Assembly (NCBI RefSeq): GCF_000336755.1
Contig: NZ_AOLK01000012.1
Coordinates: 55,149 to 119,148 of the forward strand
DNA from: Haloferax elongans ATCC BAA-1513
GTDB taxonomy: Archaea > Halobacteriota > Halobacteria > Halobacteriales > Haloferacaceae
Length of the DNA: 64,000 nt
Reading direction: 5' to 3'
How positions within the stretch are numbered: the first letter of the stretch is position 1; the number at the start of each line of letters is the position of its first letter. The notes beneath the pieces were generated by a model. That model did not search any database, had not been told where the DNA came from, and worked only from the letters and a program-made list of their open reading frames with translations. Positions 1-64,000 of this stretch are shown piece after piece. Both the position numbers and the translations under genes were made by a program.

Positions 1-147
1 AGTACCATCACTCTCGACTTCCCTGCGCTCCTCGTGTTCACGTTCGGTGTCATCGCGATGATGCTCCGCAACCGCGACGTGTCTCGACTCGATGGTGGTA
101 TCCTCGTCGTCGGCTATCTCGTCTTCTTCTGGCTCATCCTCCCGTAA
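1..147 (+). CDS. C-terminal end of a sodium/calcium-type cation exchanger (partial)
   Basis: The first 48 codons are open from base 1 and stop at TAA 145-147, so only the C-terminus is present. It shows two hydrophobic helices separated by a short basic loop (RNRDVSRLDGG) and ends directly after the second helix. This resembles the last two helices of CaCA-family exchangers (YrbG type), where an SRLDG- or SRLEG-like loop before the final helix is common. The call rests on this short tail only; any polytopic transporter remains possible. Confidence 0.55.
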   Translation, partial: STITLDFPALLVFTFGVIAMMLRNRDVSRLDGGILVVGYLVFFWLILP

Positions 148-246
148 TTCGGCTGTCTTCGGCGCGGTGTTTCTCACGCCCATTCGCCTGCTCTCATCCT
201 CGCCGTTTCCGACGCGCTTTTCGCTGGTCTCGGCGACCCTCGAAAC

Positions 247-1566
247 GTGATTGGAATCGTCGTCAGCCGCGCCGACAGCGCATCGGTTCACATCGGCGAG
301 CACTTGCGAGACCTCGTGGAGTGGGAGGAAGTGACGGACGACACGCGTCCAGACGGAGCGGGCGGTGGCCGATACTACCGCCGTGCTGGCTTCGAACTCC
401 GCGAGTTCGACGACCTGCATATCTACCTCGACGACCCCGCCGAGGCGTTTTCTGAAACGCCCGACTTCGTTGCTGTCGTCTCGCGGCACTCTGGTGAGAC
501 CGGACCGCTTCTCACCGCACACTTCACCGGGAACTTCGGCCCTGCCGACTACGGCGGTGAACCCGGGCGATTCGCCCGAGCCTGCCCGAACGCCCAGCGA
601 GCCGTCGTTTCGGCCCTGCGTGACCACGCGCCTGACGGCTACGAGGTCGGCATCGAGGCGACTCACCACGGGCCGACAGAGATGGATGTGCCCTCGATGT
701 TCGTCGAACTCGGCAGTGGCGAAGCTGAGTGGAAGGACTCCGAGGGCGCGCGCGCCGTCGCGGCGGCCGTTCTCGACATCGACGGTGTCGACCCCGACTC
801 CGACCGCCAACTCGTCGGGTTCGGCGGCGGCCACTACGCACCCCGGTTCGAGCGTATCCTCCGCGAGACAGACTGGTCGGTCGGCCACATCGCCGCCGAC
901 TGGCAACTGAAGGCGATGGGCGACCCCGACGAGAACCGAGACGTGCTTCGCCGCGCGTTCGACGCCTCGGCCGCAGACGTCGCACTCGTCGATGGCGACC
1001 GCGAGAACCTCGCCGACGTACTGGACGACGAAGGCTACCGCGTCGTCTCCGAGACGTGGGTTCGAGAGACGGCTGGCGTGCCACTCGAACGCGTCCACGA
1101 CCTCGAATCGACGCTCGTCCGCATCGAAGACGGTCTTCGGTTCGGATCCGACATCGACGCTGCCGACTACGACGTCATCTCGCTCCCCGACCCGCTGTTA
1201 GCCGAAGCTCAAGGCATCGACATCGACGCTGCGCTCGATGCTGTCGCAGAGACGACAGTCGCCTACCAGACCGTCGAAAGTGGGACGCGCGCGAGAGGTC
1301 GCGCCGCAGTCGCGGGCGACAGCTACGACGAACTCGTCGCGCGACTCTGCGAAATTCTGCGCGCGAAGTACGACTCGGTCGAGCGAGACGACGGCCGCGT
1401 CGTCGCCTCGATGACCGCGTTCGACCCTGAGGCGGCCAAAAGGCGCGGGGTGCCCGAAGGACCGGCATTCGGAAAGCTCTCGGCAGGACAGGAAATCGAG
1501 GTCGATGACGAGGTTATCTCGCCCGCGGAGGTTTCGAAGGAACGAATCGTCGATTTCTCGGTTTGA
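247..1566 (+). CDS. dtdA: D-aminoacyl-tRNA deacylase, archaeal DtdA type
   Basis: This 439-residue protein matches the archaeal/plant GEK1-type deacylase, which hydrolyses D-amino acids from mischarged tRNA in the cytoplasm as a translation quality-control step. Visible family motifs are SRHSGETG near residue 78, a following HFTGNFG, EATHHGPTE near 137, and GGGHYAPRF near 192-200; their histidines are expected zinc ligands or catalytic residues. The start is GTG at 247, immediately before the conserved MIGIVVSRAD-like N-terminus. Length is normal for haloarchaea. It is monocistronic, with an unrelated partial transporter upstream and ftsZ1 140 bp downstream. Confidence 0.9.
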   Translation: MIGIVVSRADSASVHIGEHLRDLVEWEEVTDDTRPDGAGGGRYYRRAGFELREFDDLHIYLDDPAEAFSETPDFVAVVSRHSGETGPLLTAHFTGNFGPADYGGEPGRFARACPNAQRAVVSALRDHAPDGYEVGIEATHHGPTEMDVPSMFVELGSGEAEWKDSEGARAVAAAVLDIDGVDPDSDRQLVGFGGGHYAPRFERILRETDWSVGHIAADWQLKAMGDPDENRDVLRRAFDASAADVALVDGDRENLADVLDDEGYRVVSETWVRETAGVPLERVHDLESTLVRIEDGLRFGSDIDAADYDVISLPDPLLAEAQGIDIDAALDAVAETTVAYQTVESGTRARGRAAVAGDSYDELVARLCEILRAKYDSVERDDGRVVASMTAFDPEAAKRRGVPEGPAFGKLSAGQEIEVDDEVISPAEVSKERIVDFSV

Positions 1567-1638
1567 TGCAATTTCTGCCCATAATCTATCCATAATCTTG
1601 TACAACTGGGGCGTTAACCTCCCAACCCACCGCCATGT

Positions 1639-1706
1639 CGTCGGACAGATGTCTGACGAAAGGGAGAAAGATAATTAGTGGTCCTCCGTAAACCGTCTCC
1701 ACAAAT
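1639..1706 (+). promoter_or_regulatory. ftsZ1 promoter with upstream imperfect palindrome
   Basis: A TATA-like element GATAATTAG at 1670-1678 lies 29-37 nt before the ftsZ1 ATG, the usual spacing for a leaderless or near-leaderless haloarchaeal mRNA. Just upstream, 1639-1658 reads CGTCGGACAGATGTCTGACG, a 20-bp inverted repeat with one mismatched pair per arm and an unpaired centre. Its position against the TATA/BRE region would suit a regulator site. No binding protein is known to me. Confidence 0.45.
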
Positions 1707-2897
1707 ATGGACTCTATCGTCGACGACGCAATCGATGAGGCCGAGGACATGGGGGAGGGGACGCCTGAAGTCGGCGACCCGACGGAGATTAACCGCTCTG
1801 GAACCATGACCGACGACGAACTGAAAGCTGTCCTGAAAGACCTCCAGACCAATATCACGGTCGTCGGGTGCGGTGGTGCGGGTGGCAACACCGTCAACCG
1901 AATGCACGAAGAGGGCATCAAGGGCGCAAAGCTCGTCGCGGCTAACACAGACGTACAGCACCTCGTGGAAATCAACGCGGACACGAAGATTCTCATGGGC
2001 GAACAGAAGACGCAGGGCCGCGGTGCCGGGTCGCTTCCGCAGGTCGGCGAAGAGGCCGCACTCGAATCCCAAGAGGAGATTTACGACGCCATCGAGGGGT
2101 CGGACATGGTGTTCGTCACGGCTGGTCTCGGCGGTGGGACCGGAACTGGTTCTGCACCTGTCGTCGCCAAGGCCGCGCGCGAATCCGGCGCACTCACCAT
2201 CGCCATCGTCACCACGCCGTTTACGGCCGAGGGCGAGGTTCGGCGGACGAACGCCGAAGCGGGGCTCGAACGCCTCCGCGACGTCTCCGACACGGTCATC
2301 GTCGTTCCGAACGACCGCCTGCTCGACGCCGTCGGGAAGCTTCCCGTTCGGCAGGCGTTCAAGGTCTCTGACGAAGTGCTCATGCGCTCGGTCAAGGGCA
2401 TCACCGAACTCATCACCAAGCCCGGCTTGGTCAACCTCGACTTCGCCGACGTGAAGACCGTCATGGAACGTGGTGGCGTCGCCATGATTGGTCTCGGCGA
2501 GTCCGACTCCGAGTCCAAGGCCCAAGAGTCCGTCAAGTCTGCCCTCCGTTCGCCCCTCCTCGACGTGGACATCTCCGGCGCGAACTCCGCGCTCGTCAAC
2601 GTCACCGGTGGCTCCGACATGAGCATCGAAGAGGCAGAGGGCGTCGTCGAGGAGATTTACGACCGCATCGACCCCGACGCACGCATCATCTGGGGGACGT
2701 CGGTCGACGACGAACTCGAAGGCATGATGCGAACCATGATTGTCGTCACGGGTGTCGAGTCGCCCCAGATTTACGGCGGTCGTGGTGAGGACCAACAGCA
2801 GCAACAGCAGCAACAGCAGCCTCAGCAACAACAGCAAGTACCGCAGGAACAGGTACAGCAGGGCGGCCGCCTCGAAGATATCGACTACGTCGAGTAA
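1707..2897 (+). CDS. ftsZ1: Cell division protein FtsZ1 (tubulin-superfamily GTPase)
   Basis: This 396-residue FtsZ polymerises with GTP at the division site; haloarchaea use FtsZ1 and FtsZ2 together. It has a 45-residue acidic N-terminal extension, then [10 protein letters not shown], the tubulin signature [12 protein letters not shown] near residue 142, and the T7 catalytic loop NLDFAD near 243. The C-terminal linker (about 363-385) is almost pure glutamine, followed by a short tail [11 protein letters not shown]. It begins the ftsZ1-secE-spt5 gene string common in euryarchaea, but a 255-bp spacer with its own promoter-like sequence separates it from secE. The FtsZ1 assignment rests on the extension, the tail and the neighbours. 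Confidence 0.95.
2793..2868 (+). repeat. CAG/CAA triplet tract encoding the FtsZ1 poly-glutamine linker
   Basis: Nearly uninterrupted CAA and CAG codons encode about 20 glutamines, broken only by a few Pro, Val and Glu codons. The tract joins the GTPase core to the short conserved C-terminal tail. Triplet tracts of this kind vary easily in length by slippage without breaking the frame. Confidence 0.8.
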
Positions 2898-3019
2898 TCG
2901 AGGTCGCACGCTGTCGATAGGGTCCGTTTGGGTCCCCGCCCGCTCTTGCCCTGTCATCCCCGCGCCGTGAGTCGCATCGCTGTGACTCGCGCGTCACCGT
3001 CTCCATTATTCGTGCCGTC

Positions 3020-3082
3020 GCATGCCGTCACTTGCGCTACCGCATGGTTACTCGCGTGCCGCATGCTGTTACTCGCGCCGCC
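3020..3082. repeat. Three imperfect ~20-bp tandem repeats in the ftsZ1-secE spacer
   Basis: Units at 3020-3041, 3042-3060 and 3061-3082 each start GCATG, carry a TTACTCGCG-like core (CACTTGCG in the first) and end in a C-rich triplet. They lie inside the 255-bp non-coding spacer 2898-3152. The rest of the spacer shows only an A-rich stretch before secE that may hold its promoter (CAATAGATAGAAAAA, about 3112-3126). Confidence 0.5.
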
Positions 3083-3152
3083 GCAGACGCGCGCGTACTC
3101 TCGTCGTGGCATCAATAGATAGAAAAAGGGCGACCCCCTATGCCTCGACAAC

Positions 3153-3326
3153 ATGGACGTCAAGTACGACCTGACCAGCTACATTCGCGTGCTGAAGCTC
3201 GCGAGCACCCCGTCCTGGCAGGAGTTCTCTCAAATCGCCAAGATTGCCGGCGCCGGTATCTTCCTCATCGGCCTCGTCGGCTTCATCATCTTCGCGGTCA
3301 TGAGCTTCCTCCCCGGGGGAATCTGA
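3153..3326 (+). CDS. secE: Preprotein translocase subunit SecE
   Basis: The small protein of 57 residues has an amphipathic N-terminal segment ([18 protein letters not shown]) and one transmembrane helix (about 33-52), the layout of archaeal SecE/Sec61-gamma. It clamps the SecY channel in the cytoplasmic membrane for Sec export and membrane insertion. The conserved P-S/T-W-x-E-F element before the helix is present (TPSWQEFSQ). The stop is one base before the ATG of spt5, so the two are almost certainly co-transcribed, as in most archaea. Confidence 0.93.
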
Positions 3327-3327
3327 G

Positions 3328-3780
3328 ATGCCAATCTTCGCCGTAAAGACGACCGCTCGCCAAGAGCGAACGGTCGCGGACATGATTGCGACGAAGGACT
3401 TCGCGGAGATACACGCCGTGTTGGCCCCTGACTCGCTCACGAGCTACGTGATGGTCGAAGCCGACGACGACGGCATCCTCTCTCGCGTCCTCGACGAGAT
3501 TCCGCACGCTCGCGGACTGGTCGAAAGCGGCGGGATGGTCGGTACCTCCAGCATGGCCGAAGTCGAGCACTTCCTCTCGCCGACGCCGGACGTCGAAGGG
3601 ATCGCCGAGGGTGACATCGTCGAACTCATCGCCGGACCGTTCAAAGGCGAGAAGGCGCGTGTCCAGCGCATCGACGAGACGAAAGACCAGGTTACTGTCG
3701 AACTCTACGAGGCGACGGTTCCGATTCCGGTCACGGTTCGCGGGGACCAGATTCGCGTCCTCGACTCCGAAGAGCGGTAA
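3328..3780 (+). CDS. spt5: Transcription elongation factor Spt5 (NusG)
   Basis: The 150-residue protein starts with an NGN domain ([20 protein letters not shown], residues 1 to about 85) and ends with a KOW domain ([19 protein letters not shown] near 92-115). With Spt4 it binds the RNA polymerase clamp and promotes processive elongation. It follows secE after one base. Downstream, 3795-3815 is pyrimidine-rich with short T runs and could act as the terminator of the secE-spt5 unit against the convergent gene at 3872. Confidence 0.95.
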
Positions 3781-3871
3781 GACCGCGCCTGCGATATCTC
3801 TCTTCTCTCTTTGTGCTTTCCCCACCAGCGGCGCGTCTCGCTGTCTCGACGTTGAACAGGTACTATCTTGC

Positions 3872-4174
3872 TCAGAGCGCGCCCTGCTCGCGGAGCGTTT
3901 GGACGACGCTGTTGAGGTCTGCTTCTTCCTCGACGTCCGATTTTATCTCCTCTCGAACGCGGACCGCAGAGGAGTCTGCGTCGTAGGCGCGGACGAACTC
4001 GGCGCGGGTGTGTTCGTCGAACGCGTGACGGATGGCGAAGTAGCCGTCCGGGACAATCGTTCCGCATACCTTGCACTCGTGGCGTGTGTGTTCCGTCGTC
4101 TGGTGGATGATGGCACCTTCGACGTCTTCGAATCGCGCATCGCACCCCTCGATACCGCATTTCCACCGGGACAT
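3872..4174 (-). CDS. Small protein with two C2H2 zinc fingers
   Basis: This 100-residue haloarchaeal protein carries two consecutive C2H2 fingers: C-x4-C-x12-H-x4-H (CGIEGCDARF..., residues 6-29) and C-x2-C-x12-H-x4-H (CKVCGTIV..., about 33-53). The C-terminal half is acidic and helical (VREEIKSDVEEEADL). The ATG at 4174 is chosen over an upstream TTG because it begins exactly at the first finger. I believe it belongs to a haloarchaeal DUF family (DUF7565). DNA, RNA or protein binding is plausible, but no function can be assigned. Confidence 0.75.
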   Translation of the reverse strand: MSRWKCGIEGCDARFEDVEGAIIHQTTEHTRHECKVCGTIVPDGYFAIRHAFDEHTRAEFVRAYDADSSAVRVREEIKSDVEEEADLNSVVQTLREQGAL

Positions 4175-4272
4175 GTGCGACCCGACGGCCGTGGGGGACA
4201 AAATCGTTTCTTCGGGGAGCCGACGTTAGCGAAATAGCAACCACTAACTGTCGCCTGTTCAGAGATTCTCGC

Positions 4273-5037
4273 GTGACCGCGAGTACGACGACTCGGGTAG
4301 ACATGCACGTGAAGATTCTTGACGAGCGAGTCGTCTCGCGTGCGAAAGCCCGCGGTATCGACGTGTTGGTTTACGCCCCGCACTTCGTCCGTCTCCCCGA
4401 CATTCGCGCCCGTGCAGCCCGGTTTTCTGACGACGACCTCCTCGTCGTCCCCGGCCGTGAGGTGTTCACTGGCTCGTGGCGCGACCGCAAACACGTACTC
4501 GCAGTCGGCCTCTCCGAACCGGTCCCCGACTTCCTGACCCTCGACGGCACGATGGCCGAGTTCGACCGACAGGGTGCTGCCGTTCTCATCCCCCACCCTG
4601 AACTGCTCAACGTGAGCCTGAGTTTGTCCGACATCGAGCAGTACCGCGACGATATCCACGGCGTCGAGACGTACAACGCGAAGGCATTCTCGCGACAGAA
4701 CCAACGAGGACGCGAAATCGCGGCCGAGACGGGACTCCCCGGATTCGCTTCGTCATATGCCCACGTCCGCTGGACGCTCGGCGAGGCGTGGACCGAGTTC
4801 GACCGGGCTATCGACTCGGAAGCCGACCTCGTCGAAGCACTTCGCGAGGGAGTCGAGCGCCGGGCGATGCGCCGCTCCGGTCTCTCGCACACTATTCGCG
4901 GTGCAGCCGAGTTCGCTCACCTCGGCTACGAGAACTCGTGGGGGAAACTCGACCGACTTCTGCTGTCCGGGATGGAACCCACACACCCGCGACACATCGC
5001 GTACGACGGCCGGTTCGACGACGTGAGCGTCTATTAA
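4273..5037 (+). CDS. PHP-domain phosphoesterase-like protein
   Basis: The 254-residue product fits the PHP superfamily of metal-dependent phosphoesterases. The N-terminal metal motif is VDMHVKILDERVVSRAKARG, followed by a strand with PGREVFTG (metal-ligand Glu) and a histidine motif IPHPELLN near residue 116. The start is GTG at 4273: the only nearby ATG (4303) would cut into the metal motif. PHP proteins act on phosphate esters or as exonuclease or phosphatase modules; the substrate here is unknown. It is a single-gene unit. Confidence 0.75.
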   Translation: MTASTTTRVDMHVKILDERVVSRAKARGIDVLVYAPHFVRLPDIRARAARFSDDDLLVVPGREVFTGSWRDRKHVLAVGLSEPVPDFLTLDGTMAEFDRQGAAVLIPHPELLNVSLSLSDIEQYRDDIHGVETYNAKAFSRQNQRGREIAAETGLPGFASSYAHVRWTLGEAWTEFDRAIDSEADLVEALREGVERRAMRRSGLSHTIRGAAEFAHLGYENSWGKLDRLLLSGMEPTHPRHIAYDGRFDDVSVY

Positions 5038-5064
5038 GAGAACTGCCCGATGTCTGTGCCTGCG

Positions 5065-5589
5065 TTAGAACGACCCGACGAGCGACGCCGTCGCCGCCGC
5101 CAGCGACACGTCGAGCGAGAACAGGTAGTAGTGGATGCCCGCGAGGACGCCGAGCTCCGCGACGGTGACGACGACAGTCACCATGTCGGCGTACTTCGAA
5201 CTCGTCGCCACGCCGGTCGGTAAGTCGTACTCCTGTGGCGACAGCGGGTAGAACAGCGCGATACCGCGCTTGGAACCGACCATGTCGAGGACGTAGTGGG
5301 TGGCGACGCCAATCCAGACGAAGTGGAGGTTGCCGAAGACGATGGGAAACGCGAGGAACGCAATCAGTACCGGAAGGTTGTGGAGCGTCTTGCGGTGCTT
5401 GCCGAAGGCGGTGTCGACGTCGGGAAAGAGCGCGCCGAGGACGACCGGAAGCGACAACTGGCCGATTTTCTGCGCGAGGAGAAACAGCGAGTCGACAGTC
5501 GGTTCGAACGACCGCGGGTCGACAGTGAGGATGACGCCGAGCCCGAGCGCCAACAGGATGGCGTTGAGCACGTGTCCCTTCTTGTTCAT
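5065..5589 (-). CDS. YdjM/DUF457-family membrane-bound metal-dependent hydrolase-like protein
   Basis: The protein has 174 residues and about four hydrophobic segments. Family marks are the N-terminal MNKKGHVLNA, the LFPDVDTAFGKHRKTLHN segment and a later VATHYVLDM; His and Asp residues at membrane borders are the presumed metal ligands of the LexA-binding, inner-membrane hydrolase (YdjM) family. The ATG at 5589 is preferred over a GTG 39 bp upstream because the family begins at MNKKGH. It lies 84 bp downstream of the CinA-like gene on the same strand. Substrate unknown. Confidence 0.7.
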   Translation of the reverse strand: MNKKGHVLNAILLALGLGVILTVDPRSFEPTVDSLFLLAQKIGQLSLPVVLGALFPDVDTAFGKHRKTLHNLPVLIAFLAFPIVFGNLHFVWIGVATHYVLDMVGSKRGIALFYPLSPQEYDLPTGVATSSKYADMVTVVVTVAELGVLAGIHYYLFSLDVSLAAATASLVGSF

Positions 5590-5673
5590 AGGCTGAAAGT
5601 GGCCGCACGTGATACAAAGGTTTCCCACGCGGTCTGCCGATGGTGTTCCGACCGCGATGGAGACTGCTGGCTG

Positions 5674-6198
5674 TTAGTCGCCGCCGACCGATGCAACTTC
5701 TTCGGCGAGCAGTCTGAGCGCGCCGCGCGCAATCTGTTCTTTCACTTGCGTCCGCGACCCATCGTACTCGAATCGCTTGACGCGGGTGTAGGAGTCACCG
5801 GACCCCCACGGGGCGGCGTAGGCGATGCCGACGAAGACGGTCCCGACTGGCTTCCCCGGCAGACCACCTTCTGGCCCTGCGATTCCGGTCGTGGCGACGC
5901 CCCACGTCGTGTCCGCCACGTCGCGAACGCCAGCGGCCATCTCGCGGGCGACAGCCTCGGAGACTGCCCCGTCTTCGTCGAGCGCCTCGCGTGAGACGGC
6001 CAGCTCGTGGCGCTTGGCGTCGTAGGAGTAGGTGACGAGCGAGCGGTCGAAGTAGTCGCTCGACCCCGGGACGTCCGTGAGGAGCGACCCGATGAGGCCG
6101 CCCGTACACGACTCTGCGGTGGCGACAGTGTGGCCAGCGTCGCGGAGGGCGTCGCCAACGCGCTCTTCTTCGGGCGGGTCGGATGCGAATTCGCGCAT
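5674..6198 (-). CDS. CinA C-terminal-domain protein, predicted nicotinamide-nucleotide amidase
   Basis: A stand-alone CinA C-terminal domain of 174 residues. It contains TVATAESCTGGLIGS near residue 30 (the PncC serine site) and TTGIAGPEGG..PGKPVGTVFVG (about 107-130). PncC enzymes deamidate NMN to nicotinic acid mononucleotide in NAD salvage. The start at ATG 6198 gives MREFASDPPEEERVGDAL, the normal N-terminus. The NMN adenylyltransferase gene nadM is far away at 57977-58522. Confidence 0.85.
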   Translation of the reverse strand: MREFASDPPEEERVGDALRDAGHTVATAESCTGGLIGSLLTDVPGSSDYFDRSLVTYSYDAKRHELAVSREALDEDGAVSEAVAREMAAGVRDVADTTWGVATTGIAGPEGGLPGKPVGTVFVGIAYAAPWGSGDSYTRVKRFEYDGSRTQVKEQIARGALRLLAEEVASVGGD

Positions 6199-6360
6199 AG
6201 GTACGCCGACGCTCGGACGGGACAAAAATCCGGCCGCTGAGGGTTCCCGGCCATTCGACCGTCGAGGTCGTCGCGAGCACTCGACCGCCGAGGCCACCAC
6301 TAGCCCGCACGGGCTTCCGAGACCGAGAAGTACACAAGTGCGGGCCGTGCAGGGTCCGAC

Positions 6361-7590
6361 ATGGATATCGACGTCGAACCGACCGAGCACCCGGACGACG
6401 ACAGCGACGGCGACACCGGCGACGACGGCGGCCCTGCCGAAATCGAAGTCGAGGTCACCGACCCTGAGACGGCGACGACCGAGGGGGCGGACCTCCCGCG
6501 CGGTATCGACGCGCCCGAGTACGTCCTCTACGGTGGGAAGGGTGGTGTCGGAAAGACGACGATGGCCGCGGCGACGGCCCTCGCCAGCGCGGCCGACGGC
6601 ACTGCGACGCTCGTCGTCTCGACCGACCCCGCACACTCGCTTTCGGACACGCTCGGCGTCTCGATTCCCGCGGAACCAACGCGCCTTAACGAGGACATGC
6701 CACTGTACGCGGCCGAAATCGACCCCGACTCCGTGATGGAAGGCCCGTTCGCGGACGCCGGAGCGGGAGATGTAGCGGACACGACCGACGAAACCGAGTA
6801 CGATACTTCGGAGTACGACGCCGACAACCCGTTCGTCGGCAACGGAGACGGCTCGAACTCACCGTTCGGCGGGATGGGCGACGCCATGGGCGGATTCGAA
6901 GATATGCTCGGCGGCGACGGCCCGCTCGGGATGGGTGGCCCGATGCCCGGTGCCGACGAGGCGGCGGCGATGCAGCAGCTCCTCGAATATCTCGACGACC
7001 CGCGATTCGACCGCGTCGTCATCGACACCGCGCCGACCGGTCACACCCTGCGACTGCTCGAACTGCCGGAGATAATGGACTCGATGCTCGGCCGCATCGT
7101 CCGAATGCGCGACAAGTTCTCGGGGATGATGGACAACATCAAAGGCATGTTCGGTGGCGGCCCGGACGACCCACAGGCGGGGATGGCCGACCTCGACGAC
7201 CTTCGAGAGCGCATCGAGCGCCTTCGGGCCATCCTTCGGGACCCGGCGAAGACGGACTTCCGCGTCGTCATGATTCCCGAGGAGATGAGCGTCGTCGAGT
7301 CGAACCGCCTCGTGTCGCGCCTCGATGAGTTCGGAATTCCGGTCCAGACGCTCGTCGTCAATCGCGTCATGGAACCCGTCGACGACGTGGCCGACGTGGA
7401 CCCCCGATGGTTCGTCTCGCCCGACCTCGACGACTGTTCGTTCTGCCAGCGTCGCTGGGACGTCCAACAACAGGCACTTCGCTCCGCGACCGACCTGTTC
7501 CGCGGCCGCGACGTCAAACGCGTCCCGCTGCTCGCAGACCAGGTGCAAGGTGAAGACGCGCTCCGTGTCGTCGCCGCCTGTCTCGACTGA
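6361..7590 (+). CDS. ArsA/Get3-family ATPase
   Basis: The 409-residue protein has a deviant Walker A GGKGGVGKTT near residue 58, the DTAPTGHTLRLLELP segment (switch II region) and, near 359-362, the motif DCSFCQRRWDVQ. A CxxC at this place is diagnostic of Get3/TRC40, where it binds zinc at the dimer interface; ArsA arsenite pumps lack it. The N-terminal 50 residues are very acidic, and an insertion rich in Gly, Asp and Met (about 130-195) lies where Get3 has its helical substrate-binding region. It may chaperone tail-anchored membrane proteins, but haloarchaeal substrates are not established to my knowledge. No ars genes are adjacent. Confidence 0.85.
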   Translation: MDIDVEPTEHPDDDSDGDTGDDGGPAEIEVEVTDPETATTEGADLPRGIDAPEYVLYGGKGGVGKTTMAAATALASAADGTATLVVSTDPAHSLSDTLGVSIPAEPTRLNEDMPLYAAEIDPDSVMEGPFADAGAGDVADTTDETEYDTSEYDADNPFVGNGDGSNSPFGGMGDAMGGFEDMLGGDGPLGMGGPMPGADEAAAMQQLLEYLDDPRFDRVVIDTAPTGHTLRLLELPEIMDSMLGRIVRMRDKFSGMMDNIKGMFGGGPDDPQAGMADLDDLRERIERLRAILRDPAKTDFRVVMIPEEMSVVESNRLVSRLDEFGIPVQTLVVNRVMEPVDDVADVDPRWFVSPDLDDCSFCQRRWDVQQQALRSATDLFRGRDVKRVPLLADQVQGEDALRVVAACLD

Positions 7591-7608
7591 CGGGAGAACG
7601 GAAGCCGC

Positions 7609-8451
7609 TTACACTAATTTTCGGACGAACCCGTACAGTGCGTCGCGCCACGCGTCGGGAACGAATCGACCGAGCACGCCGATTCGGGCGACTGCACCGG
7701 GTTGGTAGCGAGCGTGCGGCTTCGTCGAACTCGCGGCGTCGACGATGTCTTCTGCGACTCGTTCCGGCGGAATCGCCCCCGGTCCGCTCCCGCCAAGGGC
7801 CGCCGTGTCATCGAGGAGTTTGTAGATGGTCTCGTACGCGCCGGAGCGCTCGATACCGTCTGACTTCTCGCCACCGTTGACCTCGGCGTCGACGCGGTCG
7901 TTGAACTTCGTCTCGACCGGGCCAGGTTGGACGAGGACGGCGTCGATGCCGTATTCTTCAACCTCGCTGCGGAGCGCGTCGGTCATCGCTTCGAGCGCGA
8001 ACTTCGACCCCGCGTAGACGCCGCTTCCCGGCAGCGAGACGCGCCCGATGACGCTGGAGACGTTGACGATGGTCCCGTCCTCCTGTGTACGCATGTGCGG
8101 CAGCACGGCGCGTGTGAGGCGGTGTGGGCCGTAGACGTTCACGTCGAACTGGTCGTGGACCATCTCGGTCGGTACGTCCTCGATGGGACCCAACTGGCCG
8201 TAGCCAGCGTTGTTGACGAGACAGTCGAGACGACCCTGTTCGTCGATGATGCGGTCCACGACGCGGTCGACGTCCGACTGGTCTGTGACGTCGAGCGTCG
8301 CGATGGTCGCACCGCGTTCGCCCAGCGTCTCGATGTCTGCTGGGTTTCGCGCGGTGGCGTAGACCTCCCACTCCTCGTCGAGGAATTCGAGCGCGGCCGC
8401 GCGCCCGATTCCCGAGGAACAACCGGTGATGAGGACCGACTTCTGATGCAC
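7609..8451 (-). CDS. Short-chain dehydrogenase/reductase (classical SDR)
   Basis: The protein of 280 residues has a Rossmann cofactor site TGCSSGIGRAAA (about 9-20), NNAGYG near 86, catalytic Ser and Tyr-x3-Lys (NVSSVIG ... YAGSKFALEA, about 133-157) and QPGPVETKF. These are all residues of an active NAD(P)-dependent oxidoreductase. The ATARNP segment after the second strand suggests NADP preference. The start is GTG at 8451 (MHQKSVLITG). It is convergent with the Get3-like gene and 62 bp downstream of the endonuclease V gene. The substrate cannot be inferred. Confidence 0.85.
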   Translation of the reverse strand: MHQKSVLITGCSSGIGRAAALEFLDEEWEVYATARNPADIETLGERGATIATLDVTDQSDVDRVVDRIIDEQGRLDCLVNNAGYGQLGPIEDVPTEMVHDQFDVNVYGPHRLTRAVLPHMRTQEDGTIVNVSSVIGRVSLPGSGVYAGSKFALEAMTDALRSEVEEYGIDAVLVQPGPVETKFNDRVDAEVNGGEKSDGIERSGAYETIYKLLDDTAALGGSGPGAIPPERVAEDIVDAASSTKPHARYQPGAVARIGVLGRFVPDAWRDALYGFVRKLV

Positions 8452-8513
8452 GTCGGGTGGTCGAACTGTGCGCTGTTAAGTGTACGCGGTTCGCCACGAG
8501 AACATCCCCGAAC

Positions 8514-9323
8514 TCACTCGTACTGTGCTTTCACTTCGTCGGCGTAGGCGTCCGCGAGGCGCGTTGGCTCGGGGAGTTTGTAGTCGCCGCCGAGTCGTGA
8601 GACGAGGTCGACGGTCGTCTCCGGCGACAGGCGATGGCCGGGACTGACGTACAGTGGGTTGACGATGGGCTGTGAGTCGTACTGCCGCGATTGGAACGCG
8701 TACCCGATGACGGTTTCCGGCGTGGCAGGGTGGCCACCGACCGCATCGACAGCGTCGTCGGCGCGGATTGGCGTGTTCCATCCTTTTGGGTGTCCGTCCA
8801 CGTCTTCGTCGGGGGTGCCACAGAGGAGCGACTTGGCGACGCCGATGCTCGGCACGTCGCAGACGACGCCCACGTGAGTCGCCAGTCCGGCCTGCCGGAA
8901 GTGGATGCGCCCGGAGCCGTCGAAGACGAGGAGGTCCGGGTCGTGTTCGAGTTTGGCCAGTGCGTCGAGAATAGGGCCGCCCTCGCGGAACGACAGCAGG
9001 CCGGGGATGTAGGGCAAATCGAGGTCCGATACGGCGTAAGCGCGCTCGACGACCTCGCCGCCCCGAAGGACGACGACGGCGCTCACGGCGCGGTCATCGA
9101 GGAACGCTTGGTCGATGCCAGCGATGAGGGGTGGGCCGGTGTCCGAACTTGCGTCAGTCCCCGTGAGCGTCGTGGCACCGGGGTCGTCGAGCGCGACGCT
9201 TGCCGGGTCGAATGGGAGTTCGTCTTCGAACACCGCTGCCTCGGCAACGCGGCGCTGAAGCGCCTCCATCTCGTCGCGCGAGAGGCCGGGGCGCGGTGCG
9301 AGGTCCGGGTTGGCCGGTCGCAT
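8514..9323 (-). CDS. nfi: Endonuclease V
   Basis: This 269-residue enzyme cuts DNA or RNA near deaminated adenine (inosine) and starts repair. Family motifs in order are AGIDQAF (metal Asp), YIPGLLSFREGGP (metal Glu, substrate wedge), and FDGSGRIHFRQAGLATHVGV (metal Asp), then IGVAKSLLCG. The last motif differs slightly from the usual DGHGxxHPRxxGxASHxG: Ser replaces His, and FRQ replaces PRR. The ATG at 9323 lies one base after the rhomboid stop codon, so the pair is an operon. Longer than bacterial Nfi because of a 60-residue N-terminal extension. Confidence 0.88.
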   Translation of the reverse strand: MRPANPDLAPRPGLSRDEMEALQRRVAEAAVFEDELPFDPASVALDDPGATTLTGTDASSDTGPPLIAGIDQAFLDDRAVSAVVVLRGGEVVERAYAVSDLDLPYIPGLLSFREGGPILDALAKLEHDPDLLVFDGSGRIHFRQAGLATHVGVVCDVPSIGVAKSLLCGTPDEDVDGHPKGWNTPIRADDAVDAVGGHPATPETVIGYAFQSRQYDSQPIVNPLYVSPGHRLSPETTVDLVSRLGGDYKLPEPTRLADAYADEVKAQYE

Positions 9324-9324
9324 C

Positions 9325-10248
9325 TTAGAAGCGGCCGCCGGGACCACCGCGACGCCCGCCACCGAGCGACATCTGGTTGGGGATATTCCGCTTTCCATTC
9401 ACGCGCTGGCCGTACGCGAGGCCGATGACGAGGCCGACGAGGTGGGCGAAGTGTGCGACGTTGCCCTGTCCGACCGACGCGGCAGAGTTGGGCGAGAGGA
9501 AGAACACGACCGAGAGAGCCGCGAAGCCGAAGGTAAACAGCCACAGCGGGATTGGAATCACGAAGTACAGGTAAATTCGAAGCCCGGGGTTCAGGACCGT
9601 GAGAACCCCGAGGATGGCGAAGACGGCACCTGACGCGCCGAGGACCGACGTGGTGACACCCGGCGTGAGGACGAAGCTACTCCCGATGTGCGCGAGTCCT
9701 GCGGCCATTCCGGCGATGACGAACAGAGCGGTGAACTTCCGCGACCCGATGTAGCGTTCGACTGGCGGGCCGAAGAAGTACAGGACGATGCTGTTGCCGA
9801 CGATGTGGAAGAACGATATTGGGCTGTGTGAGAACACCGAGGTGACCCAAGTCCAGACGAAGAGTGGGTTCTCCGTACTCAGCGTAAACAGCGCGCTGAA
9901 CGTCCCGCGGGGGAAGATGCCAGCCTGCGTTCCGAGGATGACGGCCCACTCCAGCGCGAACATAATCCACATGACCCCGAGGAAGACGTAGGCCATATTC
10001 CCGCGGAAGTATCCAAGTAACCCGCCCGTGCTGGTGAGCGAGTCGACAAGACCGCTCGCGCGGCCACGCTGTGAACTCACCGAGTCGTCGAAGTCACTTT
10101 CGAAGACACCGGACGGGTCGTCCCAGTTCGAAAGCCCCGGACACTCGTGATTCTCCGGAAGGCGGTGTTCCGAACAGAACGTCCCGCCACATCGAGAACA
10201 GCGGTACGGCAAGTTCTCGTGCCGACCGCACTCGTCGCAGGTAGCCAT
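9325..10248 (-). CDS. Rhomboid intramembrane serine protease with N-terminal AN1-type zinc finger (RhoII-like)
   Basis: Residues 1-40 form an AN1-like finger (CDECGRHENLPYRC, then CGGTFCSEHRLPENHEC). Six hydrophobic segments follow. The catalytic serine lies in VLGASGAVFA (GxSG) and the partner histidine in NVAHFAHLVGL; a helix-2 His-Asn pair (FFHIVGNSIVLYF) is also present. It should cleave membrane proteins within the bilayer. The tail is Gly/Arg-rich. The TATA-like TTTTTATC (10272-10279, minus strand) gives leaderless spacing. It leads an operon with endonuclease V. Gene order fits H. volcanii rhoII (HVO_0727, from memory). Confidence 0.9.
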   Translation of the reverse strand: MATCDECGRHENLPYRCSRCGGTFCSEHRLPENHECPGLSNWDDPSGVFESDFDDSVSSQRGRASGLVDSLTSTGGLLGYFRGNMAYVFLGVMWIMFALEWAVILGTQAGIFPRGTFSALFTLSTENPLFVWTWVTSVFSHSPISFFHIVGNSIVLYFFGPPVERYIGSRKFTALFVIAGMAAGLAHIGSSFVLTPGVTTSVLGASGAVFAILGVLTVLNPGLRIYLYFVIPIPLWLFTFGFAALSVVFFLSPNSAASVGQGNVAHFAHLVGLVIGLAYGQRVNGKRNIPNQMSLGGGRRGGPGGRF

Positions 10249-10375
10249 TAGTGACGACTTGCAGCGGCGAGATAAAAAGGGGTTGCCTCCTGCGCGTCGA
10301 TGTCACACACCTTTCGTGGGCGACGCAGACCGGCGCAACCGCTCAAATTGCGGGTGTCCAGAGAAAACAGATGGT

Positions 10376-10492
10376 TTACTCGTCGTCGGACGACGCTTCG
10401 TCGGCGTCTCCGTTCTCCGCGGATGCGGGCGTGAAGTTCGTCGGAACGACGGTCGTGTGGTGGAGACCGAGGCGGGGTTGTTTGGCTGCCAT
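10376..10492 (-). CDS. Predicted 38-residue acidic micro-protein
   Basis: A complete ATG-to-TAA frame encodes a 38-residue protein with a conserved-looking head (MAAKQPRLGLHHTTVVPTNF) and an acidic tail rich in Asp, Glu and Ser, typical of haloarchaeal composition. On the minus strand an AT-rich element TAATTATTAG ends 28 nt before the ATG, which fits a leaderless promoter. I do not recognise a family. It lies between rhoII and ppa, where H. volcanii numbering (from memory) leaves exactly one tag, HVO_0728. No cysteines and no membrane segment. Confidence 0.6.
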   Translation of the reverse strand: MAAKQPRLGLHHTTVVPTNFTPASAENGDADEASSDDE

Positions 10493-10671
10493 TCTCATCA
10501 GTTGCTACCCGTCGAAGTGACTAATAATTACCCATGCGCATAATTCATCCCCTCGTGGGGGTCCGATAACCGGTGTGTATGTTCGGTGACGACGGCTGTC
10601 GATTTCGTCGGGGGACGGTGAGAACGCAGTCGCTCTCGGTTTCGCGGTCGAAAAAATAACTCGGGAGTCGC

Positions 10672-11205
10672 TTACGCGAAGTTCTCTTCGTAGAGGTCCA
10701 TCGCGTGTTCGATGGCGTCCTTCGCGGCCTGCTTGTCTTCCCAACCGAGGGTCTCGACTTCCTTGCCCGCTTCGAGGTTCTTGTACGTCGCGAAGAACTC
10801 GTCAATCTCGTCGAGCGTCTGCTGCGGGATGTCTTCGAGGTCTTCGATGTGGTCGTAGCGTGGGTCCTCGGTGGGGACGGCGATGACCTTGTCGTCCTGC
10901 TCGCCGTCGTCGTCCATCTTCATGAGGGCGACGGGACGGGCTTCGATGACACAGCCCGGGAACGTCTGGTCTTCGACGAGGACGAGCACGTCGAAGGGGT
11001 CTTCGTCGTCGTAGTACGTCCGCGGCATGAAGCCGTAGTCCGACGGGTAGTGGACGTTGGAGTGGAGCACGCGGTCGAGGACGACGCCAGGGATGTCCTT
11101 GTCGTACTCGTACTTGTTGCGCTCGCCTTTGAGGCACTCGACAACTGCGTAGATTTCGTCCGGCGCGTTCGGGCCGGTCTCCATATCTTCCCAGAGGTTC
11201 ACCAT
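10672..11205 (-). CDS. ppa: Soluble inorganic pyrophosphatase
   Basis: Family I pyrophosphatase of 177 residues, hydrolysing PPi to drive biosynthesis. It shows ERNKYEYDK near residue 27, SDYGFMPRTYYDDEDPFDVL (with the DxDPxD metal signature) and VIAVPTEDPRYDHI. The ATG at 11205 (MVNLWEDMETGPNAP) is chosen over an ATG at 11262: it gives the family length, and on the minus strand a BRE/TATA-like CCGAAAGGACTTTTGC sits about 30 nt before 11205. The upstream ATG would place the promoter inside the gene. Confidence 0.95.
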   Translation of the reverse strand: MVNLWEDMETGPNAPDEIYAVVECLKGERNKYEYDKDIPGVVLDRVLHSNVHYPSDYGFMPRTYYDDEDPFDVLVLVEDQTFPGCVIEARPVALMKMDDDGEQDDKVIAVPTEDPRYDHIEDLEDIPQQTLDEIDEFFATYKNLEAGKEVETLGWEDKQAAKDAIEHAMDLYEENFA

Positions 11206-11596
11206 ATCGAACCCATCCGCGATACGAGCAAAAGTCCTTTCGGCATCGGTCGCCGGTGACATAATTGCACGACTGATGCCACACCCGCACTAGGTGTGTC
11301 AGGAACTAACAAGGCTAATTTTGTAGAGAAAGTACTGTTCTAGACGTATCCAGAATCAGAGGTGTTCTTGAGATATTATCTGGGTGCCACACACAACAGC
11401 ATCCAAGTATTCTTTGGGGAATGTCGAGAGCATACCACCTATCTTGGCGAAATATATACCACCGAGTGGTTTTACAGTATAATAACCGATTCACTAGGTT
11501 TCCACCCTGATTTTGCCGGTGCTATGCCTATTATCACATTGGAAAAAAGGCCCTGCGTTGACAAAGTTTAAATAGATAGGTGACATTTCCACATCC
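11206..11596. promoter_or_regulatory. 391-bp AT-rich divergent control region between ppa and rosR
   Basis: No convincing gene lies here. Compared with its surroundings it is AT-rich from about 11300 on. It contains the ppa promoter at its left end and three TATA-like elements for the plus strand: GAAATATATA (about 11448-11457), GTATAATAA (about 11477) and TTTAAATA (11566-11573). The last is 24-31 nt before the rosR ATG and is the likely main promoter. A small inverted repeat ACCAC-CGA-GTGGT (about 11459-11471) follows the first TATA element directly. Confidence 0.5.
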
Positions 11597-11956
11597 ATGT
11601 CAGAGGCACAAACAATTGGCAACGAATCTGGCGCGGCTCGCGACCTTACCGCGTTCCAGCAGAACATCCTCGTCATCCTGGCCGAGGAACCGATGTACGG
11701 TCTGGCAATCAAGCGTCACCTCGAGACGTACTACGGCACCGAAGTGAACCACGGGCGCCTGTACCCCAACCTCGACGACCTCGTCGAGATGGGTCTCGTC
11801 GAGAAAAGCGAACTCGACAAGCGTACCAACCAGTACGAACTGACCGAAGACGGCCTCCAGGCCGTTCTCGACCGCTTCGACTGGATGTTCGCGAAGTTCG
11901 TCACCGACGACGAACGCGCCGAGAAGGTCATCGAACGCGTAAACGCCAAGCTGTAA
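11597..11956 (+). CDS. rosR: PadR-family winged-helix regulator, RosR-like
   Basis: A PadR-type DNA-binding protein of 119 residues: winged helix at residues 14-90 (FQQNILVILAEEPMYGLAIK, GRLYPNLDDLVEMGLVEKSE, NQYELTEDG) and a C-terminal helix for dimerisation. The sequence and neighbourhood match RosR, which in Halobacterium controls the response to reactive oxygen species; the H. volcanii counterpart is HVO_0730 as I recall. The gene has a strong TTTAAATA box and an unusually long upstream region, which suggests complex control. The role in oxidative stress is inferred from the homologue. Confidence 0.85.
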   Translation: MSEAQTIGNESGAARDLTAFQQNILVILAEEPMYGLAIKRHLETYYGTEVNHGRLYPNLDDLVEMGLVEKSELDKRTNQYELTEDGLQAVLDRFDWMFAKFVTDDERAEKVIERVNAKL

Positions 11957-11976
11957 TCTGGCATACACCGGGCTCG

Positions 11977-12540
11977 TTAGTTGTACTCGGGCACTTCGGC
12001 GCCTGCGGCGTCGAAGAGCAACTGTAACGACTCGGGAAGCAACGACCGTTGTTCATCGGTCGGCCACGCATTGCGTGGATAATATTCTTCGACGAACTCA
12101 CGAACTTCGGGAGCGCCTGCTGTCTCGATTCGTCGGACGTAGTGGTTTCCGAGGAAGTCTGCGAACGCACGGGCGTTCGCCGCGTGGATTGGACCATGTT
12201 CCTCCGCGACCGACTCGACGAGTTCGGCGTTGTGCGACTCGACTGCGCTCCACTCGTGGTCTTCGCCTGTTCCGCGAAGCGGCCGTTCGATGCCGCGGTC
12301 GACGTTGTCGATTTGGTCCGGGTGGACGAGTCCGTCCTCGTCAATCCACGACTCTGGATGCAACACGAGTACGTCGTCTTCTTCGCGGACTCGCGCGGTG
12401 AAGCCGTGCGGTTCGACGAGTTCGTCGCGCGCCGACTGGTACGTCGCACGCTCGTCGGGGTCGACGGCGTCGCGTGCGAGCCTCGTCAACCGCTCGGCCT
12501 CCTGTTGCACGTCTTCCGGGATATCGTCTGACTCAGGCAT
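11977..12540 (-). CDS. rnhA operon protein (haloarchaeal DUF)
   Basis: An acidic, soluble 187-residue protein of unknown function that in haloarchaea is annotated only by its position after rnhA (DUF7108, from memory). It begins [20 protein letters not shown], a helical segment; the central part contains a strand-rich HGFTARVREEDDVLVLHPESW and the end is helical. No catalytic or metal motif is evident. Its ATG overlaps the rnhA stop by 8 bp, so translation is probably coupled; a role with RNase H in RNA-DNA hybrid handling is only suggested by context. Confidence 0.7.
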   Translation of the reverse strand: MPESDDIPEDVQQEAERLTRLARDAVDPDERATYQSARDELVEPHGFTARVREEDDVLVLHPESWIDEDGLVHPDQIDNVDRGIERPLRGTGEDHEWSAVESHNAELVESVAEEHGPIHAANARAFADFLGNHYVRRIETAGAPEVREFVEEYYPRNAWPTDEQRSLLPESLQLLFDAAGAEVPEYN

Positions 12541-13126
12541 TGTCGAGCGCCTCGTTGGCCAAGGAGTCGGCGTGGTCGTTTATCTCTCGCGGTACGTGTT
12601 CGAGCGACCAGCGGTCGAACCGGTCGAGGAGTTCGCGCACCGTCACGCGGTGTTCGCGCAGTCCGGGGTCGTTCGTCTTCCACTCGCCGCGCACCTGCTT
12701 GACGATGAGTTGCGAGTCGCCTCGGACGTCGACTTCGTCGTACCCGTACTCGGCCGCGGCGGTGAGCGCCTCGACGAGTGCCTCGTACTCCGCGCGGTTG
12801 TTCGTCGTCTTTCCGATTCGCTTCGACCCCTCGGCGACGATACCGTCGCTGGTGACGATAACCCACCCAATCGCCGCGGGACCGGGATTCCCCCGGCTCG
12901 CTCCGTCGAAGTAGACGTGTGCACGGCCACCACCGGGTTCCAAGAGAGGCAAGATGTCCGTCGGTGACCCGCCTTGCACGACGACTTTTCCGTCGTAGGC
13001 GACCGCGGTCGCATCGCCGCGTTCGGCTCGCCACCGCTCGTGGTCGGTATTTCCGGGAGTAACGGTCACACCCGCCTCTTCGAGCCGTCGTCGCGCTTCG
13101 TCGGAGTCACACTCGACCGTCGGCAT
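12533..13126 (-). CDS. rnhA: Ribonuclease HI with N-terminal extension
   Basis: A protein of 197 residues whose C-terminal 130 residues form an RNase H fold. The four acidic residues are visible in [33 protein letters not shown] and [11 protein letters not shown]. It removes RNA from RNA-DNA hybrids. The 67-residue N-terminal part ([19 protein letters not shown]) is a separate small domain seen in halophilic homologues. ATG 13126 is preferred over a GTG six bases upstream; a minus-strand TATA-like ACTTTACCC lies about 30 nt before it. It heads a two-gene operon. Confidence 0.92.
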
Positions 13127-13245
13127 ATCCACACCTCGCCGGTGGGAGGGTAAAGTCGGTTCGTTCGCTCCTCTATAGATTTCTGGAAACTATCCTCTCC
13201 CGGGATAAGTTTGAAGTGGAAAGCTCCAGACAGTATATAAATGCG

Positions 13246-14223
13246 ATGAAACGGCCCACCCGCCAGCGGGAGCGCGAGCACGAACGGACTCGATGGGGAG
13301 ACGAGTCAGCGGACGACGAAGCCGAGACGGACATCGATATCGACGATTTGGACTCCGACGAGGTCGTCCGCACGGCAGACGGTGAGTTGATCCACGAGGA
13401 GACTGGTATCGTATTGGAAGAAGACCGAATCGACCCCGGCCCGGAGTGGCGCGCGTTCAACCACTCGGAGCGGCAAGAGAAATCGCGCGTGGGCGCGCCG
13501 ACGACCAAGACGATGCACGACAAGGGGTTGACGACGACTATCGACTGGAAGGACAAAGACGCCTACGGGCGGTCGATTTCGTCCCGAAAGCGGTCGCAGA
13601 TGCATCGCCTGCGCAAGTGGCAAGAGCGGATTCGGACGAAAGACGCCGGTGAGCGTAACCTACAGTTCGCACTCAGTGAGGTCGACCGCATGGCGTCGGC
13701 GCTCGGGGTACCGCGGTCGGTCCGTGAGGTCGCGTCGGTCATCTACCGCCGCGCACTCGACGAAGACCTGATTCGCGGGCGCTCTATCGAGGGGGTCGCA
13801 ACCGCCTGTCTCTACGCCGCCTGCCGGAAGGAAGGGATTCCACGCTCGCTCGAAGAGATTGCCGAGGTCTCTCGCGTCGAGCGAAAGGAGATTGGCCGCA
13901 CCTATCGGTACGTCTCACAGGAACTCGGCCTGGAGATGCGTCCGGTCGACCCGAAGAAGTACGTCCCGCGATTCTCGTCGGAACTCGACCTCTCGAAGGA
14001 GGTCCAGTCGAAGGCCAACGAGATTATCGAGACGACGGCCGAGCAGGGCTTGCTCTCGGGCAAGTCACCGACCGGCTACGCCGCCGCGGCAATATACGCC
14101 GCCTCGCTCCTCTGTAACGAGAAGAAAACCCAGCGCGAAGTCGCCGACGTCGCGCAGGTGACCGAAGTCACCATCCGCAATCGCTACCAAGAACAAATCG
14201 AAGCGATGGGCATCCACACCTAA
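13246..14223 (+). CDS. tfb: Transcription initiation factor B (TFB) with degenerate zinc ribbon
   Basis: TFB recruits RNA polymerase to TBP-bound promoters. The B-reader/linker (GPEWRAF, then [20 protein letters not shown]) and both cyclin folds (from [18 protein letters not shown] to [17 protein letters not shown]) are intact over 325 residues. The N-terminal zinc ribbon is not: by alignment to ordinary haloarchaeal TFBs the four cysteine positions are Asp36, Glu39, His50 and Thr53, and no cysteine occurs in the first 70 residues. It may contact polymerase differently or need no zinc. The start is ATG 13246; an earlier ATG at 13241 runs into a stop at once. Confidence 0.9.
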
Positions 14224-14311
14224 GCGGGCCGTCGTTTCGAGTTCACACACCAGACTCCATTTTCTGCGCCGTCGCCGAAGGTTCATACCGCCGGACGACT
14301 CACTTCCGGTG

Positions 14312-15574
14312 ATGCGGCTCGACGAGTACATGGACATCGAGCGAGACGAGCGCGCCGAGCGCCGCCGCCTCGCCGAAGAGAAGTCCTACGGCATCCTCGA
14401 CCACCTCGAAACGTTTCAGGACCGCTTCGAGGAGACCGTGCAGGGAGACTCGCTGTACGGTGGTGTCTCACCGTCCATCTTCGTCGGGCGCTCGAACTAC
14501 CCGCGTGTCTCGACAGGTATCCTCTCGCCGGTCGGCCACGACGAGGACGCCGCCGCGTTCGAGACGAGCGCCGCGTGGTACGACGAGGGCGTGAGTATCG
14601 AAGACGTGTTCCAGCGCCGAACGTCGCTCCTAAACTCGAACCGCGGGACGAAGGTGACGAACGTCGCCGACTCGTGGGACGGCTTTCTCGGAACCCAGCG
14701 CGAAGTCGCCATCGCCGACCGACCCGTCACCGTCGAAATCGGACTCGACGGCAAACCGGACCTGAACCTCGACGCCAGCGCCGACGACGTGGCGACACCG
14801 GTCGGGCCGCGCGCCCGCGCTCGCTCGGCCGACCTCGCGGAGAATCCGCACGTCCCCAAATTGGTGAAAAAGACGCTCGAAGACGACGACTGGAACGCAC
14901 AGGGCGCGATGGCGTTTCTCTACCGCCGTGGATTCGACGTGTACGACATCAACACCATCCTCTCGGCTGGGGCGCTCGGTCAGACCGAACAGCGCCGACT
15001 CGTCCCGACCCGGTGGTCTATCACCGCCGTTGACGACACTGTCGGGAAGTACATCCGCGGGCAAGTGAAGCACGCACCGTCTATCGACAGCGTAGAAATC
15101 TACCGCAACGAGTTCCTCGGCAACGCTTTCTGGGTGATTCTCGCGCCGGGTCGCTGGGAGTTCGAACTGGTGGAGATGAAAGCACCGGGGAGCGTCTGGA
15201 ACCCCGACCCGCAGGCAGGCATGTACCTCGCCGCCGACAGCGAGGGCTACGAAGGTCGGTCCGGATACGTCGACGAGACGGCCGGCGCGTACCACGCCTC
15301 ACGGCTCGGAGTGCTCGAACACCTTCACGACCGGGGCCGACAGGCGAAGGCAATCGTCCTGCGACACGTCTCCGACGAGTACTGGGGGCCGGTCGGCGTC
15401 TGGCAGGTCCGCGAGTCCGTCCGCAACGCCTTCGACGGCGAGAAAGCAGAGGCCGAGACGTTCGGCGACGCCGTGCGCGACGTGACGGAGTACCTTCCTA
15501 TCTCGCTGGCCGACCTCAAGCGAAAGTCGACGATGGCGGCCGGGTTGCAGACGAACATCTTCGACTTCGGCTGA
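14312..15574 (+). CDS. nreA: DNA repair protein NreA
   Basis: A 420-residue archaeal Nre protein. H. volcanii NreA protects against DNA damage and interacts with PCNA. The N-terminus MRLDEYMDIERDERAER and blocks such as SPSIFVGRSNYPRVSTGILSP and GALGQTEQRRLVPTRWSITA are characteristic. The last residues, LQTNIFDFG, resemble a PCNA-interacting (PIP) motif Q-x2-I-x2-F, though the second terminal aromatic is missing. ATG 14312 is chosen over a GTG three bases upstream; TTCATAC about 28 nt before it gives leaderless spacing. There is no N-terminal zinc motif. Biochemical activity is not defined by sequence alone. Confidence 0.88.
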   Translation: MRLDEYMDIERDERAERRRLAEEKSYGILDHLETFQDRFEETVQGDSLYGGVSPSIFVGRSNYPRVSTGILSPVGHDEDAAAFETSAAWYDEGVSIEDVFQRRTSLLNSNRGTKVTNVADSWDGFLGTQREVAIADRPVTVEIGLDGKPDLNLDASADDVATPVGPRARARSADLAENPHVPKLVKKTLEDDDWNAQGAMAFLYRRGFDVYDINTILSAGALGQTEQRRLVPTRWSITAVDDTVGKYIRGQVKHAPSIDSVEIYRNEFLGNAFWVILAPGRWEFELVEMKAPGSVWNPDPQAGMYLAADSEGYEGRSGYVDETAGAYHASRLGVLEHLHDRGRQAKAIVLRHVSDEYWGPVGVWQVRESVRNAFDGEKAEAETFGDAVRDVTEYLPISLADLKRKSTMAAGLQTNIFDFG

Positions 15575-15658
15575 ACGGCGGCCGTCGCCGCCGGGTGAGC
15601 GAGCGACTTCGACTTCGGCCGAGTGAAGTATTTTGACAGCCGAGTGGGAAATTAGCGT

Positions 15659-15832
15659 ATGCTCCCGTTACAGGTACCCGGCGGTCCAGAACTGCTCATT
15701 ATCTTCCTCCTATACGCCGTCGTCGGCCTCCTGCCGGTCGTCGCGGCAGTCGTCGGCATCTATCTCCTCTACAAGATTCGCGGCGATATCGAGCGAATCG
15801 CTGATGCGCTCGAAGAACTAGACTCGGTGTAA
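15659..15832 (+). CDS. 57-residue single-span membrane protein
   Basis: Starts MLPLQVPGGPELLIIFLLYA and has a hydrophobic stretch from about residue 11 to 39, followed by a charged helix (YKIRGDIERIADALEELDSV). The GGPELLII head resembles the start of TatA subunits, so automatic pipelines may call it TatA. It lacks the Phe-Gly hinge and the Lys-rich amphipathic helix of TatA, so I leave it as a small membrane protein. Upstream AAGTATTTTGACA near 15626 could be its promoter. Confidence 0.65.
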   Translation: MLPLQVPGGPELLIIFLLYAVVGLLPVVAAVVGIYLLYKIRGDIERIADALEELDSV

Positions 15833-15856
15833 GCAACGGTGTCGGCGACGCGGTCC

Positions 15857-16312
15857 TTACGCCTCGACAGCGTCGAGATTGGCGAGTGCCGCGTCGACGA
15901 GTTCGCCCGTGTCGGCGACGATATCGGCCATCTCCTCGTCGTCGGGGGCGATACCGACGAGGCGAGCGATGCGCATGATGCTCACGTGGTAGACGACCTG
16001 CGTGCCGGGTTCTTCCTCCCAGATGACCACGTTACAGGGGAAGAGCGCGCCGAGTTGGTTGTCGCTGGCGTCGAGGGCGCGGTCGGCCATCGTGGGGTTG
16101 CACGCGCCGAGCACGTAGTACGGGTCGCGGTCGGCGTCGACCTTTTCGTTGAGTAGCTCTGAAGGCGAAAATTCGGTAGCGACACCGAACCCGGCGTCCG
16201 TGAAGGCCTCGCGGACGTGCTCGATTGCCGCCTCGTGTTCCATGTCCAGAACGACGCTCTCCTCGCCGATGTCCTCCGGTTTGATGGCTGTCGGGTCGAT
16301 TGGGAGTGTCAT
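15857..16312 (-). CDS. DUF302-family protein
   Basis: A DUF302 domain protein of 151 residues. Typical blocks are EHVREAFTDAGFGVATEF, the segment YYVLGACNPTMADRALDASD, and LFPCNVVIWEEEPGTQVVYH near the end of the domain. The conserved Cys in GACNP and the Cys in FPCNVV are both present. DUF302 proteins occur widely and often near redox or stress genes; their activity is unknown. The ATG at 16312 (MTLPIDPTAIKPED) is preferred over a start 57 bp upstream. The gene stands 57 bp downstream of the GrpB-like gene on the same strand. Confidence 0.78.
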   Translation of the reverse strand: MTLPIDPTAIKPEDIGEESVVLDMEHEAAIEHVREAFTDAGFGVATEFSPSELLNEKVDADRDPYYVLGACNPTMADRALDASDNQLGALFPCNVVIWEEEPGTQVVYHVSIMRIARLVGIAPDDEEMADIVADTGELVDAALANLDAVEA

Positions 16313-16369
16313 GGATTCCCTTTCACGCCCCGGCGTGGAAAAGCTACCTGTATTGTGCAGTTCGCGCAC

Positions 16370-16963
16370 TCACTGGCCGGAGTGGTTCTGCTCGTCCACC
16401 ACGGTGTCCGTCCCGTCGAGGACTGACTGCACGAACGACGACTTCGCTTCGGTGTAGACGTCGCGCTCGTCCGGGTGCACCGACGCGAGGCCGCGTTTCA
16501 GTTCCTCGTACGCTGCGGCGAGTGGCTGGTTTTCCCGGAGTGCATCGCGGAACGCGACCTGCTCGCGGTGGCAGTCGCTTCCGCGTTCGGTCACGGAGAG
16601 GTAGTGCGTCCGGCACGACGGCGGCCCGCGGGCGAAGAACCGCCGGTCTGGAACGTCGTCGTTCGGGCGCTCTTCGTAGCCCGCATCGGCGAGGACGCGA
16701 GCAACGTCCTCAGTCGCGTCGAGGTCGGAGACGAGAACGAGCATATCGACGATTGGCTTGGCGGCGAGTCCTGGAACCGAGGTGCTGCCGACGTGCTCGA
16801 AGCCGAGGACGCTCTCGCCGAGTCGCGGGCGGAGTCGAGCGACTTCGGATTCGTACGCCTCGCGCCACGCAGGGTCGTACTCGACGAGTTCGACTGTTCC
16901 GCGGGCGAGGCCGAGATGGGGGTGTGTCTCGGAGGAGTTGTCGCTATTTTCGTCTCGGGTCAT
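16370..16963 (-). CDS. GrpB/UPF0157-family protein, nucleotidyltransferase fold
   Basis: This 197-residue protein has the UPF0157 pattern: VELVEYDPAWREAYESE, then FEHVGSTSVPGLAAKPIVDM (nucleotidyltransferase-fold core with the GSTSVPG turn and the acidic pair in IVDML), and HYLSVTERGSDCHREQVAFR. GrpB-like proteins are predicted nucleotidyltransferases of unknown substrate; some are fused to dephospho-CoA kinase. The ATG at 16963 overlaps the stop of the upstream protease gene (ATGA), so it is the third gene of an operon with DUF5789 and CPBP genes. Confidence 0.82.
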   Translation of the reverse strand: MTRDENSDNSSETHPHLGLARGTVELVEYDPAWREAYESEVARLRPRLGESVLGFEHVGSTSVPGLAAKPIVDMLVLVSDLDATEDVARVLADAGYEERPNDDVPDRRFFARGPPSCRTHYLSVTERGSDCHREQVAFRDALRENQPLAAAYEELKRGLASVHPDERDVYTEAKSSFVQSVLDGTDTVVDEQNHSGQ

Positions 16964-17631
16964 ATCGGTATCGGGAGCCACTGAAGCGCCGCGACGACCT
17001 TCTCCGGGGGGAAAATCGGCGGGTGGAGCACCAACCAGTCGAGGAGGATGAGTCCGAACCCGTGGGCGACGATAGAGGGGAGAATCGAGTTGCTCTCGTA
17101 GTCCACGAGACCGAACAGCACGTCCGTCGGAGCCGACAGGAGAAGCTCTATCGGGGGCTTACCGACGTGGTGGAACGCATAGAGGATGGGACTGATGAGC
17201 GCGCTCTTGCGGCCGATGTCGCGGACGCCGACACAGAGCAAGCCGCGATAGTACGTCTCGGCGGCGACGACGATGAGGAGTTGCTGTGCAGCGTGCGGCA
17301 GGAACTCCGCGAGCGCCGTCGAGGTGTGCCACATCGGGTAGTACGTCCGAATCGACGGCAGTGACGACCCGACGAGATAGAACGGAAGGACGAACAACGC
17401 GAGGAGGACCGTGTTTCGAAGCGCGGTTCGGTCCACTGTCCAACCGAGGTTGCGGCCGTGCGACACGGCGAGCGCGCCGGGAAGGAGAATAAAGAGCAGC
17501 GCGTCGTGGACCGCACGGTACGTGAGGTCACCGCCGGGTATCGGCCAGAGACTCCATGCGGCCCCGATGACGCCCCCGGCGAGGAGGGCGCGATGGAGCC
17601 ACGGAAGTCGCGCGAACCGGCGGCGAAGCAC
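16960..17631 (-). CDS. CPBP-family intramembrane glutamic protease-like protein
   Basis: A polytopic protein of 223 residues and about six helices. The CPBP motif 1 appears as AAETYYRGL (Glu, then Arg, spacing E-x3-R) and motif 2 as YAFHHVGK near residue 157; a third His/Asn-type motif would be VAHGFGLILLD. These match the catalytic set of CAAX/bacteriocin-processing enzymes such as Rce1. The first motif has one Glu (AE) rather than EE. GTG start at 17631, two bases after the upstream gene's stop. Substrate unknown. Confidence 0.75.
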   Translation of the reverse strand: MLRRRFARLPWLHRALLAGGVIGAAWSLWPIPGGDLTYRAVHDALLFILLPGALAVSHGRNLGWTVDRTALRNTVLLALFVLPFYLVGSSLPSIRTYYPMWHTSTALAEFLPHAAQQLLIVVAAETYYRGLLCVGVRDIGRKSALISPILYAFHHVGKPPIELLLSAPTDVLFGLVDYESNSILPSIVAHGFGLILLDWLVLHPPIFPPEKVVAALQWLPIPI

Positions 17632-17633
17632 CG

Positions 17634-17915
17634 TTATTCGGTTGCGACCGGTTCCCGACCGACGATGTCGAGCACGTCCTCGACGAACGTCTGGCGGGTG
17701 TCGAAGTACGTCTCGTCAGCGTCTTCGAGTATCGCTTCGAGGGTCTGGGGACCGGACGGCGTGCGGATGACCGCGTCGCCTTCTTTGTTCAGGATGCTGC
17801 TCTTTTCTTGGGGCCACGTCAGCCGAGAGGCGACGCGTGCGAGCGGCGCTCCTTCGACGGATTCGCCCTCACCCAGTTCGACCACAGGTTCCTCGTCTGC
17901 TTCCTCGTCAGCCAT
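17634..17915 (-). CDS. DUF5789-family small acidic protein
   Basis: A soluble haloarchaeal protein of 93 residues with an acidic head (MADEEADEEPVVELGEGE), a helix-turn segment APLARVASRLTWPQEKSSIL, then TPSGPQTLEAILEDADETYF. This arrangement fits DUF5789, a small halophile family of unknown function with possible nucleic-acid-binding character. The start is ATG 17915, as an upstream ATG-like extension adds only eight residues not seen in the family. It heads the three-gene operon with the CPBP protease and GrpB-like genes. Confidence 0.75.
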   Translation of the reverse strand: MADEEADEEPVVELGEGESVEGAPLARVASRLTWPQEKSSILNKEGDAVIRTPSGPQTLEAILEDADETYFDTRQTFVEDVLDIVGREPVATE

Positions 17916-18061
17916 GGGCGACGGTTGGCTACCGCGCATGATAATCCCTTCGAGATTCGCATCGATTCGGCGTCACCGCCGAAATCAATAGCCCGCTACG
18001 TGTCGGGGAACAGACAATCGTCTGACGCATCGTTTTAGGGACTCGTTCCATATACGGTCTC

Positions 18062-19138
18062 ATGACCAGTCTTTCGGAGGCGTATCACGGTGGCCGTGGT
18101 GGCCCGAGTCTCCGACGGCTCTCCCTGGGGTTCGGGGTGTTCCTCTCCGGCGCGTTGCTCGTCATCGCGGGCATCGTAGTCGCCACGACTGACGTGTACA
18201 CGTCGGGTGGCGCGACGCTCGGCGAAGCACGGGAACTCGGGGGCATCCTCGGTGGTGTGGGTGTGCCCGCCGTCTTCCTCGGCGTGTTCACCGTCCTCCC
18301 CGCCAGCCGTCGGACCCGTGCTGCTGCCATCATCGGCGCGAGCATCGCCATCCTCGGGGTCGCGCTCTTCTCGCACGCGTACCCGTGTCAGTGGTCGGGT
18401 GCCACCTGCGGCGAGGGGCTCAGAGACCTGACACTGGAGACCGTCGGCGTCTACTTCTTCGGCGCCATCACGACCTTCTGGTGTCTGTTCGTCGGTGTCG
18501 CCAACTTCAAGACGCGGAACGACCCCGGCGGCACCGCGACGGTCCAGGTGACAAAGAAGGGTGAGACGCGCGTCGTCGAAGTCGAAAAACGCGTTCGCGG
18601 AGGACTCGGCGGCATCGGCTTCCTCGGCGGCACGCCCGACGGCGACGTCGATACCCAAACCAACGCACAGTCGCAACAGAACCAGCAGCCCTCGAACTCG
18701 CAGTCGAATTCGTTCGGGGCGACGACGACCGGAGCCACCGACGGCGGCGCATCGACTCAGGAAATCTCGTCTCCGCTCGACGGCCAGCGCCAAGCCCAGA
18801 ACCAGAGTCAGAACCAAACTCAGAGTCAGAACCAAACACGGAATCCGAACCAAACTCAGAGGCCGAGCCAAACCCAGAGCCCATCTGGGCCGACGACCGC
18901 GAGCGCCAGTGCCTCGTCGCCCTCACAGGGTCAGAACATGCAGGCCTCGGACGCCTCCGAACATCCCGCCGCAGACCGCCCGGAGAACGCGACGGTCGGC
19001 GACCGCTACTGTGGTAACTGCGCGTACTTCGAATACGTCCGCACTTCTGACGGACTCAAACCCTACTGCGCAATCCACGACGAGATGATGCAGGACATGG
19101 AAGCCTGCGACGCGTGGTTCCCGCGCGGGCGTCAGTAG
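18062..19138 (+). CDS. Membrane protein with Asn/Gln-rich linker and C-terminal cysteine motif (DUF7139-like)
   Basis: The 358-residue protein starts with four hydrophobic segments (residues 22-160). Residues about 195-305 are a low-complexity linker rich in Gln, Asn, Ser and Thr, holding a cluster of N-x-S/T sequons (NQSQNQTQSQNQTRNPNQTQ). It ends in a compact Cys domain (YCGNCAYFEYV ... YCAIHDEMMQDMEACDAW) that looks like a metal or redox site. Function unknown. ATG 18062 has GTTTTAGGG about 30 nt upstream. Sequons suggest a cell-surface linker, whereas the CxxC tail looks cytoplasmic, so topology is open. Confidence 0.7.
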   Translation: MTSLSEAYHGGRGGPSLRRLSLGFGVFLSGALLVIAGIVVATTDVYTSGGATLGEARELGGILGGVGVPAVFLGVFTVLPASRRTRAAAIIGASIAILGVALFSHAYPCQWSGATCGEGLRDLTLETVGVYFFGAITTFWCLFVGVANFKTRNDPGGTATVQVTKKGETRVVEVEKRVRGGLGGIGFLGGTPDGDVDTQTNAQSQQNQQPSNSQSNSFGATTTGATDGGASTQEISSPLDGQRQAQNQSQNQTQSQNQTRNPNQTQRPSQTQSPSGPTTASASASSPSQGQNMQASDASEHPAADRPENATVGDRYCGNCAYFEYVRTSDGLKPYCAIHDEMMQDMEACDAWFPRGRQ

Positions 19139-19193
19139 AACGACGCCGGACCCGTTCTCACGACTCTTTCTTCTCGACTGGGCGGTTCACTTC

Positions 19194-19745
19194 TCACAAT
19201 TCGTTCAACCTCGACTCGACGTCTCGCCAGTGACTTCCGCGCCAGAACACCTGTCCGCAGTCGCGACAGCGCCACAACCTCGTCTCCCCGTCGCTCGGGG
19301 CGTATTCGGGAATCGGCGCGTCGTCGCCGAGTTCTTCGACAGGCCCGTTGCAGACGCCGCAGCGGGTTGGTTCCTCGTCCAGCGCGATGTCGAAGCCGAC
19401 CGATTCGAGTTCGCGTAACTGGTGGAGTGGGCGTTTCGACGCCACCAGAACGCTTCTGGACGCTCGTTCGGCCAGCGACACGTCGCGCGTGAGGAGCACC
19501 CGAGATTCCTCGGCGGCGCGGTCGAGAAGGGTCGAATCGCCCGGGTCGGTGTCGTGTTCGTCGAGCGCGTAAGCCGTGTCGTACCCGCACATCCGCAGGT
19601 AGGTGGCAAGCTTGCCGAGCATCACGTCCAGAAGGAATCTCGTTTTGTCTGGGCACCCACCCTCGATACCCGAGGCGATGGTCCCCGGATGGTCAGGTCC
19701 GACCTCGTCGCTGCCGGTAGCGGTGGTCTCGCGCTCGTCGGTCAC
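19194..19745 (-). CDS. Mut7-C RNase-domain (PIN-like) protein with zinc ribbon
   Basis: The protein of 183 residues begins with a disordered head and then RFLLDVMLGKLATYLRMCGY, the start of the Mut7-C PIN-like nuclease fold, with acidic residues in LLDV, DPGDSTLL and LLTRD. A zinc ribbon ends it (CGVCNGPVEEL ... WRCRDCGQVFW). Such proteins are predicted RNases. The GTG start at 19745 overlaps the polX stop (GTGA), so the two are translationally coupled; later ATG codons would cut into the fold. The coupling with a DNA repair polymerase is the only hint of its role. Confidence 0.78.
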   Translation of the reverse strand: MTDERETTATGSDEVGPDHPGTIASGIEGGCPDKTRFLLDVMLGKLATYLRMCGYDTAYALDEHDTDPGDSTLLDRAAEESRVLLTRDVSLAERASRSVLVASKRPLHQLRELESVGFDIALDEEPTRCGVCNGPVEELGDDAPIPEYAPSDGETRLWRCRDCGQVFWRGSHWRDVESRLNEL

Positions 19746-21490
19746 TGCACGAAGTCTCGAAGTTCCTCCACCGGGCGGGCGTTCAGCACATCCGCCGTTT
19801 CGACCCATCCGCGTCGGGCGGTGTGAACCCCGTACCGGACGTGGTCGAGTTCGGCGGGCCGGTGTGCGTCGGTGTTGATGGCGATTGTCGCGCCCGCCTC
19901 GGCAGCGATTTTGAGCGCTTCGCCGTTCAAGTCGAGTCGGTACGGACTCGCGTTGAGTTCGAGTGCAACGTCGTTTTCGACGGCCGCCTCGGCGATTCGT
20001 TCGTAATCGAGCGGAAGCCCGGGACGCTGGTTGATGAGGCGGCCGGTCGGGTGGCCGAGGATATCGACCGCGGGGTGTTCAATCGCACGTACGAGCCGTT
20101 CGGTTGCTGTCTCGCGGTCTTGGTCGAGCGCGCTGTGGGGCGAGGCGACGACCACGTCCAGTTGGTCGAGCACGTCGTCCGCGACGGAGATACCGCCCTC
20201 GGCGTCGATGTTCGCTTCGACACCGTGGAAGACTGCGATATCGGCGTCTTCCGCGACGCGTCTGACTTCCTCGGCCTGTTCGAGTAACTCGTCGTCTTCG
20301 ACGCCGACGCCACCGACCATGCCGGGGCCGGTCGCGTGGTCGGAGACGACGTGGTACTCGTAGCCGCGTTCTTCGGCCGCGGCGACCATCTCGGCGATGG
20401 TGTTGTCGCCGTCGGACCACTCGGTGTGGGTGTGGAGGTCGCCGCGAACGTCGCCTTCTTCGAGGAGACTCGGGAGTTCTCCGTCGGTCGCGGCCTCTAT
20501 CTCGCCCGTGTCTTCGCGCATCTCGGGCGGAACGAGCGGTACGTCGAGCGCGGCGTACATCGACTCCTCGGTGTCGCCCCCGACTCGCTCACCGACGCGG
20601 GGGCCGTCGTCGGCGTCGGAGACAGCTGAGATGTCGAACATCCCGTACTCGTTCATCTTGAGGCCGCGGTCGATGGCGATGTTGCGGAGGTGGACGTTGT
20701 GGTCCTTGCTCCCGGTGAAGTACTGGAGGGCGGCCCCGTACTCGTCGGGGTCGACGACGCGGAGGTCGACCCGCATCGCGTTCACCCGGATGCTCGCCTT
20801 CTGCTCGCCCGCTTCGATGATGTCGCCGGTGAGTTCGAAGTCGACGAAGGAGTCGATGACCGATTGGGGGTGGTCGCTCGCGACAAGGATGTCGATGTCG
20901 CCGACCGTCTCGCGCCAGCGACGCATCGACCCGGCGGGTTCGGCCCGCTCGACGGCGTTGTTCTCGCTGAGATAGGCCAGCAGGTCGTCGGCAACGGGGC
21001 GCGCCTTTCCGAGGAGTTCTCGGCCGGTCGATTTGCGGGCGAAGTCGATGCCGTCGAGGATGTTCTGCTCGGTCTTTGCGCCGAAGCCTTTGACCTCCTG
21101 AATCTCTCCGTCGCGGGCGGCAGCTTCCAACTCGTCGAGGTCGGTGATGCCGAGCGCTTCGTAGAGCGTGCCGACTGTCTTGGGGCCGACACCCTCGACG
21201 CTCGTCAGCCCGGCCATGTCCACGGGCAACTCGTCTCGGAGGTCGTCTAACTCCTCGATGTGGCCCGTCTCGAAGTACTCGACAATCTTCGAGGAGATGG
21301 CGTCGCCGACGCGGTCGATTGTTTGAACCGCGTCTTCGCCTTCGGCGGCGAGGTCTTCGATGGGCTTTGGATGCTCGCGGATGTTCTCCGCTGCGCGACG
21401 GTAACTCGACGGTTTGTACTCGACGCCCGTCGCGTCGAGGCGGTCTGCGAACTCTTCGAGGAGTGTCGCAATCTCGTCGTTCCGGCTCAT
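19742..21490 (-). CDS. polX: DNA polymerase/3'-5' exonuclease PolX
   Basis: A 582-residue family X polymerase for base-excision or end repair. Order of domains: N-terminal 8-kDa/helix-hairpin-helix region (GVGPKTVGTLYEALG and VKGFGAKTEQNIL), palm with EPAGSMRRWRETVGDIDILV (metal Asp pair DID), and a C-terminal PHP domain (RGDLHTHTEWSDGDNTIAEM, then VVSDHA and INTDAHRP) that supplies exonuclease activity. Length and order match bacterial and archaeal PolX. The start ATG overlaps the stop of the DUF5788 gene by 4 bp. Confidence 0.93.
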   Translation of the reverse strand: MSRNDEIATLLEEFADRLDATGVEYKPSSYRRAAENIREHPKPIEDLAAEGEDAVQTIDRVGDAISSKIVEYFETGHIEELDDLRDELPVDMAGLTSVEGVGPKTVGTLYEALGITDLDELEAAARDGEIQEVKGFGAKTEQNILDGIDFARKSTGRELLGKARPVADDLLAYLSENNAVERAEPAGSMRRWRETVGDIDILVASDHPQSVIDSFVDFELTGDIIEAGEQKASIRVNAMRVDLRVVDPDEYGAALQYFTGSKDHNVHLRNIAIDRGLKMNEYGMFDISAVSDADDGPRVGERVGGDTEESMYAALDVPLVPPEMREDTGEIEAATDGELPSLLEEGDVRGDLHTHTEWSDGDNTIAEMVAAAEERGYEYHVVSDHATGPGMVGGVGVEDDELLEQAEEVRRVAEDADIAVFHGVEANIDAEGGISVADDVLDQLDVVVASPHSALDQDRETATERLVRAIEHPAVDILGHPTGRLINQRPGLPLDYERIAEAAVENDVALELNASPYRLDLNGEALKIAAEAGATIAINTDAHRPAELDHVRYGVHTARRGWVETADVLNARPVEELRDFVQ

Positions 21491-21927
21491 CGACCGCCTC
21501 GCTTACTTGCGCCTCCCTCGCGGCCGAGCGCCTTCTTCAGGAAGCTCATCCAGCGCTTTTGATCGGCCGCGTTCTGAAGTTTCGACTCCTGTTCGAGGTC
21601 GACCGGGCGGAGTTGTTCGAGCGCGTTCAACGCTCGGTCGATGCCGACGATGTCGTCGATGAGACGACGGCCCTCCTCGTAGCTCACCTCGTTGTCCTCG
21701 ATAGGCTGGAGACGCTCCAGTCGCTCCCGCCGGAGGTTCCGCTTCGCTTGGTCGACGCGCTCGCGTTCACCTGCAGGGATGGTGTCTCGACGCTTGATTT
21801 CGAAGACGAACTCCCGGAGGTCTATCATCTCACCCTGTATCTCGATGGTCTCGGGAATCTGTACGCCTACCGTCGCGCCCTCCCGATTGACGCGTTCTAA
21901 CAGTTGCTTGCGCTCGAACTCCTTCAC
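21487..21927 (-). CDS. DUF5788-family protein, first gene of the polX operon
   Basis: A charged, mainly helical 146-residue protein with a GTG start (KEFERKQLLERVNREGATVG). The PETIEIQGEMIDLREFVFEI block is the best conserved-looking part; the second half is a basic and acidic helical hairpin (RVDQAKRNLRRERLERL) and the tail is Arg/Lys-rich. The family is, as I recall, the haloarchaeal DUF5788; no function is known. The TGA overlaps the polX ATG, which links it to DNA repair by position only. Confidence 0.72.
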   Translation of the reverse strand: MKEFERKQLLERVNREGATVGVQIPETIEIQGEMIDLREFVFEIKRRDTIPAGERERVDQAKRNLRRERLERLQPIEDNEVSYEEGRRLIDDIVGIDRALNALEQLRPVDLEQESKLQNAADQKRWMSFLKKALGREGGASKRGGR

Positions 21928-22078
21928 GACCTGACCTTGCCGTGCGTGGCACTTCGCTCCTTCGCCGCCACCCTCACAGCGTCAGTCGAGTACTCACCAT
22001 TGTTCAACTGTTTGCCAGACTGTCTGTAATTGCTGAAAAATGGTTATGCGGCGCTCCGTTGTATTATCAACACGAATC

Positions 22079-22927
22079 ATGTCTGGTGAGACTATTAACG
22101 GGGGAGAGGCATCGGACGATGAAACGCCGATGACGTTCGCTCGGGCACGCCTCTATACGTTCTATCTTCTCGCGCTCGTGACGCTCGGAATGGCGGCCGC
22201 GTTCGTCGTTGAACTGCTGTCGTACTCGATAGTTGGGTGGGGTGCAGGCGGCGAAGAACTCGGGATACATCGCCTGCACATCATGGTCATCGCCTCGACA
22301 GTCTGGATAATCATCCTCGGCGTCGCGACGCAACTGTACCGCCCGCTGAAGCGTGTGGCACTGATGCAAATCGCGTTCGTCGTGACGACGCTCGTCCTCG
22401 CCGGGACGATTATCGGAAACGGTCCGGTCGAAGAGGTCGTGCCGTTCTTCGTGCTGACCGGTCTGATGACGCTGTTCCACCCGGCGGGACGCGACATCCT
22501 CTCGGTCGGCGATGAATACAGTCCGGCACTGCTCGGCCTCGTCGCCGTCGCATCGGTTCCCGTGTTGGCCTACGCAGTGAACCAGTTCGGGCTTCAGAGC
22601 ACCGGCGACAGCCACGCCATGATGGGCCACTACATGGAGATGGCGGTCATGTCCATCGTGCTGCTCTTGACGGGGCTTGTCGCCGCCGCGGGCGCACCCG
22701 GCCACCGCATCGTCGCGTGGTTCTCTGCGGGTCTCGCGGTCTACTTCGGCGCGCTCTCGCTGACGTTCCCGGCGCAAGCGTCGAGTATCGATGCCGTCTG
22801 GGCTGTTGCACTCGTTGCGTGGGGGGTGGCGTTCGTCGCTACGAGCGAACTCCGCGTGAGCGGTCGGACCTCACTCGCACAGGAACGGCCGCTGACGGTG
22901 CCGGGGAGCCCTCGGACGCCAGAGTAG
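22079..22927 (+). CDS. Polytopic membrane protein of unknown function
   Basis: 282 residues with about seven hydrophobic segments: LYTFYLLALVTLGMAAAFVV, IHRLHIMVIASTVWIIILGV, ALMQIAFVVTTLVLAGTIIG and four more, and an acidic N-terminal tail. Membrane-embedded histidines (IHRLHIM, MTLFHPAG, HAMMGHYMEM) stand out and could bind metal or haem, but no family is recognised. The ATG at 22079 is preferred over an upstream in-frame start that would add basic, non-haloarchaeal residues; TGTATTATC lies about 25 nt before it. It stands alone between divergent and co-directional neighbours. Confidence 0.65.
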   Translation: MSGETINGGEASDDETPMTFARARLYTFYLLALVTLGMAAAFVVELLSYSIVGWGAGGEELGIHRLHIMVIASTVWIIILGVATQLYRPLKRVALMQIAFVVTTLVLAGTIIGNGPVEEVVPFFVLTGLMTLFHPAGRDILSVGDEYSPALLGLVAVASVPVLAYAVNQFGLQSTGDSHAMMGHYMEMAVMSIVLLLTGLVAAAGAPGHRIVAWFSAGLAVYFGALSLTFPAQASSIDAVWAVALVAWGVAFVATSELRVSGRTSLAQERPLTVPGSPRTPE

Positions 22928-23103
22928 CACAGACGAGCAGTCGTTTCGGAGAGACTCCCTTCGCTCGGCGATTTCTCGGCATGTTTCTCTTCGCCCGGCG
23001 AAACTCGCCGCAGTCTCGGTCGGCACACGGAGTCCGTCGTATATCGCCGCAAACGCGCGTGCAGAGACGAACCTTCTTATGCTTATCTTGGATATCGTGA
23101 AGT

Positions 23104-24453
23104 ATGGGTTTGTTCGACCGACTCCGCGGTAAGGACCATCCGCGTGTCGCTTTCATCGGCATCGACGGGGTGCCCTTTAGTCTCCTCTCTGACCACCCTG
23201 AAGAGTTCCCCAACGTCGCGGCACTGGCCGACGAAGGCGCTGCCGGAGCCATCGACAGCATCGTCCCTCCTGAATCCAGCGCGTGTTGGCCGGCGCTCAC
23301 GACCGGTGTCAATCCCGGCGAGACCGGCGTGTACGGCTTCCAGGACCGCGAAGTTCGGTCGTACGACACGTACGTCCCGATGGGTCGCGACGTCCAGGCC
23401 ACGCGCGTCTGGGACCGCGTCACCGACGCTGGCCGCGACGCGACTGTGATGAACGTGCCCGTGACGTTCCCACCGCAGCGAAACGTCCAGCGCATGGTCT
23501 CTGGCTTCCTCTCGCCGGGCGTCGATAAGGCGGCGTTCCCCGACGAACTCCGAGACACGCTTCAGGACATCGGCTACAAAATCGACGTCAACGCCAAACT
23601 CGGACACAAAGACGACAAGTCCGACTTCGTCGAGGACGCCCACGAGACGCTCGACAAGCGGTACGAGGCGTTCACACACTACCTCGAAAAAGACGACTGG
23701 GACCTCTTTTTCGGCGTCTTCATGACGACCGACCGCCTCAACCACTTCCTCTTCAAGGACTACGAGCGCGACGGTGAGAACAAAGACGCCTTCATGGAGT
23801 TCTATCGGAAGGTCGACGATTACATCGGCAAGATTCGTGACAGCCTTCCCGAGGACGTGACGCTCGTCGTCGCGTCCGACCACGGTTTCACGTCGCTCGA
23901 CTACGAGGTCCACTGCAACACGTGGCTCGAAGAGAACGGCTGGCTTTCCTACGAAGACGACGACCACGAGGCACTCTCGGACATCGCCGAAGAGTCTCGC
24001 GCGTACTCGCTTATCCCCGGTCGCTTCTTCATCAACCTCGAAGGTCGCGAACCTCGCGGCTCCGTCCCGCAGGACGAATACGAGGCAGTCCGCGACGAAT
24101 TGAAAGCCGAACTCGAAGCCCTCGAAGGCCCAGACGGCAAGAAAGTCGCAGACCGCGTCGTCGTCAAGGAAGAAGCCTTCCGCGGCGACCACGACGACAT
24201 CGCACCCGACCTCGTCGTCGTCCCGAACCACGGATTCGACCTCAAGTCCGGGTTCAAGGGCCACGACGAAGTCTTCGGTGTCGGCCCGCGAAACGGGATG
24301 CACAGCTTCGACAACGCGACGCTGCTCATCGACAACCCCGACGCCGAAATCGAAGACGCCGACCTCTACGACATCGCACCGACCATCCTCGACCTGATGG
24401 AAATCGACTACGCGCGCACCGAACTCGACGGCGCGAGTCTCGTCCACCAGTAA
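23104..24453 (+). CDS. Alkaline-phosphatase-superfamily phosphodiesterase/nucleotide pyrophosphatase-like enzyme
   Basis: 449 residues of type I phosphodiesterase/AP fold. Metal and nucleophile sites are visible: FIGIDGVPFSLL (metal Asp), ESSACWPALTTG (Ser/Thr nucleophile region), MTTDRLNHFLF (Asp and His), VASDHGFTSLD (Asp-His) and, near the C-terminus, RNGMHSFDN (His). It should hydrolyse a phosphodiester or phosphonate; the substrate is unknown. No signal peptide, so cytoplasmic. TTATGCTTATC lies about 25 nt upstream of the ATG. It converges on cetZ with a 92-bp gap. Confidence 0.85.
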   Translation: MGLFDRLRGKDHPRVAFIGIDGVPFSLLSDHPEEFPNVAALADEGAAGAIDSIVPPESSACWPALTTGVNPGETGVYGFQDREVRSYDTYVPMGRDVQATRVWDRVTDAGRDATVMNVPVTFPPQRNVQRMVSGFLSPGVDKAAFPDELRDTLQDIGYKIDVNAKLGHKDDKSDFVEDAHETLDKRYEAFTHYLEKDDWDLFFGVFMTTDRLNHFLFKDYERDGENKDAFMEFYRKVDDYIGKIRDSLPEDVTLVVASDHGFTSLDYEVHCNTWLEENGWLSYEDDDHEALSDIAEESRAYSLIPGRFFINLEGREPRGSVPQDEYEAVRDELKAELEALEGPDGKKVADRVVVKEEAFRGDHDDIAPDLVVVPNHGFDLKSGFKGHDEVFGVGPRNGMHSFDNATLLIDNPDAEIEDADLYDIAPTILDLMEIDYARTELDGASLVHQ

Positions 24454-24545
24454 CGCGAGCGAATCGTCTCTCAGTCGAACGCGACTCCGTCGAAAACCAG
24501 TCTTTCTTTCGCCGATTCAGCTGCCGACCAGCGCGAGCACGACGC

Positions 24546-25628
24546 TCAGATAAGGTCGTCTATCTTGTCGTTCTGCCACATCTCACTCGGGTCCTCGCGC
24601 GTCTCGTTTTTCGCCTCGTCGATGGCCTCGCGGGCGCGCTCCATGAACGACTCGACGCGGTCAGAGCGCTCGACGCCGCCCATGAGGACGAGTGACGCGA
24701 GTCGGTTACTTTCGAGTGGGAAGTCGCCACCGCGGACCTGTAGACTGCCGGTCTCTTCCTCGACCCACCGTCGGGCGCGCTCGACACCTTTTCGCGGAAT
24801 CGAATCGGGCTTTCCGGCGACGACGACGAGCGCAGAGTCCGCGTTGCTCGCGTCCGGGAGACTCGTCCCCGTCAGGACGGCTCGACGGACGATACTCATC
24901 ACGGCATTGATGTTCTCTTCTGCCTTCGGTGCCGCTTCGGCACTTGCGTAGCCAAGTGCCGCGATACCCCCGGCACGGAGGGTGTTGATAACCTCGGACG
25001 AGTCGACGACGCTCTCGCCGACGCCTTCGGTCGCCTCGCCGGAGGCGAGCAGGAGGCCGACGCGACGGGCGATAGCCTCGTTTATCGCGTCGAATCCTTC
25101 GCTCATCGACTCGCCAGACGACCGGAAGGCGTCGTTGTCGACGAGGAGGACGGCGTCTGATTCGCGGGCGACAGTCTTGAGCGACCGTCCGGCGTTCACC
25201 TGATACATCGCGCCTTCGTCCTCGCCGGGAAGGATGCCGAGGACGTAGACCGGGATGTTGTAGATTCGCTGGAGTTCCTTCGCGAGGACGGGCGCACCAC
25301 CGGAACCGGACCCCCCACCGAGTCCGGCGACGATGAATATCGACTCGGCTTCGGCCGTGACACGGCCGTCGAGCGCCGAGAGTACTTCCGTCTTGTCCGC
25401 TTGCATGACTTCGGCACCGAGTTCGTTGTCGCCGCCGACGCCGTGGCCGTTGACACGGTCCTGTCCGATGAGAACCGTCTCGAACGGTAGTTGCTTGAGG
25501 TCAGCCTTTGCGGTGTTAACCCCGACTGCACCGAGGACAGCACCGAATCCCATTCGCTCGTCGAACGACTGGAGGGCCGCCGTGAGCTTCCCACCCGCTT
25601 GGCCGAGACCAATCAGGACTGTCTTCAT
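24546..25628 (-). CDS. cetZ2: CetZ tubulin-like cytoskeletal protein
   Basis: A 360-residue tubulin/FtsZ-superfamily protein. It has MKTVLIGLGQAGGKL at the N-terminus (G-box 1), the signature VAGLGGGSGSGGAPVLA and a CetZ-like MGFGAVLGAVGVNTAKADL. CetZ proteins shape haloarchaeal cells and aid motility rather than division. ATG 25628 begins the conserved nucleotide fold; longer upstream frames are unlikely. Among paralogues the position matches H. volcanii CetZ2 (HVO_0745, from memory); the subtype was not checked by phylogeny. Confidence 0.88.
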   Translation of the reverse strand: MKTVLIGLGQAGGKLTAALQSFDERMGFGAVLGAVGVNTAKADLKQLPFETVLIGQDRVNGHGVGGDNELGAEVMQADKTEVLSALDGRVTAEAESIFIVAGLGGGSGSGGAPVLAKELQRIYNIPVYVLGILPGEDEGAMYQVNAGRSLKTVARESDAVLLVDNDAFRSSGESMSEGFDAINEAIARRVGLLLASGEATEGVGESVVDSSEVINTLRAGGIAALGYASAEAAPKAEENINAVMSIVRRAVLTGTSLPDASNADSALVVVAGKPDSIPRKGVERARRWVEEETGSLQVRGGDFPLESNRLASLVLMGGVERSDRVESFMERAREAIDEAKNETREDPSEMWQNDKIDDLI

Positions 25629-25764
25629 ATCCAACACCACTATTGGGTTGCTCTTCAACGTTCCCCACGCGAGTCGGCCCCCGCTCGAAAGTGAGTGACC
25701 GCTCTTCTCAAAAGTGGGCGACCGCACCTGTCTGTGGTGCCGTGACGACACCCAATCGAGGCGC

Positions 25765-25801
25765 AGGTTTATGCCATATGACGGGACCACCCCGGCGTAT
25801 G
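25765..25801 (+). promoter_or_regulatory. Shared 37-bp promoter block, copy 1 (before the coiled-coil gene)
   Basis: Begins AGGTTTATGCC and continues with ACGGGACCACCCCG, ending in TATG at the start codon. AGGTT lies exactly 34 nt, and ACGGGA exactly 18 nt, before the ATG at 25799. The same elements at the same spacing recur at 26804 and 30610. The TTTATG part is the TATA-like box; the GC-rich core between TATA and start is not seen before the other genes of the window that I checked. Confidence 0.7.
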
Positions 25802-26311
25802 ACACGCACCACCGGTCGCACGACCACCGAGGAGAACACCCGAGCAACGTCAGATGCTGCGGCCGCCGACCGAACAGCTGAACTCGTCGCTCGCCTTGAC
25901 GCTGTCGAACGGACACTGACCGGAACCGACGCGCCCGTCTCAGACCTCGAAGACCTCGCCGCGGTCGAAGAACGCGTCTCGGATCTCGAATCGACCGTCG
26001 AGACCCTCACCGAACGCATGGACGATATCGACGCTGCGACGCAGGCCATCCGCGGGTACCTCGGCGGCGTTCGCGCGGTCAACGAGTCGGTCGAGCGCCG
26101 GGCGGACGCGGCACTCGCTAAAGCCGAGTCGCTGGAGGAAGCGCTCGTCGACGAATCCGATGCTGCCCGTCAGCAGTCGTCGATAGCCCAGGCGACGGCG
26201 TCTCCCGAGCCAACCGATGGTGTCGAACACGAGCCAGTCGATTCCGCGGCTGGCGACAACGCGGACGCCACGAACAGCGGTCTGGCTGCTCGTCTCCGCG
26301 ACGTGCTGTGA
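25799..26311 (+). CDS. DUF7310-like coiled-coil protein of the pilus-like cluster
   Basis: 170 residues, soluble, with no signal peptide. Residues about 25-125 form a helical coiled coil (RLDAVERTL, VEERVSDLESTVETLTERMD, AVNESVERRADAALAKAESL); both ends are disordered. I recall the family as DUF7310, always linked to this gene cluster. It could scaffold the ATPase/platform complex or tie it to the envelope, but nothing in the sequence proves this. The start is the ATG inside promoter block 1. Its stop overlaps the next gene's GTG (GTGA). Confidence 0.72.
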   Translation: MTRTTGRTTTEENTRATSDAAAADRTAELVARLDAVERTLTGTDAPVSDLEDLAAVEERVSDLESTVETLTERMDDIDAATQAIRGYLGGVRAVNESVERRADAALAKAESLEEALVDESDAARQQSSIAQATASPEPTDGVEHEPVDSAAGDNADATNSGLAARLRDVL

Positions 26312-26748
26312 TTCGCGTCGTCATCGCGTGCTGTCTCGCCGTGGCGATTGCGGGCGTCGCGTTCCCAGCAGCCGACGCCGCCAGAGCGGACGCGACTGCC
26401 GTCAGCGTCGGGTCGATGGCAGACACACTCGCGCAGGCGGCAACCTCGCTCGCGACGACCGAAGACCCGCCCCCGGTCGGCCTCGACGGTGCCCGGAGAC
26501 GTGTCGTTCTCGACGTTCCGTCTGGGTCGTGGCGGTCGGCCCGCGTCTCTCAGCTCACGATTCGCGGCGGCGACGGTGTCGAACTCACGGCGACGACAGC
26601 GGGGGGTCCGACTGTCGTTCGTCGCGTCGGCGGGCCACGCGTTCACGTGGTCGGCGAACGACTCTCACTGGGTCCCGGCACGCACACGCTGGACCTCACG
26701 CTCCAGTCCGATTCGCGTGGCTCGGTCGTCGTGGTCGAACCGGCGTGA
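26308..26748 (+). CDS. Secreted DUF7311-like protein of the pilus-like cluster
   Basis: 146 residues with a Sec-type signal peptide: MIRVVIACCLAVAIAGVAFP, then PAADAARADA with an AxA cleavage site near residue 24. The mature part is strand-rich (RRRVVLDVPSGSW, VSQLTIRGGDGVELTAT, THTLDLTLQSDSRGSVVVV), resembling a small beta-sandwich. The GTG start overlaps the previous stop, so translation is coupled. No enzyme motif. An extracytoplasmic partner of the pilus-like machine is the simplest reading. Confidence 0.7.
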   Translation: MIRVVIACCLAVAIAGVAFPAADAARADATAVSVGSMADTLAQAATSLATTEDPPPVGLDGARRRVVLDVPSGSWRSARVSQLTIRGGDGVELTATTAGGPTVVRRVGGPRVHVVGERLSLGPGTHTLDLTLQSDSRGSVVVVEPA

Positions 26749-26803
26749 ATCGGCGTTTGCAACCCCATTTATCGACCGTTTTCACCTTCGAATCCCCGGG
26801 CGT

Positions 26804-26840
26804 AGGTTCAAATACCCGAACGGGATCACGCCGGTGTATG
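26804..26840 (+). promoter_or_regulatory. Shared 37-bp promoter block, copy 2 (before the PilB-like ATPase)
   Basis: AGGTTCAAATAC, four bases, then ACGGGATCACGCCG and TATG at the ATG of 26838. Spacing of AGGTT (34 nt) and ACGGGA (18 nt) to the start is identical to the other two copies. CGAACGGGA is shared exactly with copy 3. The preceding 55 bp hold no gene and lie between the DUF7311-like stop and this promoter, so the ATPase gene can be transcribed on its own. Confidence 0.75.
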
Positions 26841-28856
26841 CCTCTCGACCTCGCCGCCGCACTCGGACTGGACGACTCCTCGTCGCCCGATGTCGGACGG
26901 TCTCTCTCGCGCACGGTGTCTGACTACCTCGGGGATTCTCCCGTCGCGGACTCCCTTCCAGATTCGCTCGTCGCTTCGAGCGACGCCGACTCGTCCCCGG
27001 CGTGTGGCTGTGCGCCGACGTTCTCGACGCCGACCGACGACCTGCACGACGACGATGCGGTGCTTCTCGTCGACGCGAGCACGTGCCCGTACGGCGGGTC
27101 GCTCGCAACCTCGCCGCCGTGTCGGGCGACAGCAATCGGTGCGCTGGAGGACCGCGACGCCGATTCGGTCGTCGTCCGCCAAGGCGGCCGGGAGTGGCGG
27201 TACGACGACGCCGCGACTGCCCTCCTCGTCGCTGCCGGGAGATTTGCAGAACGCGTCGGCTTCCGCGACGACCGACTGGCCGAACGCGCTCGCCGCGACC
27301 CGCTCGCCGCCGCACACGAAGCAACTGGCCGTGCCGGGCCGGTCAAGCGCGCCGCCGTCGAAACCGGACTCACCGAGGGAGCGGCCCGCGCTGCCGACTA
27401 CGACGACGCACTCCGCGCTGTAGTCGGACCGACGATTGCCCGCTCGCGTATCGACCCGAAACCGCCAGCAGACGCGCGACTCGTCTCCACCAGCGAACTC
27501 GACTCGGGTGCGGTTGCTCGCCGGTACGAGGCCCCGAACGGCCCCGTCTACCACCTCGACCCACTGGCGTCGACGCTCGATGCCGACTCGGCGCAGACGC
27601 TCGCAGACGCCCACGACGCGCTTGCACAGGGCCGCGTCGAGGCCGGTGAGCGAGCACCCGGACGCGCGGTGCGTCTCGTTGCCGACGCTGACGACCCGGT
27701 CGACGTGCTCACGTCGATTCTGGCGAAGCACACCCACGGTCACGGCGTCCTCGACGATCTGTTTTCCGACCCGGCGGTGTCGGACGTGTACGTCTCGACG
27801 CCAGCCGACGAGAACCTGATTCGCGTCGTCGTCGATGGCGAATCGATGCCGACGAACGTCCGACTCGTGCCCGGCGGTGCCGAGTCGTTGGCGTCGCGCC
27901 TCCGTCGCGTGAGTGGCGCGTCGTTCTCCCGCGCGGACCCGACGCTCGACACCGTCGTCGAGGCCGGCGGGGCGACGGTTCGCGTCGCGGGCGTGACCGC
28001 ACCGGCAAGTGATAGTCTCGGGTTCGCGTTCCGCAGACACGACGAGACGCCACTGACGCTCCCCGCGCTGGTGGAAAACGGAACCATCTCGGCCGACGCC
28101 GCCGCCCTCTGCTCGCTTGCTGTCGAGCGCGGTGCGTCGGTCCTCGTCGCTGGCGCACGCGGAGCGGGGAAGACGACCTTCCTCGGGTCGCTCGTCTGGG
28201 AACTGCCCGCTTCGGTTCGAACGGTTCTCATCGAGGACACGCCCGAGCTTCCGGCGGCGGCACTTCGAGCCGCGGACAGAGACGTGCAGACGCTTCGAAC
28301 CGACACGACTGGCGGGCCAGAACCGACGCCGCAGGAGGCGCTCCACGCCGCGCTCAGGCTCGGCGACGGTGCGCTCGCAGTTGGCGAAGTTCGCGGCGAG
28401 GAGGCGTCAGTGCTCTACGAAGCGATGCGCGTCGGCGCGAACGCGAGCGCCGTCCTCGGAACGATTCACGGCGACGGTGCGACCGACGTACGCGAGCGGG
28501 TCGTGTCGGACCTCGGCGTTCCGGCCTCGTCGTTCGCGGCGACCGACCTCGTCGTCACCTGTGAACGCGCCGACGAGCATCGCGTCGCCCGAATCGAAGA
28601 GGTGCGCCCGACCGACGGCGACGCGACGTTCGAGACGCTGTTCTCTCACGATGGCGCGTCGCTCACGCCGACCGGGTGTGTCTCTCGCGGCAACAGCGCC
28701 GCAATCGAGACGCTTGCCCGACCGGGCGAGTCGTACGCCGACGTGCTCGACACAATCGACGAGCGCGCTCGCCGACTCGAATCGCTCGCCGCGACGGGCA
28801 GAACGACGCCAACTGACCTCGCCGACGCCCGCGCAGGGGGTGTGTCCCGATGGTGA
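26838..28856 (+). CDS. PilB-like type II/IV secretion ATPase
   Basis: 672 residues. The C-terminal half is a secretion-system ATPase: Walker A GARGAGKT near 440, Asp box LIEDTPELP, Walker B GALAVGEVRGEE near 514 and His box LGTIHGDGATD near 540. It should power assembly of a pilus-like fibre with the PilC-like protein that follows. The N-terminal half is family-specific and holds four cysteines (about 56, 58, 83 and 95: PACGCAP, STCPYGG, PPCRAT) that could bind zinc. The start is the ATG in promoter block 2; longer frames upstream lack haloarchaeal composition. The next gene overlaps its end by 7 bp. Confidence 0.9.
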   Translation: MPLDLAAALGLDDSSSPDVGRSLSRTVSDYLGDSPVADSLPDSLVASSDADSSPACGCAPTFSTPTDDLHDDDAVLLVDASTCPYGGSLATSPPCRATAIGALEDRDADSVVVRQGGREWRYDDAATALLVAAGRFAERVGFRDDRLAERARRDPLAAAHEATGRAGPVKRAAVETGLTEGAARAADYDDALRAVVGPTIARSRIDPKPPADARLVSTSELDSGAVARRYEAPNGPVYHLDPLASTLDADSAQTLADAHDALAQGRVEAGERAPGRAVRLVADADDPVDVLTSILAKHTHGHGVLDDLFSDPAVSDVYVSTPADENLIRVVVDGESMPTNVRLVPGGAESLASRLRRVSGASFSRADPTLDTVVEAGGATVRVAGVTAPASDSLGFAFRRHDETPLTLPALVENGTISADAAALCSLAVERGASVLVAGARGAGKTTFLGSLVWELPASVRTVLIEDTPELPAAALRAADRDVQTLRTDTTGGPEPTPQEALHAALRLGDGALAVGEVRGEEASVLYEAMRVGANASAVLGTIHGDGATDVRERVVSDLGVPASSFAATDLVVTCERADEHRVARIEEVRPTDGDATFETLFSHDGASLTPTGCVSRGNSAAIETLARPGESYADVLDTIDERARRLESLAATGRTTPTDLADARAGGVSRW

Positions 28857-30583
28857 CCACAGCGACGCGAACGATGGTTCACACCGTCCTCCCGGCGCTC
28901 GCACGCCTCTCGCCAGTCTCTGTCGACCCCGGCGACGAACTGACGCAATCGCTGGCGTTTCTCACCACCGACCTCGACGCCCAGACCGTCGTCGACGCGG
29001 GATACGGCGCGAGCGTTCCGGGCGGTCTCGTCGGCGGGCTGCTCGCGGCGCTCGTCGGCGTTCCGCCTCTGACTATCGGACTCGTCTTCCTCGCCATGGC
29101 GATGGGTGCGACGCACGCGATTCACACCGCACCAGTCTGGCTCGCGAGACTCCACCGAACGCGGGCACTCGGCCGCGCCCCGGAACTCGTCGGGCGACTC
29201 GTGCTTCGGATGCGACTCGAACCGTCTGTCGAGCGCGCGGCGGTGTTCGCGGCGAACGCCGGCGACGACGCCTTGGCGAACTCGCTCGACACACACGTCG
29301 AACGTGCCCGTGGAACGCCGACCAGCGGCCTCAGCGAGTTCGCTGCCGCGTGGCGCTCGTGGTTCCCTGCGCTCGACCGGGCGACCGCGCTCGTCGAAAC
29401 CGCAGCAGACGTGCCTGCTGGCGAACGCGACCGAACGCTCGAACGAGCCCACGAGGTCGTTCGCGTCGAGACGCGCGACCGACTTGCCGCGTTCGTCGGC
29501 GAGATTCGTGGACCGATTACCGCCGTGTACGCGTTCGGCGTCTTGCTCCCGCTCGCACTGGTCGGGGCGCTCCCAGCAGCCCGTGTCGCTGGCGTCGGGG
29601 TTGGTTTCGCTCACGTCGTCGCGCTCTACGATGTCGTCCTTCCGGCGTGCCTCTTCGCTGCTGTCGCGTGGGTGTTAGTTCGCCGTCCTGTCGCGTTCGC
29701 ACCGCTCTCTATCGACGCCTCGAATCCGGCAGTCGAGGATACCCGACTACTGGCTGCTGTCTCCGGCCTCGTCGCCGGTGGTGCCGGATTCGTCGGTGCT
29801 AACACGCTCGTCGCGCCGTGGGCGGCCCCGCTCGGCGCAGTCGGACTCGCGTCGGGTGCGGCGCTCGTCGTCGGCTCCCGGCCGGTCGTCAAACTCCGCG
29901 AACAGGTTCGAGCGGTCGAAGACGGTCTCTCGGACGCGATGTACCTCGTCGGCAGGGCTGTCGGTGAGGGCGAAGCCGTCGAATCGGCGCTTGCCCGTGC
30001 CGCGGAGACGACACCCGGCGCGACTGGCGACCTGCTCTCCGACGCTGTCGGCGTGCAGCGCCGACTCCGGGTTGGCGTCGTCGACTCGTTCTGCGGCGAC
30101 CACGGCGTTCTCGAATCGCTGCCGAGCCCGCGCGTCGCCAGCGTCGTGACACTCCTCGGACTCGCCGCACACGAGGGCCGACCCGCGGGCCGCGCCATCG
30201 TCTCGATGGCTGACCAACTCGACGCACTCGCTCGGCTGGACGCCGAGGCTCGCCGCGAACTCGCAACTGTAACCGAGACGCTGTCGAACACGGCGTCCGT
30301 CTTCGGGCCGCTCGTCGCTGGCGCGACGGTCGCTCTCGCCGATGGGATGGCTCCGGCGCGAACGCTCGACCAGGCTGCCGTCACTGCACCGCTCGCGACT
30401 GCCGACCTCGGGCTGGCCGTCGGCGTCTACGTCTTACTCTCTGCGGTGCTCCTGACGACGCTCTCGGTCGGCGTGGCGAACGGACTGGATCGCCACCTCG
30501 TCGCGGCCCGCGTCGGACGCGCGCTCCTCTCGGCGACCGTGACGTTCCTCGCTGCGTTCGTCGCCGCAGGGACGCTGCTCTGA
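28850..30583 (+). CDS. PilC/TadC-like platform membrane protein (two T2SSF-like halves)
   Basis: 577 residues. Helices come in two groups (about 50-100 and 220-345), with a final group near 520-577. Each soluble part looks like a type II secretion F domain (LRMRLEPSVERAAVFAANAGD and GRAVGEGEAVESALARAAET), the duplicated layout usual for archaeal PilC/ArlJ proteins. It would form the membrane platform that the ATPase drives. Overlap ATGGTGA with the ATPase gene shows tight coupling. Ala/Val-rich composition with few charged residues in the membrane part is normal for this class. Confidence 0.85.
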   Translation: MVTTATRTMVHTVLPALARLSPVSVDPGDELTQSLAFLTTDLDAQTVVDAGYGASVPGGLVGGLLAALVGVPPLTIGLVFLAMAMGATHAIHTAPVWLARLHRTRALGRAPELVGRLVLRMRLEPSVERAAVFAANAGDDALANSLDTHVERARGTPTSGLSEFAAAWRSWFPALDRATALVETAADVPAGERDRTLERAHEVVRVETRDRLAAFVGEIRGPITAVYAFGVLLPLALVGALPAARVAGVGVGFAHVVALYDVVLPACLFAAVAWVLVRRPVAFAPLSIDASNPAVEDTRLLAAVSGLVAGGAGFVGANTLVAPWAAPLGAVGLASGAALVVGSRPVVKLREQVRAVEDGLSDAMYLVGRAVGEGEAVESALARAAETTPGATGDLLSDAVGVQRRLRVGVVDSFCGDHGVLESLPSPRVASVVTLLGLAAHEGRPAGRAIVSMADQLDALARLDAEARRELATVTETLSNTASVFGPLVAGATVALADGMAPARTLDQAAVTAPLATADLGLAVGVYVLLSAVLLTTLSVGVANGLDRHLVAARVGRALLSATVTFLAAFVAAGTLL

Positions 30584-30609
30584 TACCCCGCCCGGCCCAC
30601 CCGGTGCTG

Positions 30610-30646
30610 AGGTTTAAATACTCGAACGGGACCACCCCGTCCTATG
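30610..30646 (+). promoter_or_regulatory. Shared 37-bp promoter block, copy 3 (before the four anchored proteins)
   Basis: AGGTTTAAATAC, four bases, then ACGGGACCACCCCG and TATG at the ATG of 30644. It is closest to copy 2 in the TATA part and to copy 1 in the GC-rich core. TTTAAATA is a good haloarchaeal TATA box at leaderless distance. It splits the downstream four-gene unit from the pilB/pilC-like unit after a 60-bp gap. Confidence 0.75.
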
Positions 30647-31198
30647 TTGGACGTTCCGTTCGAATCGATGTACACGCTGGTCGCGCTCTCGGTGGGTGCC
30701 ACGCTCCTCGTCGGCGTCGTGGCAGGGCTCCCGACGACACCAGCACCGGATGCGCAGGGGGTCGCTGAGACCATCGACGACGTCGCAGTCGCCGAGTACG
30801 ACGCGACGGCCGAGGTTCCGCTCGGCGCAGCCGAAATTCGGCTCGACCCGCAGCGAATCGGCCTGCGGAACGACGGCGGTGTCGCGCACGCGACACTCGC
30901 CTTCGGCCCCGTCACCCCCGCGACGTTGGATTCGCGGCTCGGTGCTGTCGCCACGGGCGCAGCCCCGAGTACTGTCTTCGACTCGCCAGCCGCATTCCGG
31001 AAGGCTGCTGCCGAGTCCCGCGAGGTCGCGACCGTAACCCGTGAGGTCGCGACCGCAACCCGTGAGACTGCGACCGCGACTCGTGACGCCACGGCCGCGA
31101 CCCACGAAACCGGTCGCTCGTGGCGTTCTGCGCCTGAATCGCTCGTCGTCCGTCACGTCACCTGGGAGGGAGTCGATGTCACTATCGTCGCAGCGTAG
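30644..31198 (+). CDS. DUF7283-like anchored protein with heptad repeats
   Basis: 184 residues. One N-terminal transmembrane helix (YTLVALSVGATLLVGVVAGL, residues 10-29) is followed by a short globular part, a heptad repeat region at residues 127-154 (EVATVTR, EVATATR, ETATATR, DATAATH) and a strand-rich tail. The layout, a short cytoplasmic head then a helix then an external domain, is like a type IV pilin, but no clear prepilin-peptidase site precedes the helix. I recall the family as DUF7283. It leads a four-gene overlapping unit. Confidence 0.68.
   Translation: MLDVPFESMYTLVALSVGATLLVGVVAGLPTTPAPDAQGVAETIDDVAVAEYDATAEVPLGAAEIRLDPQRIGLRNDGGVAHATLAFGPVTPATLDSRLGAVATGAAPSTVFDSPAAFRKAAAESREVATVTREVATATRETATATRDATAATHETGRSWRSAPESLVVRHVTWEGVDVTIVAA
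31022..31105 (+). repeat. Four in-frame 21-bp tandem repeats
   Basis: Units at 31022-31042, 31043-31063, 31064-31084 and 31085-31105 code for heptads of the pattern [ED]-x-A-T-x-T-[RH]. The first two differ by one base (GTAACC to GCAACC), showing recent duplication, and the last two are diverged. They extend a helical rod in the membrane-anchored protein at 30644-31198. Confidence 0.85.
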
Positions 31199-31574
31199 AG
31201 GCCAGTTGTCGCCGATGTCTGCGCTCGTCGGTCTCGTCGTCGTGTGTGCAGCCATCTCGGGCTATGCGACGGTTCTCGACCGGTCGCTTCCGACCGCCGA
31301 CCGTGACCTCGAACCCTCGACGCTGACCGCTGTCGAGTCGGCCCTCGCCGACGATTCCGGCGTCGTCGAACTCGCACGTCTCTCGGCGGGCCTCGATGCG
31401 TGCCCGACCGGATACTCGTGCCGTCTCGTCGTAGCGGTCGGGGACGAGCGACGCGTCGCAGGCGCGGAGGTGCCGGACGGTGCCACGACCGACACGGCGA
31501 GTACGCAGGTGAGTGTTCGCTCCGAACCCGGTCACGTTGGCTTCGGGACGCTTCGCGTGGAGGTCTGGGCGTGA
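31176..31574 (+). CDS. Predicted type IV pilin-like protein (DUF7285-like)
   Basis: 132 residues. The head QRRGQLSPMSALVGLVVVCA fits the archaeal prepilin-peptidase (PibD) rule: two charged residues, Gly at -1, Gln at +1, Leu at +2, then a hydrophobic helix. Cleavage would fall after residue 9. After the helix comes a small domain with a Cys pair (LDACPTGYSCRLVVAVG) that may form a disulfide outside the cell. ATG 31176 lies inside the end of the previous gene (23-bp overlap), and its stop overlaps the next GTG. This is the best candidate pilin of the cluster. Confidence 0.72.
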   Translation: MSLSSQRRGQLSPMSALVGLVVVCAAISGYATVLDRSLPTADRDLEPSTLTAVESALADDSGVVELARLSAGLDACPTGYSCRLVVAVGDERRVAGAEVPDGATTDTASTQVSVRSEPGHVGFGTLRVEVWA

Positions 31575-32449
31575 CCGACCTCGTCCTCGACGTGACGCTC
31601 TGTCTGCTCCTCGTGAGTGCGAGCGTCGGCGTCGTCGTCACCGCAGACGAAGGTAGCCTCACGGGCGCTGACAACGCGCTCGACGCAGACGGTATCGCAA
31701 CGTCGCTGGCGACCAGCACGGCGACAGTCTACTACGACCTCGAACCCGGCGTCGAAGCCGCGGACCCGTCGCTTCTGGAGTCTGGTGGCGTCGATGCGCG
31801 CGAACTCGACCGCACTGCTCACGGTAGTCTCGCCGGGTTACTCGCCCGCAGTACCCTCGGGACAGTCGCTATCGATGGCGTTCGACTCACTCACGCCCGC
31901 GACGACATGCGTCGGAGCGTCGCCGAACGCATCGCTTCGGAACTTCCTGTCCGCGGTGTCAACGTCGCCGTTCGGTGGGCACCGTACCCCGGTGCACCGG
32001 TGCAAGCGACCGATACACTCGGTCCTCGCCCTTCCGAGGCCGCGACGGTTCACTCGGCGTCGCTTCGCGTTCCGAGTGGCTTCCCATCAGCACGTGAAGA
32101 CGCGGTCACCGCAAGCGACGACGGCTTCGACGCTGTGGCGCGAGTGGTTGCACAACGGACGGTTGCGGGCTTGTTCCCACCCGAACAGGCTCGGTTGGCG
32201 CTTCACGGCGACGAGCCGGTTTCGACGCTGATGGCCCACCGCTACGAGCGGGCGGGCACGCTTCTGAATGCGTCTGTCGAACCGGAAGTCGCGAGTGTCG
32301 AGCCTCGTGCCGCTAACGCCGACCTCGAAGCGGCGCTCGCGCCCAAACTCGCAGCCGACATGCGGGCGAACTACGAGACACCGAGGGAGGCCGCACAAGC
32401 CATCTCGGTCGGCCACGTAGACATCGTTGTCAGGACGTGGTCGCTGTGA
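31571..32449 (+). CDS. DUF7284-like anchored protein
   Basis: 292 residues with one N-terminal helix (LVLDVTLCLLLVSASVGVVV, residues 3-22) and a large external-type domain containing DDMRRSVAERIASELPVRGV and a sequon LNASVEP. GTG start overlapping the previous stop (GTGA) and GTGA overlap at its own end show strict coupling with both neighbours. No prepilin-peptidase motif precedes the helix because it starts almost at residue 1. Family recalled as DUF7284; function unknown apart from the cluster. Confidence 0.68.
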   Translation: MTDLVLDVTLCLLLVSASVGVVVTADEGSLTGADNALDADGIATSLATSTATVYYDLEPGVEAADPSLLESGGVDARELDRTAHGSLAGLLARSTLGTVAIDGVRLTHARDDMRRSVAERIASELPVRGVNVAVRWAPYPGAPVQATDTLGPRPSEAATVHSASLRVPSGFPSAREDAVTASDDGFDAVARVVAQRTVAGLFPPEQARLALHGDEPVSTLMAHRYERAGTLLNASVEPEVASVEPRAANADLEAALAPKLAADMRANYETPREAAQAISVGHVDIVVRTWSL

Positions 32450-35400
32450 GACTCGCGGACGACGACCGGGGACGCGTTCCCTTCGCACTCCTCGGCATCC
32501 TTCTGCTCGTCGCCAGCGCGACGTTCTCCGGCGCGCTCTCGACCCACAACCCGGTTGCTGACCGACGCGTCGACGAGGCAGTCGAGACGGTCACTGCCGA
32601 GACGAATACCGCAGTCCGCGCTGCAGTTCGAGACGCTGCGCGCGAGGCGGCCGCGAATCCGGTCACGAAACGGTCGAACACGACCGTCGGCCGACTCCTC
32701 TCGGCGAACAATACGTTCCGCGATTACCTCCGACTCCGAATCGCACTCGCCGCGTCCGAGCATCTGCAAACGACTGCCGTCCAACGTGGCGGCGTGTGTG
32801 CGACCGCGTCGCTCCCGTCGACGCCGAACGAATCTGCGCTTCGGGCGGCACTCGACCGCGTCGCAATCGAGGAACGAGAAAACGGGACGCTGCTCGTCGT
32901 CACTGTCGAGAACGTCTCGGTCGATGCGTGGCGCGACGGTCGTCACGTGGTCGACGACACGATAACGACGACCGTCGGCGTCCAGACGCCGGTACTCGCG
33001 CTCCACGACCGAACCGAGCGGTTCGAACACCGACTCGACGCGGGCATTACTGACGGCGGAACCATGGACGCGACGGTCACGACCGCACTCTGGGCCTCCG
33101 CGTGGACTCGCGGCTGGGGACAGTACGCGGGCGCACCAATCGACAACGTCGTCACGAACGACCACGCCGCGCTGGCAGCGAACGCGGGCGTCCTTCTCGC
33201 CGAGAAGCAGGCATTTGGCGCGACCGACCGCGACGCGACTGGCGCACTCGGCCGAGCGGCCGTCAAGACCGGCGCACGCGACCTCTTGACGCTGACCGGG
33301 TCTCCCGCCGCACCCAAGCTGGCCAACGCGCTTCCCGAACCGAATCCATCTGAAAGCTCGGATACCCCGAAACCGACCGACCCAGAGAACCGCAGCATCA
33401 ACTCGTCTGTCGGACCAGCCGCAGACCACGCGCTCGTCGCGCTGCTCGACGGCGACGGACGCGGTAGCGAGAATGGCGACCACGCAGAATCGTTCGACAG
33501 CGTCGTCACCGATGCCTATCGTGCGGACGCTGCAGTCGTCGCGGAGCGAACAGTCGAGCAAACGACGACCCCGATGACTCAGCCGGGCGACGGCTGGGAA
33601 CTCGTCGGCACTGAGACCGAGTCGAACACGACGGTCACGTCGCTGCCGACCCGGACGCCGGACACGCACGTGGAAACTGTCGTCGTCGATTCCGCATCCC
33701 GTCTGGTCACGACGACCGAGACGTCGACGCGAACGTGGCGTCGCGGGAACGAAACGCTCTCGTCGCAAGCGCGGTCGACCACCGAAACTCGCGTCGACCT
33801 GGCTGTCGTCGTCGACCCGCAAAGCGTGCCCGGCCCAGACCAAAACATCTCTCCTGCACTCTCCCGCGGCGGCGCACTGAATGGCGCGAACTACGAGTCT
33901 GCGGCGGATGTCGCAACCGACACGCTGGAAACGAGCGGCGGCTTCGACGGACTCGCACGCGACGTGGCTGCCAGTGACGAACCCACCCCGGATTCCATTG
34001 CTGTGACTCGCCCATCGAAGCTCGACACGTGGCTTCGCGGAGACCTGCTCGACCTTCACCAGCGCGTCCGCAACCGGACTGTGACCGTCTCGGCGCAGTC
34101 GCTCGCGGCGAGTGAATCTAACCCCGCGGCCGAACTCGCGGCCGACATCCGAGCGGACAAAGACGAACTTCTCGATGCGCCGACCACCTACGACGGCGTC
34201 GCCGACCGCGCCCGCGTCGCAGTCCGTGCAGCCTACCTCGATCACGTCCTCGCCGAACTCGACCGGCGCGCGAACCGAACCGCCGACGCGACCGGTGCCG
34301 CAGACGATGCGTCGCAGGATTCCAACGTCGGGTCACTCTCTGCGGCCGTCGCCGCGAAACGAGCAGCAGGCGACACGCTCGGCTCCGCGAACGCGACCCA
34401 GTCGGCTGATGGCGTTCGGTACGTCCCCGACGCTGACCCGATGTATCTCTCGCTCGACGGCCAGGCTGGTTCGTCGCTCCCGGCTGTCGACTCGTCGGGG
34501 ACCTATCACCCGCTCGTCGCCCGCAACACCAATCTGTTCACGCTCCCCTACGGCGATGCGACCGACACGGTCCTCGAACCCGTGTTCGGCGCTCGTCGTC
34601 GGGTCCCGCTCCGAGTCGCAGCGCGGACACTTCTCGCCGCGGATGCGACGCTCGATGCGTCGAACGCATCCAACGAGAGCCTCGAAAAACGTCACGACCG
34701 TCTCGAAACCCGCCACACCCGGCTCGAAGCCGCGGTCACCCGAGCGATGCGGCCCCCCACGACCGCAGCCGCAACGACGCTCACCGAACACACCGACCTC
34801 TCGAACACCGAACGTCGGCGCGTCCTTCGAACCGCACTCGGCCGCTGGGAGAGTCCGGCTCACCGCGCGCTCGCCGTCACGAACGGGTCGGCGGCACGGG
34901 CGATTGCTATCGAAGCCGCAGGCGCGGGAACCACGGAGGCCGACCTCCTCGAACTCCGCCTCGATGAGGCATTTCGGGCCGCCCGCAAGCAGACGGGCGC
35001 GACGGTCCCGCAGCGACTCACGAACCGGACGGTCCACACGACTCGGTCGGTCCGCGAAGACGCAGTCGCGACCGTTGCGACGGACGCCGCGATGAGTGCA
35101 ACCGAAAAGGCAGTGTCGAAGCGGGTGAACAAGACGCTCTCGTCCCGACTCGGCAAGAACTTCCGGCGCGTTCCCGCTGGATTCCCGGTCGCGCCCGTGC
35201 CGGGATACTGGTACGCGACGGTCAACGTGTGGGACGTCGAACTCGCGGGCGAGTTCGCGCAGTTCCGTGTCCACGCTCGCGGTGACACGGAGTCGTTGAC
35301 CTACGCCCGCGATGGGGCTTCTGTGGCACTCGACTGGGACGGCGACGGGACCAGCGAAGCCGTTGGACGCGGTGAGCGCGTTAACTTCACTGTCGAGACA

Positions 35401-35529
35401 GCTATCGTGGTCGCCGTCCCACCGTCGGGAATCGGTGTCGGCGACATCGACGGCAACGCCGACGAACGCTCCGCTGGCTGGGCTGGCGGCCCCGGCTGTA
35501 CCGCTGTCGGGGACTGTCGGCAGTCCTGA
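32446..35529 (+). CDS. Large (1027-residue) single-pass surface-type protein (DUF7286-like)
   Basis: The N-terminus DDDRGRVPFALLGILLLVAS is a short polar head plus one helix; everything after about residue 33 is non-membrane. At least ten N-x-S/T sequons (for example NTTV, NESAL, NVSV, NRTV, NASNES, NGSA, NKTL, NFTV) suit an N-glycosylated extracellular domain. Ala/Thr/Arg-rich helical stretches dominate. Two cysteines lie in the last 12 residues (GCTAVGDC). The GTG at 32446 overlaps the previous stop. It may be an adhesin or tip subunit of the pilus-like machine; family recalled as DUF7286. The RGRV head is a poor PibD site because +1 is Arg. Confidence 0.7.
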   Translation: MRLADDDRGRVPFALLGILLLVASATFSGALSTHNPVADRRVDEAVETVTAETNTAVRAAVRDAAREAAANPVTKRSNTTVGRLLSANNTFRDYLRLRIALAASEHLQTTAVQRGGVCATASLPSTPNESALRAALDRVAIEERENGTLLVVTVENVSVDAWRDGRHVVDDTITTTVGVQTPVLALHDRTERFEHRLDAGITDGGTMDATVTTALWASAWTRGWGQYAGAPIDNVVTNDHAALAANAGVLLAEKQAFGATDRDATGALGRAAVKTGARDLLTLTGSPAAPKLANALPEPNPSESSDTPKPTDPENRSINSSVGPAADHALVALLDGDGRGSENGDHAESFDSVVTDAYRADAAVVAERTVEQTTTPMTQPGDGWELVGTETESNTTVTSLPTRTPDTHVETVVVDSASRLVTTTETSTRTWRRGNETLSSQARSTTETRVDLAVVVDPQSVPGPDQNISPALSRGGALNGANYESAADVATDTLETSGGFDGLARDVAASDEPTPDSIAVTRPSKLDTWLRGDLLDLHQRVRNRTVTVSAQSLAASESNPAAELAADIRADKDELLDAPTTYDGVADRARVAVRAAYLDHVLAELDRRANRTADATGAADDASQDSNVGSLSAAVAAKRAAGDTLGSANATQSADGVRYVPDADPMYLSLDGQAGSSLPAVDSSGTYHPLVARNTNLFTLPYGDATDTVLEPVFGARRRVPLRVAARTLLAADATLDASNASNESLEKRHDRLETRHTRLEAAVTRAMRPPTTAAATTLTEHTDLSNTERRRVLRTALGRWESPAHRALAVTNGSAARAIAIEAAGAGTTEADLLELRLDEAFRAARKQTGATVPQRLTNRTVHTTRSVREDAVATVATDAAMSATEKAVSKRVNKTLSSRLGKNFRRVPAGFPVAPVPGYWYATVNVWDVELAGEFAQFRVHARGDTESLTYARDGASVALDWDGDGTSEAVGRGERVNFTVETAIVVAVPPSGIGVGDIDGNADERSAGWAGGPGCTAVGDCRQS

Positions 35530-35607
35530 TAACCGGATTCCATTGTTGTCACCACGGTGCTGTTCGAGTAACAATCGTTTTCCCGCCCCACGCCTCACAC
35601 CCGGCAT

Positions 35608-36027
35608 ATGTTGTACGACGCCGTGGAGCAACCCGGTGCAGTCTCGGCCGACGAGCTTCGAGCCGCCTACGAGGACGAACTTCGCGCGGCGGTCGAGACG
35701 GTTGGCGCTGACGCGGCCGCAGCGGCGGCTGACGTCTCCGAACAGGCACTCTCCAACGGGATGTTGGAACTGACGCTCGAACAGGCAGCCGAAATCCTCG
35801 CGCTGACCGACGAGAACCCGGACGCCGACGCCATCGTCTGGGAGTTCCGCGACCACCTTCTCATGGGGATGACGACGGGCATTCTCGACGTGGACAGCCT
35901 CGCGTCCGCGGTCGACCTCGACCTCAGCGGACAGGAAGTTCAACAGGCAATCGAAGGCCGAACGTCCGTCACGCTGAACGAACTGGCTGCCATCCACCAC
36001 GCTATCGCCGTCCGTAACGAGCGATGA
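35608..36027 (+). CDS. DUF5791-family protein
   Basis: A soluble, acidic, all-helical protein of 139 residues (YDAVEQPGAVSADELRAAYE, LTLEQAAEILALTDENPDAD). The last 35 residues (LSGQEVQQAIEGRTSVTLNE) look like a helix-turn-helix of the antitoxin or regulator kind, though this is weak. I recall the family as the haloarchaeal DUF5791. Its stop overlaps the ATG of the following SDR gene (ATGA), so the two are one operon. The pilus-like cluster ends 78 bp upstream. Confidence 0.7.
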   Translation: MLYDAVEQPGAVSADELRAAYEDELRAAVETVGADAAAAAADVSEQALSNGMLELTLEQAAEILALTDENPDADAIVWEFRDHLLMGMTTGILDVDSLASAVDLDLSGQEVQQAIEGRTSVTLNELAAIHHAIAVRNER

Positions 36028-36920
36028 GAGTCGCCATCCTCGGGTGTGGATACGTCGGCCTCGAACTCGCCCGCGACCTCGTCGCCGACGGTCACGAGGT
36101 CTGGGGTGTCAGGCGCTCTGACGAGGGGCTCGACGCTGTCTCCGAGACCGGGGCCGAAGCAGTCCGCGCCGACGTGACGGATTCCGAATCGCTGTCGTCG
36201 GTGCCCGATGTAGACCACGTCGTTTTCGCCGCCAGTTCGGGCGGTCGCGGAGCAGAGGCAGCCCGCACCGTCTACGTCGAAGGACTCCGAACCGCTATCG
36301 ACCATTTCGCCGCCCGCGATGACGCCCCCGACAGACTCGTCTACACGTCCAGCACGGGCGTCTACGGCGACCACGGCGGCGACTTCGTCGACGAAGAGAC
36401 GCCACTCGAACCGACGACAGACAAGACGCAGGTCCTCGCCGAGGCCGAGCGTGTCGCCCGCGAGTACGCCGCAGAGAAGGGCATCGACGGAACAGTTGCC
36501 CGGTTTGCAGGCTTGTACGGCCCCGACCGATACCGGCTGGAGCGGTATCTGTCCGGCCCCGTCACTGCAGGCTATCTCAACATGGTCCACCGAGATGACG
36601 CGGCAGGCTCAGTCCGGTTCGTCCTCGAAGAAGACTGTGCTCGCGACGAGGTCGTAGTCGTCGTCGACGACGAACCGGTTTCGAAACACGAGTTCGCCGA
36701 CTGGCTGGCCGACGAGTGCGGCGTCCCACGGCCGGACAAGCGCTCGAAAGAAGAGCGACTGGCGGATGACGGTCTCTCTGAGGCTGCTCGGAGGCGCATT
36801 CTGACGAGTAAGCGCTGTTCGAACGACCGCCTTCACGAACTCAACTACGGATTTAGGTATCCCACGTATCGGGAGGGATACCGCGCCGCAATCGACGCCT
36901 ACCGCGACGACCACGCCTGA
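36024..36920 (+). CDS. NAD-dependent epimerase/dehydratase-family (extended SDR, YeeZ-like) protein
   Basis: 298 residues. The Rossmann site is MRVAILGCGYVGLELARDL, and VVFAASSGGRG, LVYTSSTGVYGDHGG and RFAGLYGPDR follow. The usual Tyr-x3-Lys is altered: the region reads TTDKTQVLAEAERVAREYA, so activity on sugars is uncertain. Members of this YeeZ-like group are mostly uncharacterised; sugar-nucleotide or NAD(P)-dependent reductase roles are possible. Second gene of the DUF5791 operon. Confidence 0.78.
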   Translation: MRVAILGCGYVGLELARDLVADGHEVWGVRRSDEGLDAVSETGAEAVRADVTDSESLSSVPDVDHVVFAASSGGRGAEAARTVYVEGLRTAIDHFAARDDAPDRLVYTSSTGVYGDHGGDFVDEETPLEPTTDKTQVLAEAERVAREYAAEKGIDGTVARFAGLYGPDRYRLERYLSGPVTAGYLNMVHRDDAAGSVRFVLEEDCARDEVVVVVDDEPVSKHEFADWLADECGVPRPDKRSKEERLADDGLSEAARRRILTSKRCSNDRLHELNYGFRYPTYREGYRAAIDAYRDDHA

Positions 36921-36993
36921 GACGCCTGCAACCGAAAGGCGCTGGGTCCCCGATTTTTTGTCACACGGAAACGATAGATTAGGGGGAATATTG

Positions 36994-38205
36994 ATGACAC
37001 CGGGGTTGGACGTGTTGGGTATGGCTGGTTCGGTGGGACAAGTCGACTCGGCACAGGTAGCCGAGTCTGTCGGGTCGTTCGTCAATACCCATCCAGAGGT
37101 AGTCGCTGCTGTCGTCGTCGGTCTCGCTGCTTTCGTACTCGCGGCGTACGCGGCGATTCGATTCAAACGCCCGATGGGTGCGCGATTCGCCGAGGCGCTC
37201 GCAGACGTCGACGAAGTCGCGGTGCTCATGCATCCGAACCCGGACCCGGACGCGATGGCCGCTGCAATCGGTGTCGCGTGTCTCGCCGAACAGGTCGGTA
37301 CAACACCGACAATTCAATTTGCCGGGCAGATTCGACATCAGGAAAATCGCGCGTTTCGGACCGTTCTCGACCTTGATTTGGACTCTATCGACCACGTAAG
37401 CGACCTCGCTGCGGAAGCGGTCATCCTCGTGGACCACAACACCCCTCGCGGATTCGCGGGTGCGGAAGGAATCCTTCCCTACGCGGTCGTCGATCACCAC
37501 CCCGGAGACGGGACCGGCGAGGCGTTCACTGACGTCCGAACCGACTACGGGGCCTGTTCGAGCATCATCGCGGAGTACTTCCGCGACGTGGGTGCGAAAC
37601 CCGTCCCCCCGGACATGCACGCCAGTGAAGTCAACTCCTCGTACACCGTTCCCTCGGAGGTCGCGACAGGCCTCGTGTACGGGATTCTCACCGACACGAA
37701 ACAGCTCACTGCCGGGTGTTCTGCCCCCGACTTCGACGCGGCGGGCTATCTCTTCCCGGGCGTCAACGAAGACCACCTCGACCGCATCGCCAATCCCGAG
37801 GTGTCCCGGGAGGTGCTCGAAGCCAAAGCCCGCGCAATCGCCGGACGCGACGTCCGTGGCCCCTTCGCCGTCGCCGACATCGGAACCATCTCGAACGTCG
37901 ACGCCATCCCACAGGCGGCCGACGAACTCATCCAACTCGAAGGCGTCACCGCCGCGGTTATCTGCGGCGAGCGAGACAACAACGTCTATCTCTCCGGTCG
38001 CTCCCGCGATGACCGCGTCCACATGGGTCGAACGCTCGAAGCCGCACTCGAAGACTATCGCGGTGCGAGCGCCGGTGGCCACGCCCGAATGGGCGGCGGC
38101 CAGATTCTCCGCCCGGACGCCGTCACAGACGGCGGCAACGGAAACCACGTCCCGCGCGACGAACTCGTCGAGCGGGTGTTCGAAGCGCTCTCTGGCGATA
38201 TTTGA
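36994..38205 (+). CDS. Membrane-anchored DHH-family phosphoesterase
   Basis: 403 residues. One N-terminal helix (VVAAVVVGLAAFVLAAYAAI) anchors a DHH/DHHA1 enzyme with LMHPNPDPDAMAAAIG (metal site), VILVDHN, VVDHHPGDG (the DHH triad) and the C-terminal GRSRDDRVHMGR ... AGGHARMGGG (DHHA1). Relatives degrade nanoRNA, pAp or cyclic dinucleotides; membrane anchoring recalls GdpP-type enzymes, but the GGDEF and PAS parts of GdpP are absent. The ATG at 36994 follows a GGGGG run by 9 nt; ATG 37021 is an alternative start. Confidence 0.82.
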   Translation: MTPGLDVLGMAGSVGQVDSAQVAESVGSFVNTHPEVVAAVVVGLAAFVLAAYAAIRFKRPMGARFAEALADVDEVAVLMHPNPDPDAMAAAIGVACLAEQVGTTPTIQFAGQIRHQENRAFRTVLDLDLDSIDHVSDLAAEAVILVDHNTPRGFAGAEGILPYAVVDHHPGDGTGEAFTDVRTDYGACSSIIAEYFRDVGAKPVPPDMHASEVNSSYTVPSEVATGLVYGILTDTKQLTAGCSAPDFDAAGYLFPGVNEDHLDRIANPEVSREVLEAKARAIAGRDVRGPFAVADIGTISNVDAIPQAADELIQLEGVTAAVICGERDNNVYLSGRSRDDRVHMGRTLEAALEDYRGASAGGHARMGGGQILRPDAVTDGGNGNHVPRDELVERVFEALSGDI

Positions 38206-38281
38206 GGCTCGTTCTGTCTGCTGTCGTGACTCCCCGACAGCGACCGGTGAGCCTTAACCGTCCGCGTTCCAACGCCCGCTT

Positions 38282-39373
38282 ATGGCTACAGCACGGGGCA
38301 CGTGGGCGTACCGCGACCGTTTCGGCGACAGTTTCGGCCGCACGTTCTTCCGACGCTTCGGGCCGGGCGTCGTCTCCAGTATCGGCATCGGGACGTACCT
38401 CGGCGACCCGACCGACGAAGTCGACGAGCAGTACCGCGAGTCGCTCGTCCTCGCGCTGGAGAGCGGAATCAACCTCCTCGACACCGCGTCGAACTACCGT
38501 CACGGGCGCTCCGAGCGCGTCGTCGGCGAGGCGGTTCGCGAGGCCGACATCGACCGCGACGCTATCGCCGTGGCCTCGAAAGCCGGATTCGTCCCGTTCG
38601 ACCGCACTCGCCCGGAGAATCCCGCCCAGTACGTCCGAGAGACGGTCCTCGACGCTGGATTGGCCACTGGCGACGAACTCGCCCACGGCAGCCACACCAT
38701 CGCCCCGGCGTTCATCGACGAGATGGTCGACCGCTCGCTCGACCTGACTGGTCTCGACCACATCGATCTGTACTACCTCCACAACCCGGAGACGCAACTC
38801 GCAATCGCAGACAGAGAAACCGTCTACGACCGCATCGAAGCCGCCTTCGAAGTGCTCGAACGGCGCGTCGCGGCCGACGACATCGGTCGGTACGGCATCG
38901 CCACGTGGGAGGCGTTCCGCGTCCCTGCGGACCACGACTCGTATCTCTCGCTTCCAGAAGTCGTCCGGCGGGCTGAACAGGCGGCTGAAACCGTCGGCAA
39001 CGACGAATCCAGCCTCGACGCGGTTCAACTCCCGTTCAACGTCGTGATGGCGGACGCGTTCACGGTGGACGCACACGAAACCGACGACGGAGAACAGACG
39101 AGCGCGCTGTGGTACGCCCACGAACACGACCTCGACGTGTTCACGAGCGCGAGTCTCGCACAGGGAGACCTCTCACGAGAAATTCCAGAATCGGTAAACG
39201 AGTTACTGACGGGTGAGACACTTGCGCAACGGGCACTCAATTTCTCGCGGAGCGCGCCCGGTGTGACCGCGGCGTTAGTCGGTGCGGCGTCGCCCGAGCA
39301 CGTCGCGGAGAACGTCGCCGCCGGGACGTTCGACCCGCTTGGGGCGCGGTCTTTCGACGCTGTCTTCGAGTGA
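38282..39373 (+). CDS. Aldo/keto reductase
   Basis: 363 residues with the AKR barrel and its tetrad: Asp and Tyr in NLLDTASNYRHGRSERVVGE, Lys in AVASKAGFVPF and His in DLYYLHNPET. The C-terminal cofactor part is seen as GVTAALVGAASPEHVAEN (NADPH binding). The substrate is unknown. The start is ATG 38282, and GCCTTAACC about 30 nt upstream is a plausible TATA element, so it is probably monocistronic. Its 3' end converges on the small zinc-finger gene 26 bp away. Confidence 0.85.
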   Translation: MATARGTWAYRDRFGDSFGRTFFRRFGPGVVSSIGIGTYLGDPTDEVDEQYRESLVLALESGINLLDTASNYRHGRSERVVGEAVREADIDRDAIAVASKAGFVPFDRTRPENPAQYVRETVLDAGLATGDELAHGSHTIAPAFIDEMVDRSLDLTGLDHIDLYYLHNPETQLAIADRETVYDRIEAAFEVLERRVAADDIGRYGIATWEAFRVPADHDSYLSLPEVVRRAEQAAETVGNDESSLDAVQLPFNVVMADAFTVDAHETDDGEQTSALWYAHEHDLDVFTSASLAQGDLSREIPESVNELLTGETLAQRALNFSRSAPGVTAALVGAASPEHVAENVAAGTFDPLGARSFDAVFE

Positions 39374-39399
39374 GTGTCCGCTTAGTTGCTGCTGTACCG

Positions 39400-39570
39400 C
39401 TATCGGAGTTCCTTCCACTCGCTTCCGCAGTTCGGGCACATTCGGAGTGAGAACACTTCGTCGGGGTCGTTCTTCTTCTTCAGTGACTCCCCGCACTCGG
39501 AGCAGGTCAATCGCCCGTAGGTATCCTTTTTCAGCTCCCCGTCACGAAGCCCTTTCCGCGTTGTCTTCAT
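39400..39570 (-). CDS. HVO_0758-family zinc-finger micro-protein
   Basis: 56 residues with two CxxC knuckles: TCSECGESL (Cys23, Cys26) and MCPNCGSEW (Cys45, Cys48). The first part is basic (MKTTRKGLRDGELKKD). This is the namesake family of the H. volcanii protein HVO_0758, a studied zinc-binding micro-protein of haloarchaea. The fold is a single zinc ribbon. A complete ATG-to-stop frame lies between two convergent/divergent genes. Its molecular partner is not evident from the sequence. Confidence 0.9.
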   Translation of the reverse strand: MKTTRKGLRDGELKKDTYGRLTCSECGESLKKKNDPDEVFSLRMCPNCGSEWKELR

Positions 39571-39669
39571 ACCGGCTGGTTTGTCCAACGAACATAAAAA
39601 GCCGCCGCCGACCCGGCAACCGAATCCCCGTTCGAAAGGGTTGTCACCACGCGGTGCGCGTCTCCGACC

Positions 39670-40869
39670 GTGTCTCGTGGCCGTCTCTTTGGTACGCTCT
39701 GTGGGATGGTGCTGCTCGTCAACCTCGCCCGCGTCGTCTTCGCGCCGCTTCTCGGCGAGTTCATCGTCTTTTTCGACGTAAACCGGGCCACCGTCGGGTT
39801 CGTGGCGACGCTCGTCTGGCTCGGCAGCGCCAGCCTTCGCGTTCCGACGGGGTGGCTCCTCACCCGAATTCCGCGTCATCGCGTCGTCCTCGGAACCGGT
39901 ATCGTTCTCGTTCTCGCATCCGCGCTCACCGCCAGCGCCCGGTCCATCGAGATGCTGATGGTCGGTGCCGCATCGATGGGACTGGCCTCCGGTGCGTACT
40001 TCGTCGCTGCGAACCCGCTCGTGAGCGAACTCTACCCGGAGCGCGTCGGTCGCGCGATGGGCATTCACGGCACTGCGAGCCAACTCGCGGCCGTCGGTGT
40101 GGCTCCCTTCGTCACCCTCGTCCTCGCGGTCGGTGCCGACCTCGACGTTCCCTTCATCTCGGCGTCGTGGCAACTCGTGTTCGTCTGTGTCGGCCTCGCG
40201 GCCGCCGTGGTCACTGTCGTGCTCTATCTGACGGCTCGCTCGACCGAGTTGCCGGACGCCGGGGCCGACGACCGCGACCTGCTCGGGGCCGTCCGCAAGG
40301 AGTGGCGCGTCATCCTCACTGGCGTCGTTATCCTCGGCGCGACCGGGTTCGTCTGGCAGGGCGTGTTCAACTTCTACGAGTTGTATATGACCTCGAAGGG
40401 ACTGCCACAGGCGACGGCGCGCAACATGCTCACTGTCGTCTTCGGCGCGGGCGTTCCGGCGTTTTTCCTCTCCGGCCGCCTCGCCGACAAACTCCCGCGC
40501 GTTCCGTACATCCTCGGCGTTCTCGTCGCGTTCGTCACGTCGGTCCTCGTCCTCACACAGACGCGGGGGCTCGTTCCGTTACTCGTCGTCACGGCTATCC
40601 TCGGGTACGTCATCCACAGCCTCTTTCCGGCACTCGACGCCTACCTGCTCGACACGCTCCCGGACGAGAGTCGCGGCAGCGCCTACTCGGTGTATTCGTT
40701 CGGGATGATGATTTTCCAGGCCACCGGCGCGGGTGCGGTCGGGTACCTGACCGACATCGCGTACACGTTCGACCAGGTGTTCGTCGGCTTCGCGGTCGGA
40801 CTTGGCGTCATCGTCGCTGGACTCCTCGTCCTGCAACGCGCCGGACGGATTCCGAACGGTGGCGCCTGA
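39670..40869 (+). CDS. Major facilitator superfamily transporter
   Basis: 399 residues and about twelve hydrophobic segments. MFS marks are the loop between helices 2 and 3 (RVPTGWLLTRIPRHRVVLGT) and its weaker counterpart after helix 8 (LSGRLADKLPRVPYILG). The central loop (DAGADDRDLLGAVRKEW) separates the two six-helix halves. The substrate cannot be told; the family includes nitrate, sugar and drug carriers. GTG start at 39670. Monocistronic. Confidence 0.85.
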   Translation: MSRGRLFGTLCGMVLLVNLARVVFAPLLGEFIVFFDVNRATVGFVATLVWLGSASLRVPTGWLLTRIPRHRVVLGTGIVLVLASALTASARSIEMLMVGAASMGLASGAYFVAANPLVSELYPERVGRAMGIHGTASQLAAVGVAPFVTLVLAVGADLDVPFISASWQLVFVCVGLAAAVVTVVLYLTARSTELPDAGADDRDLLGAVRKEWRVILTGVVILGATGFVWQGVFNFYELYMTSKGLPQATARNMLTVVFGAGVPAFFLSGRLADKLPRVPYILGVLVAFVTSVLVLTQTRGLVPLLVVTAILGYVIHSLFPALDAYLLDTLPDESRGSAYSVYSFGMMIFQATGAGAVGYLTDIAYTFDQVFVGFAVGLGVIVAGLLVLQRAGRIPNGGA

Positions 40870-40945
40870 CTCCCACAACGGCCGAGCTGAGAACCAGCTC
40901 TGACGCCCATCGCACTTTTATTCGCTGCGTGTGACCACCGGGCTA

Positions 40946-41026
40946 ATGACGACCCACGGGCACCACACAGGCGACACTCGAACACCACACAGGCGACGAC
41001 CGAGCACGATTCGAGGAGACAGATGA
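40946..41026 (+). other. Possible 26-codon upstream reading frame before the DUF7109-like gene
   Basis: ATG at 40946 opens 26 codons and stops at TGA 41024-41026, overlapping the main ATG at 41023 as ATGA. CTTTTATT (about 40915-40922) is 24-31 nt before 40946, which is leaderless spacing for this small frame and not for the main gene, whose start is about 100 nt from it. A GGAG-like sequence precedes 41023. The peptide is basic and His/Arg-rich, unlike haloarchaeal proteins, so a control role is likelier than a functional peptide. Confidence 0.4.
40961..40997. repeat. Exact 15-bp direct repeat in the DUF7109-like leader
   Basis: CACCACACAGGCGAC occurs at 40961-40975 and again at 40983-40997, a 22-bp period (about two helical turns). 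It lies between the predicted transcription start and the coding start at 41023, and is not seen elsewhere in the window. Confidence 0.8.
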
Positions 41027-41511
41027 GCGAGGAGACCTACGACGATTTGGCAGGCGTCGTCGACCTCTTTGGTGCACTCACTCGCGAGGAACTCGAAGAC
41101 GCGCTGGACGAACTGGCTTTCAAACAGGGACACGAGACCGACACTGACGCACTCTCTGGTGCGATTTCGGACGCTGTGGACGCGTACTACCTCGTCCCGT
41201 ACGAGTCGGACGAGGCGGATGCCGAGTTGCTGACGGTCGGCCCGGTGGCCTTCCCGACGCTGCCGCCGCGAGCGGAGGACCTCCCGCACATTCTCGACTA
41301 TCCGACGCGGACGGTCCCGCGCGACGAACTGGTCGAGCAGGTCGAAGGCCGTCTTCGCACCGCGGCGGCGAAAGCCGTCTCGTCGGGAGACACCGACGAG
41401 GCCGCTCGACTGCTCGATATCACATACGACCTCGAAGCGTGGGCAGACACCGATGTCGCCTCGATTCGCGAGCGTCTGGACGCAGCATTGGCGGAAGAGG
41501 GGCAGGCCTAA
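41023..41511 (+). CDS. DUF7109-like acidic soluble protein
   Basis: 162 residues, strongly acidic (MSEETYDDLAGVVDLFGALT). The middle (YYLVPYESDEADAELLTVGP, FPTLPPRAEDLPHIL) suggests a compact domain; both ends are helical. I recall a haloarchaeal family DUF7109 but no function. The gene precedes the NUDIX gene by 29 bp on the same strand, so they are likely co-transcribed. See the upstream frame and direct repeat for its unusual leader. Confidence 0.65.
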   Translation: MSEETYDDLAGVVDLFGALTREELEDALDELAFKQGHETDTDALSGAISDAVDAYYLVPYESDEADAELLTVGPVAFPTLPPRAEDLPHILDYPTRTVPRDELVEQVEGRLRTAAAKAVSSGDTDEAARLLDITYDLEAWADTDVASIRERLDAALAEEGQA

Positions 41512-41540
41512 GTCGTGTCGCCGCTTTTTCTGTCGTGACG

Positions 41541-42137
41541 ATGGACCTCGCGAGAGTCGCCCAACACGACCCGGTGACTGTCGAGGCGGGGCGGCACGCA
41601 GCGGTCATCGCGCCGGTCGTGATGCGCGGCGACCGGCCGCACGTGCTGTTCACGAAGCGAGCCGACCACCTCGGCGAACATCCCGGGCAGATGAGCTTTC
41701 CCGGCGGTGGGCGCGAGCCCAGTGACGTGGACCTCAGAGCGACCGCACTCCGCGAGGCCAACGAAGAAATCGGACTTCGGGCCGACGAACCTTCGTTTTA
41801 CGGCCGCCTCGACGACATCCTCACGGTGACGGACTACGCAGTCTCGCCGTTCGTCGCCACGGTCCCCGACCGAGAGTACGAGCCTGACGACCGCGAAGTC
41901 GCGGAAATCGCCGTCCTCTCGGTCGACGACCTGACCGACCGACCGAACTACGAATCCGAACTCCGCGACCACCCACAGTACGGTGAGATTCGCCTCCACT
42001 TCTTCCACGTCGACGGCTACACCGTTTGGGGTGCGACCGGCCGGATGCTCGTGCAACTCCTCGAACTCACGACAGAGTGGGAGGCACCGCCAGAGGTCGA
42101 CCGCGTGGTCGACCCGGACGCCGACTTTCGGGTGTAG
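41541..42137 (+). CDS. NUDIX hydrolase, coenzyme A pyrophosphatase-like
   Basis: 198 residues. The NUDIX box is exact: GGGREPSDVDLRATALREAN followed by EEIGL, with Glu residues for metal binding. Preceding it, HLGEHPGQMSFPGG is the CoA-pyrophosphatase (NudL/NUDT7) signature, so the enzyme probably cleaves CoA or acyl-CoA. ATG 41541 is used; a GTG two codons earlier is also possible. It ends 192 bp before the convergent doxX-like gene. Confidence 0.85.
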   Translation: MDLARVAQHDPVTVEAGRHAAVIAPVVMRGDRPHVLFTKRADHLGEHPGQMSFPGGGREPSDVDLRATALREANEEIGLRADEPSFYGRLDDILTVTDYAVSPFVATVPDREYEPDDREVAEIAVLSVDDLTDRPNYESELRDHPQYGEIRLHFFHVDGYTVWGATGRMLVQLLELTTEWEAPPEVDRVVDPDADFRV

Positions 42138-42289
42138 CGTCTCGACTCCGGTCGCTCAGTCAGGTTCTCAGAGGTTCGTCCTGCCTGTCTCAGAGTGAGT
42201 AATCACATCGTCAGACCCAGAGTGAGCTATCGCCTCGCCAGTCTCGGTGAAATTCACGTAAAAAGTCGCTTCGTCACGGCTGCGCCCGC

Positions 42290-42318
42290 GACCTCCCGGC
42301 CGCGAAGCCGGGGAGGTC
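42290..42318. terminator. Strong hairpin between convergent NUDIX and DoxX-like genes
   Basis: Arms GACCTCCCGGC (42290-42300) and GCCGGGGAGGTC (42307-42318) pair over 11 bp with one bulged base and a 6-nt loop. Located 12 bp from the DoxX-like stop codon in a convergent gap, it may stop or process transcripts from either side. Archaeal termination mostly relies on T tracts; one (TTTTT) lies about 30 nt beyond the hairpin on the minus strand. Confidence 0.45.
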
Positions 42319-42329
42319 TTGTCCCCGGT

Positions 42330-42860
42330 TCAGCCGAGGAGGTACTTCAGGATGGGGCGCTGCCGGACGAACTCCATCTTCTCGACGATGGCGTCGAGGC
42401 CGTAGATTCGTCCCGCGGCGAGGGTGCCGACGATGACGAACAGCAGGAGGCCGAACAGGTCGCCGTTGACGTAGCCGTGCGCCCAGTCGGCGTTCCCGAG
42501 GTAGAAGAACACCATCAGGAAGCCGCCGAAGAAGGCGGCCAGGCGGGTCAGGAGGCCGACCATGATGCCAAGGCCGATGAGGAACTCACCGGCGGGAATC
42601 ATGAAGTTCGTGAGCTCCAGCATCCACGGCGTGTTGGCGGCCCACACGAGGAAGCCGTGAATCGGTGCACCCTCGGCTCCGTGAATCATCCAGCCCGAAG
42701 CGTCGAACGCCTCGGGGCCGACGAGCTTGGTCCAGCCAGCGTGGAGGAACCAATAGCCCGTCAGTAGACGGACGAGGACGAGGACGTAGCCGGTGACGCC
42801 CTCTGAGTAGTCGAATTCCATGCGGTTCCCCATCATCTCGATTTGTGCGGGTTCAGCCAT
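42330..42860 (-). CDS. DoxX-family membrane protein
   Basis: 176 residues and four helices. DoxX features: RLLTGYWFLHAGWTKLVGP at the first helix, a long loop, then MLELTNFMIPAGEFLIGLGI and FGGFLMVFFYLGNADWAHGY. DoxX proteins are quinone-linked or redox-associated membrane proteins; the original member is a subunit of an archaeal thiosulfate:quinone oxidoreductase. No DoxA-like partner is adjacent, so the electron partner is unknown. Minus-strand TATA CTTTATATAG lies about 40-50 nt upstream. Confidence 0.83.
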   Translation of the reverse strand: MAEPAQIEMMGNRMEFDYSEGVTGYVLVLVRLLTGYWFLHAGWTKLVGPEAFDASGWMIHGAEGAPIHGFLVWAANTPWMLELTNFMIPAGEFLIGLGIMVGLLTRLAAFFGGFLMVFFYLGNADWAHGYVNGDLFGLLLFVIVGTLAAGRIYGLDAIVEKMEFVRQRPILKYLLG

Positions 42861-43250
42861 CGTAGTTCACCTTACAATTGAAGCGTCGGCCGAGAGGACT
42901 ATATAAAGGGTGTGTGGTTTTCGACTCCATGGAACTGGGAACGAGCGAAATTGATTCTCGAAGGTCGTGTTTCGAACTCGGCCGGTTTTTACTCTATTCC
43001 GAATATGTTCGATGCCGAATCGTGGCGTTTCAAGTCCTGTACTAGCTGGTCTATTGTGTGGTTGTGGATCTCATGGTGTTTGGAGTAGCAGCCCTCGACT
43101 GCCCCACTCGGGTATATAAATAGTCATTGGAGTCGCCAGCGATGCCGTCACCGATAGGGTTTTGCCGTCATCTGCGCTATCCGGTATCACATGGTCGCAC
43201 AGACGATGGATCGCGTTCCGCGACGGTACTGAAATTTTTGTGGTGATAGC
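42861..43250. promoter_or_regulatory. 390-bp divergent spacer with two TATA boxes
   Basis: Less GC-rich than its surroundings. It holds the minus-strand TATA for the DoxX-like gene (42899-42908) and a plus-strand TATATAAA (43113-43120). The plus box is 131 nt from the next gene's ATG, but only 22-29 nt from a small frame starting at 43142. Apart from that frame I see no gene, and no mobile-element remains. Confidence 0.5.
43142..43246 (+). other. Possible 34-residue upstream reading frame before the DUF7388-like gene
   Basis: ATG 43142 to TGA 43244-43246 encodes 34 residues (MPSPIGFCRHLRYPVSHGRT...). The frame ends four bases before the main ATG at 43251. The only good TATA box (43113-43120) is at leaderless distance from this ATG. 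The peptide is basic, unlike most haloarchaeal proteins, so it may be a regulatory leader. No Shine-Dalgarno-like sequence precedes 43251. Confidence 0.35.
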
Positions 43251-44033
43251 ATGCTGACCGCCGAGCGTGCGGTCTCGAACGCAGGATTGGACGCAGTCGC
43301 ACTCAAACCCAAAGAGTGCGACGTGCGTCGGGCGCTCGACATCCCGCTCGATGTCGTCGCCATCGACTACGAGGGCCGACAGCACCTCCCGGCATCGTCG
43401 GTCCTCGAAGAACTCGCGACGGAAAAAGAGGTCCGCCTGACGACGCCCGTCCGAGCAGACGGGTTCGACCCGCTCGGTGACGACTCGTTGTTCGAGGGGC
43501 TCCCAGATGGCGTTCGGCAGGTGCTCGTCGCTGGCCACAGCGCGTACCTGACCGATGACGAGGCGCGACGGCCGATTGCACCTCGCCTCCGGGCGGCCAG
43601 AGAGCGCGCACCGGACGCGTGGGTCGGCACCGAAGGCATCGAGCGCATCGCGCTCGCCGCGGGCGGCACGCAGTACGAACTCCTCTCGCGGTCGACGCGC
43701 CGAGACGTTCGTGCGCTCCGCTCGGCCGGATTCGACGGCGAAATCGCCGTCTACGCGCCGACGGTTCTCACCGACGACGAGGACGACATCCTCGACGCTG
43801 TCGGTGCCTACGTCTCGCGTCGGCGACCCGTCGCTCGGGCACTTCCCGACGACGCCGCCACCGACTCGTCGGCTGACGGACGCGCTCGCGAGGTACTGCT
43901 GAAAGCGGCGAAAGACTACGCCCTCATCGGCTCGGTCGCGGACGTCCGCGGTCGTGTCGACGAACTGCGCGAGACGGGTGTCGATATCTTCGTCGGCTAC
44001 CCGGCTCGCGGGGTCGACGAATTCGTCGGGTAG
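43251..44033 (+). CDS. DUF7388-like protein of unknown function
   Basis: 260 residues, soluble. Starts MLTAERAVSNAGLDAVALKP; blocks include GIERIALAAGGTQYELLSRS and the C-terminal DYALIGSVADVRGRVDELRE then GVDIFVGYPARG. The last part resembles the end of luciferase-like (F420-dependent) barrel enzymes, where GS-x3-v-x2-ri-x-el-x3-G is common, but the rest does not match clearly. Recalled as DUF7388. No metal or catalytic motif is evident. Single-gene unit. Confidence 0.6.
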   Translation: MLTAERAVSNAGLDAVALKPKECDVRRALDIPLDVVAIDYEGRQHLPASSVLEELATEKEVRLTTPVRADGFDPLGDDSLFEGLPDGVRQVLVAGHSAYLTDDEARRPIAPRLRAARERAPDAWVGTEGIERIALAAGGTQYELLSRSTRRDVRALRSAGFDGEIAVYAPTVLTDDEDDILDAVGAYVSRRRPVARALPDDAATDSSADGRAREVLLKAAKDYALIGSVADVRGRVDELRETGVDIFVGYPARGVDEFVG

Positions 44034-44334
44034 TTGGGCACGTCGCTCGCACGCACCCGATTCAGTTTTTCCGCTGCTCGCACCGGGCTGCGTTCAGTGT
44101 GTTCAGACAATTGCCAGTTCGAGTACCGGAGGTGTTTTACGCCGCCACCGGAGAAGACAAGTGACGGCACGGTTGGACGGCTCCTTTCGACCCACGTGGT
44201 TTCCACGCGGGTTACTGCTGGTCAACCTACCCCGTCTCTCTAAAACCGTGAGCGACTGCGACGTGCGCTCGACGATGCTCCGACACGACCGGTGAGCAAC
44301 AGCTATTCAAGTCACTCGCGGACCCAAACCGGGT
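44034..44334. other. 301-bp spacer, no gene seen
   Basis: I find no credible coding frame, RNA gene or repeat here. The right end carries the likely promoter of the FAD oxidoreductase: CTATTCAAG at about 44303-44311, 24-32 nt before the ATG. A T-rich stretch AGTTTTTCC near 44067 after the preceding stop may terminate the DUF7388-like transcript. Confidence 0.5.
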
Positions 44335-45459
44335 ATGGACGTTCCCGAGCGAGTCGCGGTCGTCGGTGCGGGCGCGGTCGGTCTCACGACTGCGTACGAC
44401 CTCGCCGCCGGCGGCGCGGCTGTCACGGTTTTCGAACGAGGCACTCCGGGGTCAGGAATGACGGGCCGCGCGGCTGGCATCTGCTACGACGCCTATGCTG
44501 AGGACGTGGACGTCGCGGTTGCAGACCGGGCGATGCGTCGATTCCGGGAGTTGGATGGCAACCACGAATTCGAGTTTCACGAAGTGCCGTACGTCTTCCT
44601 CGCGCGCGAGGGCGACGACGCTGGCGCGACTGCCCTCTCGGAAGCGGTCGACCGAATGCAGGTCCACGACCGGTCGGTCGAACTCGTCGACGCCGACGAG
44701 TTGGGCGAGCGGTTCTCCATGCACACCGACGACGTGGGCCTCGCGGGTGTGAGCGACAGTGCCGGTTGGGCTGACCCGAAAGCGTACGTCGACCTGTTCG
44801 TCGACAAGTGCGAAAACGAAGGCGTCGAGTTCCGCGTCGGCGAGGCGGTCTCGATTCGAACTGACCCACCGGGTGTCGTTGGAGGGGATGGCGAGACCGT
44901 CGACTACGACGCAGTGGTCGTCGCGGCGGGCGTCCACTCGCGAGCGCTGCTCGCTGCGGTCGGGCATCCAATCGCACTCAAGCCCTACCGAGCACAGGCG
45001 CTCGTTGCCGAGTGTGAGTACGACGGGCCGACTGTCTACGACGCCACCGACGGGTCGTACCTTCGGCCGCACCCTGCCGGTGTTCTCGCGGGCGACGGCG
45101 TCGAAGCGGTCGAAGCCGACTTCGACGACTGGGACCCGGCCGCAGACGACTGGTTCGTCACGGAGTCGACTGCCGCCGTCCGCCACCGAACCGAGACCGA
45201 CCCGACGGTCGAACGAGCGTGGGCGGGGCTCTGCGGCGCGACGCCAGACCGAAATCCGCTGGTCGGTCCCGTCGCGTCGGATGTCTACGTCGCCACCGGC
45301 TGGCACGGCCACGGATTCATGTGGGCACCCGCAATCGGTGAACTGCTCGCAGCCGACGTGCTCGGCGCTGACGAGTCAGTTCCAGAGACGTTCGACCCTC
45401 GCCGATTCGACGGGGACGAGGAGTTCGAGGTGGTCGAAGGGATGACGTTCGACGAGTGA
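44335..45459 (+). CDS. FAD-dependent oxidoreductase (D-amino-acid oxidase/GlpO type)
   Basis: 374 residues. The dinucleotide motif VAVVGAGAVGLTTAYDLA (residues 7-24) is followed by VTVFERG and GMTGRAAGIC (flavin contact), a middle substrate domain with VDYDAVVVAAGVHSRALLA, and the C-terminal GLCGATPDRNPLVGPV ... VATGWHGHGFMWAPAIGELLA that closes the FAD site. This is the DAO family (glycine or sarcosine oxidase-like). The substrate is not predictable. Leaderless promoter; monocistronic. Confidence 0.85.
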   Translation: MDVPERVAVVGAGAVGLTTAYDLAAGGAAVTVFERGTPGSGMTGRAAGICYDAYAEDVDVAVADRAMRRFRELDGNHEFEFHEVPYVFLAREGDDAGATALSEAVDRMQVHDRSVELVDADELGERFSMHTDDVGLAGVSDSAGWADPKAYVDLFVDKCENEGVEFRVGEAVSIRTDPPGVVGGDGETVDYDAVVVAAGVHSRALLAAVGHPIALKPYRAQALVAECEYDGPTVYDATDGSYLRPHPAGVLAGDGVEAVEADFDDWDPAADDWFVTESTAAVRHRTETDPTVERAWAGLCGATPDRNPLVGPVASDVYVATGWHGHGFMWAPAIGELLAADVLGADESVPETFDPRRFDGDEEFEVVEGMTFDE

Positions 45460-45489
45460 GTCGCAGTCAGATTCCGGGGCCGGGGCTTC

Positions 45490-45981
45490 TTAGGCGTCTT
45501 GGTCGTCGAGGTCGTCGTCAGGACGCGAGACGTCTGAGTGGTCGTCGCCGTCCGCCTCGACTTCTTCGTCGGTTTCCTCGGTGACGTGGATGTCGCTCGC
45601 CGAGCCGTCTTTCGGAATTTCGACCTGCAGCGTGCCGTTTTTCTTGACGGTCGCGGTCGCCTCGGCGGCTTCGACGTTGGCGTCGGAGGGGAGTTTGGCA
45701 CTGCCGGAGAGCGTGAGGCCGCGGCCGGGGAAGCGCATTTCGAACCCTTCGTGGAAGTCGCGGAAGCGGTCGATTCGAATCTCGACTTCCCCTTCGAGGA
45801 ATCGAACTTGGACGTCTTCGCTGCGCGCGTCGGGGGCGTCGAAGACGACGAGATAGGCGTCTTCGGATTCGAGGAGGTCGTACGCGAGCGGCTTTCGCTC
45901 TTGCATCTGGCTCACGCCGCGGCCGACGCGTTCGAGGACGGCGTTGGCGGCCGACTCACCGAACTTTCGGAGGTCGCTCAT
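45490..45981 (-). CDS. Hsp20/alpha-crystallin-like protein
   Basis: 163 residues with a central alpha-crystallin-type domain: PLAYDLLESEDAYLVVFDAP, then EVEIRIDRFRDFHEGFEMRF, GLTLSGSAKLPSDANVEAAE and ATVKKNGTLQVEIPKDG (the G-x-L strand of small heat-shock proteins). The N-terminus (FGESAANAVLERVGRGVSQM) is a short helix and the C-terminus very acidic, without a clear I-x-I anchor. It may hold unfolded proteins or act in a GvpH-like manner; no gas-vesicle genes are near. Starts inside the stop of the upstream DUF7559-like gene (ATGA). Confidence 0.78.
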   Translation of the reverse strand: MSDLRKFGESAANAVLERVGRGVSQMQERKPLAYDLLESEDAYLVVFDAPDARSEDVQVRFLEGEVEIRIDRFRDFHEGFEMRFPGRGLTLSGSAKLPSDANVEAAEATATVKKNGTLQVEIPKDGSASDIHVTEETDEEVEADGDDHSDVSRPDDDLDDQDA

Positions 45982-46136
45982 AGCGCTATCTCCTCCAGGA
46001 ACTGCCCCTCACCACAGTACGGGCAGGAGAAGTCCGCCACCGTCGTGTCGTCGGGCATATCGTAGGTGTAGTGCAACTCGAACATGTCGAGTTCGCAGTC
46101 CGCGTTGGCGCACTTGACTTCGAGGGTCGCGGGCAT
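45978..46136 (-). CDS. Zinc-binding micro-protein (DUF7559-like)
   Basis: 52 residues with two cysteine pairs: VKCANADCELDMF (C-x4-C) and FSCPYCGEGQF (C-x2-C), separated by an acidic hairpin (LHYTYDMPDDTTVAD). This predicts a single zinc ribbon. ATG 46136 is used since upstream residues up to 46163 look non-coding. It precedes the Hsp20-like gene and overlaps it by 4 bp, so a chaperone-linked role is possible but not shown. Confidence 0.75.
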   Translation of the reverse strand: MPATLEVKCANADCELDMFELHYTYDMPDDTTVADFSCPYCGEGQFLEEIAL

Positions 46137-46291
46137 AGGAATTGGTTGCGCTCCCACACCCATAAACGCGCTGGAGGCGGAAGGTGCGTGCTGTCGGTCG
46201 ATGTCGGGACGCTCCGCTCCGGCGTGTGACTCGGCCGCTCCGGCGACTCGCGACCGGTTCCGTTTTCAGCGTCGAACTCGAATCGCGACCA

Positions 46292-47989
46292 ATGACTGAC
46301 CCCGCCGACCTCACTGTGACCATCGTCGACGGGTACGTAGACGAACCGGCGCACTTCGGTGTGCCGCCGTACATCTCGACGTACCCGCGATTCACTGCCG
46401 GTGCGCTGGTCGACGCGGGCGTCTCCGAGTCCAACGTCGTCTACCACACCATCGACGAACTCCGCGAGGACCGACAGAAGTGGCGCGACGTCGCCGACGC
46501 CGACTTGATGATTTACATCGGCGGGATGACTGTCCCCGGAAAGTACGTCGGCGGCACCCCGGCCGAACCCGACGAAGTCCGGGAACTCGCGTGGGTCGCC
46601 GAGGGAACAGCGTTGATGGGTGGCCCGATTCGCTTCGGCGTCGGCGAGGAGAACGCCGGCGCACAGGACATGGAGCGCAAGAACCTCGACTACGACTTCG
46701 TCGCCAAAGGCGACATCGAGGCGGCCGCCTACGACCTCGTCGACTCCGGCCTCGAAGGCTTCGGCAACCGGATGCGCGACAACGAGGAACTCGACCGCTG
46801 GGCCGCCAAAGGCGCGTTCGTGGTCGAACAACACCCGAACCACCCCGACCACCTCATCTGCGAGATGGAGACTTCCCGGGGCTGTGCCTACCGGTGTTCG
46901 TTCTGTACCGAACCGCTGTATGGGAATCCTGCGTTCCGCACCGCCGACTCCGTGGTAAAAGAGGTCGAGAACCTCTACAACCGCGGTGCGAGACACTTCC
47001 GTCTCGGCCGACAGGCCGACATCCTCGCGTTCGGCGGCGACGGCGAAGCTCCGAACCCGGACGCTCTCCGCCGACTCTACGGCGGGATTCGCGAAGTCGC
47101 ACCCGACCTCGGAACACTCCACCTCGACAACGTCAACCCCATCACTATCGTCGGGTGGCCAGAAAAGTCCCGCGAGGCACTGCGCATCATCGCCGAGCAC
47201 AACACCGCAGGCGACACCGCGGCGTTCGGCCTCGAATCGGCCGACCCCGTGGTCCAAGAGGAGAACAACCTCAACGTCTCCGCCGAGGAGTGCTTCCAGG
47301 CGGTCAAAATCGTCAACGAGGTCGCTGGCTGGCGACCCGGTGACGACCCGGCAGACGCCCCCACACACGGCCCGGATGCCGCCGACCGACTGCCGAAACT
47401 CCTCCCCGGAATCAACCTCCTCCACGGTCTGAAAGGCGAACGCGAGGAGACATTCGAGCACAACAAACAGTTCCTCCAGCGTGTCTACGACGAGGGGCTG
47501 ATGGTCCGCCGTATCAACATCCGGCAGGTCATGGCTTTCGACGGGACCGATATGTCCGATACCGGTGCAGACATCGCCCGCGACCACAAGAAACTGTTCC
47601 AGGAGTACAAACAGGAGGTCCGCGAGGAAATCGACCGGCCGATGCTCCGTCGGGTCGCACCGCCGGGAACCGTCCTTCCCAACGTCCACTTGGAGTACCA
47701 CCAAGACGGCCGAACCTTCGGTCGCCAACTCGGAACTTACCCGCTCCTCGTGGGAATTCCGGGCGAATTGGAACTCGGCCAGACCATCGACGCCGCCGTC
47801 GTCGACCACGGCTACCGGTCTGTGACGGGCATCCCGTTCCCGATGGACCTCAACGAAGCGTCGATGGACGAACTCACTGCGATTCCGGGAATTGGTCGGT
47901 CGACAGCAGGCGACATCGTCGTTAATCGCCCCTACGAGACGCCCGACGAAGCCCCGACCAAGGCGAACCTCTCGAAGTACGTTCGATAG
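46292..47989 (+). CDS. Radical SAM protein with C-terminal helix-hairpin-helix domain
   Basis: 565 residues. A B12-binding-like N-terminal region (TVTIVDGYVDEPAHFGVPPY) precedes the radical SAM core with the [4Fe-4S] motif SRGCAYRCSFCTEPLYG (C-x3-C-x2-C, near residue 195). The C-terminus holds an HhH segment MDELTAIPGIGRSTAGDIVV, suggesting nucleic-acid contact, as in the UPF0313/YgiQ-like and MiaB-related groups. The target is unknown; RNA modification is a reasonable guess. ATG 46292 begins the conserved N-terminus. Monocistronic. Confidence 0.85.
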   Translation: MTDPADLTVTIVDGYVDEPAHFGVPPYISTYPRFTAGALVDAGVSESNVVYHTIDELREDRQKWRDVADADLMIYIGGMTVPGKYVGGTPAEPDEVRELAWVAEGTALMGGPIRFGVGEENAGAQDMERKNLDYDFVAKGDIEAAAYDLVDSGLEGFGNRMRDNEELDRWAAKGAFVVEQHPNHPDHLICEMETSRGCAYRCSFCTEPLYGNPAFRTADSVVKEVENLYNRGARHFRLGRQADILAFGGDGEAPNPDALRRLYGGIREVAPDLGTLHLDNVNPITIVGWPEKSREALRIIAEHNTAGDTAAFGLESADPVVQEENNLNVSAEECFQAVKIVNEVAGWRPGDDPADAPTHGPDAADRLPKLLPGINLLHGLKGEREETFEHNKQFLQRVYDEGLMVRRINIRQVMAFDGTDMSDTGADIARDHKKLFQEYKQEVREEIDRPMLRRVAPPGTVLPNVHLEYHQDGRTFGRQLGTYPLLVGIPGELELGQTIDAAVVDHGYRSVTGIPFPMDLNEASMDELTAIPGIGRSTAGDIVVNRPYETPDEAPTKANLSKYVR

Positions 47990-48015
47990 CTGTTTGAGGT
48001 CTTCTCCCTGTTTTC

Positions 48016-48104
48016 TTCACTTGAATCGGTGCTCTGTGTTCACTCGAAATCGTGGTGGGGTGTTCGTCCGTTGCGGGGGCTGTTCACTTGTACCGGTGGT
48101 CTGT
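48016..48104. repeat. Imperfect 22-bp direct repeat in a 197-bp spacer
   Basis: 48016-48037 (TTCACTTGAATCGGTGCTCTGT) and 48083-48104 match with three differences, and a shorter TTCACTCGAAATCG lies between them. They sit in the convergent gap between the radical SAM and TRAM genes. No gene is seen in this spacer. Confidence 0.55.
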
Positions 48105-48186
48105 CCAGTGTGATTGCCGGACGAGACGGTGTGAGAAATAATCGTCGACGAGATGTACAGACGCCAATTCCGAAAGAAACGACGGA

Positions 48187-48591
48187 TTAGAAGTCTTCGT
48201 CGACGACTTCGCCGACGGCGAAGTTGGATTTGACTTCCGTAATTTCGACCTTCACGCGCTCGCCGATTTCGGTTCCGGGGACGATGATGACGTAGCCACG
48301 CTCGACGCGGGCGATACCGTCACCTTGCTTGCCGATATCCTCGATTTCGACGTATCGGAGTTCCCCGGTTTCGACGGGGGGCTGTGGTTCGGCAGACGGT
48401 GTCGCACCGTCGCTCGGTTCTGACGCCGTCGTCTCTGAGTCGGTACGAGAGATGAGAGCAACGCGATACGTCTCGCCGGGTTCGACCGTCCCGGTATCGA
48501 CCTCGCGGCGAGGAATCTCGACGACGTATCGGTCGTCCTCGGCGCGAACATCCGCGTTGAACAGACACAGGAGTTTATCTGAGATTTCCAC
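48187..48591 (-). CDS. TRAM-domain protein
   Basis: 134 residues. Residues about 75-134 are a TRAM domain, an RNA-binding OB-like barrel: YVEIEDIGKQGDGIARVERG, then YVIIVPGTEIGERVKVEITE and a short tail. Archaeal TRAM proteins bind RNA, and some act as cold-shock RNA chaperones. Before it lies a distinct N-terminal part (EISDKLLCLFNADVRAEDDR) with a disordered linker rich in Ser, Thr and Pro. The start is GTG 48591, and GGAGGT eight bases upstream is a good Shine-Dalgarno site, so this mRNA has a leader, unlike most genes here. Confidence 0.83.
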   Translation of the reverse strand: MEISDKLLCLFNADVRAEDDRYVVEIPRREVDTGTVEPGETYRVALISRTDSETTASEPSDGATPSAEPQPPVETGELRYVEIEDIGKQGDGIARVERGYVIIVPGTEIGERVKVEITEVKSNFAVGEVVDEDF

Positions 48592-48653
48592 CGTTAGACC
48601 TCCACATATAGGTCAGTTCGAAGTCTTAAAGATGTACCGCCGTCAGGCAGATT

Positions 48654-49379
48654 CTACTGTTCGAGCGGTGTTCCGTCCGGTTGCTTGGCACCCTCGGAGT
48701 CGTGGACGACGACCTCGCCTGGGTCCGTCTCGACCGGCGCGTAGGACTCGCTGAGACGTATCGCTTCTTCGACTTCTTTGATAGCACGCGTCTTCAGCGC
48801 CCGGGCCAGTTCCTCTGCGTCCTCCCGCGAGATGTCGCGACCGAGTCCTTCGCACTCGTGGGCGCGAACTACTCCCTCTTCGTCGACTGCTTCGCCCATC
48901 GGTTGGCTCGTCCCGCCGAGTGCGACGCTAAACGGGTAGGTTTCACAGATGAGTGGCCGGGCGTCGTGAACTGTGCAGGCACCCATTCCCGCGTCGTCTT
49001 CCTCGTAGAATCGGCAATCGCCGCACGAGGTGGTCTGGAGCGCCCACTCGAACGTCTCTCCTTCCGGGCCGTCGTCGCCGTCGACGAGTCCGTAGGGCAT
49101 CGGGCGGGCGACGTCTCTCCACTCCATCGAGGTGTCCGAGGTGGAGGCCGCGGCGACATCGTCGCCGCCAGTGTCGTCGTTCTCGTCGGCCGCTTCCTGC
49201 AGACTTCGCACCTCGTCGGGAAACACCGTGGCCGTATGAGGTTCGGAGCCGTCGTCGGTCTCGTAGCCCTTACAGCACGCTCCGCAGCGAGTGCATTCGA
49301 AGCCGATGGACTCGATGGCGTCGGCCAGTTCCGACACGTCGAGGTCGCGGGCGCGGTCGAGTTCGGCTTCGAGGTCCAT
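48654..49379 (-). CDS. YkgJ-family cysteine-cluster protein
   Basis: 241 residues. The YkgJ pattern is FECTRCGACCKGYE (Cys at about 29, 32, 35 and 36), CGDCRFYEEDDAGMGACTVHD and RPLICETYPFSV; together these should bind zinc or an iron-sulfur cluster. Acidic insertion at about 63-90 and charged tail are halophile features. Function of the family is unknown. It follows the metallo-beta-lactamase gene by 45 bp on the same strand. Confidence 0.82.
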   Translation of the reverse strand: MDLEAELDRARDLDVSELADAIESIGFECTRCGACCKGYETDDGSEPHTATVFPDEVRSLQEAADENDDTGGDDVAAASTSDTSMEWRDVARPMPYGLVDGDDGPEGETFEWALQTTSCGDCRFYEEDDAGMGACTVHDARPLICETYPFSVALGGTSQPMGEAVDEEGVVRAHECEGLGRDISREDAEELARALKTRAIKEVEEAIRLSESYAPVETDPGEVVVHDSEGAKQPDGTPLEQ

Positions 49380-49424
49380 ACACGTCCTGCGAGCGCGACG
49401 CCCAAGAGGGGCGCGGTTTCGGAG

Positions 49425-50222
49425 TCAGACTGGCTCGACGCGGCCTGTCTCGGGGTCCCACCGGACCGACCCCTCGGTAGCGAGTTTCTCGATGTGCGCG
49501 ACGACCGTCGCCTGCGCCAAGTCGCGGACGCCGGAGATGTCCTTGTCGTAGGCGGCGTCGGTCACTGTCTCGGGCGTCTCGTGACCAGCGCGAACTGCGT
49601 CGAGAACCGACTGCTCACGGGCACGGCGGTGGTCGATGAGACGGGAAAGAACTGCCCACGGGTCGTCTATGACGGGTCCATGGCCCGGAAGTAAGCGTTG
49701 CGGGTTGCGAGCGTGGAGTCGCCGGAGCGCGACCAAGTATGCGCGCATGTCGCCCTCGGGCGCACCGACGACGACGCTCCCCTCGGCAACCGCGAGGTCG
49801 CCGCACAGGTAGTCGTCGGCGGCGACAAAGGTCACGTGGTCGCGGGCGTGGCCGGGCGTGTCGAGGACGGTAACACCAGTCCCAACGGGGATGGTGGTCC
49901 CCTCGACGAACGTCTGGTCTGGTTCGATGCCGGTTGCGGCCGTGAACGCTGCTTCTCGCCCGCGACGACACCAGACGGTCGCATCAGTCTCGCGCGCATA
50001 CGAGGCAACCGCGCCGACGTGGTCGCTGTGGGTGTGCGTCACGGCGATGTGCGAGACCCGCTGTTCCTCGACCGCCGCGTCGAGTTCGGGCGTCCGTGCG
50101 GCCGGGTCGACGAGGAGCGAGCCGTCTGTGGCGCTCCCGTCGCCGCTGGCGACGACATAGGCGTTCGTGGCACCGGTTGGAGCGCGAGTCGCGACCGGAA
50201 CGGAGACGCGCGTGACCTGCAT
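49425..50222 (-). CDS. Metallo-beta-lactamase-fold hydrolase (LACTB2-like)
   Basis: 265 residues. The metal motif IAVTHTHSDHVGAVASY (HxHxDH, near 66-71) is complete, followed by DTPGHARDHVTF, DYLCGDLAV and LLPGHGPVI, each with a metal His or Asp. The C-terminal 55 residues (RREQSVLDAVRAGHETPETV) form the winged helix typical of the LACTB2/MBL RNase-like group. Either a thioester hydrolase or nuclease role is possible. ATG 50222 starts the fold; a long upstream extension in the same frame is not credible. Confidence 0.84.
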   Translation of the reverse strand: MQVTRVSVPVATRAPTGATNAYVVASGDGSATDGSLLVDPAARTPELDAAVEEQRVSHIAVTHTHSDHVGAVASYARETDATVWCRRGREAAFTAATGIEPDQTFVEGTTIPVGTGVTVLDTPGHARDHVTFVAADDYLCGDLAVAEGSVVVGAPEGDMRAYLVALRRLHARNPQRLLPGHGPVIDDPWAVLSRLIDHRRAREQSVLDAVRAGHETPETVTDAAYDKDISGVRDLAQATVVAHIEKLATEGSVRWDPETGRVEPV

Positions 50223-50322
50223 GGCGGCGGCTACGCTCGGGGGGAAGTTATCCGGTTCGCAAAATGGTGGCTTGGTCTGTGGGAGTACGCCCCCACGGGC
50301 GGTGTTCGGTTGTGTCGGCAGC

Positions 50323-50601
50323 TTACGTGTTGAGGAAGTACACTTGCTTGCGCGCGTCCTTGAAGGAGTAACGCGAGCCGACGAGGTCCGACTCTTCGAG
50401 ACGGTTGAGCGCGTAGCGGACGGTGCGGTCCGGCAGCAGCGACTCGTCCGCGAGCTGACCCTGCGAGAGGGGTGCATCGCTCTCGAGGACCTTTGCGACG
50501 AGCTTCGCGCTCGGTGGGAGTTCACGGAGGCGCTCACGGAACTCGGCTTCCGAGAGCAAGTCTTCAGTATCGGGCTCTGCAGTGGTGGTGCTCATATCCA
50601 T
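50323..50601 (-). CDS. Winged-helix transcriptional regulator (MarR/HTH-type)
   Basis: 92 residues. The winged helix covers residues 20-90: FRERLRELPPSAKLVAKVLE, SQGQLADESLLPDRTVRYAL (recognition helix) and LEESDLVGSRYSFKDARKQV. No sensor domain is present. ATG 50601 is preceded eight bases upstream by GGAGG on a leadered mRNA; AT-rich TATA candidates (GATTATATG and GTATAAGG on the minus strand) lie near 50660-50680. An alternative ATG at 50595 would also use this site. Target genes unknown. Confidence 0.8.
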   Translation of the reverse strand: MDMSTTTAEPDTEDLLSEAEFRERLRELPPSAKLVAKVLESDAPLSQGQLADESLLPDRTVRYALNRLEESDLVGSRYSFKDARKQVYFLNT

Positions 50602-50716
50602 CACAGCAACCTCCTCTGTGTTAAGGGTTAGCTTCAAGTGTGTCAAAACAATCCAGACACCTTATACACATATAATCATCATGAAGAAACAATATGGATA
50701 CTAACTGGCGGTGAGG
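50602..50716 (-). promoter_or_regulatory. Leader and promoter of the winged-helix regulator
   Basis: AT-rich 115-bp spacer between two minus-strand genes. It contains overlapping TATA-like boxes at about 50660-50680 and a Shine-Dalgarno GAGGAGGT near 50609-50616. The predicted leader of about 40 nt is long for a haloarchaeon and allows control at the mRNA level. Confidence 0.5.
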
Positions 50717-50878
50717 TTATGCAGATTCTTGCATCGTATCGACGGCTGGCGTCTGTGTTCGATACCGGCCCAGTCCCGCGTGACAGTCGGGACAGTGAAC
50801 CACCAACCACTCACCGCGGGTGTGGCGAACCAGGTCTTCTGCGTCGTGAGTCGCCCCACACACTCGGCACGTTGGCAT
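50717..50878 (-). CDS. Predicted 53-residue zinc-finger micro-protein
   Basis: A full ATG-to-TAA frame encodes two CxxC knuckles, MPTCRVCGATHDAEDL (Cys4, Cys7) and VVHCPDCHAGLGRY (Cys29, Cys32), separated by a hydrophobic strand (GEWLVVH). This matches the single zinc ribbon plan of other haloarchaeal micro-proteins in the window (39400, 45978). Four well-placed cysteines in so short a frame are unlikely by chance. It lies upstream of the winged-helix regulator on the same strand and divergent from the methyltransferase gene. No family recognised. Confidence 0.7.
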   Translation of the reverse strand: MPTCRVCGATHDAEDLVRHTRGEWLVVHCPDCHAGLGRYRTQTPAVDTMQESA

Positions 50879-50973
50879 ATGCCATGCTACGGTCTCTGGC
50901 GGTGAAAACGTATCCCCCGACGGCGAGACGTATCCAGTACCGTTTTAGGGTCGCCCCCGCGACTACCCGTAGC

Positions 50974-51732
50974 GTGAAAGGAAAGGAGTGGTACCAGGCC
51001 GACGACGTCGCCCAGGAATACGACTCGAAGCGGTTTTCCAAGGGCGGTCGGCTCATCGACCGGCGCGAGAAAGAGGCAGTCCTAGCTGCGCTCGGCCCAG
51101 TCGAGGACAAGAACATTCTCGAAATCGCCTGCGGAACGGGTCGGTTCACCGTGATGCTCGCACAGGAGGGGGCGAACATCGTCGGACTGGACATCTCGCG
51201 GGCGATGATGGCACAGGGACGGGAGAAGGCTCGTGCAGCAGGTGTAGCTGACCGAATCGAATTCCTCCGCGGTGACGCTGCTCGCCTTCCGTTCCCGGAC
51301 GACCACTTCGATGCGGTGTTCGCGATGCGGTTTTTCCACCTCGCGGACACCCCGGCGAAGTTCCTCGCGGAGATGGCGCGCGTCTCGAAAGAGCAGGTCT
51401 TCTTCGATACGTTCAACGACCAGAGCCTTCGGGTCGCCTACAACTGGCTGCTTCCGATGGGCTCGCACCTCTACTCGGAGCGCGACGTGCAGCGACTCCT
51501 CGACGACGCGGGTCTCGACCTCGTCGACGCCGCGCACGATTTCGTCCTCCCCTTCGGATTCTACCGAAAGATTCCCAACGGCGTCGCACGACCCTTCCGC
51601 GGCATCGACTTGGCAATCGGCGACTCCACTGTCGGTGACGACGTCGCGTCGGTTTCGTACTGGAACGCGCACGTCACCCAGTCGGCCGCCGCCGACACTC
51701 GTGCGACGGACCGTGCGAGTGACGCCGAGTGA
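50974..51732 (+). CDS. Class I SAM-dependent methyltransferase
   Basis: 252 residues. Motif I is NILEIACGTGRFTVMLAQEG (residues 44-63), followed by IVGLDISRAMMAQGREK and DAARLPFPDDHFDAVFAMRF, as in UbiE-like methyltransferases. The substrate is unknown; a lipid or quinone is possible. GTG 50974 (KGKEWYQADDVAQEYDSKRF) is chosen because CGTTTTAGGG ends about 25 nt before it, giving a leaderless mRNA, and because the reading frame upstream lacks haloarchaeal character and overlaps the zinc-finger gene. Confidence 0.82.
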   Translation: MKGKEWYQADDVAQEYDSKRFSKGGRLIDRREKEAVLAALGPVEDKNILEIACGTGRFTVMLAQEGANIVGLDISRAMMAQGREKARAAGVADRIEFLRGDAARLPFPDDHFDAVFAMRFFHLADTPAKFLAEMARVSKEQVFFDTFNDQSLRVAYNWLLPMGSHLYSERDVQRLLDDAGLDLVDAAHDFVLPFGFYRKIPNGVARPFRGIDLAIGDSTVGDDVASVSYWNAHVTQSAAADTRATDRASDAE

Positions 51733-51801
51733 CGTTCGCTGCGGGAGAAATTACCACGATTCTCGATTTACATTTAAGTACGTCCACCGCAAGTGTCGGG
51801 T

Positions 51802-52704
51802 ATGGACCTCTCGGTTGTGCTCCCGACCCTCAATGGTCGGGACCGTCTCGCGGCCAGCCTCGACGCGCTGGCTGCCCACGCCCCTGACGCCGAGGTCATC
51901 GTCGTCAATGGCCCGTCGGCGGACGGGACGACCGGGATGGTACGAGAACGCGACGACGTGGACGTACTCGTCGAACTCTCCGACCGAAATCTCAACGTCG
52001 CCCGCAATGCCGGTCTCGAAGTGGCGAGCGGCGAGGTCATCGCACTACTTCGGTACGACCTCTCTGTAGAGTCGTCGTGGCTCTCGGCGCTCGAAGCAAG
52101 CATCGAAGATGCCGACGTTGTCACCGGACCGCTCCACCAGACACTCAAAAACGGGATGACGACCGAGTCACTCGAACAGAACACGATTGCCGGACGCACG
52201 GTCACGTACTTCAACGGCGGGAACGTCGCGTTCCGCCGACAGGCTATCGAGTCGCTCGACGGCTTCGACGAGTATCTGGAGACTGGTGGCGCGCGCGACG
52301 TTGCTCACCGACTCGCTGCGTTCGGAAAAGAGGTCGTCTGGGCACCTGAGATGTGCGTTCGCCGGGAGTTCGAGGCCGACGGCGGTATCTCGGAGCGAGA
52401 TTGGGGCTGGAAGTATCGAGCGCTCACATATCGACTCGTGAAGAACTACGGCCCCCGACCTGCGATGGCGAAACGAACACTCAAACACGCTCTTTCTGAC
52501 GCTGCTGATGCTGCCTACGGTGTACTCACGGGTGACGTCACGCCGTCTGGGTGGGTTGGAACCGGCGGCGATGTCCTCGGTGGAATCGCGACGGGGGCGT
52601 CCGACGGTCTCGTTGCGAGGGCCCGCGACCGGTCGCGGACACGGAACCCACACGGGTGTTCGAAGCGGGCCGACCGCGCAGTCGCGCGCTACGATTGGCG
52701 GTAA
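51802..52704 (+). CDS. Family 2 glycosyltransferase
   Basis: 300 residues with a GT-A fold start: MDLSVVLPTLNGRDRLAASL, then VIVVNGPSADGTTGMV and NLNVARNAGLEVASGEVIAL. The usual metal-binding DxD is replaced by LLRYDLSVE (single Asp), so metal use is uncertain. TYFNGGNVAFRRQAIESL and GGARDVAHRL complete the acceptor side. The C-terminus is basic. It probably adds a sugar to a lipid or surface glycan. The TATA-like CATTTAAGTA lies about 25-33 nt upstream. Monocistronic, not in a visible glycan cluster. Confidence 0.82.
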   Translation: MDLSVVLPTLNGRDRLAASLDALAAHAPDAEVIVVNGPSADGTTGMVRERDDVDVLVELSDRNLNVARNAGLEVASGEVIALLRYDLSVESSWLSALEASIEDADVVTGPLHQTLKNGMTTESLEQNTIAGRTVTYFNGGNVAFRRQAIESLDGFDEYLETGGARDVAHRLAAFGKEVVWAPEMCVRREFEADGGISERDWGWKYRALTYRLVKNYGPRPAMAKRTLKHALSDAADAAYGVLTGDVTPSGWVGTGGDVLGGIATGASDGLVARARDRSRTRNPHGCSKRADRAVARYDWR

Positions 52705-52798
52705 GGCATCGGCGGATGCTGGTTCTGGCGGCGCTCACGACTGTTGGTTCTGGTGACGCTCAGGGTCGCCGCTGACGACGCTCACGAGAGCGACTCGC

Positions 52799-53623
52799 TT
52801 ACTCTCCACCAGGCGCGAGCGCGTCGATGACGCGGGCGGCGTTCTTCGAGAACGCTTTCGCCATCGCGTCTTCCGAGACGTCGAGTGTCAGTATCTCCAT
52901 GATGCCTACGTTCGGGTGCGTTTCGGGGGCACCGCTGCCGAAGAGCACGCGGTCGGGGTGTTCCAGTAGCGCACGTTCGAGAACACTTCGATACCGAACG
53001 AACCCTGTTTCGAGATACAGGTCGTCGTGGTCGTCGAGCAGGTCGATAGCTTCGTGCATCAGGTCTCGGTCGAGTGGGTAGCCGCCGAAACTCGAGAGAA
53101 TGACGGGGAACCGACCCAGAAGCGACGACTCGACAGCGGACGGTTCGAACGACTGGCCGCCGTGGACGAACACGGGAAGTCCGACCTGTTCGAGCATCGC
53201 CAACGTTTCTTCGTCCGGGAGACCGTCGACCGAGGGGGCGAGACAGAAGCCGTGGAATCGGTCGTCGTAGGCGTACTGCTCGATGTCGCCGGGGTCGGCG
53301 TGGTGGTCGGCCCGCGAGGACGTGAAGTTGCGAAGGCGGGCGGTCGCTTTGGCGCTCGGGTCGCGCGGCCCGTTGATGCGGGCAAACGCCAGAAACGGTC
53401 TATCGACGCTCATCCGCGCGACGGCGTTGTTCGGTCGGAGGTAACTCTGCCCCTCGGGTTGTGTCCCCGGCGAGACGAGTGCGCGGACGACACCCGCTTG
53501 GTGCAGTTCGCGCTCTAACCGTTCTGGACTGATTTCCCTGCCCCGCGTCGCCACCGAGTGTTCGTCGGGGTCGAGGCGGGCGTTCACGTCGACGACCCTG
53601 AACCCGTGTTCCAACTCCAACAT
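52799..53623 (-). CDS. Amidohydrolase/TIM-barrel metal-dependent hydrolase-like protein
   Basis: 274 residues. RVVDVNARLDPDEHSVATRG is in the position of the N-terminal metal strand (usually DxHxH, here DvNaR), GLPVFVHGGQSFEP carries a histidine, and VLFGSGAPETHPNVGIMEIL takes the place of the usual fGSDyP...; so several metal ligands of amidohydrolase_2 proteins are substituted. It may be a non-catalytic or altered member. ATG 53623 is used; an upstream in-frame TTG (53650) is possible. Function unknown. Confidence 0.65.
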   Translation of the reverse strand: MLELEHGFRVVDVNARLDPDEHSVATRGREISPERLERELHQAGVVRALVSPGTQPEGQSYLRPNNAVARMSVDRPFLAFARINGPRDPSAKATARLRNFTSSRADHHADPGDIEQYAYDDRFHGFCLAPSVDGLPDEETLAMLEQVGLPVFVHGGQSFEPSAVESSLLGRFPVILSSFGGYPLDRDLMHEAIDLLDDHDDLYLETGFVRYRSVLERALLEHPDRVLFGSGAPETHPNVGIMEILTLDVSEDAMAKAFSKNAARVIDALAPGGE

Positions 53624-53760
53624 CGTCTGTTGCTCATCGGTGAGCGCCAAATAGGTTTAGAAACCACAGCGCAAGAGTCCTGTAAGACGAGAAAACATTC
53701 ATTTCTACCTTTCTTCTTCGGTGGTACACAACGACTCAGGTTTTTGACTAAATCTCACGT

Positions 53761-53778
53761 AGAGAGAGAGTGTGTGTC
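53761..53778. repeat. AG/TG dinucleotide tract at the start codon of the HTH_10 gene
   Basis: Five AG units (53761-53770) run directly into a TGTGTGT stretch that contains the GTG start at 53772. Only that GTG opens the gene's frame; the GTG two bases earlier meets a stop after three codons. Confidence 0.7.
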
Positions 53779-54449
53779 TGATTGCAGAGGCAATCGCCCC
53801 GTTCTCGGCGCTTCCACTCGTCGAGGCAGACGCGCTCGGTGACCTCGAGCTCGAACTCGAACGGACGGTACCGACGGCCGAGCGGCGACAGCAGCGTCTG
53901 TGGGTGTGGGGACCGGGGGCGTCGAACTTCGACGCACACGCTGTGTTCGACTCCAGCCTCGGCGACGTTTCGTGTCTCGAGTCAATTCCCGGTGGGGCGT
54001 TGTACCGACTCCAGTGGGACGCCGCACAAAATACACTCCTTACGGCGCTGACGGACCTCGATATCACGCTCTTGGAGTGTGTCGGCACGAACGAGTCGTG
54101 GGAACTGCGACTCCGTGCACCGTCACATACGTCTCTCAGTGACCTCCGAACACGCTGTGAGGCCCATGACATCTCACTCGAATTCGACCGCATTACGTCG
54201 GTCGAAGAGGAGTCCGCACCGCTTGGAACGAGACTCACCGACGACCAGCGCGAAGCGCTCGTGCTCGCACTCGAACGCGGCTACTTCGACGACCACCGGC
54301 GCACGTCACTCGACGAACTCGGCCGCGAACTGAATATCTCGCGGCAGGCCGTCTCCGGCCGACTTCGCCGGGCATATCGGACACTCGCAGAACAGGTGCA
54401 TGAGGAGACGGTCCAAAGCGAACGTCGCAATCGAGATGTCGACTATTGA
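53772..54449 (+). CDS. Bacterio-opsin-activator-like HTH_10 regulator
   Basis: 225 residues. The C-terminal HTH_10 domain (about 155-215: LTDDQREALVLALERGYFDD, TSLDELGRELNISRQAVSGR) is the DNA-binding end of haloarchaeal Bat proteins. The N-terminal 150 residues match the usual bat-associated sensor-linker (LELELERTVPTAERRQQRLW, DISLEFDRI), without PAS or GAF domains. It probably controls metabolic or light/oxygen-responsive genes. The GTG start lies in a dinucleotide tract. A HalOD1 gene follows 125 bp downstream. Confidence 0.83.
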   Translation: MCLIAEAIAPFSALPLVEADALGDLELELERTVPTAERRQQRLWVWGPGASNFDAHAVFDSSLGDVSCLESIPGGALYRLQWDAAQNTLLTALTDLDITLLECVGTNESWELRLRAPSHTSLSDLRTRCEAHDISLEFDRITSVEEESAPLGTRLTDDQREALVLALERGYFDDHRRTSLDELGRELNISRQAVSGRLRRAYRTLAEQVHEETVQSERRNRDVDY

Positions 54450-54574
54450 ACTTCTCTAACTACTCACTAGTTTATTCAACACAGGAACAGGATTTCCCCC
54501 GATAGTGAAGGCAGAGTGTAATATCTTTCATAGTCAACCCATACGCATAGGTACCCAATCTTCGTTAACACAGT

Positions 54575-54856
54575 ATGGATAACCAGCGCGATGGAAATGC
54601 TGGGTCCGTGGTCTCAGTGTCTCTCGACGGGTACGAAGAGGTTGCGGTCGCGGTTACCTCGGCCGTGGCGACGGCAGCAGAACTCAACCCACTCGACCTT
54701 CCACCATTGGCAGACGTTGGAGTCGACCCTGAAGCACTTGAAACACTTTTCGGGACCACTCACGACCAGTCTCTGACCTTCACGTTTCGATACGCAGGAC
54801 ACCTCGTCACACTCGCTGGCGATGGCTCTCTCACCGTCGACCAAGAAGGAGGCTAG
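54575..54856 (+). CDS. Stand-alone HalOD1 output-domain protein
   Basis: 93 residues formed almost entirely by a HalOD1 domain: SVSLDGYEEVAVAVTSAVAT, then LDLPPLADVGVDPEALETLF and LTFTFRYAGHLVTLAGDGSL. HalOD1 is a haloarchaeal domain, often fused to receiver or other sensor modules, thought to pass on signals. Here it stands alone next to an HTH_10 regulator that lacks sensors, so the two may work together. The spacer 54450-54574 before it is AT-rich, with its promoter. Confidence 0.82.
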   Translation: MDNQRDGNAGSVVSVSLDGYEEVAVAVTSAVATAAELNPLDLPPLADVGVDPEALETLFGTTHDQSLTFTFRYAGHLVTLAGDGSLTVDQEGG

Positions 54857-54934
54857 CTAGTTCTGGCGATCGGAGAATAATCGACGTAAGCGGCGCTCTG
54901 TCGCGTGATTACACTGCGCATTCACTGGGGAAAG

Positions 54935-54943
54935 ATATTTATA
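54935..54943 (+). promoter_or_regulatory. TATA box of the thermosome gene
   Basis: ATATTTATA, preceded by a purine-rich BRE-like GGGGAAAG. It lies 36-44 nt before the ATG, so the mRNA should carry a short leader of about 10-15 nt. Strong consensus suits a highly expressed chaperonin gene. Confidence 0.65.
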
Positions 54944-54978
54944 GAACTGCAATCGTTGATAGCGGTTGAGGTTTCAAC

Positions 54979-56553
54979 ATGGCATCACGAATGCAGCAAC
55001 CGATGTACATCCTGGCAGAGGGTTCGCAACGAACACGCGGTCGGTCCGCGCAGGACTCGAATATCCGTGCCGGGAAGGCGGTCGCCGAGGCCGTCCGAAC
55101 CACCCTCGGACCGCGCGGGATGGACAAGATGCTCGTCGACTCTTCGGGCGAGGTCGTCATCACGAACGACGGAGCGACCATCCTTCAGAAGATGGACATC
55201 GAACATCCCGCTGCCCAGATGATCGTCGAAGTCTCTCAGACCCAAGAAGAGGAGGTCGGCGACGGCACGACCACCGCCGCCGTCCTCACCGGCGAACTCC
55301 TCGCCCACGCCGAGGACCTCCTCGACGACGACCTTCACCCGACTGTCATCGTCGAAGGTTACACCGAAGCGGCGGCAATCGCACAGGATGCCATCGACGA
55401 GAGTGTTCTCGACGCCGAACTCGACGACGACCTCCTCCAGAAGGTCGCCGAGTCGTCCATGACCGGCAAAGGAACCGGTGACGTGACCGCCGACGTACTC
55501 GCGAAACACGTCGTCAAGGGTGTCAGAATGGTCCACGAGGACAACGATGGCGCGTTCGACCGCGACAACGTTCGCGTCCTCACCCGTACGGGTGCCTCCT
55601 CGTCTGCGACCGAACTCGTCGAGGGTGTCGTCCTCGACAAAGACCCCGCCAGCGATAATATGCCCAAGTCGGTCGAAGACGCCGCTGTCGCCGTCCTCGA
55701 CATGAAGCTCGACGTACGCAAAAGCGAGATGGACACCGAGTACAACATCACCTCGGTCGACCAGCTCACCGCAGCCATCGACGCCGAAGACGCCGAACTC
55801 CGCGGCTACGCGAAGTCGCTCAAAGAAGCCGGTGTCGACGTCGTGTTCTGTACGAAGTCCATCGACGACCGCGTCGCTGGCTATCTCGCCGATGCTGGCA
55901 TTCTCGCGTTCGAGAGCGTCAAGAAGACCGACGCCCGCGCTATCGCCCGTGCAACGGGTGCGAAGCGCCTCGGTTCGCTCGAAGACATCGACGAGTACGA
56001 CCTCGGCCACGTCGACTCCGTCAGTCTCCGCACGTTCGGCGACGACGAACTCACCTTCGTCGAGGGCGGTGCGGCGGCCAAGGCTGTGACGCTGTTCCTC
56101 CGCGGCGGCACTGAACACGTCGTCGACGAACTCGAACGCACCATCAACGACGCTGTAGATGTCGTCGTCGCCGCCGTCGACAAGGGCGGTGTCGTCCCCG
56201 GTGCTGGCGCGACCGAAATCGCCATCGCCGACCGCATCCGGTCGAAGGCCGCCGGTATCGAGGGCCGCAAGCAACTCGCCGTCGAGGCCTACGCCGACGC
56301 CGTGGAGGCACTCCCGCGCACCCTCGCCGAAAACACTGGTCTGGACCCCATCGACGCACTCGTCGACCTGCGCGCCCGCTACGACAGCGAAGGCATCGCA
56401 GGCATCATCTCGACCGGCCGGGCGGGCGAAATCGGCGACCCAATCGAATACGGCGTCATCGACCCCGCGGCGGTCAAGCGCGAAGCCATCGAATCCGCCA
56501 CCGAAGCCGCGACGATGATTGTCCGCATCGACGACGTTATCGCCGCAGAATAA
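54979..56553 (+). CDS. cct3: Thermosome (group II chaperonin) subunit, CCT3-like
   Basis: 524 residues. Chaperonin marks are [57 protein letters not shown] and, near the C-terminus, [19 protein letters not shown]. The ATPase sites are intact. It ends ([11 protein letters not shown]) without the Gly/Met-rich tail that the major Haloferax subunits CCT1 and CCT2 have, which fits CCT3 (HVO_0778 from memory). It folds proteins in the cytoplasm, probably in mixed or specialised complexes. Confidence 0.94.
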
Positions 56554-56578
56554 CGTTCGACGCCCAAACTTTTCACTA

Positions 56579-57193
56579 TCACACCCGCGGGAGTCGCCAC
56601 TCGTACCGAAGCGCCGCCATCCGAACGAGAAACACTATCGCGGCGCACAGCCCGGACGGAATCCCCGTCGGCGCACCGACCCATTGCGCGGCGAGAAACG
56701 CGAGACCGCCGACGACAGCAGGTGTCGCGTAGAAGTCGTCGCGGAGGACCACCGGCACGCGACCGATGAGGATATCGGCGATAGAACCGCCGCCGACGCC
56801 CGTGATAGTTCCGAGGATGACGACGCCAAACGGCGAGACTCCGGCTTCGACACCGACCAGCGCGCCCGTGGCAGTGAATGCTGCGAGACCGATTGCGTCG
56901 GACGTCAGAAACGCGGGGTGGTCGCGGACGCGACCCTGCAGCATGTGGATGAGAACGATAGCGAGGCCGACGCCGACGAGCGCGACCGACATATCGCCGG
57001 TCGTCGCGAGCGACGCCGGGACGCGGTCGACCAGAATGTCGCGGGTGGTCCCGCCTCCGAGCGCCGTGACGACGCCGAGGACGGCCACGCCGAACACGTC
57101 GAGCCCGGCGTCGGCCGCCTTGAGCGACCCGGCAACGGCGAACGCGAGGAGGCCGACGACGTTCATCACCGCGAAGGGGGCGAGGTCGACCAT
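56579..57193 (-). CDS. TRIC/UPF0126-family membrane protein
   Basis: 204 residues and seven helices in two repeated halves, each with the family motif: GVVTALGGGTTRDILVDRVP and GTITGVGGGSIADILIGRVP. Prokaryotic TRIC channels conduct cations as trimers; the haloarchaeal role is unknown. ATG 57193 shares one base with the stop of the SAM hydrolase gene (TGATG), so it is the last gene of the nadM operon. Confidence 0.83.
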   Translation of the reverse strand: MVDLAPFAVMNVVGLLAFAVAGSLKAADAGLDVFGVAVLGVVTALGGGTTRDILVDRVPASLATTGDMSVALVGVGLAIVLIHMLQGRVRDHPAFLTSDAIGLAAFTATGALVGVEAGVSPFGVVILGTITGVGGGSIADILIGRVPVVLRDDFYATPAVVGGLAFLAAQWVGAPTGIPSGLCAAIVFLVRMAALRYEWRLPRV

Positions 57194-57975
57194 CAGTCGC
57201 GGACCACGCGAACGCTGTCGCCCGGAGCGAGACCGAACGCCTCGTCGCCGCGGCCGTGGTTCACGTCGCACTCGACGTTTCCGTGACTCCCGACGGTGAC
57301 GAGTCGCTCACCGCGCGGGACGGCCTCGAAGGTGTGGCCGACCGGTACGTCCTCGCCGTTCACCGTGACGTGGTCACATCCGCGGACGAACTCGCCCGGC
57401 ACGTTCGTGATGCAGTTGCCGAAGTCGTCGACGACGAGCACGTCGCCGGTTGCGACTCCAGTTTCAGAATCGACCGTCGCAGTCGGGAGCGTGAGGTCGA
57501 CGAGGTCGTCCGTATCGAGGGGCGAAAATCGCTCGATGTCGCCGAGTTCGTCGGGTGCCACGTCGTGGGCGTCCGCGGCGGCCGGGGCGAACACGTCCCG
57601 GCCGTGGAACGTGGTGGATGCCGGATTTTCGACGCGGATTTCGTAGGCGTCGATGGTCGGACCGCCGTCGGCTTCGTCGGCGATGCGGCGCGCTGGGGGT
57701 CGAAGCACGCCGTTGTCCGGCCCGACGAGGACGTGGTCGCCGACGCGGAGCACGATTGCTCGACGGTCGGTTCCGACGCCGGGGTCGACGACGACGAGAT
57801 GGACTGCCGGTGGGAAGTACGGAAGCGTCTCACGAAGCCAGAACGCAGCGGCTCGAACATCCTGTCTGGGCAGGTCGTGCGCCACGTCGACGAGGCGGGC
57901 GTCAGTTCGCGAGAGCACGACGCCTTTCATCGCCGCGGGGTACGCCGACCCGAAGTCGGACGCGAGCGTAATCAT
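57193..57975 (-). CDS. S-adenosylmethionine hydrolase (SAM-hydroxide adenosyltransferase family, DUF62)
   Basis: 260 residues. Typical parts are MITLASDFGSAYPAAMKGVV, VHLVVVDPGVGTDRRAIVLR, LVGPDNGVLRPPARR and DDFGNCITNVPGE, all substrate-binding elements of enzymes that split SAM (or SAM analogues) to adenosine and methionine. ATG 57975 is one base after the nadM stop. The grouping with nadM suggests nucleoside or cofactor salvage. Confidence 0.88.
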   Translation of the reverse strand: MITLASDFGSAYPAAMKGVVLSRTDARLVDVAHDLPRQDVRAAAFWLRETLPYFPPAVHLVVVDPGVGTDRRAIVLRVGDHVLVGPDNGVLRPPARRIADEADGGPTIDAYEIRVENPASTTFHGRDVFAPAAADAHDVAPDELGDIERFSPLDTDDLVDLTLPTATVDSETGVATGDVLVVDDFGNCITNVPGEFVRGCDHVTVNGEDVPVGHTFEAVPRGERLVTVGSHGNVECDVNHGRGDEAFGLAPGDSVRVVRD

Positions 57976-57976
57976 C

Positions 57977-58522
57977 TCAGCACGGGTTCGGGTCGTCGTC
58001 GGACGCTACGTGCTCTGACCCGTCGGAGGCGGTGACGCGCTGAATGCGCTCGATACCGCCGATTTCGTAGACGACGTCCACGACCGCATCGGGGACGAGC
58101 GACTCCCAATCTCGGTCTTCGATCATCCGCTGGCGGACTTCGGTCCCTTCCAGCACGTCGCGGTTGAACATGGGCGATTGGCGAACCTCGACGCCCGCCT
58201 CTTTGAACAGTTGGATAACGAGTGGGTTGTTGGAGTAGGCGACGTCGAACGCCGGCGACATCGACTGGACGTGGCTCACCCACACCGAGTTGCGGTCTAA
58301 GTCCTCGATTGGAACCGCGTACGTTGTGACGTCGAAGTCCTTGACGGCTTTCGTGACCATCATGATGCGCTCGCCGGCGGTAAACGGGTTCCGCGGCGAG
58401 TGCGAGTCGCCAGCGGACCCGATACCGAGAACGAGTTCGTCGACGTCTGCGGCTATCTCTTCGACCATCCGGTGGTGGCCGTTGTGGTACGGCTGAAACC
58501 GGCCGATGTAGAACCCCCGCAT
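57977..58522 (-). CDS. nadM: Nicotinamide-nucleotide adenylyltransferase, archaeal NadM
   Basis: 181 residues. GRFQPYHNGHH (residues 7-17) is the nucleotidyltransferase HxGH site; GIGSAGDSHSPRNPFTAGER and EGTEVRQRMIE (the ISSTxxR equivalent) complete the active site. It forms NAD from NMN and ATP. A short acidic C-terminal tail (ASDDDPNPC) is haloarchaeal. It heads an operon with SAM hydrolase and TRIC-like genes, spaced by one base and by a 1-bp overlap. Confidence 0.92.
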   Translation of the reverse strand: MRGFYIGRFQPYHNGHHRMVEEIAADVDELVLGIGSAGDSHSPRNPFTAGERIMMVTKAVKDFDVTTYAVPIEDLDRNSVWVSHVQSMSPAFDVAYSNNPLVIQLFKEAGVEVRQSPMFNRDVLEGTEVRQRMIEDRDWESLVPDAVVDVVYEIGGIERIQRVTASDGSEHVASDDDPNPC

Positions 58523-58691
58523 TGGTCAGGGCTTCGGTTGCTCCACTTATAAATACGCCGAGTTAGCTTAATTTCGGTATTCTGGTGGTAGGACTGTCGA
58601 AACCGGATAATACGGCCCGGTACGTGTGATGCAATCGGGGAGAAAGTATATCAGGCGTAGGGCCTACGTTAGAAGTAGCGACGACAGTTCT

Positions 58692-60773
58692 ATGAGTAAC
58701 GATACGAACACCGACGACAGCCTCCGCGAGCGGGAGGATTCACCCGACGACGCGCCCCAGGACACGGGCGGCGACAGCGGGTCGTTCCACCAGCACGAGG
58801 AGGCCGATGAGGTCGACAAGAAGACTATCGACGACCTCGGGAGCGACGTCGAGATCGAGGCCGACATCCGCGAAGACGTGGGCGAAGACGATCTCCTCGG
58901 CGGACTCGATATCGAGTCTACCGACGAGATTTCCGTCCCGGACCGGCTTGTCGACCAGGTCATCGGGCAGGAACACGCCCGCGACGTCATCATGAAGGCG
59001 GCCAAACAGCGCCGCCACGTTATGATGATCGGCTCTCCGGGTACGGGGAAGTCGATGCTCGCGAAAGCGATGTCCGAACTCCTCCCCCGCGAGGAGTTAC
59101 AGGACGTTCTCGTCTACCACAACCCCGACGACGGGAACCAACCCAAGGTCCGCACTGTCCCCGCGGGCAAGGGTGACCAAATCGTCGAGGCGCACAAAGA
59201 AGAGGCACGCAAGCGCAACCAGATGCGCTCGTTCCTCATGTGGATCATCATCGCCATCGTGCTGGGCTACTCGCTTATCATCGCCCAGCAGGTTCTTCTC
59301 GGCATCCTCGCTGCAGGTATCATCTACCTCGCGTTCCGCTATGGGTCGCGCGGCAGCGACGCGATGATTCCGAACCTCATCGTGAACAACGCAGACCAGA
59401 AGGCCGCGCCCTTCCAGGACGCGACTGGTGCCCACGCGGGTGCACTCCTCGGCGACGTCCGCCACGACCCCTTCCAGTCCGGTGGGATGGAGACGCCGAG
59501 CCACGACCGCGTCGAACCCGGTGCGATTCACAAGGCCAGCAAGGGCGTGCTGTTCATCGACGAGATCAACACGCTCGACGTGCGCAGCCAGCAGCACCTG
59601 ATGACGGCGATTCAGGAAGGCGAGTTCGGCATCACCGGCCAGTCCGAGCGCTCCTCGGGTGCGATGGTCCAGACCGAACCCGTCCCGACGGACTTCATCA
59701 TGATTGCTGCGGGTAACCTCGACGCGATGGAGAACATGCACCCCGCACTCCGCTCCCGTATCAAGGGGTACGGGTACGAGGTGTACATGGACGACACCAT
59801 CGAGGACACGCCCGACATGCGCCGCAAGTACGCGCGCTTCGTCGCGCAGGAAGTGGCCAACGACGGTCGCCTGCCGCAGTTCACCGCGGAAGCGGTCGAG
59901 GAAATCATCCTCGAAGCCCGCCGCCGCGCTGGCCGCAAGGGCCACCTGACCCTCAAGTTCCGTAACCTCGGTGGCCTCGTCCGCGTCGCAGGCGACATCG
60001 CCCGCGGCGAAGGCGCCGAGGCGACGACCCGCGACCACGTGCTGCAGGCAAAGCGCCGCGCGCGCTCCATCGAGCAGCAGATTGCCGACCAGTACATCGA
60101 GCGCCGCAAGGACTACGAACTCTCCGTCAACGAGGGGTTCGTCACCGGCCGCGTCAACGGCCTCGCAGTCATGGGTCAGGACTCCGGTATCATGCTCCCC
60201 GTGATGGCCGAAGTCACGCCATCGCAGGGCCCCGGTCAGGTCATCGCCACGGGGCAACTCAAGGAGATGGCCGAAGAGTCCGTCCAGAACGTCTCGGCCA
60301 TCATCAAGAAGTTCTCCAACCAGGACCTCTCTGAGATGGACGTGCACGTGCAGTTCGTCCAGACCGGCCAGCAGGGCGTCGACGGCGACTCCGCCTCTAT
60401 CACGGTCGCGACGGCCGTCATCTCGGCGCTAGAGGACATCCCCATCGACCAGTCGGTCGCCATGACCGGCTCGCTGTCGGTGCGCGGTGACGTGCTCCCG
60501 GTCGGTGGTGTGACCCACAAGATCGAAGCCGCCGCCAAGGCTGGCTGTGATACGGTCATCATCCCGGCCGCCAACGAGCAGGACGTCATGATCGAAGACG
60601 AGTACAAGGAGATGGTGGACATCATCCCCGTCTCGCACATCAGCGAAGTCCTCGACGTCGCCCTCGAAGGCGAACCAGAGAAGGACTCGCTCGTCGACCG
60701 TCTCAAGAGCATCACCGGCTCTGCACTCAACAAGGGCAAGGGCGTCGGACCCTCCAGCCCGAGTCCGCAGTAA
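58692..60773 (+). CDS. lonB: Membrane-bound ATP-dependent protease LonB
   Basis: 693 residues. After a disordered acidic head come Walker A MIGSPGTGKSML, two transmembrane helices inserted in the AAA domain (SFLMWIIIAIVLGYSLIIA, VLLGILAAGIIYLAF), Walker B GVLFIDEIN, and a C-terminal protease domain with Ser567 in GDGDSASITVA-like context (DGDSASITVA) and Lys610 in GGVTHKIEAAAKAG, spaced 43 residues as in other LonB enzymes. It is the essential membrane protease of haloarchaea and degrades phytoene synthase in H. volcanii. ATG 58692 is used; AGTATATC lies 40-47 nt upstream. Confidence 0.95.
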   Translation: MSNDTNTDDSLREREDSPDDAPQDTGGDSGSFHQHEEADEVDKKTIDDLGSDVEIEADIREDVGEDDLLGGLDIESTDEISVPDRLVDQVIGQEHARDVIMKAAKQRRHVMMIGSPGTGKSMLAKAMSELLPREELQDVLVYHNPDDGNQPKVRTVPAGKGDQIVEAHKEEARKRNQMRSFLMWIIIAIVLGYSLIIAQQVLLGILAAGIIYLAFRYGSRGSDAMIPNLIVNNADQKAAPFQDATGAHAGALLGDVRHDPFQSGGMETPSHDRVEPGAIHKASKGVLFIDEINTLDVRSQQHLMTAIQEGEFGITGQSERSSGAMVQTEPVPTDFIMIAAGNLDAMENMHPALRSRIKGYGYEVYMDDTIEDTPDMRRKYARFVAQEVANDGRLPQFTAEAVEEIILEARRRAGRKGHLTLKFRNLGGLVRVAGDIARGEGAEATTRDHVLQAKRRARSIEQQIADQYIERRKDYELSVNEGFVTGRVNGLAVMGQDSGIMLPVMAEVTPSQGPGQVIATGQLKEMAEESVQNVSAIIKKFSNQDLSEMDVHVQFVQTGQQGVDGDSASITVATAVISALEDIPIDQSVAMTGSLSVRGDVLPVGGVTHKIEAAAKAGCDTVIIPAANEQDVMIEDEYKEMVDIIPVSHISEVLDVALEGEPEKDSLVDRLKSITGSALNKGKGVGPSSPSPQ

Positions 60774-60779
60774 CGCCGA

Positions 60780-61724
60780 ATGACAGACTGGGCGGCATTC
60801 GCTGGGTTCACTGGCGTCATCCTTGCCGTCCTCCTCACGCTCGCACACCTCTCGCGTGGCATTCCCCACGCCGACGGTGGCGACACACATTTTGCACACG
60901 ACCTCGATTCGGCAGCGACCGCTGTCGACGACGATACTGATTCTGAGCACGTTCTCGACGGTAAAGACGAGAGCCGCATTTCCGACGACAGTCCACAGAC
61001 CACCGACGCAACTGAACACGGCCCGTCGCTCGCGTCTCTCTCGCCAGCGCCGACCCCAGACGAGGACCACGAGTCGCGGGCGGCGACTGACACGACTCAC
61101 GCCCCCCAGCCAGCACCCGACCAGAGTCACGAGCCATCGTCTGCGAACATCCCGCCGCACATGTTGCTCGCCAACGTCGCCGTCTCGCAGGGGTTGTTGG
61201 GTGCGTTTCTCGTCACGAGCGCGTGGTACACGTCCGTCCCGCTGTCGGCGCTCGGGCTCTCGCTTTCGGGGCTCCCGTCGAAACTCGCGGTGGGCGTCGC
61301 CCTCGGTGGCGTCCTCTACGCAGTGAACCGGGCCGGGTCGTCGGTCTCCCGCGAGTTCGGTCTCGTCCCCGACGAATCGCTGCGGGACGCGCTCACGCCG
61401 GAGACGACGACCGGATGGGCACTGTTGCTGTTCGTGGTGCTACCGCTCATCGCGGGCTTCGAGGAACTCCTCTTTCGCGGGGCGCTCATCGGTGCCATCG
61501 CTGTCGGATTCGACGTGTCGCCGTGGCTCATGGCCGCAGTCTCATCTGTCGCGTTCGGCGTCGGCCACGGCGCGCAGGGGCGACTCGGTATCGTCGTCAC
61601 TGGACTACTTGGGTTCGCCCTCGCGGCGGCGTTCGTCCTCACACAGAGCCTGCTCGTCGTCATCGTGGCCCACTATCTCGTGAACGCGCTGGAGTTCGTC
61701 GGCCACGACGTGTTCGGCTGGTAA
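60780..61724 (+). CDS. CPBP-family intramembrane protease-like protein
   Basis: 314 residues. One N-terminal helix, then a long disordered acidic/Ser/Thr/Pro-rich segment (about 30-120), then a CPBP domain with AGFEELLFRGALIGA (EExxxR motif), FGVGHGAQGRLG (motif 2) and VIVAHYLVNALEFVGH (His/Asn motif 3); all catalytic positions are present. It starts 6 bp after lonB, so both are probably one transcript: two membrane proteases made together. Substrate unknown. Confidence 0.83.
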   Translation: MTDWAAFAGFTGVILAVLLTLAHLSRGIPHADGGDTHFAHDLDSAATAVDDDTDSEHVLDGKDESRISDDSPQTTDATEHGPSLASLSPAPTPDEDHESRAATDTTHAPQPAPDQSHEPSSANIPPHMLLANVAVSQGLLGAFLVTSAWYTSVPLSALGLSLSGLPSKLAVGVALGGVLYAVNRAGSSVSREFGLVPDESLRDALTPETTTGWALLLFVVLPLIAGFEELLFRGALIGAIAVGFDVSPWLMAAVSSVAFGVGHGAQGRLGIVVTGLLGFALAAAFVLTQSLLVVIVAHYLVNALEFVGHDVFGW

Positions 61725-61774
61725 ACTGTCCTGCGAGGCAGGGTGTTCAAGTCCCCTGCCCCCGGGTATCCAGT

Positions 61775-62113
61775 ATGGATATCGATACACGGACGCTGAC
61801 ACAGGCGGGACTCATCGGGTACGTCGCGCTCGTCGTCGCGTCCATCGTCACCGGAAATCCGACGGTCGGACTCGCTGTGGACATCGCCTTCGGCGTCGTC
61901 TCTCTCCTCCTCGGCGTCGTCACGCTTCGGATACCCGTCGACAACCAGTTGAAGTACGTCGCAGGCGGTGGCTTCCTCCTCGCGGGACTCGCTCAGTTTG
62001 CCGAACTGGTCGTCGGCGACCCGACAATCGGACTCGCGAGCACGCTGTTCCTCCTCGGCGGGCTTCTCGGCTACCTCGTCTTGCGGCGACAGACCGACGC
62101 TGCGCCGTTCTGA
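61775..62113 (+). CDS. Small four-helix membrane protein
   Basis: 112 residues with four hydrophobic stretches (AGLIGYVALVVASIVTGNPT, VDIAFGVVSLLLGVVTLRI, YVAGGGFLLAGLAQFAELVV, LASTLFLLGGLLGYLVL). The GNPTVGLA and GDPTIGLA pair in matching positions indicates an internal duplication of a two-helix unit. ATG 61775 has GTTCAAGTCC about 28 nt upstream. No family is recognised; it may follow lonB and the CPBP gene in one unit but has its own promoter-like box. Confidence 0.65.
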   Translation: MDIDTRTLTQAGLIGYVALVVASIVTGNPTVGLAVDIAFGVVSLLLGVVTLRIPVDNQLKYVAGGGFLLAGLAQFAELVVGDPTIGLASTLFLLGGLLGYLVLRRQTDAAPF

Positions 62114-62203
62114 GCGAAACACGGGACGCTGTGCCGAGATTTGGTACTGACTTTGCACCAACTTGGCACAGCGGTTATGCTTTGAGCCGACCGTTTTTGT
62201 GGT

Positions 62204-62695
62204 ATGAAACGTCGAACACTGCTCGGGCTGGTTGGTGGCGGTGTCGCCCTCACCGTCGGTGGGGCGGCCGCCGCGGAGTTGTTCCTCCCAGAGCAGGCGA
62301 CCCGAGTCACTGACGAAGGAGAGGCTGCCGACGCGACACCATTCTCGCGTGGGTCGTTCGTTGGGAAAGCGGGCCACGATGTCAGTGGCACAGTCACGCT
62401 CGCCCGCGACGACGACGGCCATCTCCTCCAGTTCGAAGACTACGAGCAGACACAAGGCCCGGACGTGTTCGTCTACCTAACGCCCGAAGCCGACCCAGAC
62501 ACGAAAGCCGCCGTCGACGATGGGGTGAAAGTCCTCATCGACGGCGGAGAAGACGGGGGCGAGAGCACGAAACTCGGGACGTTCACACAGCGACTCGAAG
62601 ACGTAGGCGACCCCACGCGCTTCCGCGGCGTCGCAATCTGGTGTGACCGGTTCTCGACCCCCTTCGGAGCGGCGACGCTCGACCCCGTCGAGTAG
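62204..62695 (+). CDS. Exported DM13-domain protein (Tat signal)
   Basis: 163 residues. The N-terminus MKRRTLLGLVGGGVALTVGG is a twin-arginine-type signal. The mature part is a DM13 domain (GSFVGKAGHDVSGTVTLARD, LLQFEDYEQTQGPDVFVYLT, RFRGVAIWCDRFSTPFGAAT), with its conserved single Cys near the end. DM13 domains are thought to act in redox or electron transfer at the cell surface. GTTATGCTTTG about 30 nt upstream fits a leaderless promoter. Confidence 0.83.
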   Translation: MKRRTLLGLVGGGVALTVGGAAAAELFLPEQATRVTDEGEAADATPFSRGSFVGKAGHDVSGTVTLARDDDGHLLQFEDYEQTQGPDVFVYLTPEADPDTKAAVDDGVKVLIDGGEDGGESTKLGTFTQRLEDVGDPTRFRGVAIWCDRFSTPFGAATLDPVE

Positions 62696-62722
62696 AAGAC
62701 CCGAGAGTCTGCTTCACACCGA

Positions 62723-63178
62723 CTAGATTCCTTCTGCCCGCTGCAGCACCCGGACGACAGACTCGGGTGCAGCACTCGGGCCATCTGTCACCCGATGGTC
62801 GGGGACGACGACCGGGACGGGATTCCCTACGAGTGCGGTCCTGACGGTCCGGGCCGACTCGTCGTCTTCGGGGTCGAGACCGGCCATTCTGACGAGCAGT
62901 GAGCTATCGATGGTGTCGCCGCGAGGGACGTTTCTGAGGGCTTCGAGCACGCTTCGCTGGTCCGTCGGCACAGTGAGACCGATGGGAACTTCCGAGAGGT
63001 TCGCCTCCTCGCCGTCGAGTGCAGCGAGAATCGAATCGAGGTACTCGTGGTCCGATTCTGCGTCGTCGGGGACCGTCTCGGGAAACGAGACGCTGATGAG
63101 TTTGTTGCTGACCACGCCAATCTGTACGGCGCGGTCGAGTGCCGACGATTCGCGGGCGTAAATTCCGGCGAGGTCCAT
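62723..63178 (-). CDS. MGMT-like protein without catalytic cysteine
   Basis: 151 residues. The C-terminal part follows the DNA-binding domain of O6-alkylguanine-DNA alkyltransferases: LEALRNVPRGDTIDSSLLVR, then ESARTVRTALVGNPVPVVVP and DHRV. The active-site PCHRV reads PDHRV (Asp127), so alkyl transfer is not possible; Arg110 and the GNPVP strand remain. It may resemble alkyltransferase-like (ATL) proteins, which bind lesions and signal to other repair systems. ATG 63178 begins MDLAGIYARESSALDRAVQI. Divergent from trpC. I recall a DUF label (DUF7523) but not a study. Confidence 0.75.
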   Translation of the reverse strand: MDLAGIYARESSALDRAVQIGVVSNKLISVSFPETVPDDAESDHEYLDSILAALDGEEANLSEVPIGLTVPTDQRSVLEALRNVPRGDTIDSSLLVRMAGLDPEDDESARTVRTALVGNPVPVVVPDHRVTDGPSAAPESVVRVLQRAEGI

Positions 63179-63296
63179 GTGTTCGCCTCACCGGGCCGGA
63201 CGCTTGACCCTTCCGGCGTCTGCTGCCGCGTGGCTGTGCGCTCCCGCCGTGCCTGCCCGCACGCACGACAAAGAAATACGTACCTCTGACACAAGC

Positions 63297-63329
63297 CTTA
63301 TGTACAGATACGTCCGTTAGTGAACATCA
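63297..63329 (+). promoter_or_regulatory. Promoter of trpC
   Basis: CTTATG (63297-63302), part of CTTATGTACAGATAC, is 28-33 nt before the ATG at 63330, the standard distance for a leaderless transcript. With no room for a leader peptide or hairpins, attenuation of the bacterial kind is unlikely; any tryptophan control should act on transcription initiation. TGAAC occurs twice, ten bases apart, around the ATG. Confidence 0.55.
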
Positions 63330-64000
63330 ATGAACGCTAGTGGAGATAAATTGGCCCCGGAGGTGCGTTCCATTTTGGACGCCGCGCGGGAGCGACCCGG
63401 CGGCGACGCTCGCGTCTCGGTCGAGGCGCGGTCGTTCCCGGACGCCGTGTCGGCCACCGAGGCGGACGGGCGCGTTCCGCTTATCGCCGAGGTAAAGCCG
63501 ACCAGTCCGACGACAGACGGCGTCCGTGAGGACGACCCGGTAGAGTTGGCTCGTGAGATGGTCGCTGGCGGCGCGACAGCGCTGTCGGTTCTCACTGAAC
63601 CCGAGCACTTCGGCGGGTCGACCGAATCGCTCTCTCGCATCCGCGAGGCAGTCGACGTGCCCGTGCTTCGGAAGGACTTCATCCTGCGCGAGGAGCAACT
63701 CGACGCCGTCGAGTCGGACCTCGTGCTTCTCATCGCCCGGTTCGTGGGTGACGACCTCCCAGACCTCGTCGCAGCAGCACGCGACCGTGGGTTCCAACCG
63801 CTCATCGAGGTCCACACCCGAGAGGAACTCACTGCGGCGCTCGCCGCCGGTGCCGACATCGTCGGCATCAACAACCGTGACCTCGGCAAGCTCGAAGTCG
63901 ACCTCGGAACCTTCGAGAAGTTGGCTCCAGAGGTTCCCGACGACGTACTTCTCGTCGCAGAGAGCGGCGTCCACACCACCGAGGACGTTCAGCGGATGCG
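63330..64000 (+). CDS. trpC: Indole-3-glycerol phosphate synthase (partial, cut by window end)
   Basis: The first 223 codons are present. TrpC closes the indole ring in tryptophan biosynthesis. Visible barrel motifs are [20 protein letters not shown] (catalytic Glu and Lys), [30 protein letters not shown] (catalytic Lys), [23 protein letters not shown] and [15 protein letters not shown]; only the last strand and helix are missing. In Haloferax, trpB and trpA normally follow. The ATG is leaderless. Confidence 0.93.

Follow-up and report, generated by a model that had tools for sequence, protein, structure and literature searches.

We have analysed a stretch of 64,000 nucleotides from Haloferax elongans ATCC BAA-1513 (the window), and find in it a type IV pilus locus already known from haloarchaea, that of PilB2/PilC2, which lies beside cetZ and corresponds to Makarova subclade 4F. 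A promoter element at this locus is common to a pilin-like/HerA-type pair and to predicted DNA-handling genes, and the sequence comparisons suggest that the PilB2-C2 system is a DNA-uptake pilus, a reading to which we assign a probability of a little under one half (about 0.48).

The locus comprises eight open reading frames, all on the + strand between 25799 and 35529, as placed in the initial annotation and confirmed by an ORF and Pfam check. These, a neighbouring gene and three promoter-like elements are as follows.

24546 to 25628, - strand: CetZ gene, a neighbour (CetZ2 by context only); Pfam CetZ_C, 2.4e-66.
25768 to 25789, + strand: shared promoter element, unit 1 (TTTATGCC ... CGGGACCA); matrix score 20.3; 9 bases 5′ of the ATG.
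25799 to 26311, + strand: DUF7310 coiled-coil protein; Pfam PF23991, 2.7e-29.
26308 to 26748, + strand: DUF7311, single N-terminal hydrophobic segment; Pfam PF23993, 1.2e-34.
26807 to 26828, + strand: shared promoter element, unit 2; matrix score 20.5.
26838 to 28856, + strand: PilB2-type assembly ATPase; Pfam T2SSE, 5.7e-15.
28850 to 30583, + strand: PilC2-type platform membrane protein, from its position and seven hydrophobic segments.
30613 to 30634, + strand: shared promoter element, unit 3; matrix score 30.5.
30644 to 31198, + strand: DUF7283 membrane-anchored protein; Pfam PF23954, 8.5e-45.
31176 to 31574, + strand: DUF7285; Pfam PF23956, 4.3e-27; prepilin-like site RRG/QLSP.
31571 to 32449, + strand: DUF7284, N-terminal helix and alpha/beta domain; Pfam PF23955, 4.3e-91.
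32446 to 35529, + strand: DUF7286, 1,027 aa; Pfam PF23957, 4.1e-303; prepilin-like site RG/RVPFA.

Six of the eight proteins match DUF families, and PilB matches T2SSE in Pfam. PilB also matches the NCBIfam TadA-type ATPase at 4.3e-29, under that model's cut-off, and has N-terminal cysteines at positions 56, 58, 83 and 95 and a Walker A motif at 439. PilC gave no match in Pfam, NCBIfam or PDB sequences, and is identified from position and topology only, as a multi-membrane platform gene overlapped by that of a VirB11/TadA-type ATPase. DUF7310 is a coiled coil devoid of a hydrophobic segment, and for DUF7286 the GTG start at 32446 agrees with the homologues better than 32437. A pilB2/C2 regulon beside cetZ2 has been described in haloarchaea (PMC9856176), as have the halobacterial subclade 4F type IV pili (PMC4858521), and the machine itself is therefore not new. 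The initial proposal of a dedicated type IV pilus-like machine agrees with the relevant parts of the literature in that the system is treated separately from the archaella and from PilA (PilB3) pili, although a description of it existed already.

The gene content is conserved across 80 named PilB loci. In a single-sequence search, which is weak for small proteins and in which contig ends truncate some loci, we found PilC around 79 of these loci, DUF7283 around 71, DUF7310 around 68, DUF7286 around 66, DUF7285 and DUF7284 around 52 each, CetZ around 43 and DUF7311 around 39. The complete set of eight was found in 28 of the 80. The association of the anchored families with the ATPase is viewed from the PilB side only, as in the figures for DUF7283 and DUF7286 (71/80 and 66/80).

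Four anchored proteins had been regarded as pilin-like. DUF7283, DUF7285, DUF7284 and DUF7286 do each start with one hydrophobic segment close to the N-terminus. In the window a class III-like prepilin site is present only in DUF7285 (RGQ) and DUF7286 (RGR), and DUF7283 and DUF7284 lack one, so that the pilin-like view is half supported. Among loci whose N-terminus was aligned, the site is conserved in 39/49 for DUF7285 and 56/65 for DUF7286; a much looser pattern was matched by 25 of 51 DUF7284 N-termini and by 0 of 70 for DUF7283. AlphaFold models were made for DUF7284 (pLDDT 88) and DUF7286 (poorer, with pLDDT 73 and pTM 0.48). Neither gave a PDB structural match at E ≤ 0.001.

The five overlapping junctions reported earlier are all present: GTGA at 26308, 31571 and 32446, ATGGTGA at 28850, and 23 bp at 31176-31198. 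At the other two junctions the genes are separated, by 89 bp (26749-26837) between DUF7311 and PilB and by 60 bp (30584-30643) between PilC and DUF7283. The start of the chain and both gaps each bear one promoter-like element of the same type, in which TATA is followed by six bases, CGNGRCCA, 8-9 bases and the start codon, i.e., a leaderless-type promoter. From the matching elements in the two gaps we infer that the locus is read as three co-regulated units and not as an operon of fixed dosage, which weakens the earlier claim that dosage is tightly fixed.

The distribution of the element was examined using a matrix built from 68 DUF7283 promoters only; PilB N-termini vary, so the scan picks no starts. 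Among the named loci the matrix passes before PilB in 70/80, DUF7310 in 60/68 and DUF7283 in 65/71. There were no passes before the internal genes DUF7311 (0/39), PilC (0/79), DUF7285 (0/52), DUF7284 (0/52) and DUF7286 (0/66), nor before the control genes CetZ (0/43) and DUF5791 (0/44). Near 62,846 RTG codons there are 40 further sites, of which, on reading the list, 20 belong to HerA, DUF7382, DUF7857 or MinD-like genes, 10 to pilus genes unassigned in the count and 10 to other genes. The plain pattern occurs in 76 of 97 genomes, with at most 14 sites per genome, and the reversed pattern gives 5 matches in all. Look-alikes are found too: within 400 kb of one contig there are 8 sites of at least 12 bits, with no recognised member among them. 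The element lies at a fixed position and spacing before the named gene families.

The wider set was studied with genes picked by homology and not by motif, taking the best 30 loci per family and the DUF7283-trained matrix. The element passes before the PLD-family gene in 28 of these loci, NucS_N/zinc-ribbon in 27, Cas4-like in 26, DUF7857 in 23 and the HerA-like gene in only 16, and the reversed matrix passes in 0/150. An earlier matrix (178 sites) gave, for 30 loci each, HerA 20, PLD 28, Cas4-like 25 and DUF7857 25. The gene for the pilin-like DUF7382 is divergent from HerA in 23/30 HerA loci, and 22 bear the element by the earlier matrix. In 8 of the 80 named loci (L073, L076, L081, L083, L086, L093, L100 and L110) PilB is preceded by the HerA-like gene, whose end lies 1.3-1.6 kb away, and DUF7382 adjoins HerA in seven of them. 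A MinD-type P-loop protein is encoded downstream of DUF7857 in 23/30 loci; in H. elongans itself the MinD ATPase gene, its family match confirmed, has an element scoring 20.4, and the PLD-family promoter scores 11.4 (both by the earlier matrix). The element also precedes a TctA-type gene in six genomes found by motif, with a Pfam family check for one; there is no TctA gene in the 1.2 Mb of the H. elongans genome that was scanned. RPA promoters pass in 13/30 loci (reversed matrix 0) at a different distance to the gene, and RPA is a possible member of the regulon.

The identities of these proteins should be read with some care. The PLD-family protein scores 59 bits with DrmC, 44 and 42 with cardiolipin-synthase models and 39 with NucT, all under cut-off; it fits cardiolipin synthase about as well as NucT, and is therefore only putatively a nuclease, and only putatively exported. 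The match of the Cas4-like protein to Cas4 is weak, at 31.8 of 65 bits.

Pilus presence across the 97 genomes was scored by DUF7286, with genomes outside the positive list taken as negative (74 vs 23). Among the 74 positive genomes the HerA-like gene is present in 68, and so missing from six, and DUF7857 in 71; among the 23 negative genomes both counts are 0, three weak HerA matches having been dropped. In that search 71/97 genomes pass E ≤ 1e-25, and G043, G056 and G068 (5e-36, 2e-40 and 2e-35) were scored as paralogues or fragments; if they are kept, HerA is present in 71 genomes, two of which (G043 and G068) are pilus-negative. The Fisher values for association with the pilus are 4e-17 (HerA-like) and 2e-19 (DUF7857), ignoring kinship, the 23 negatives falling in seven families. 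The PLD-family gene is found in 97/97 genomes, Cas4-like in 96 and NucS_N/zinc-ribbon in 95, pilus-less genomes included, and these proteins must therefore have work that is independent of the pilus. Such near-universality would suit a pilus for adhesion or aggregation that handles no DNA, with its genes under the same general surface or starvation regulator as enzymes for the scavenging of DNA outside the cell; adhesion is the role of other PilB/C pairs in haloarchaea, PilB1 and PilB3 (PMC6491452). Against that explanation stand the restriction of the HerA-type ATPase and DUF7857 to pilus genomes (with the three matches dropped) and the proximity of HerA to PilB in eight named loci, and we regard it as unlikely, though the strongest of the alternatives.

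A contact-dependent exchange like that of the crenarchaeal Ups/Ced systems, where pili aggregate cells and a HerA-type ATPase moves chromosomal DNA after damage, seems decidedly less probable. There too a type IV pilus is paired with a HerA-family ATPase under common control (PMC11868833), and CedD matches the haloarchaeal HerA-like protein weakly and locally (E 1.1e-6). The score is only 27.6 bits where the cut-off is 600, however, too low for a full-length CedD-family ATPase; the protein is short, only 359 aa, with its P-loop near residue 45. Moreover Haloferax mating is described as proceeding via cell bridges or fusion, and cetZ2 is mostly down in mating conditions (PMC7749143). The original view of a free-standing fibre or secretion machine made from one operon, which would fit the tight overlaps inside each unit and the conserved gene content, is very improbable given the two internal promoter elements and the same element before genes outside the locus.

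If the locus encodes a DNA-uptake pilus, PilB and PilC would build a filament whose pilins are DUF7382 and/or of the DUF7285 type and whose large surface subunit is DUF7286, and the pilus would carry outside DNA to the cell surface. There the DNA would be cut by the PLD-family protein, which is probably a nuclease exported by the cell, and the HerA-type ATPase would drive the strand inwards via a channel, TctA-like or other. The incoming strand might be coated by the NucS_N/zinc-ribbon protein and perhaps by RPA, and the Cas4-like protein could trim it for recombination or reuse of its phosphorus. The whole set would be turned on together by a regulator or special TFB that recognises the element, which lies between the TATA box and the start.

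Outside DNA is used by H. volcanii and supports its growth (PMC3929857), and H. mediterranei takes up plasmid DNA (PMC6759562). Several reports count against the proposal. H. volcanii does not grow on DNA without Hvo_1477, a gene with a thermonuclease domain, and that study did not show that long DNA is imported (PMC3929857). H. mediterranei no longer took up DNA once halocin H4 was lost, and the authors suspect perforation of the surface (PMC6759562). In mating conditions, with cetZ2 mostly down, archaellum and pilus genes follow no uniform pattern (PMC7749143).

A more ambitious form of the proposal is a class-wide haloarchaeal competence regulon, in which one leaderless promoter class (TATA-N6-CGNGRCCA) under a single putative regulator or special TFB would join the PilB2-C2 pilus and a dedicated HerA-type DNA motor, importing DNA with surface and cytoplasmic nucleases, to small RNAs opening start-X-stop. 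We put this forward tentatively, as rather less probable than DNA uptake as such. At 14 loci with start-X-stop RNAs there was no Rfam match at E ≤ 0.5. DUF5791, called a possible transcription factor (PMC9856176), is a weak candidate for the regulator; its own genes lack the element (0/44) and nothing else supports it. A putative TFB gene, picked out by eye near the DUF7857 operon (L339, L342 and L344), bears the element in L344 alone (16.8, earlier matrix), which is insufficient.

The haloarchaeal DNA-uptake machine is not settled in the portions of the literature cited, and the element yields a short list of candidate genes. It links the pilus with the HerA-type ATPase and with proteins predicted to process DNA, and provides a marker for the regulator and further members. 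If the proposal is true, eight DUF families gain a shared context and haloarchaeal gene exchange gains a testable machine.

Bacterial competence regulons (ComK, Sxy) place a pilus, a surface nuclease and DNA-processing genes under one signal. The haloarchaeal set is alike in having a pilus, a predicted surface nuclease and DNA-processing genes under one signal, though it uses an archaeal TATA element. With the PilB2/C2 and subclade 4F descriptions (PMC9856176, PMC4858521) the locus shares the PilB and PilC pair, a coiled-coil protein, anchored proteins, a large surface protein, an FtsZ-family (CetZ) neighbour and four cysteines in ATPase residues 56-95; the shared element, the HerA-like ATPase, DUF7857-MinD and the wider set go unmentioned in the available portions of those accounts. 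The crenarchaeal Ups/Ced systems also have a co-regulated type IV pilus and HerA-family ATPase (PMC11868833), here linked by element and neighbourhood only, but the ATPase architecture is unlike that of the haloarchaeal HerA-like protein.

Transformation of Methanococcus maripaludis depends on MinD/ParA-like and TctA-like proteins and a thermonuclease as well as on a type IV-like pilus, and the naturally competent archaea have no identified ComEC homologue, according to the parts of PMC10133366 available. In that organism Epd is the pilus, a thermonuclease acts as the nuclease and the binding protein is of OB-fold type, and a HerA-like gene and shared promoter element are undescribed in those parts. 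The haloarchaeal set differs in being known from genes alone, with TctA tied in only in six genomes. In its type IV-like pilus and its MinD/ParA ATPase, and putatively in an exported nuclease, a TctA-family membrane protein and a nucleic-acid-binding protein, the list of element-bearing genes nevertheless appears to resemble the natural-transformation genes of M. maripaludis (PMC10133366).

We have examined the eight-gene pilus locus of the PilB2/C2 type and the promoter-like element that it carries. The initial annotation had placed the eight genes at 25799..35529 with overlaps at five of the seven junctions, and both genes (all on the forward strand) and overlaps were confirmed. In gene order the Pfam names are DUF7310, DUF7311, T2SSE (PilB), none (PilC), DUF7283, DUF7285, DUF7284 and DUF7286; none of the six DUF names gave a hit in a full-text search of the literature. 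The nearest relatives of PilB are from Haloferax (71–83% identity), with the other genera listed at 58% or below, and DUF7286 was found in 225 of 292 sampled Halobacteria genomes.

Neither DUF7283 nor DUF7284 of the window has a prepilin-like site. Structures were predicted for two of the four anchored proteins, DUF7284 and DUF7286. Since neither model (pLDDT 88 and 73, respectively) matched a solved structure at E ≤ 0.001, a pilin fold is not shown for these two. In six of 80 PilB loci from named genomes (L050, L057, L072, L076, L093 and L107), DUF7310, PilB and PilC were found but no DUF7283–DUF7286 gene. Contig ends truncate L050 and L107, whereas the pilin unit of the other four may lie elsewhere or have been replaced. 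A further locus, L156 (genome G044, which lacks DUF7286), retains the element before a 303-aa reading frame resembling a shortened PilB, which suggests a pilus locus in decay.

One arrangement recurs before the first gene and in the gaps before PilB (89 bp) and DUF7283 (60 bp): a TATA box, six bases, CGNGRCCA, nine bases and the start codon. The spacing would be compatible with leaderless transcripts. Before PilB in the window, the CGNGRCCA part reads CGGGATCA. A matrix trained on 68 DUF7283 promoters of named genomes was used to scan all 80 named loci with a threshold of 12 bits. The element was found upstream of PilB in 70/80 cases, DUF7310 in 60/68 and DUF7283 in 65/71, and was found upstream of none of the five internal genes, 0/43 CetZ genes and 0/44 DUF5791 genes in these loci. 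There were 40 additional sites near 62,846 RTG codons; on reading, 20 preceded HerA-like, DUF7382, DUF7857 or MinD-like genes, 10 were pilus genes missed by assignment and 10 were other. Of 97 genomes from across the class, 76 contain the plain pattern, with as many as 14 sites in one genome; the reversed pattern gave five matches in total.

Within the organism's own genome, two contigs (~800 kb) contain 19 sites of at least 12 bits, compared with four for the reversed matrix. Seven of the 19 are followed by a leaderless reading frame of at least 50 aa: DUF7857, DUF7382, HerA-like, Cas4-like, a MinD-like ATPase, a pilin-like protein and one doubtful frame. A third contig (400 kb) has eight such sites (reversed, one) and no recognized member of the set, which indicates how much noise to expect. 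With an earlier matrix (178 sites), the organism's PLD-family gene scores just 11.4. At C11:267930, a 160-aa gene that by eye resembles archaeal pilins has a medium score of 15.6. Three weak matches of 12.8–15.2 bits in the window have no start codon 7–10 bases downstream:

41119 (+), weak element match
43099 (-), weak element match
51644 (-), weak element match

The element also precedes intergenic stretches at L149, L153, L175, L176, L178–L180, L183, L185, L187–L189, L229 and L233. In each, a single codon separates an opening start codon from a stop; a likely stem comes next, and often a GYCGCCTG-type end ~100 bases on. Genome G010 has many copies and the own genome one (L332); there was no Rfam match at E ≤ 0.5.

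The gene set was read from part of the element sites, among those listed, with identities assigned on examples by Pfam and NCBIfam. It includes DUF7382, pilin-like by eye (a prepilin-like site and a long hydrophobic helix; Ig-like Pfam matches fall below cut-off), and a 359-aa HerA-family ATPase whose HerA_C and DUF87 matches exceed their cut-offs. Another member, probably an exported nuclease, is of the PLD family (PLDc_2, 5.8e-35; partial DrmC, cardiolipin synthase and NucT matches, all below cut-off). There are also a Cas4-like protein (weak match), a NucS_N protein with a Top1-type zinc ribbon, DUF7857 and MinD/ParA ATPases; a TctA-family membrane protein joins them in six genomes. In the titles and abstract openings listed from the open-licence literature we found no report of this promoter element, nor of the HerA link.

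Five families were then approached from homology, by protein or profile search of the 97 genomes, taking the 30 top-scoring loci of each rather than a random draw; the seeds of four had originally been found by the motif, and for DUF7857 the query was the Pfam model. Among these best loci the element precedes PLD-family genes in 28/30, NucS_N/zinc-ribbon in 27/30, Cas4-like in 26/30, DUF7857 in 23/30 and HerA-like in 16/30, and the reversed matrix passed at 0/150. DUF7382 is divergent from the HerA-like gene in 23/30 loci, 22 with the element (earlier matrix). The HerA-like gene ends 1.3–1.6 kb upstream of PilB in 8/80 named loci, adjoined by DUF7382 in seven. A weaker form of the element precedes the gene for replication factor A (L425–L454), mostly at a distance of ~70–79 bases, and is followed by a hairpin-like leader; 13/30 reach 12 bits (reversed, 0). 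At L339, L342 and L344 a gene read by eye as a TFB sits close to the DUF7857 operon in convergent orientation, and may encode a special transcription factor for the set.

Taking DUF7286 as marker, 74 of the 97 genomes have the pilus. DUF7857 is present in 71/74 of these and 0/23 others, and the HerA-like ATPase in 68/74 and 0/23, with three weak HerA matches set aside. The 23 negative genomes are spread over seven families, suggesting that the pilus has been lost several times. PLD-family (97/97), Cas4-like (96/97) and NucS_N (95/97) genes are near-universal, and must thus serve elsewhere too.

DNA uptake is the best-supported reading of the mechanism, every step of which is putative in the haloarchaeal set. 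The gene set and the idea of uptake were derived from the promoter, prior to comparison with Methanococcus maripaludis. There, natural transformation is reported to require a type IV-like pilus, MinD/ParA-like proteins, a TctA-like membrane protein and a thermonuclease, the DNA transporter being otherwise unknown (PMC10133366). Two further papers describe growth of H. volcanii on outside DNA, though not import of long DNA (PMC3929857), and plasmid uptake by H. mediterranei that requires halocin H4 (PMC6759562).

The machine itself belongs to a known kind, since the window locus shows its features. Halobacterial type IV pili of subclade 4F are described as having a coiled-coil protein together with a gene of the FtsZ family (PMC4858521), and the pilB2/C2 regulon as adjoining cetZ2, with a role stated there as unknown (PMC9856176). 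The window likewise has a CetZ gene (24546-25628), and its PilB has N-terminal cysteines. Viewed as a pilus, the locus is ordinary; what makes it unusual is its position at the centre of a gene set that is defined by a promoter across the class and includes predicted DNA-handling members.
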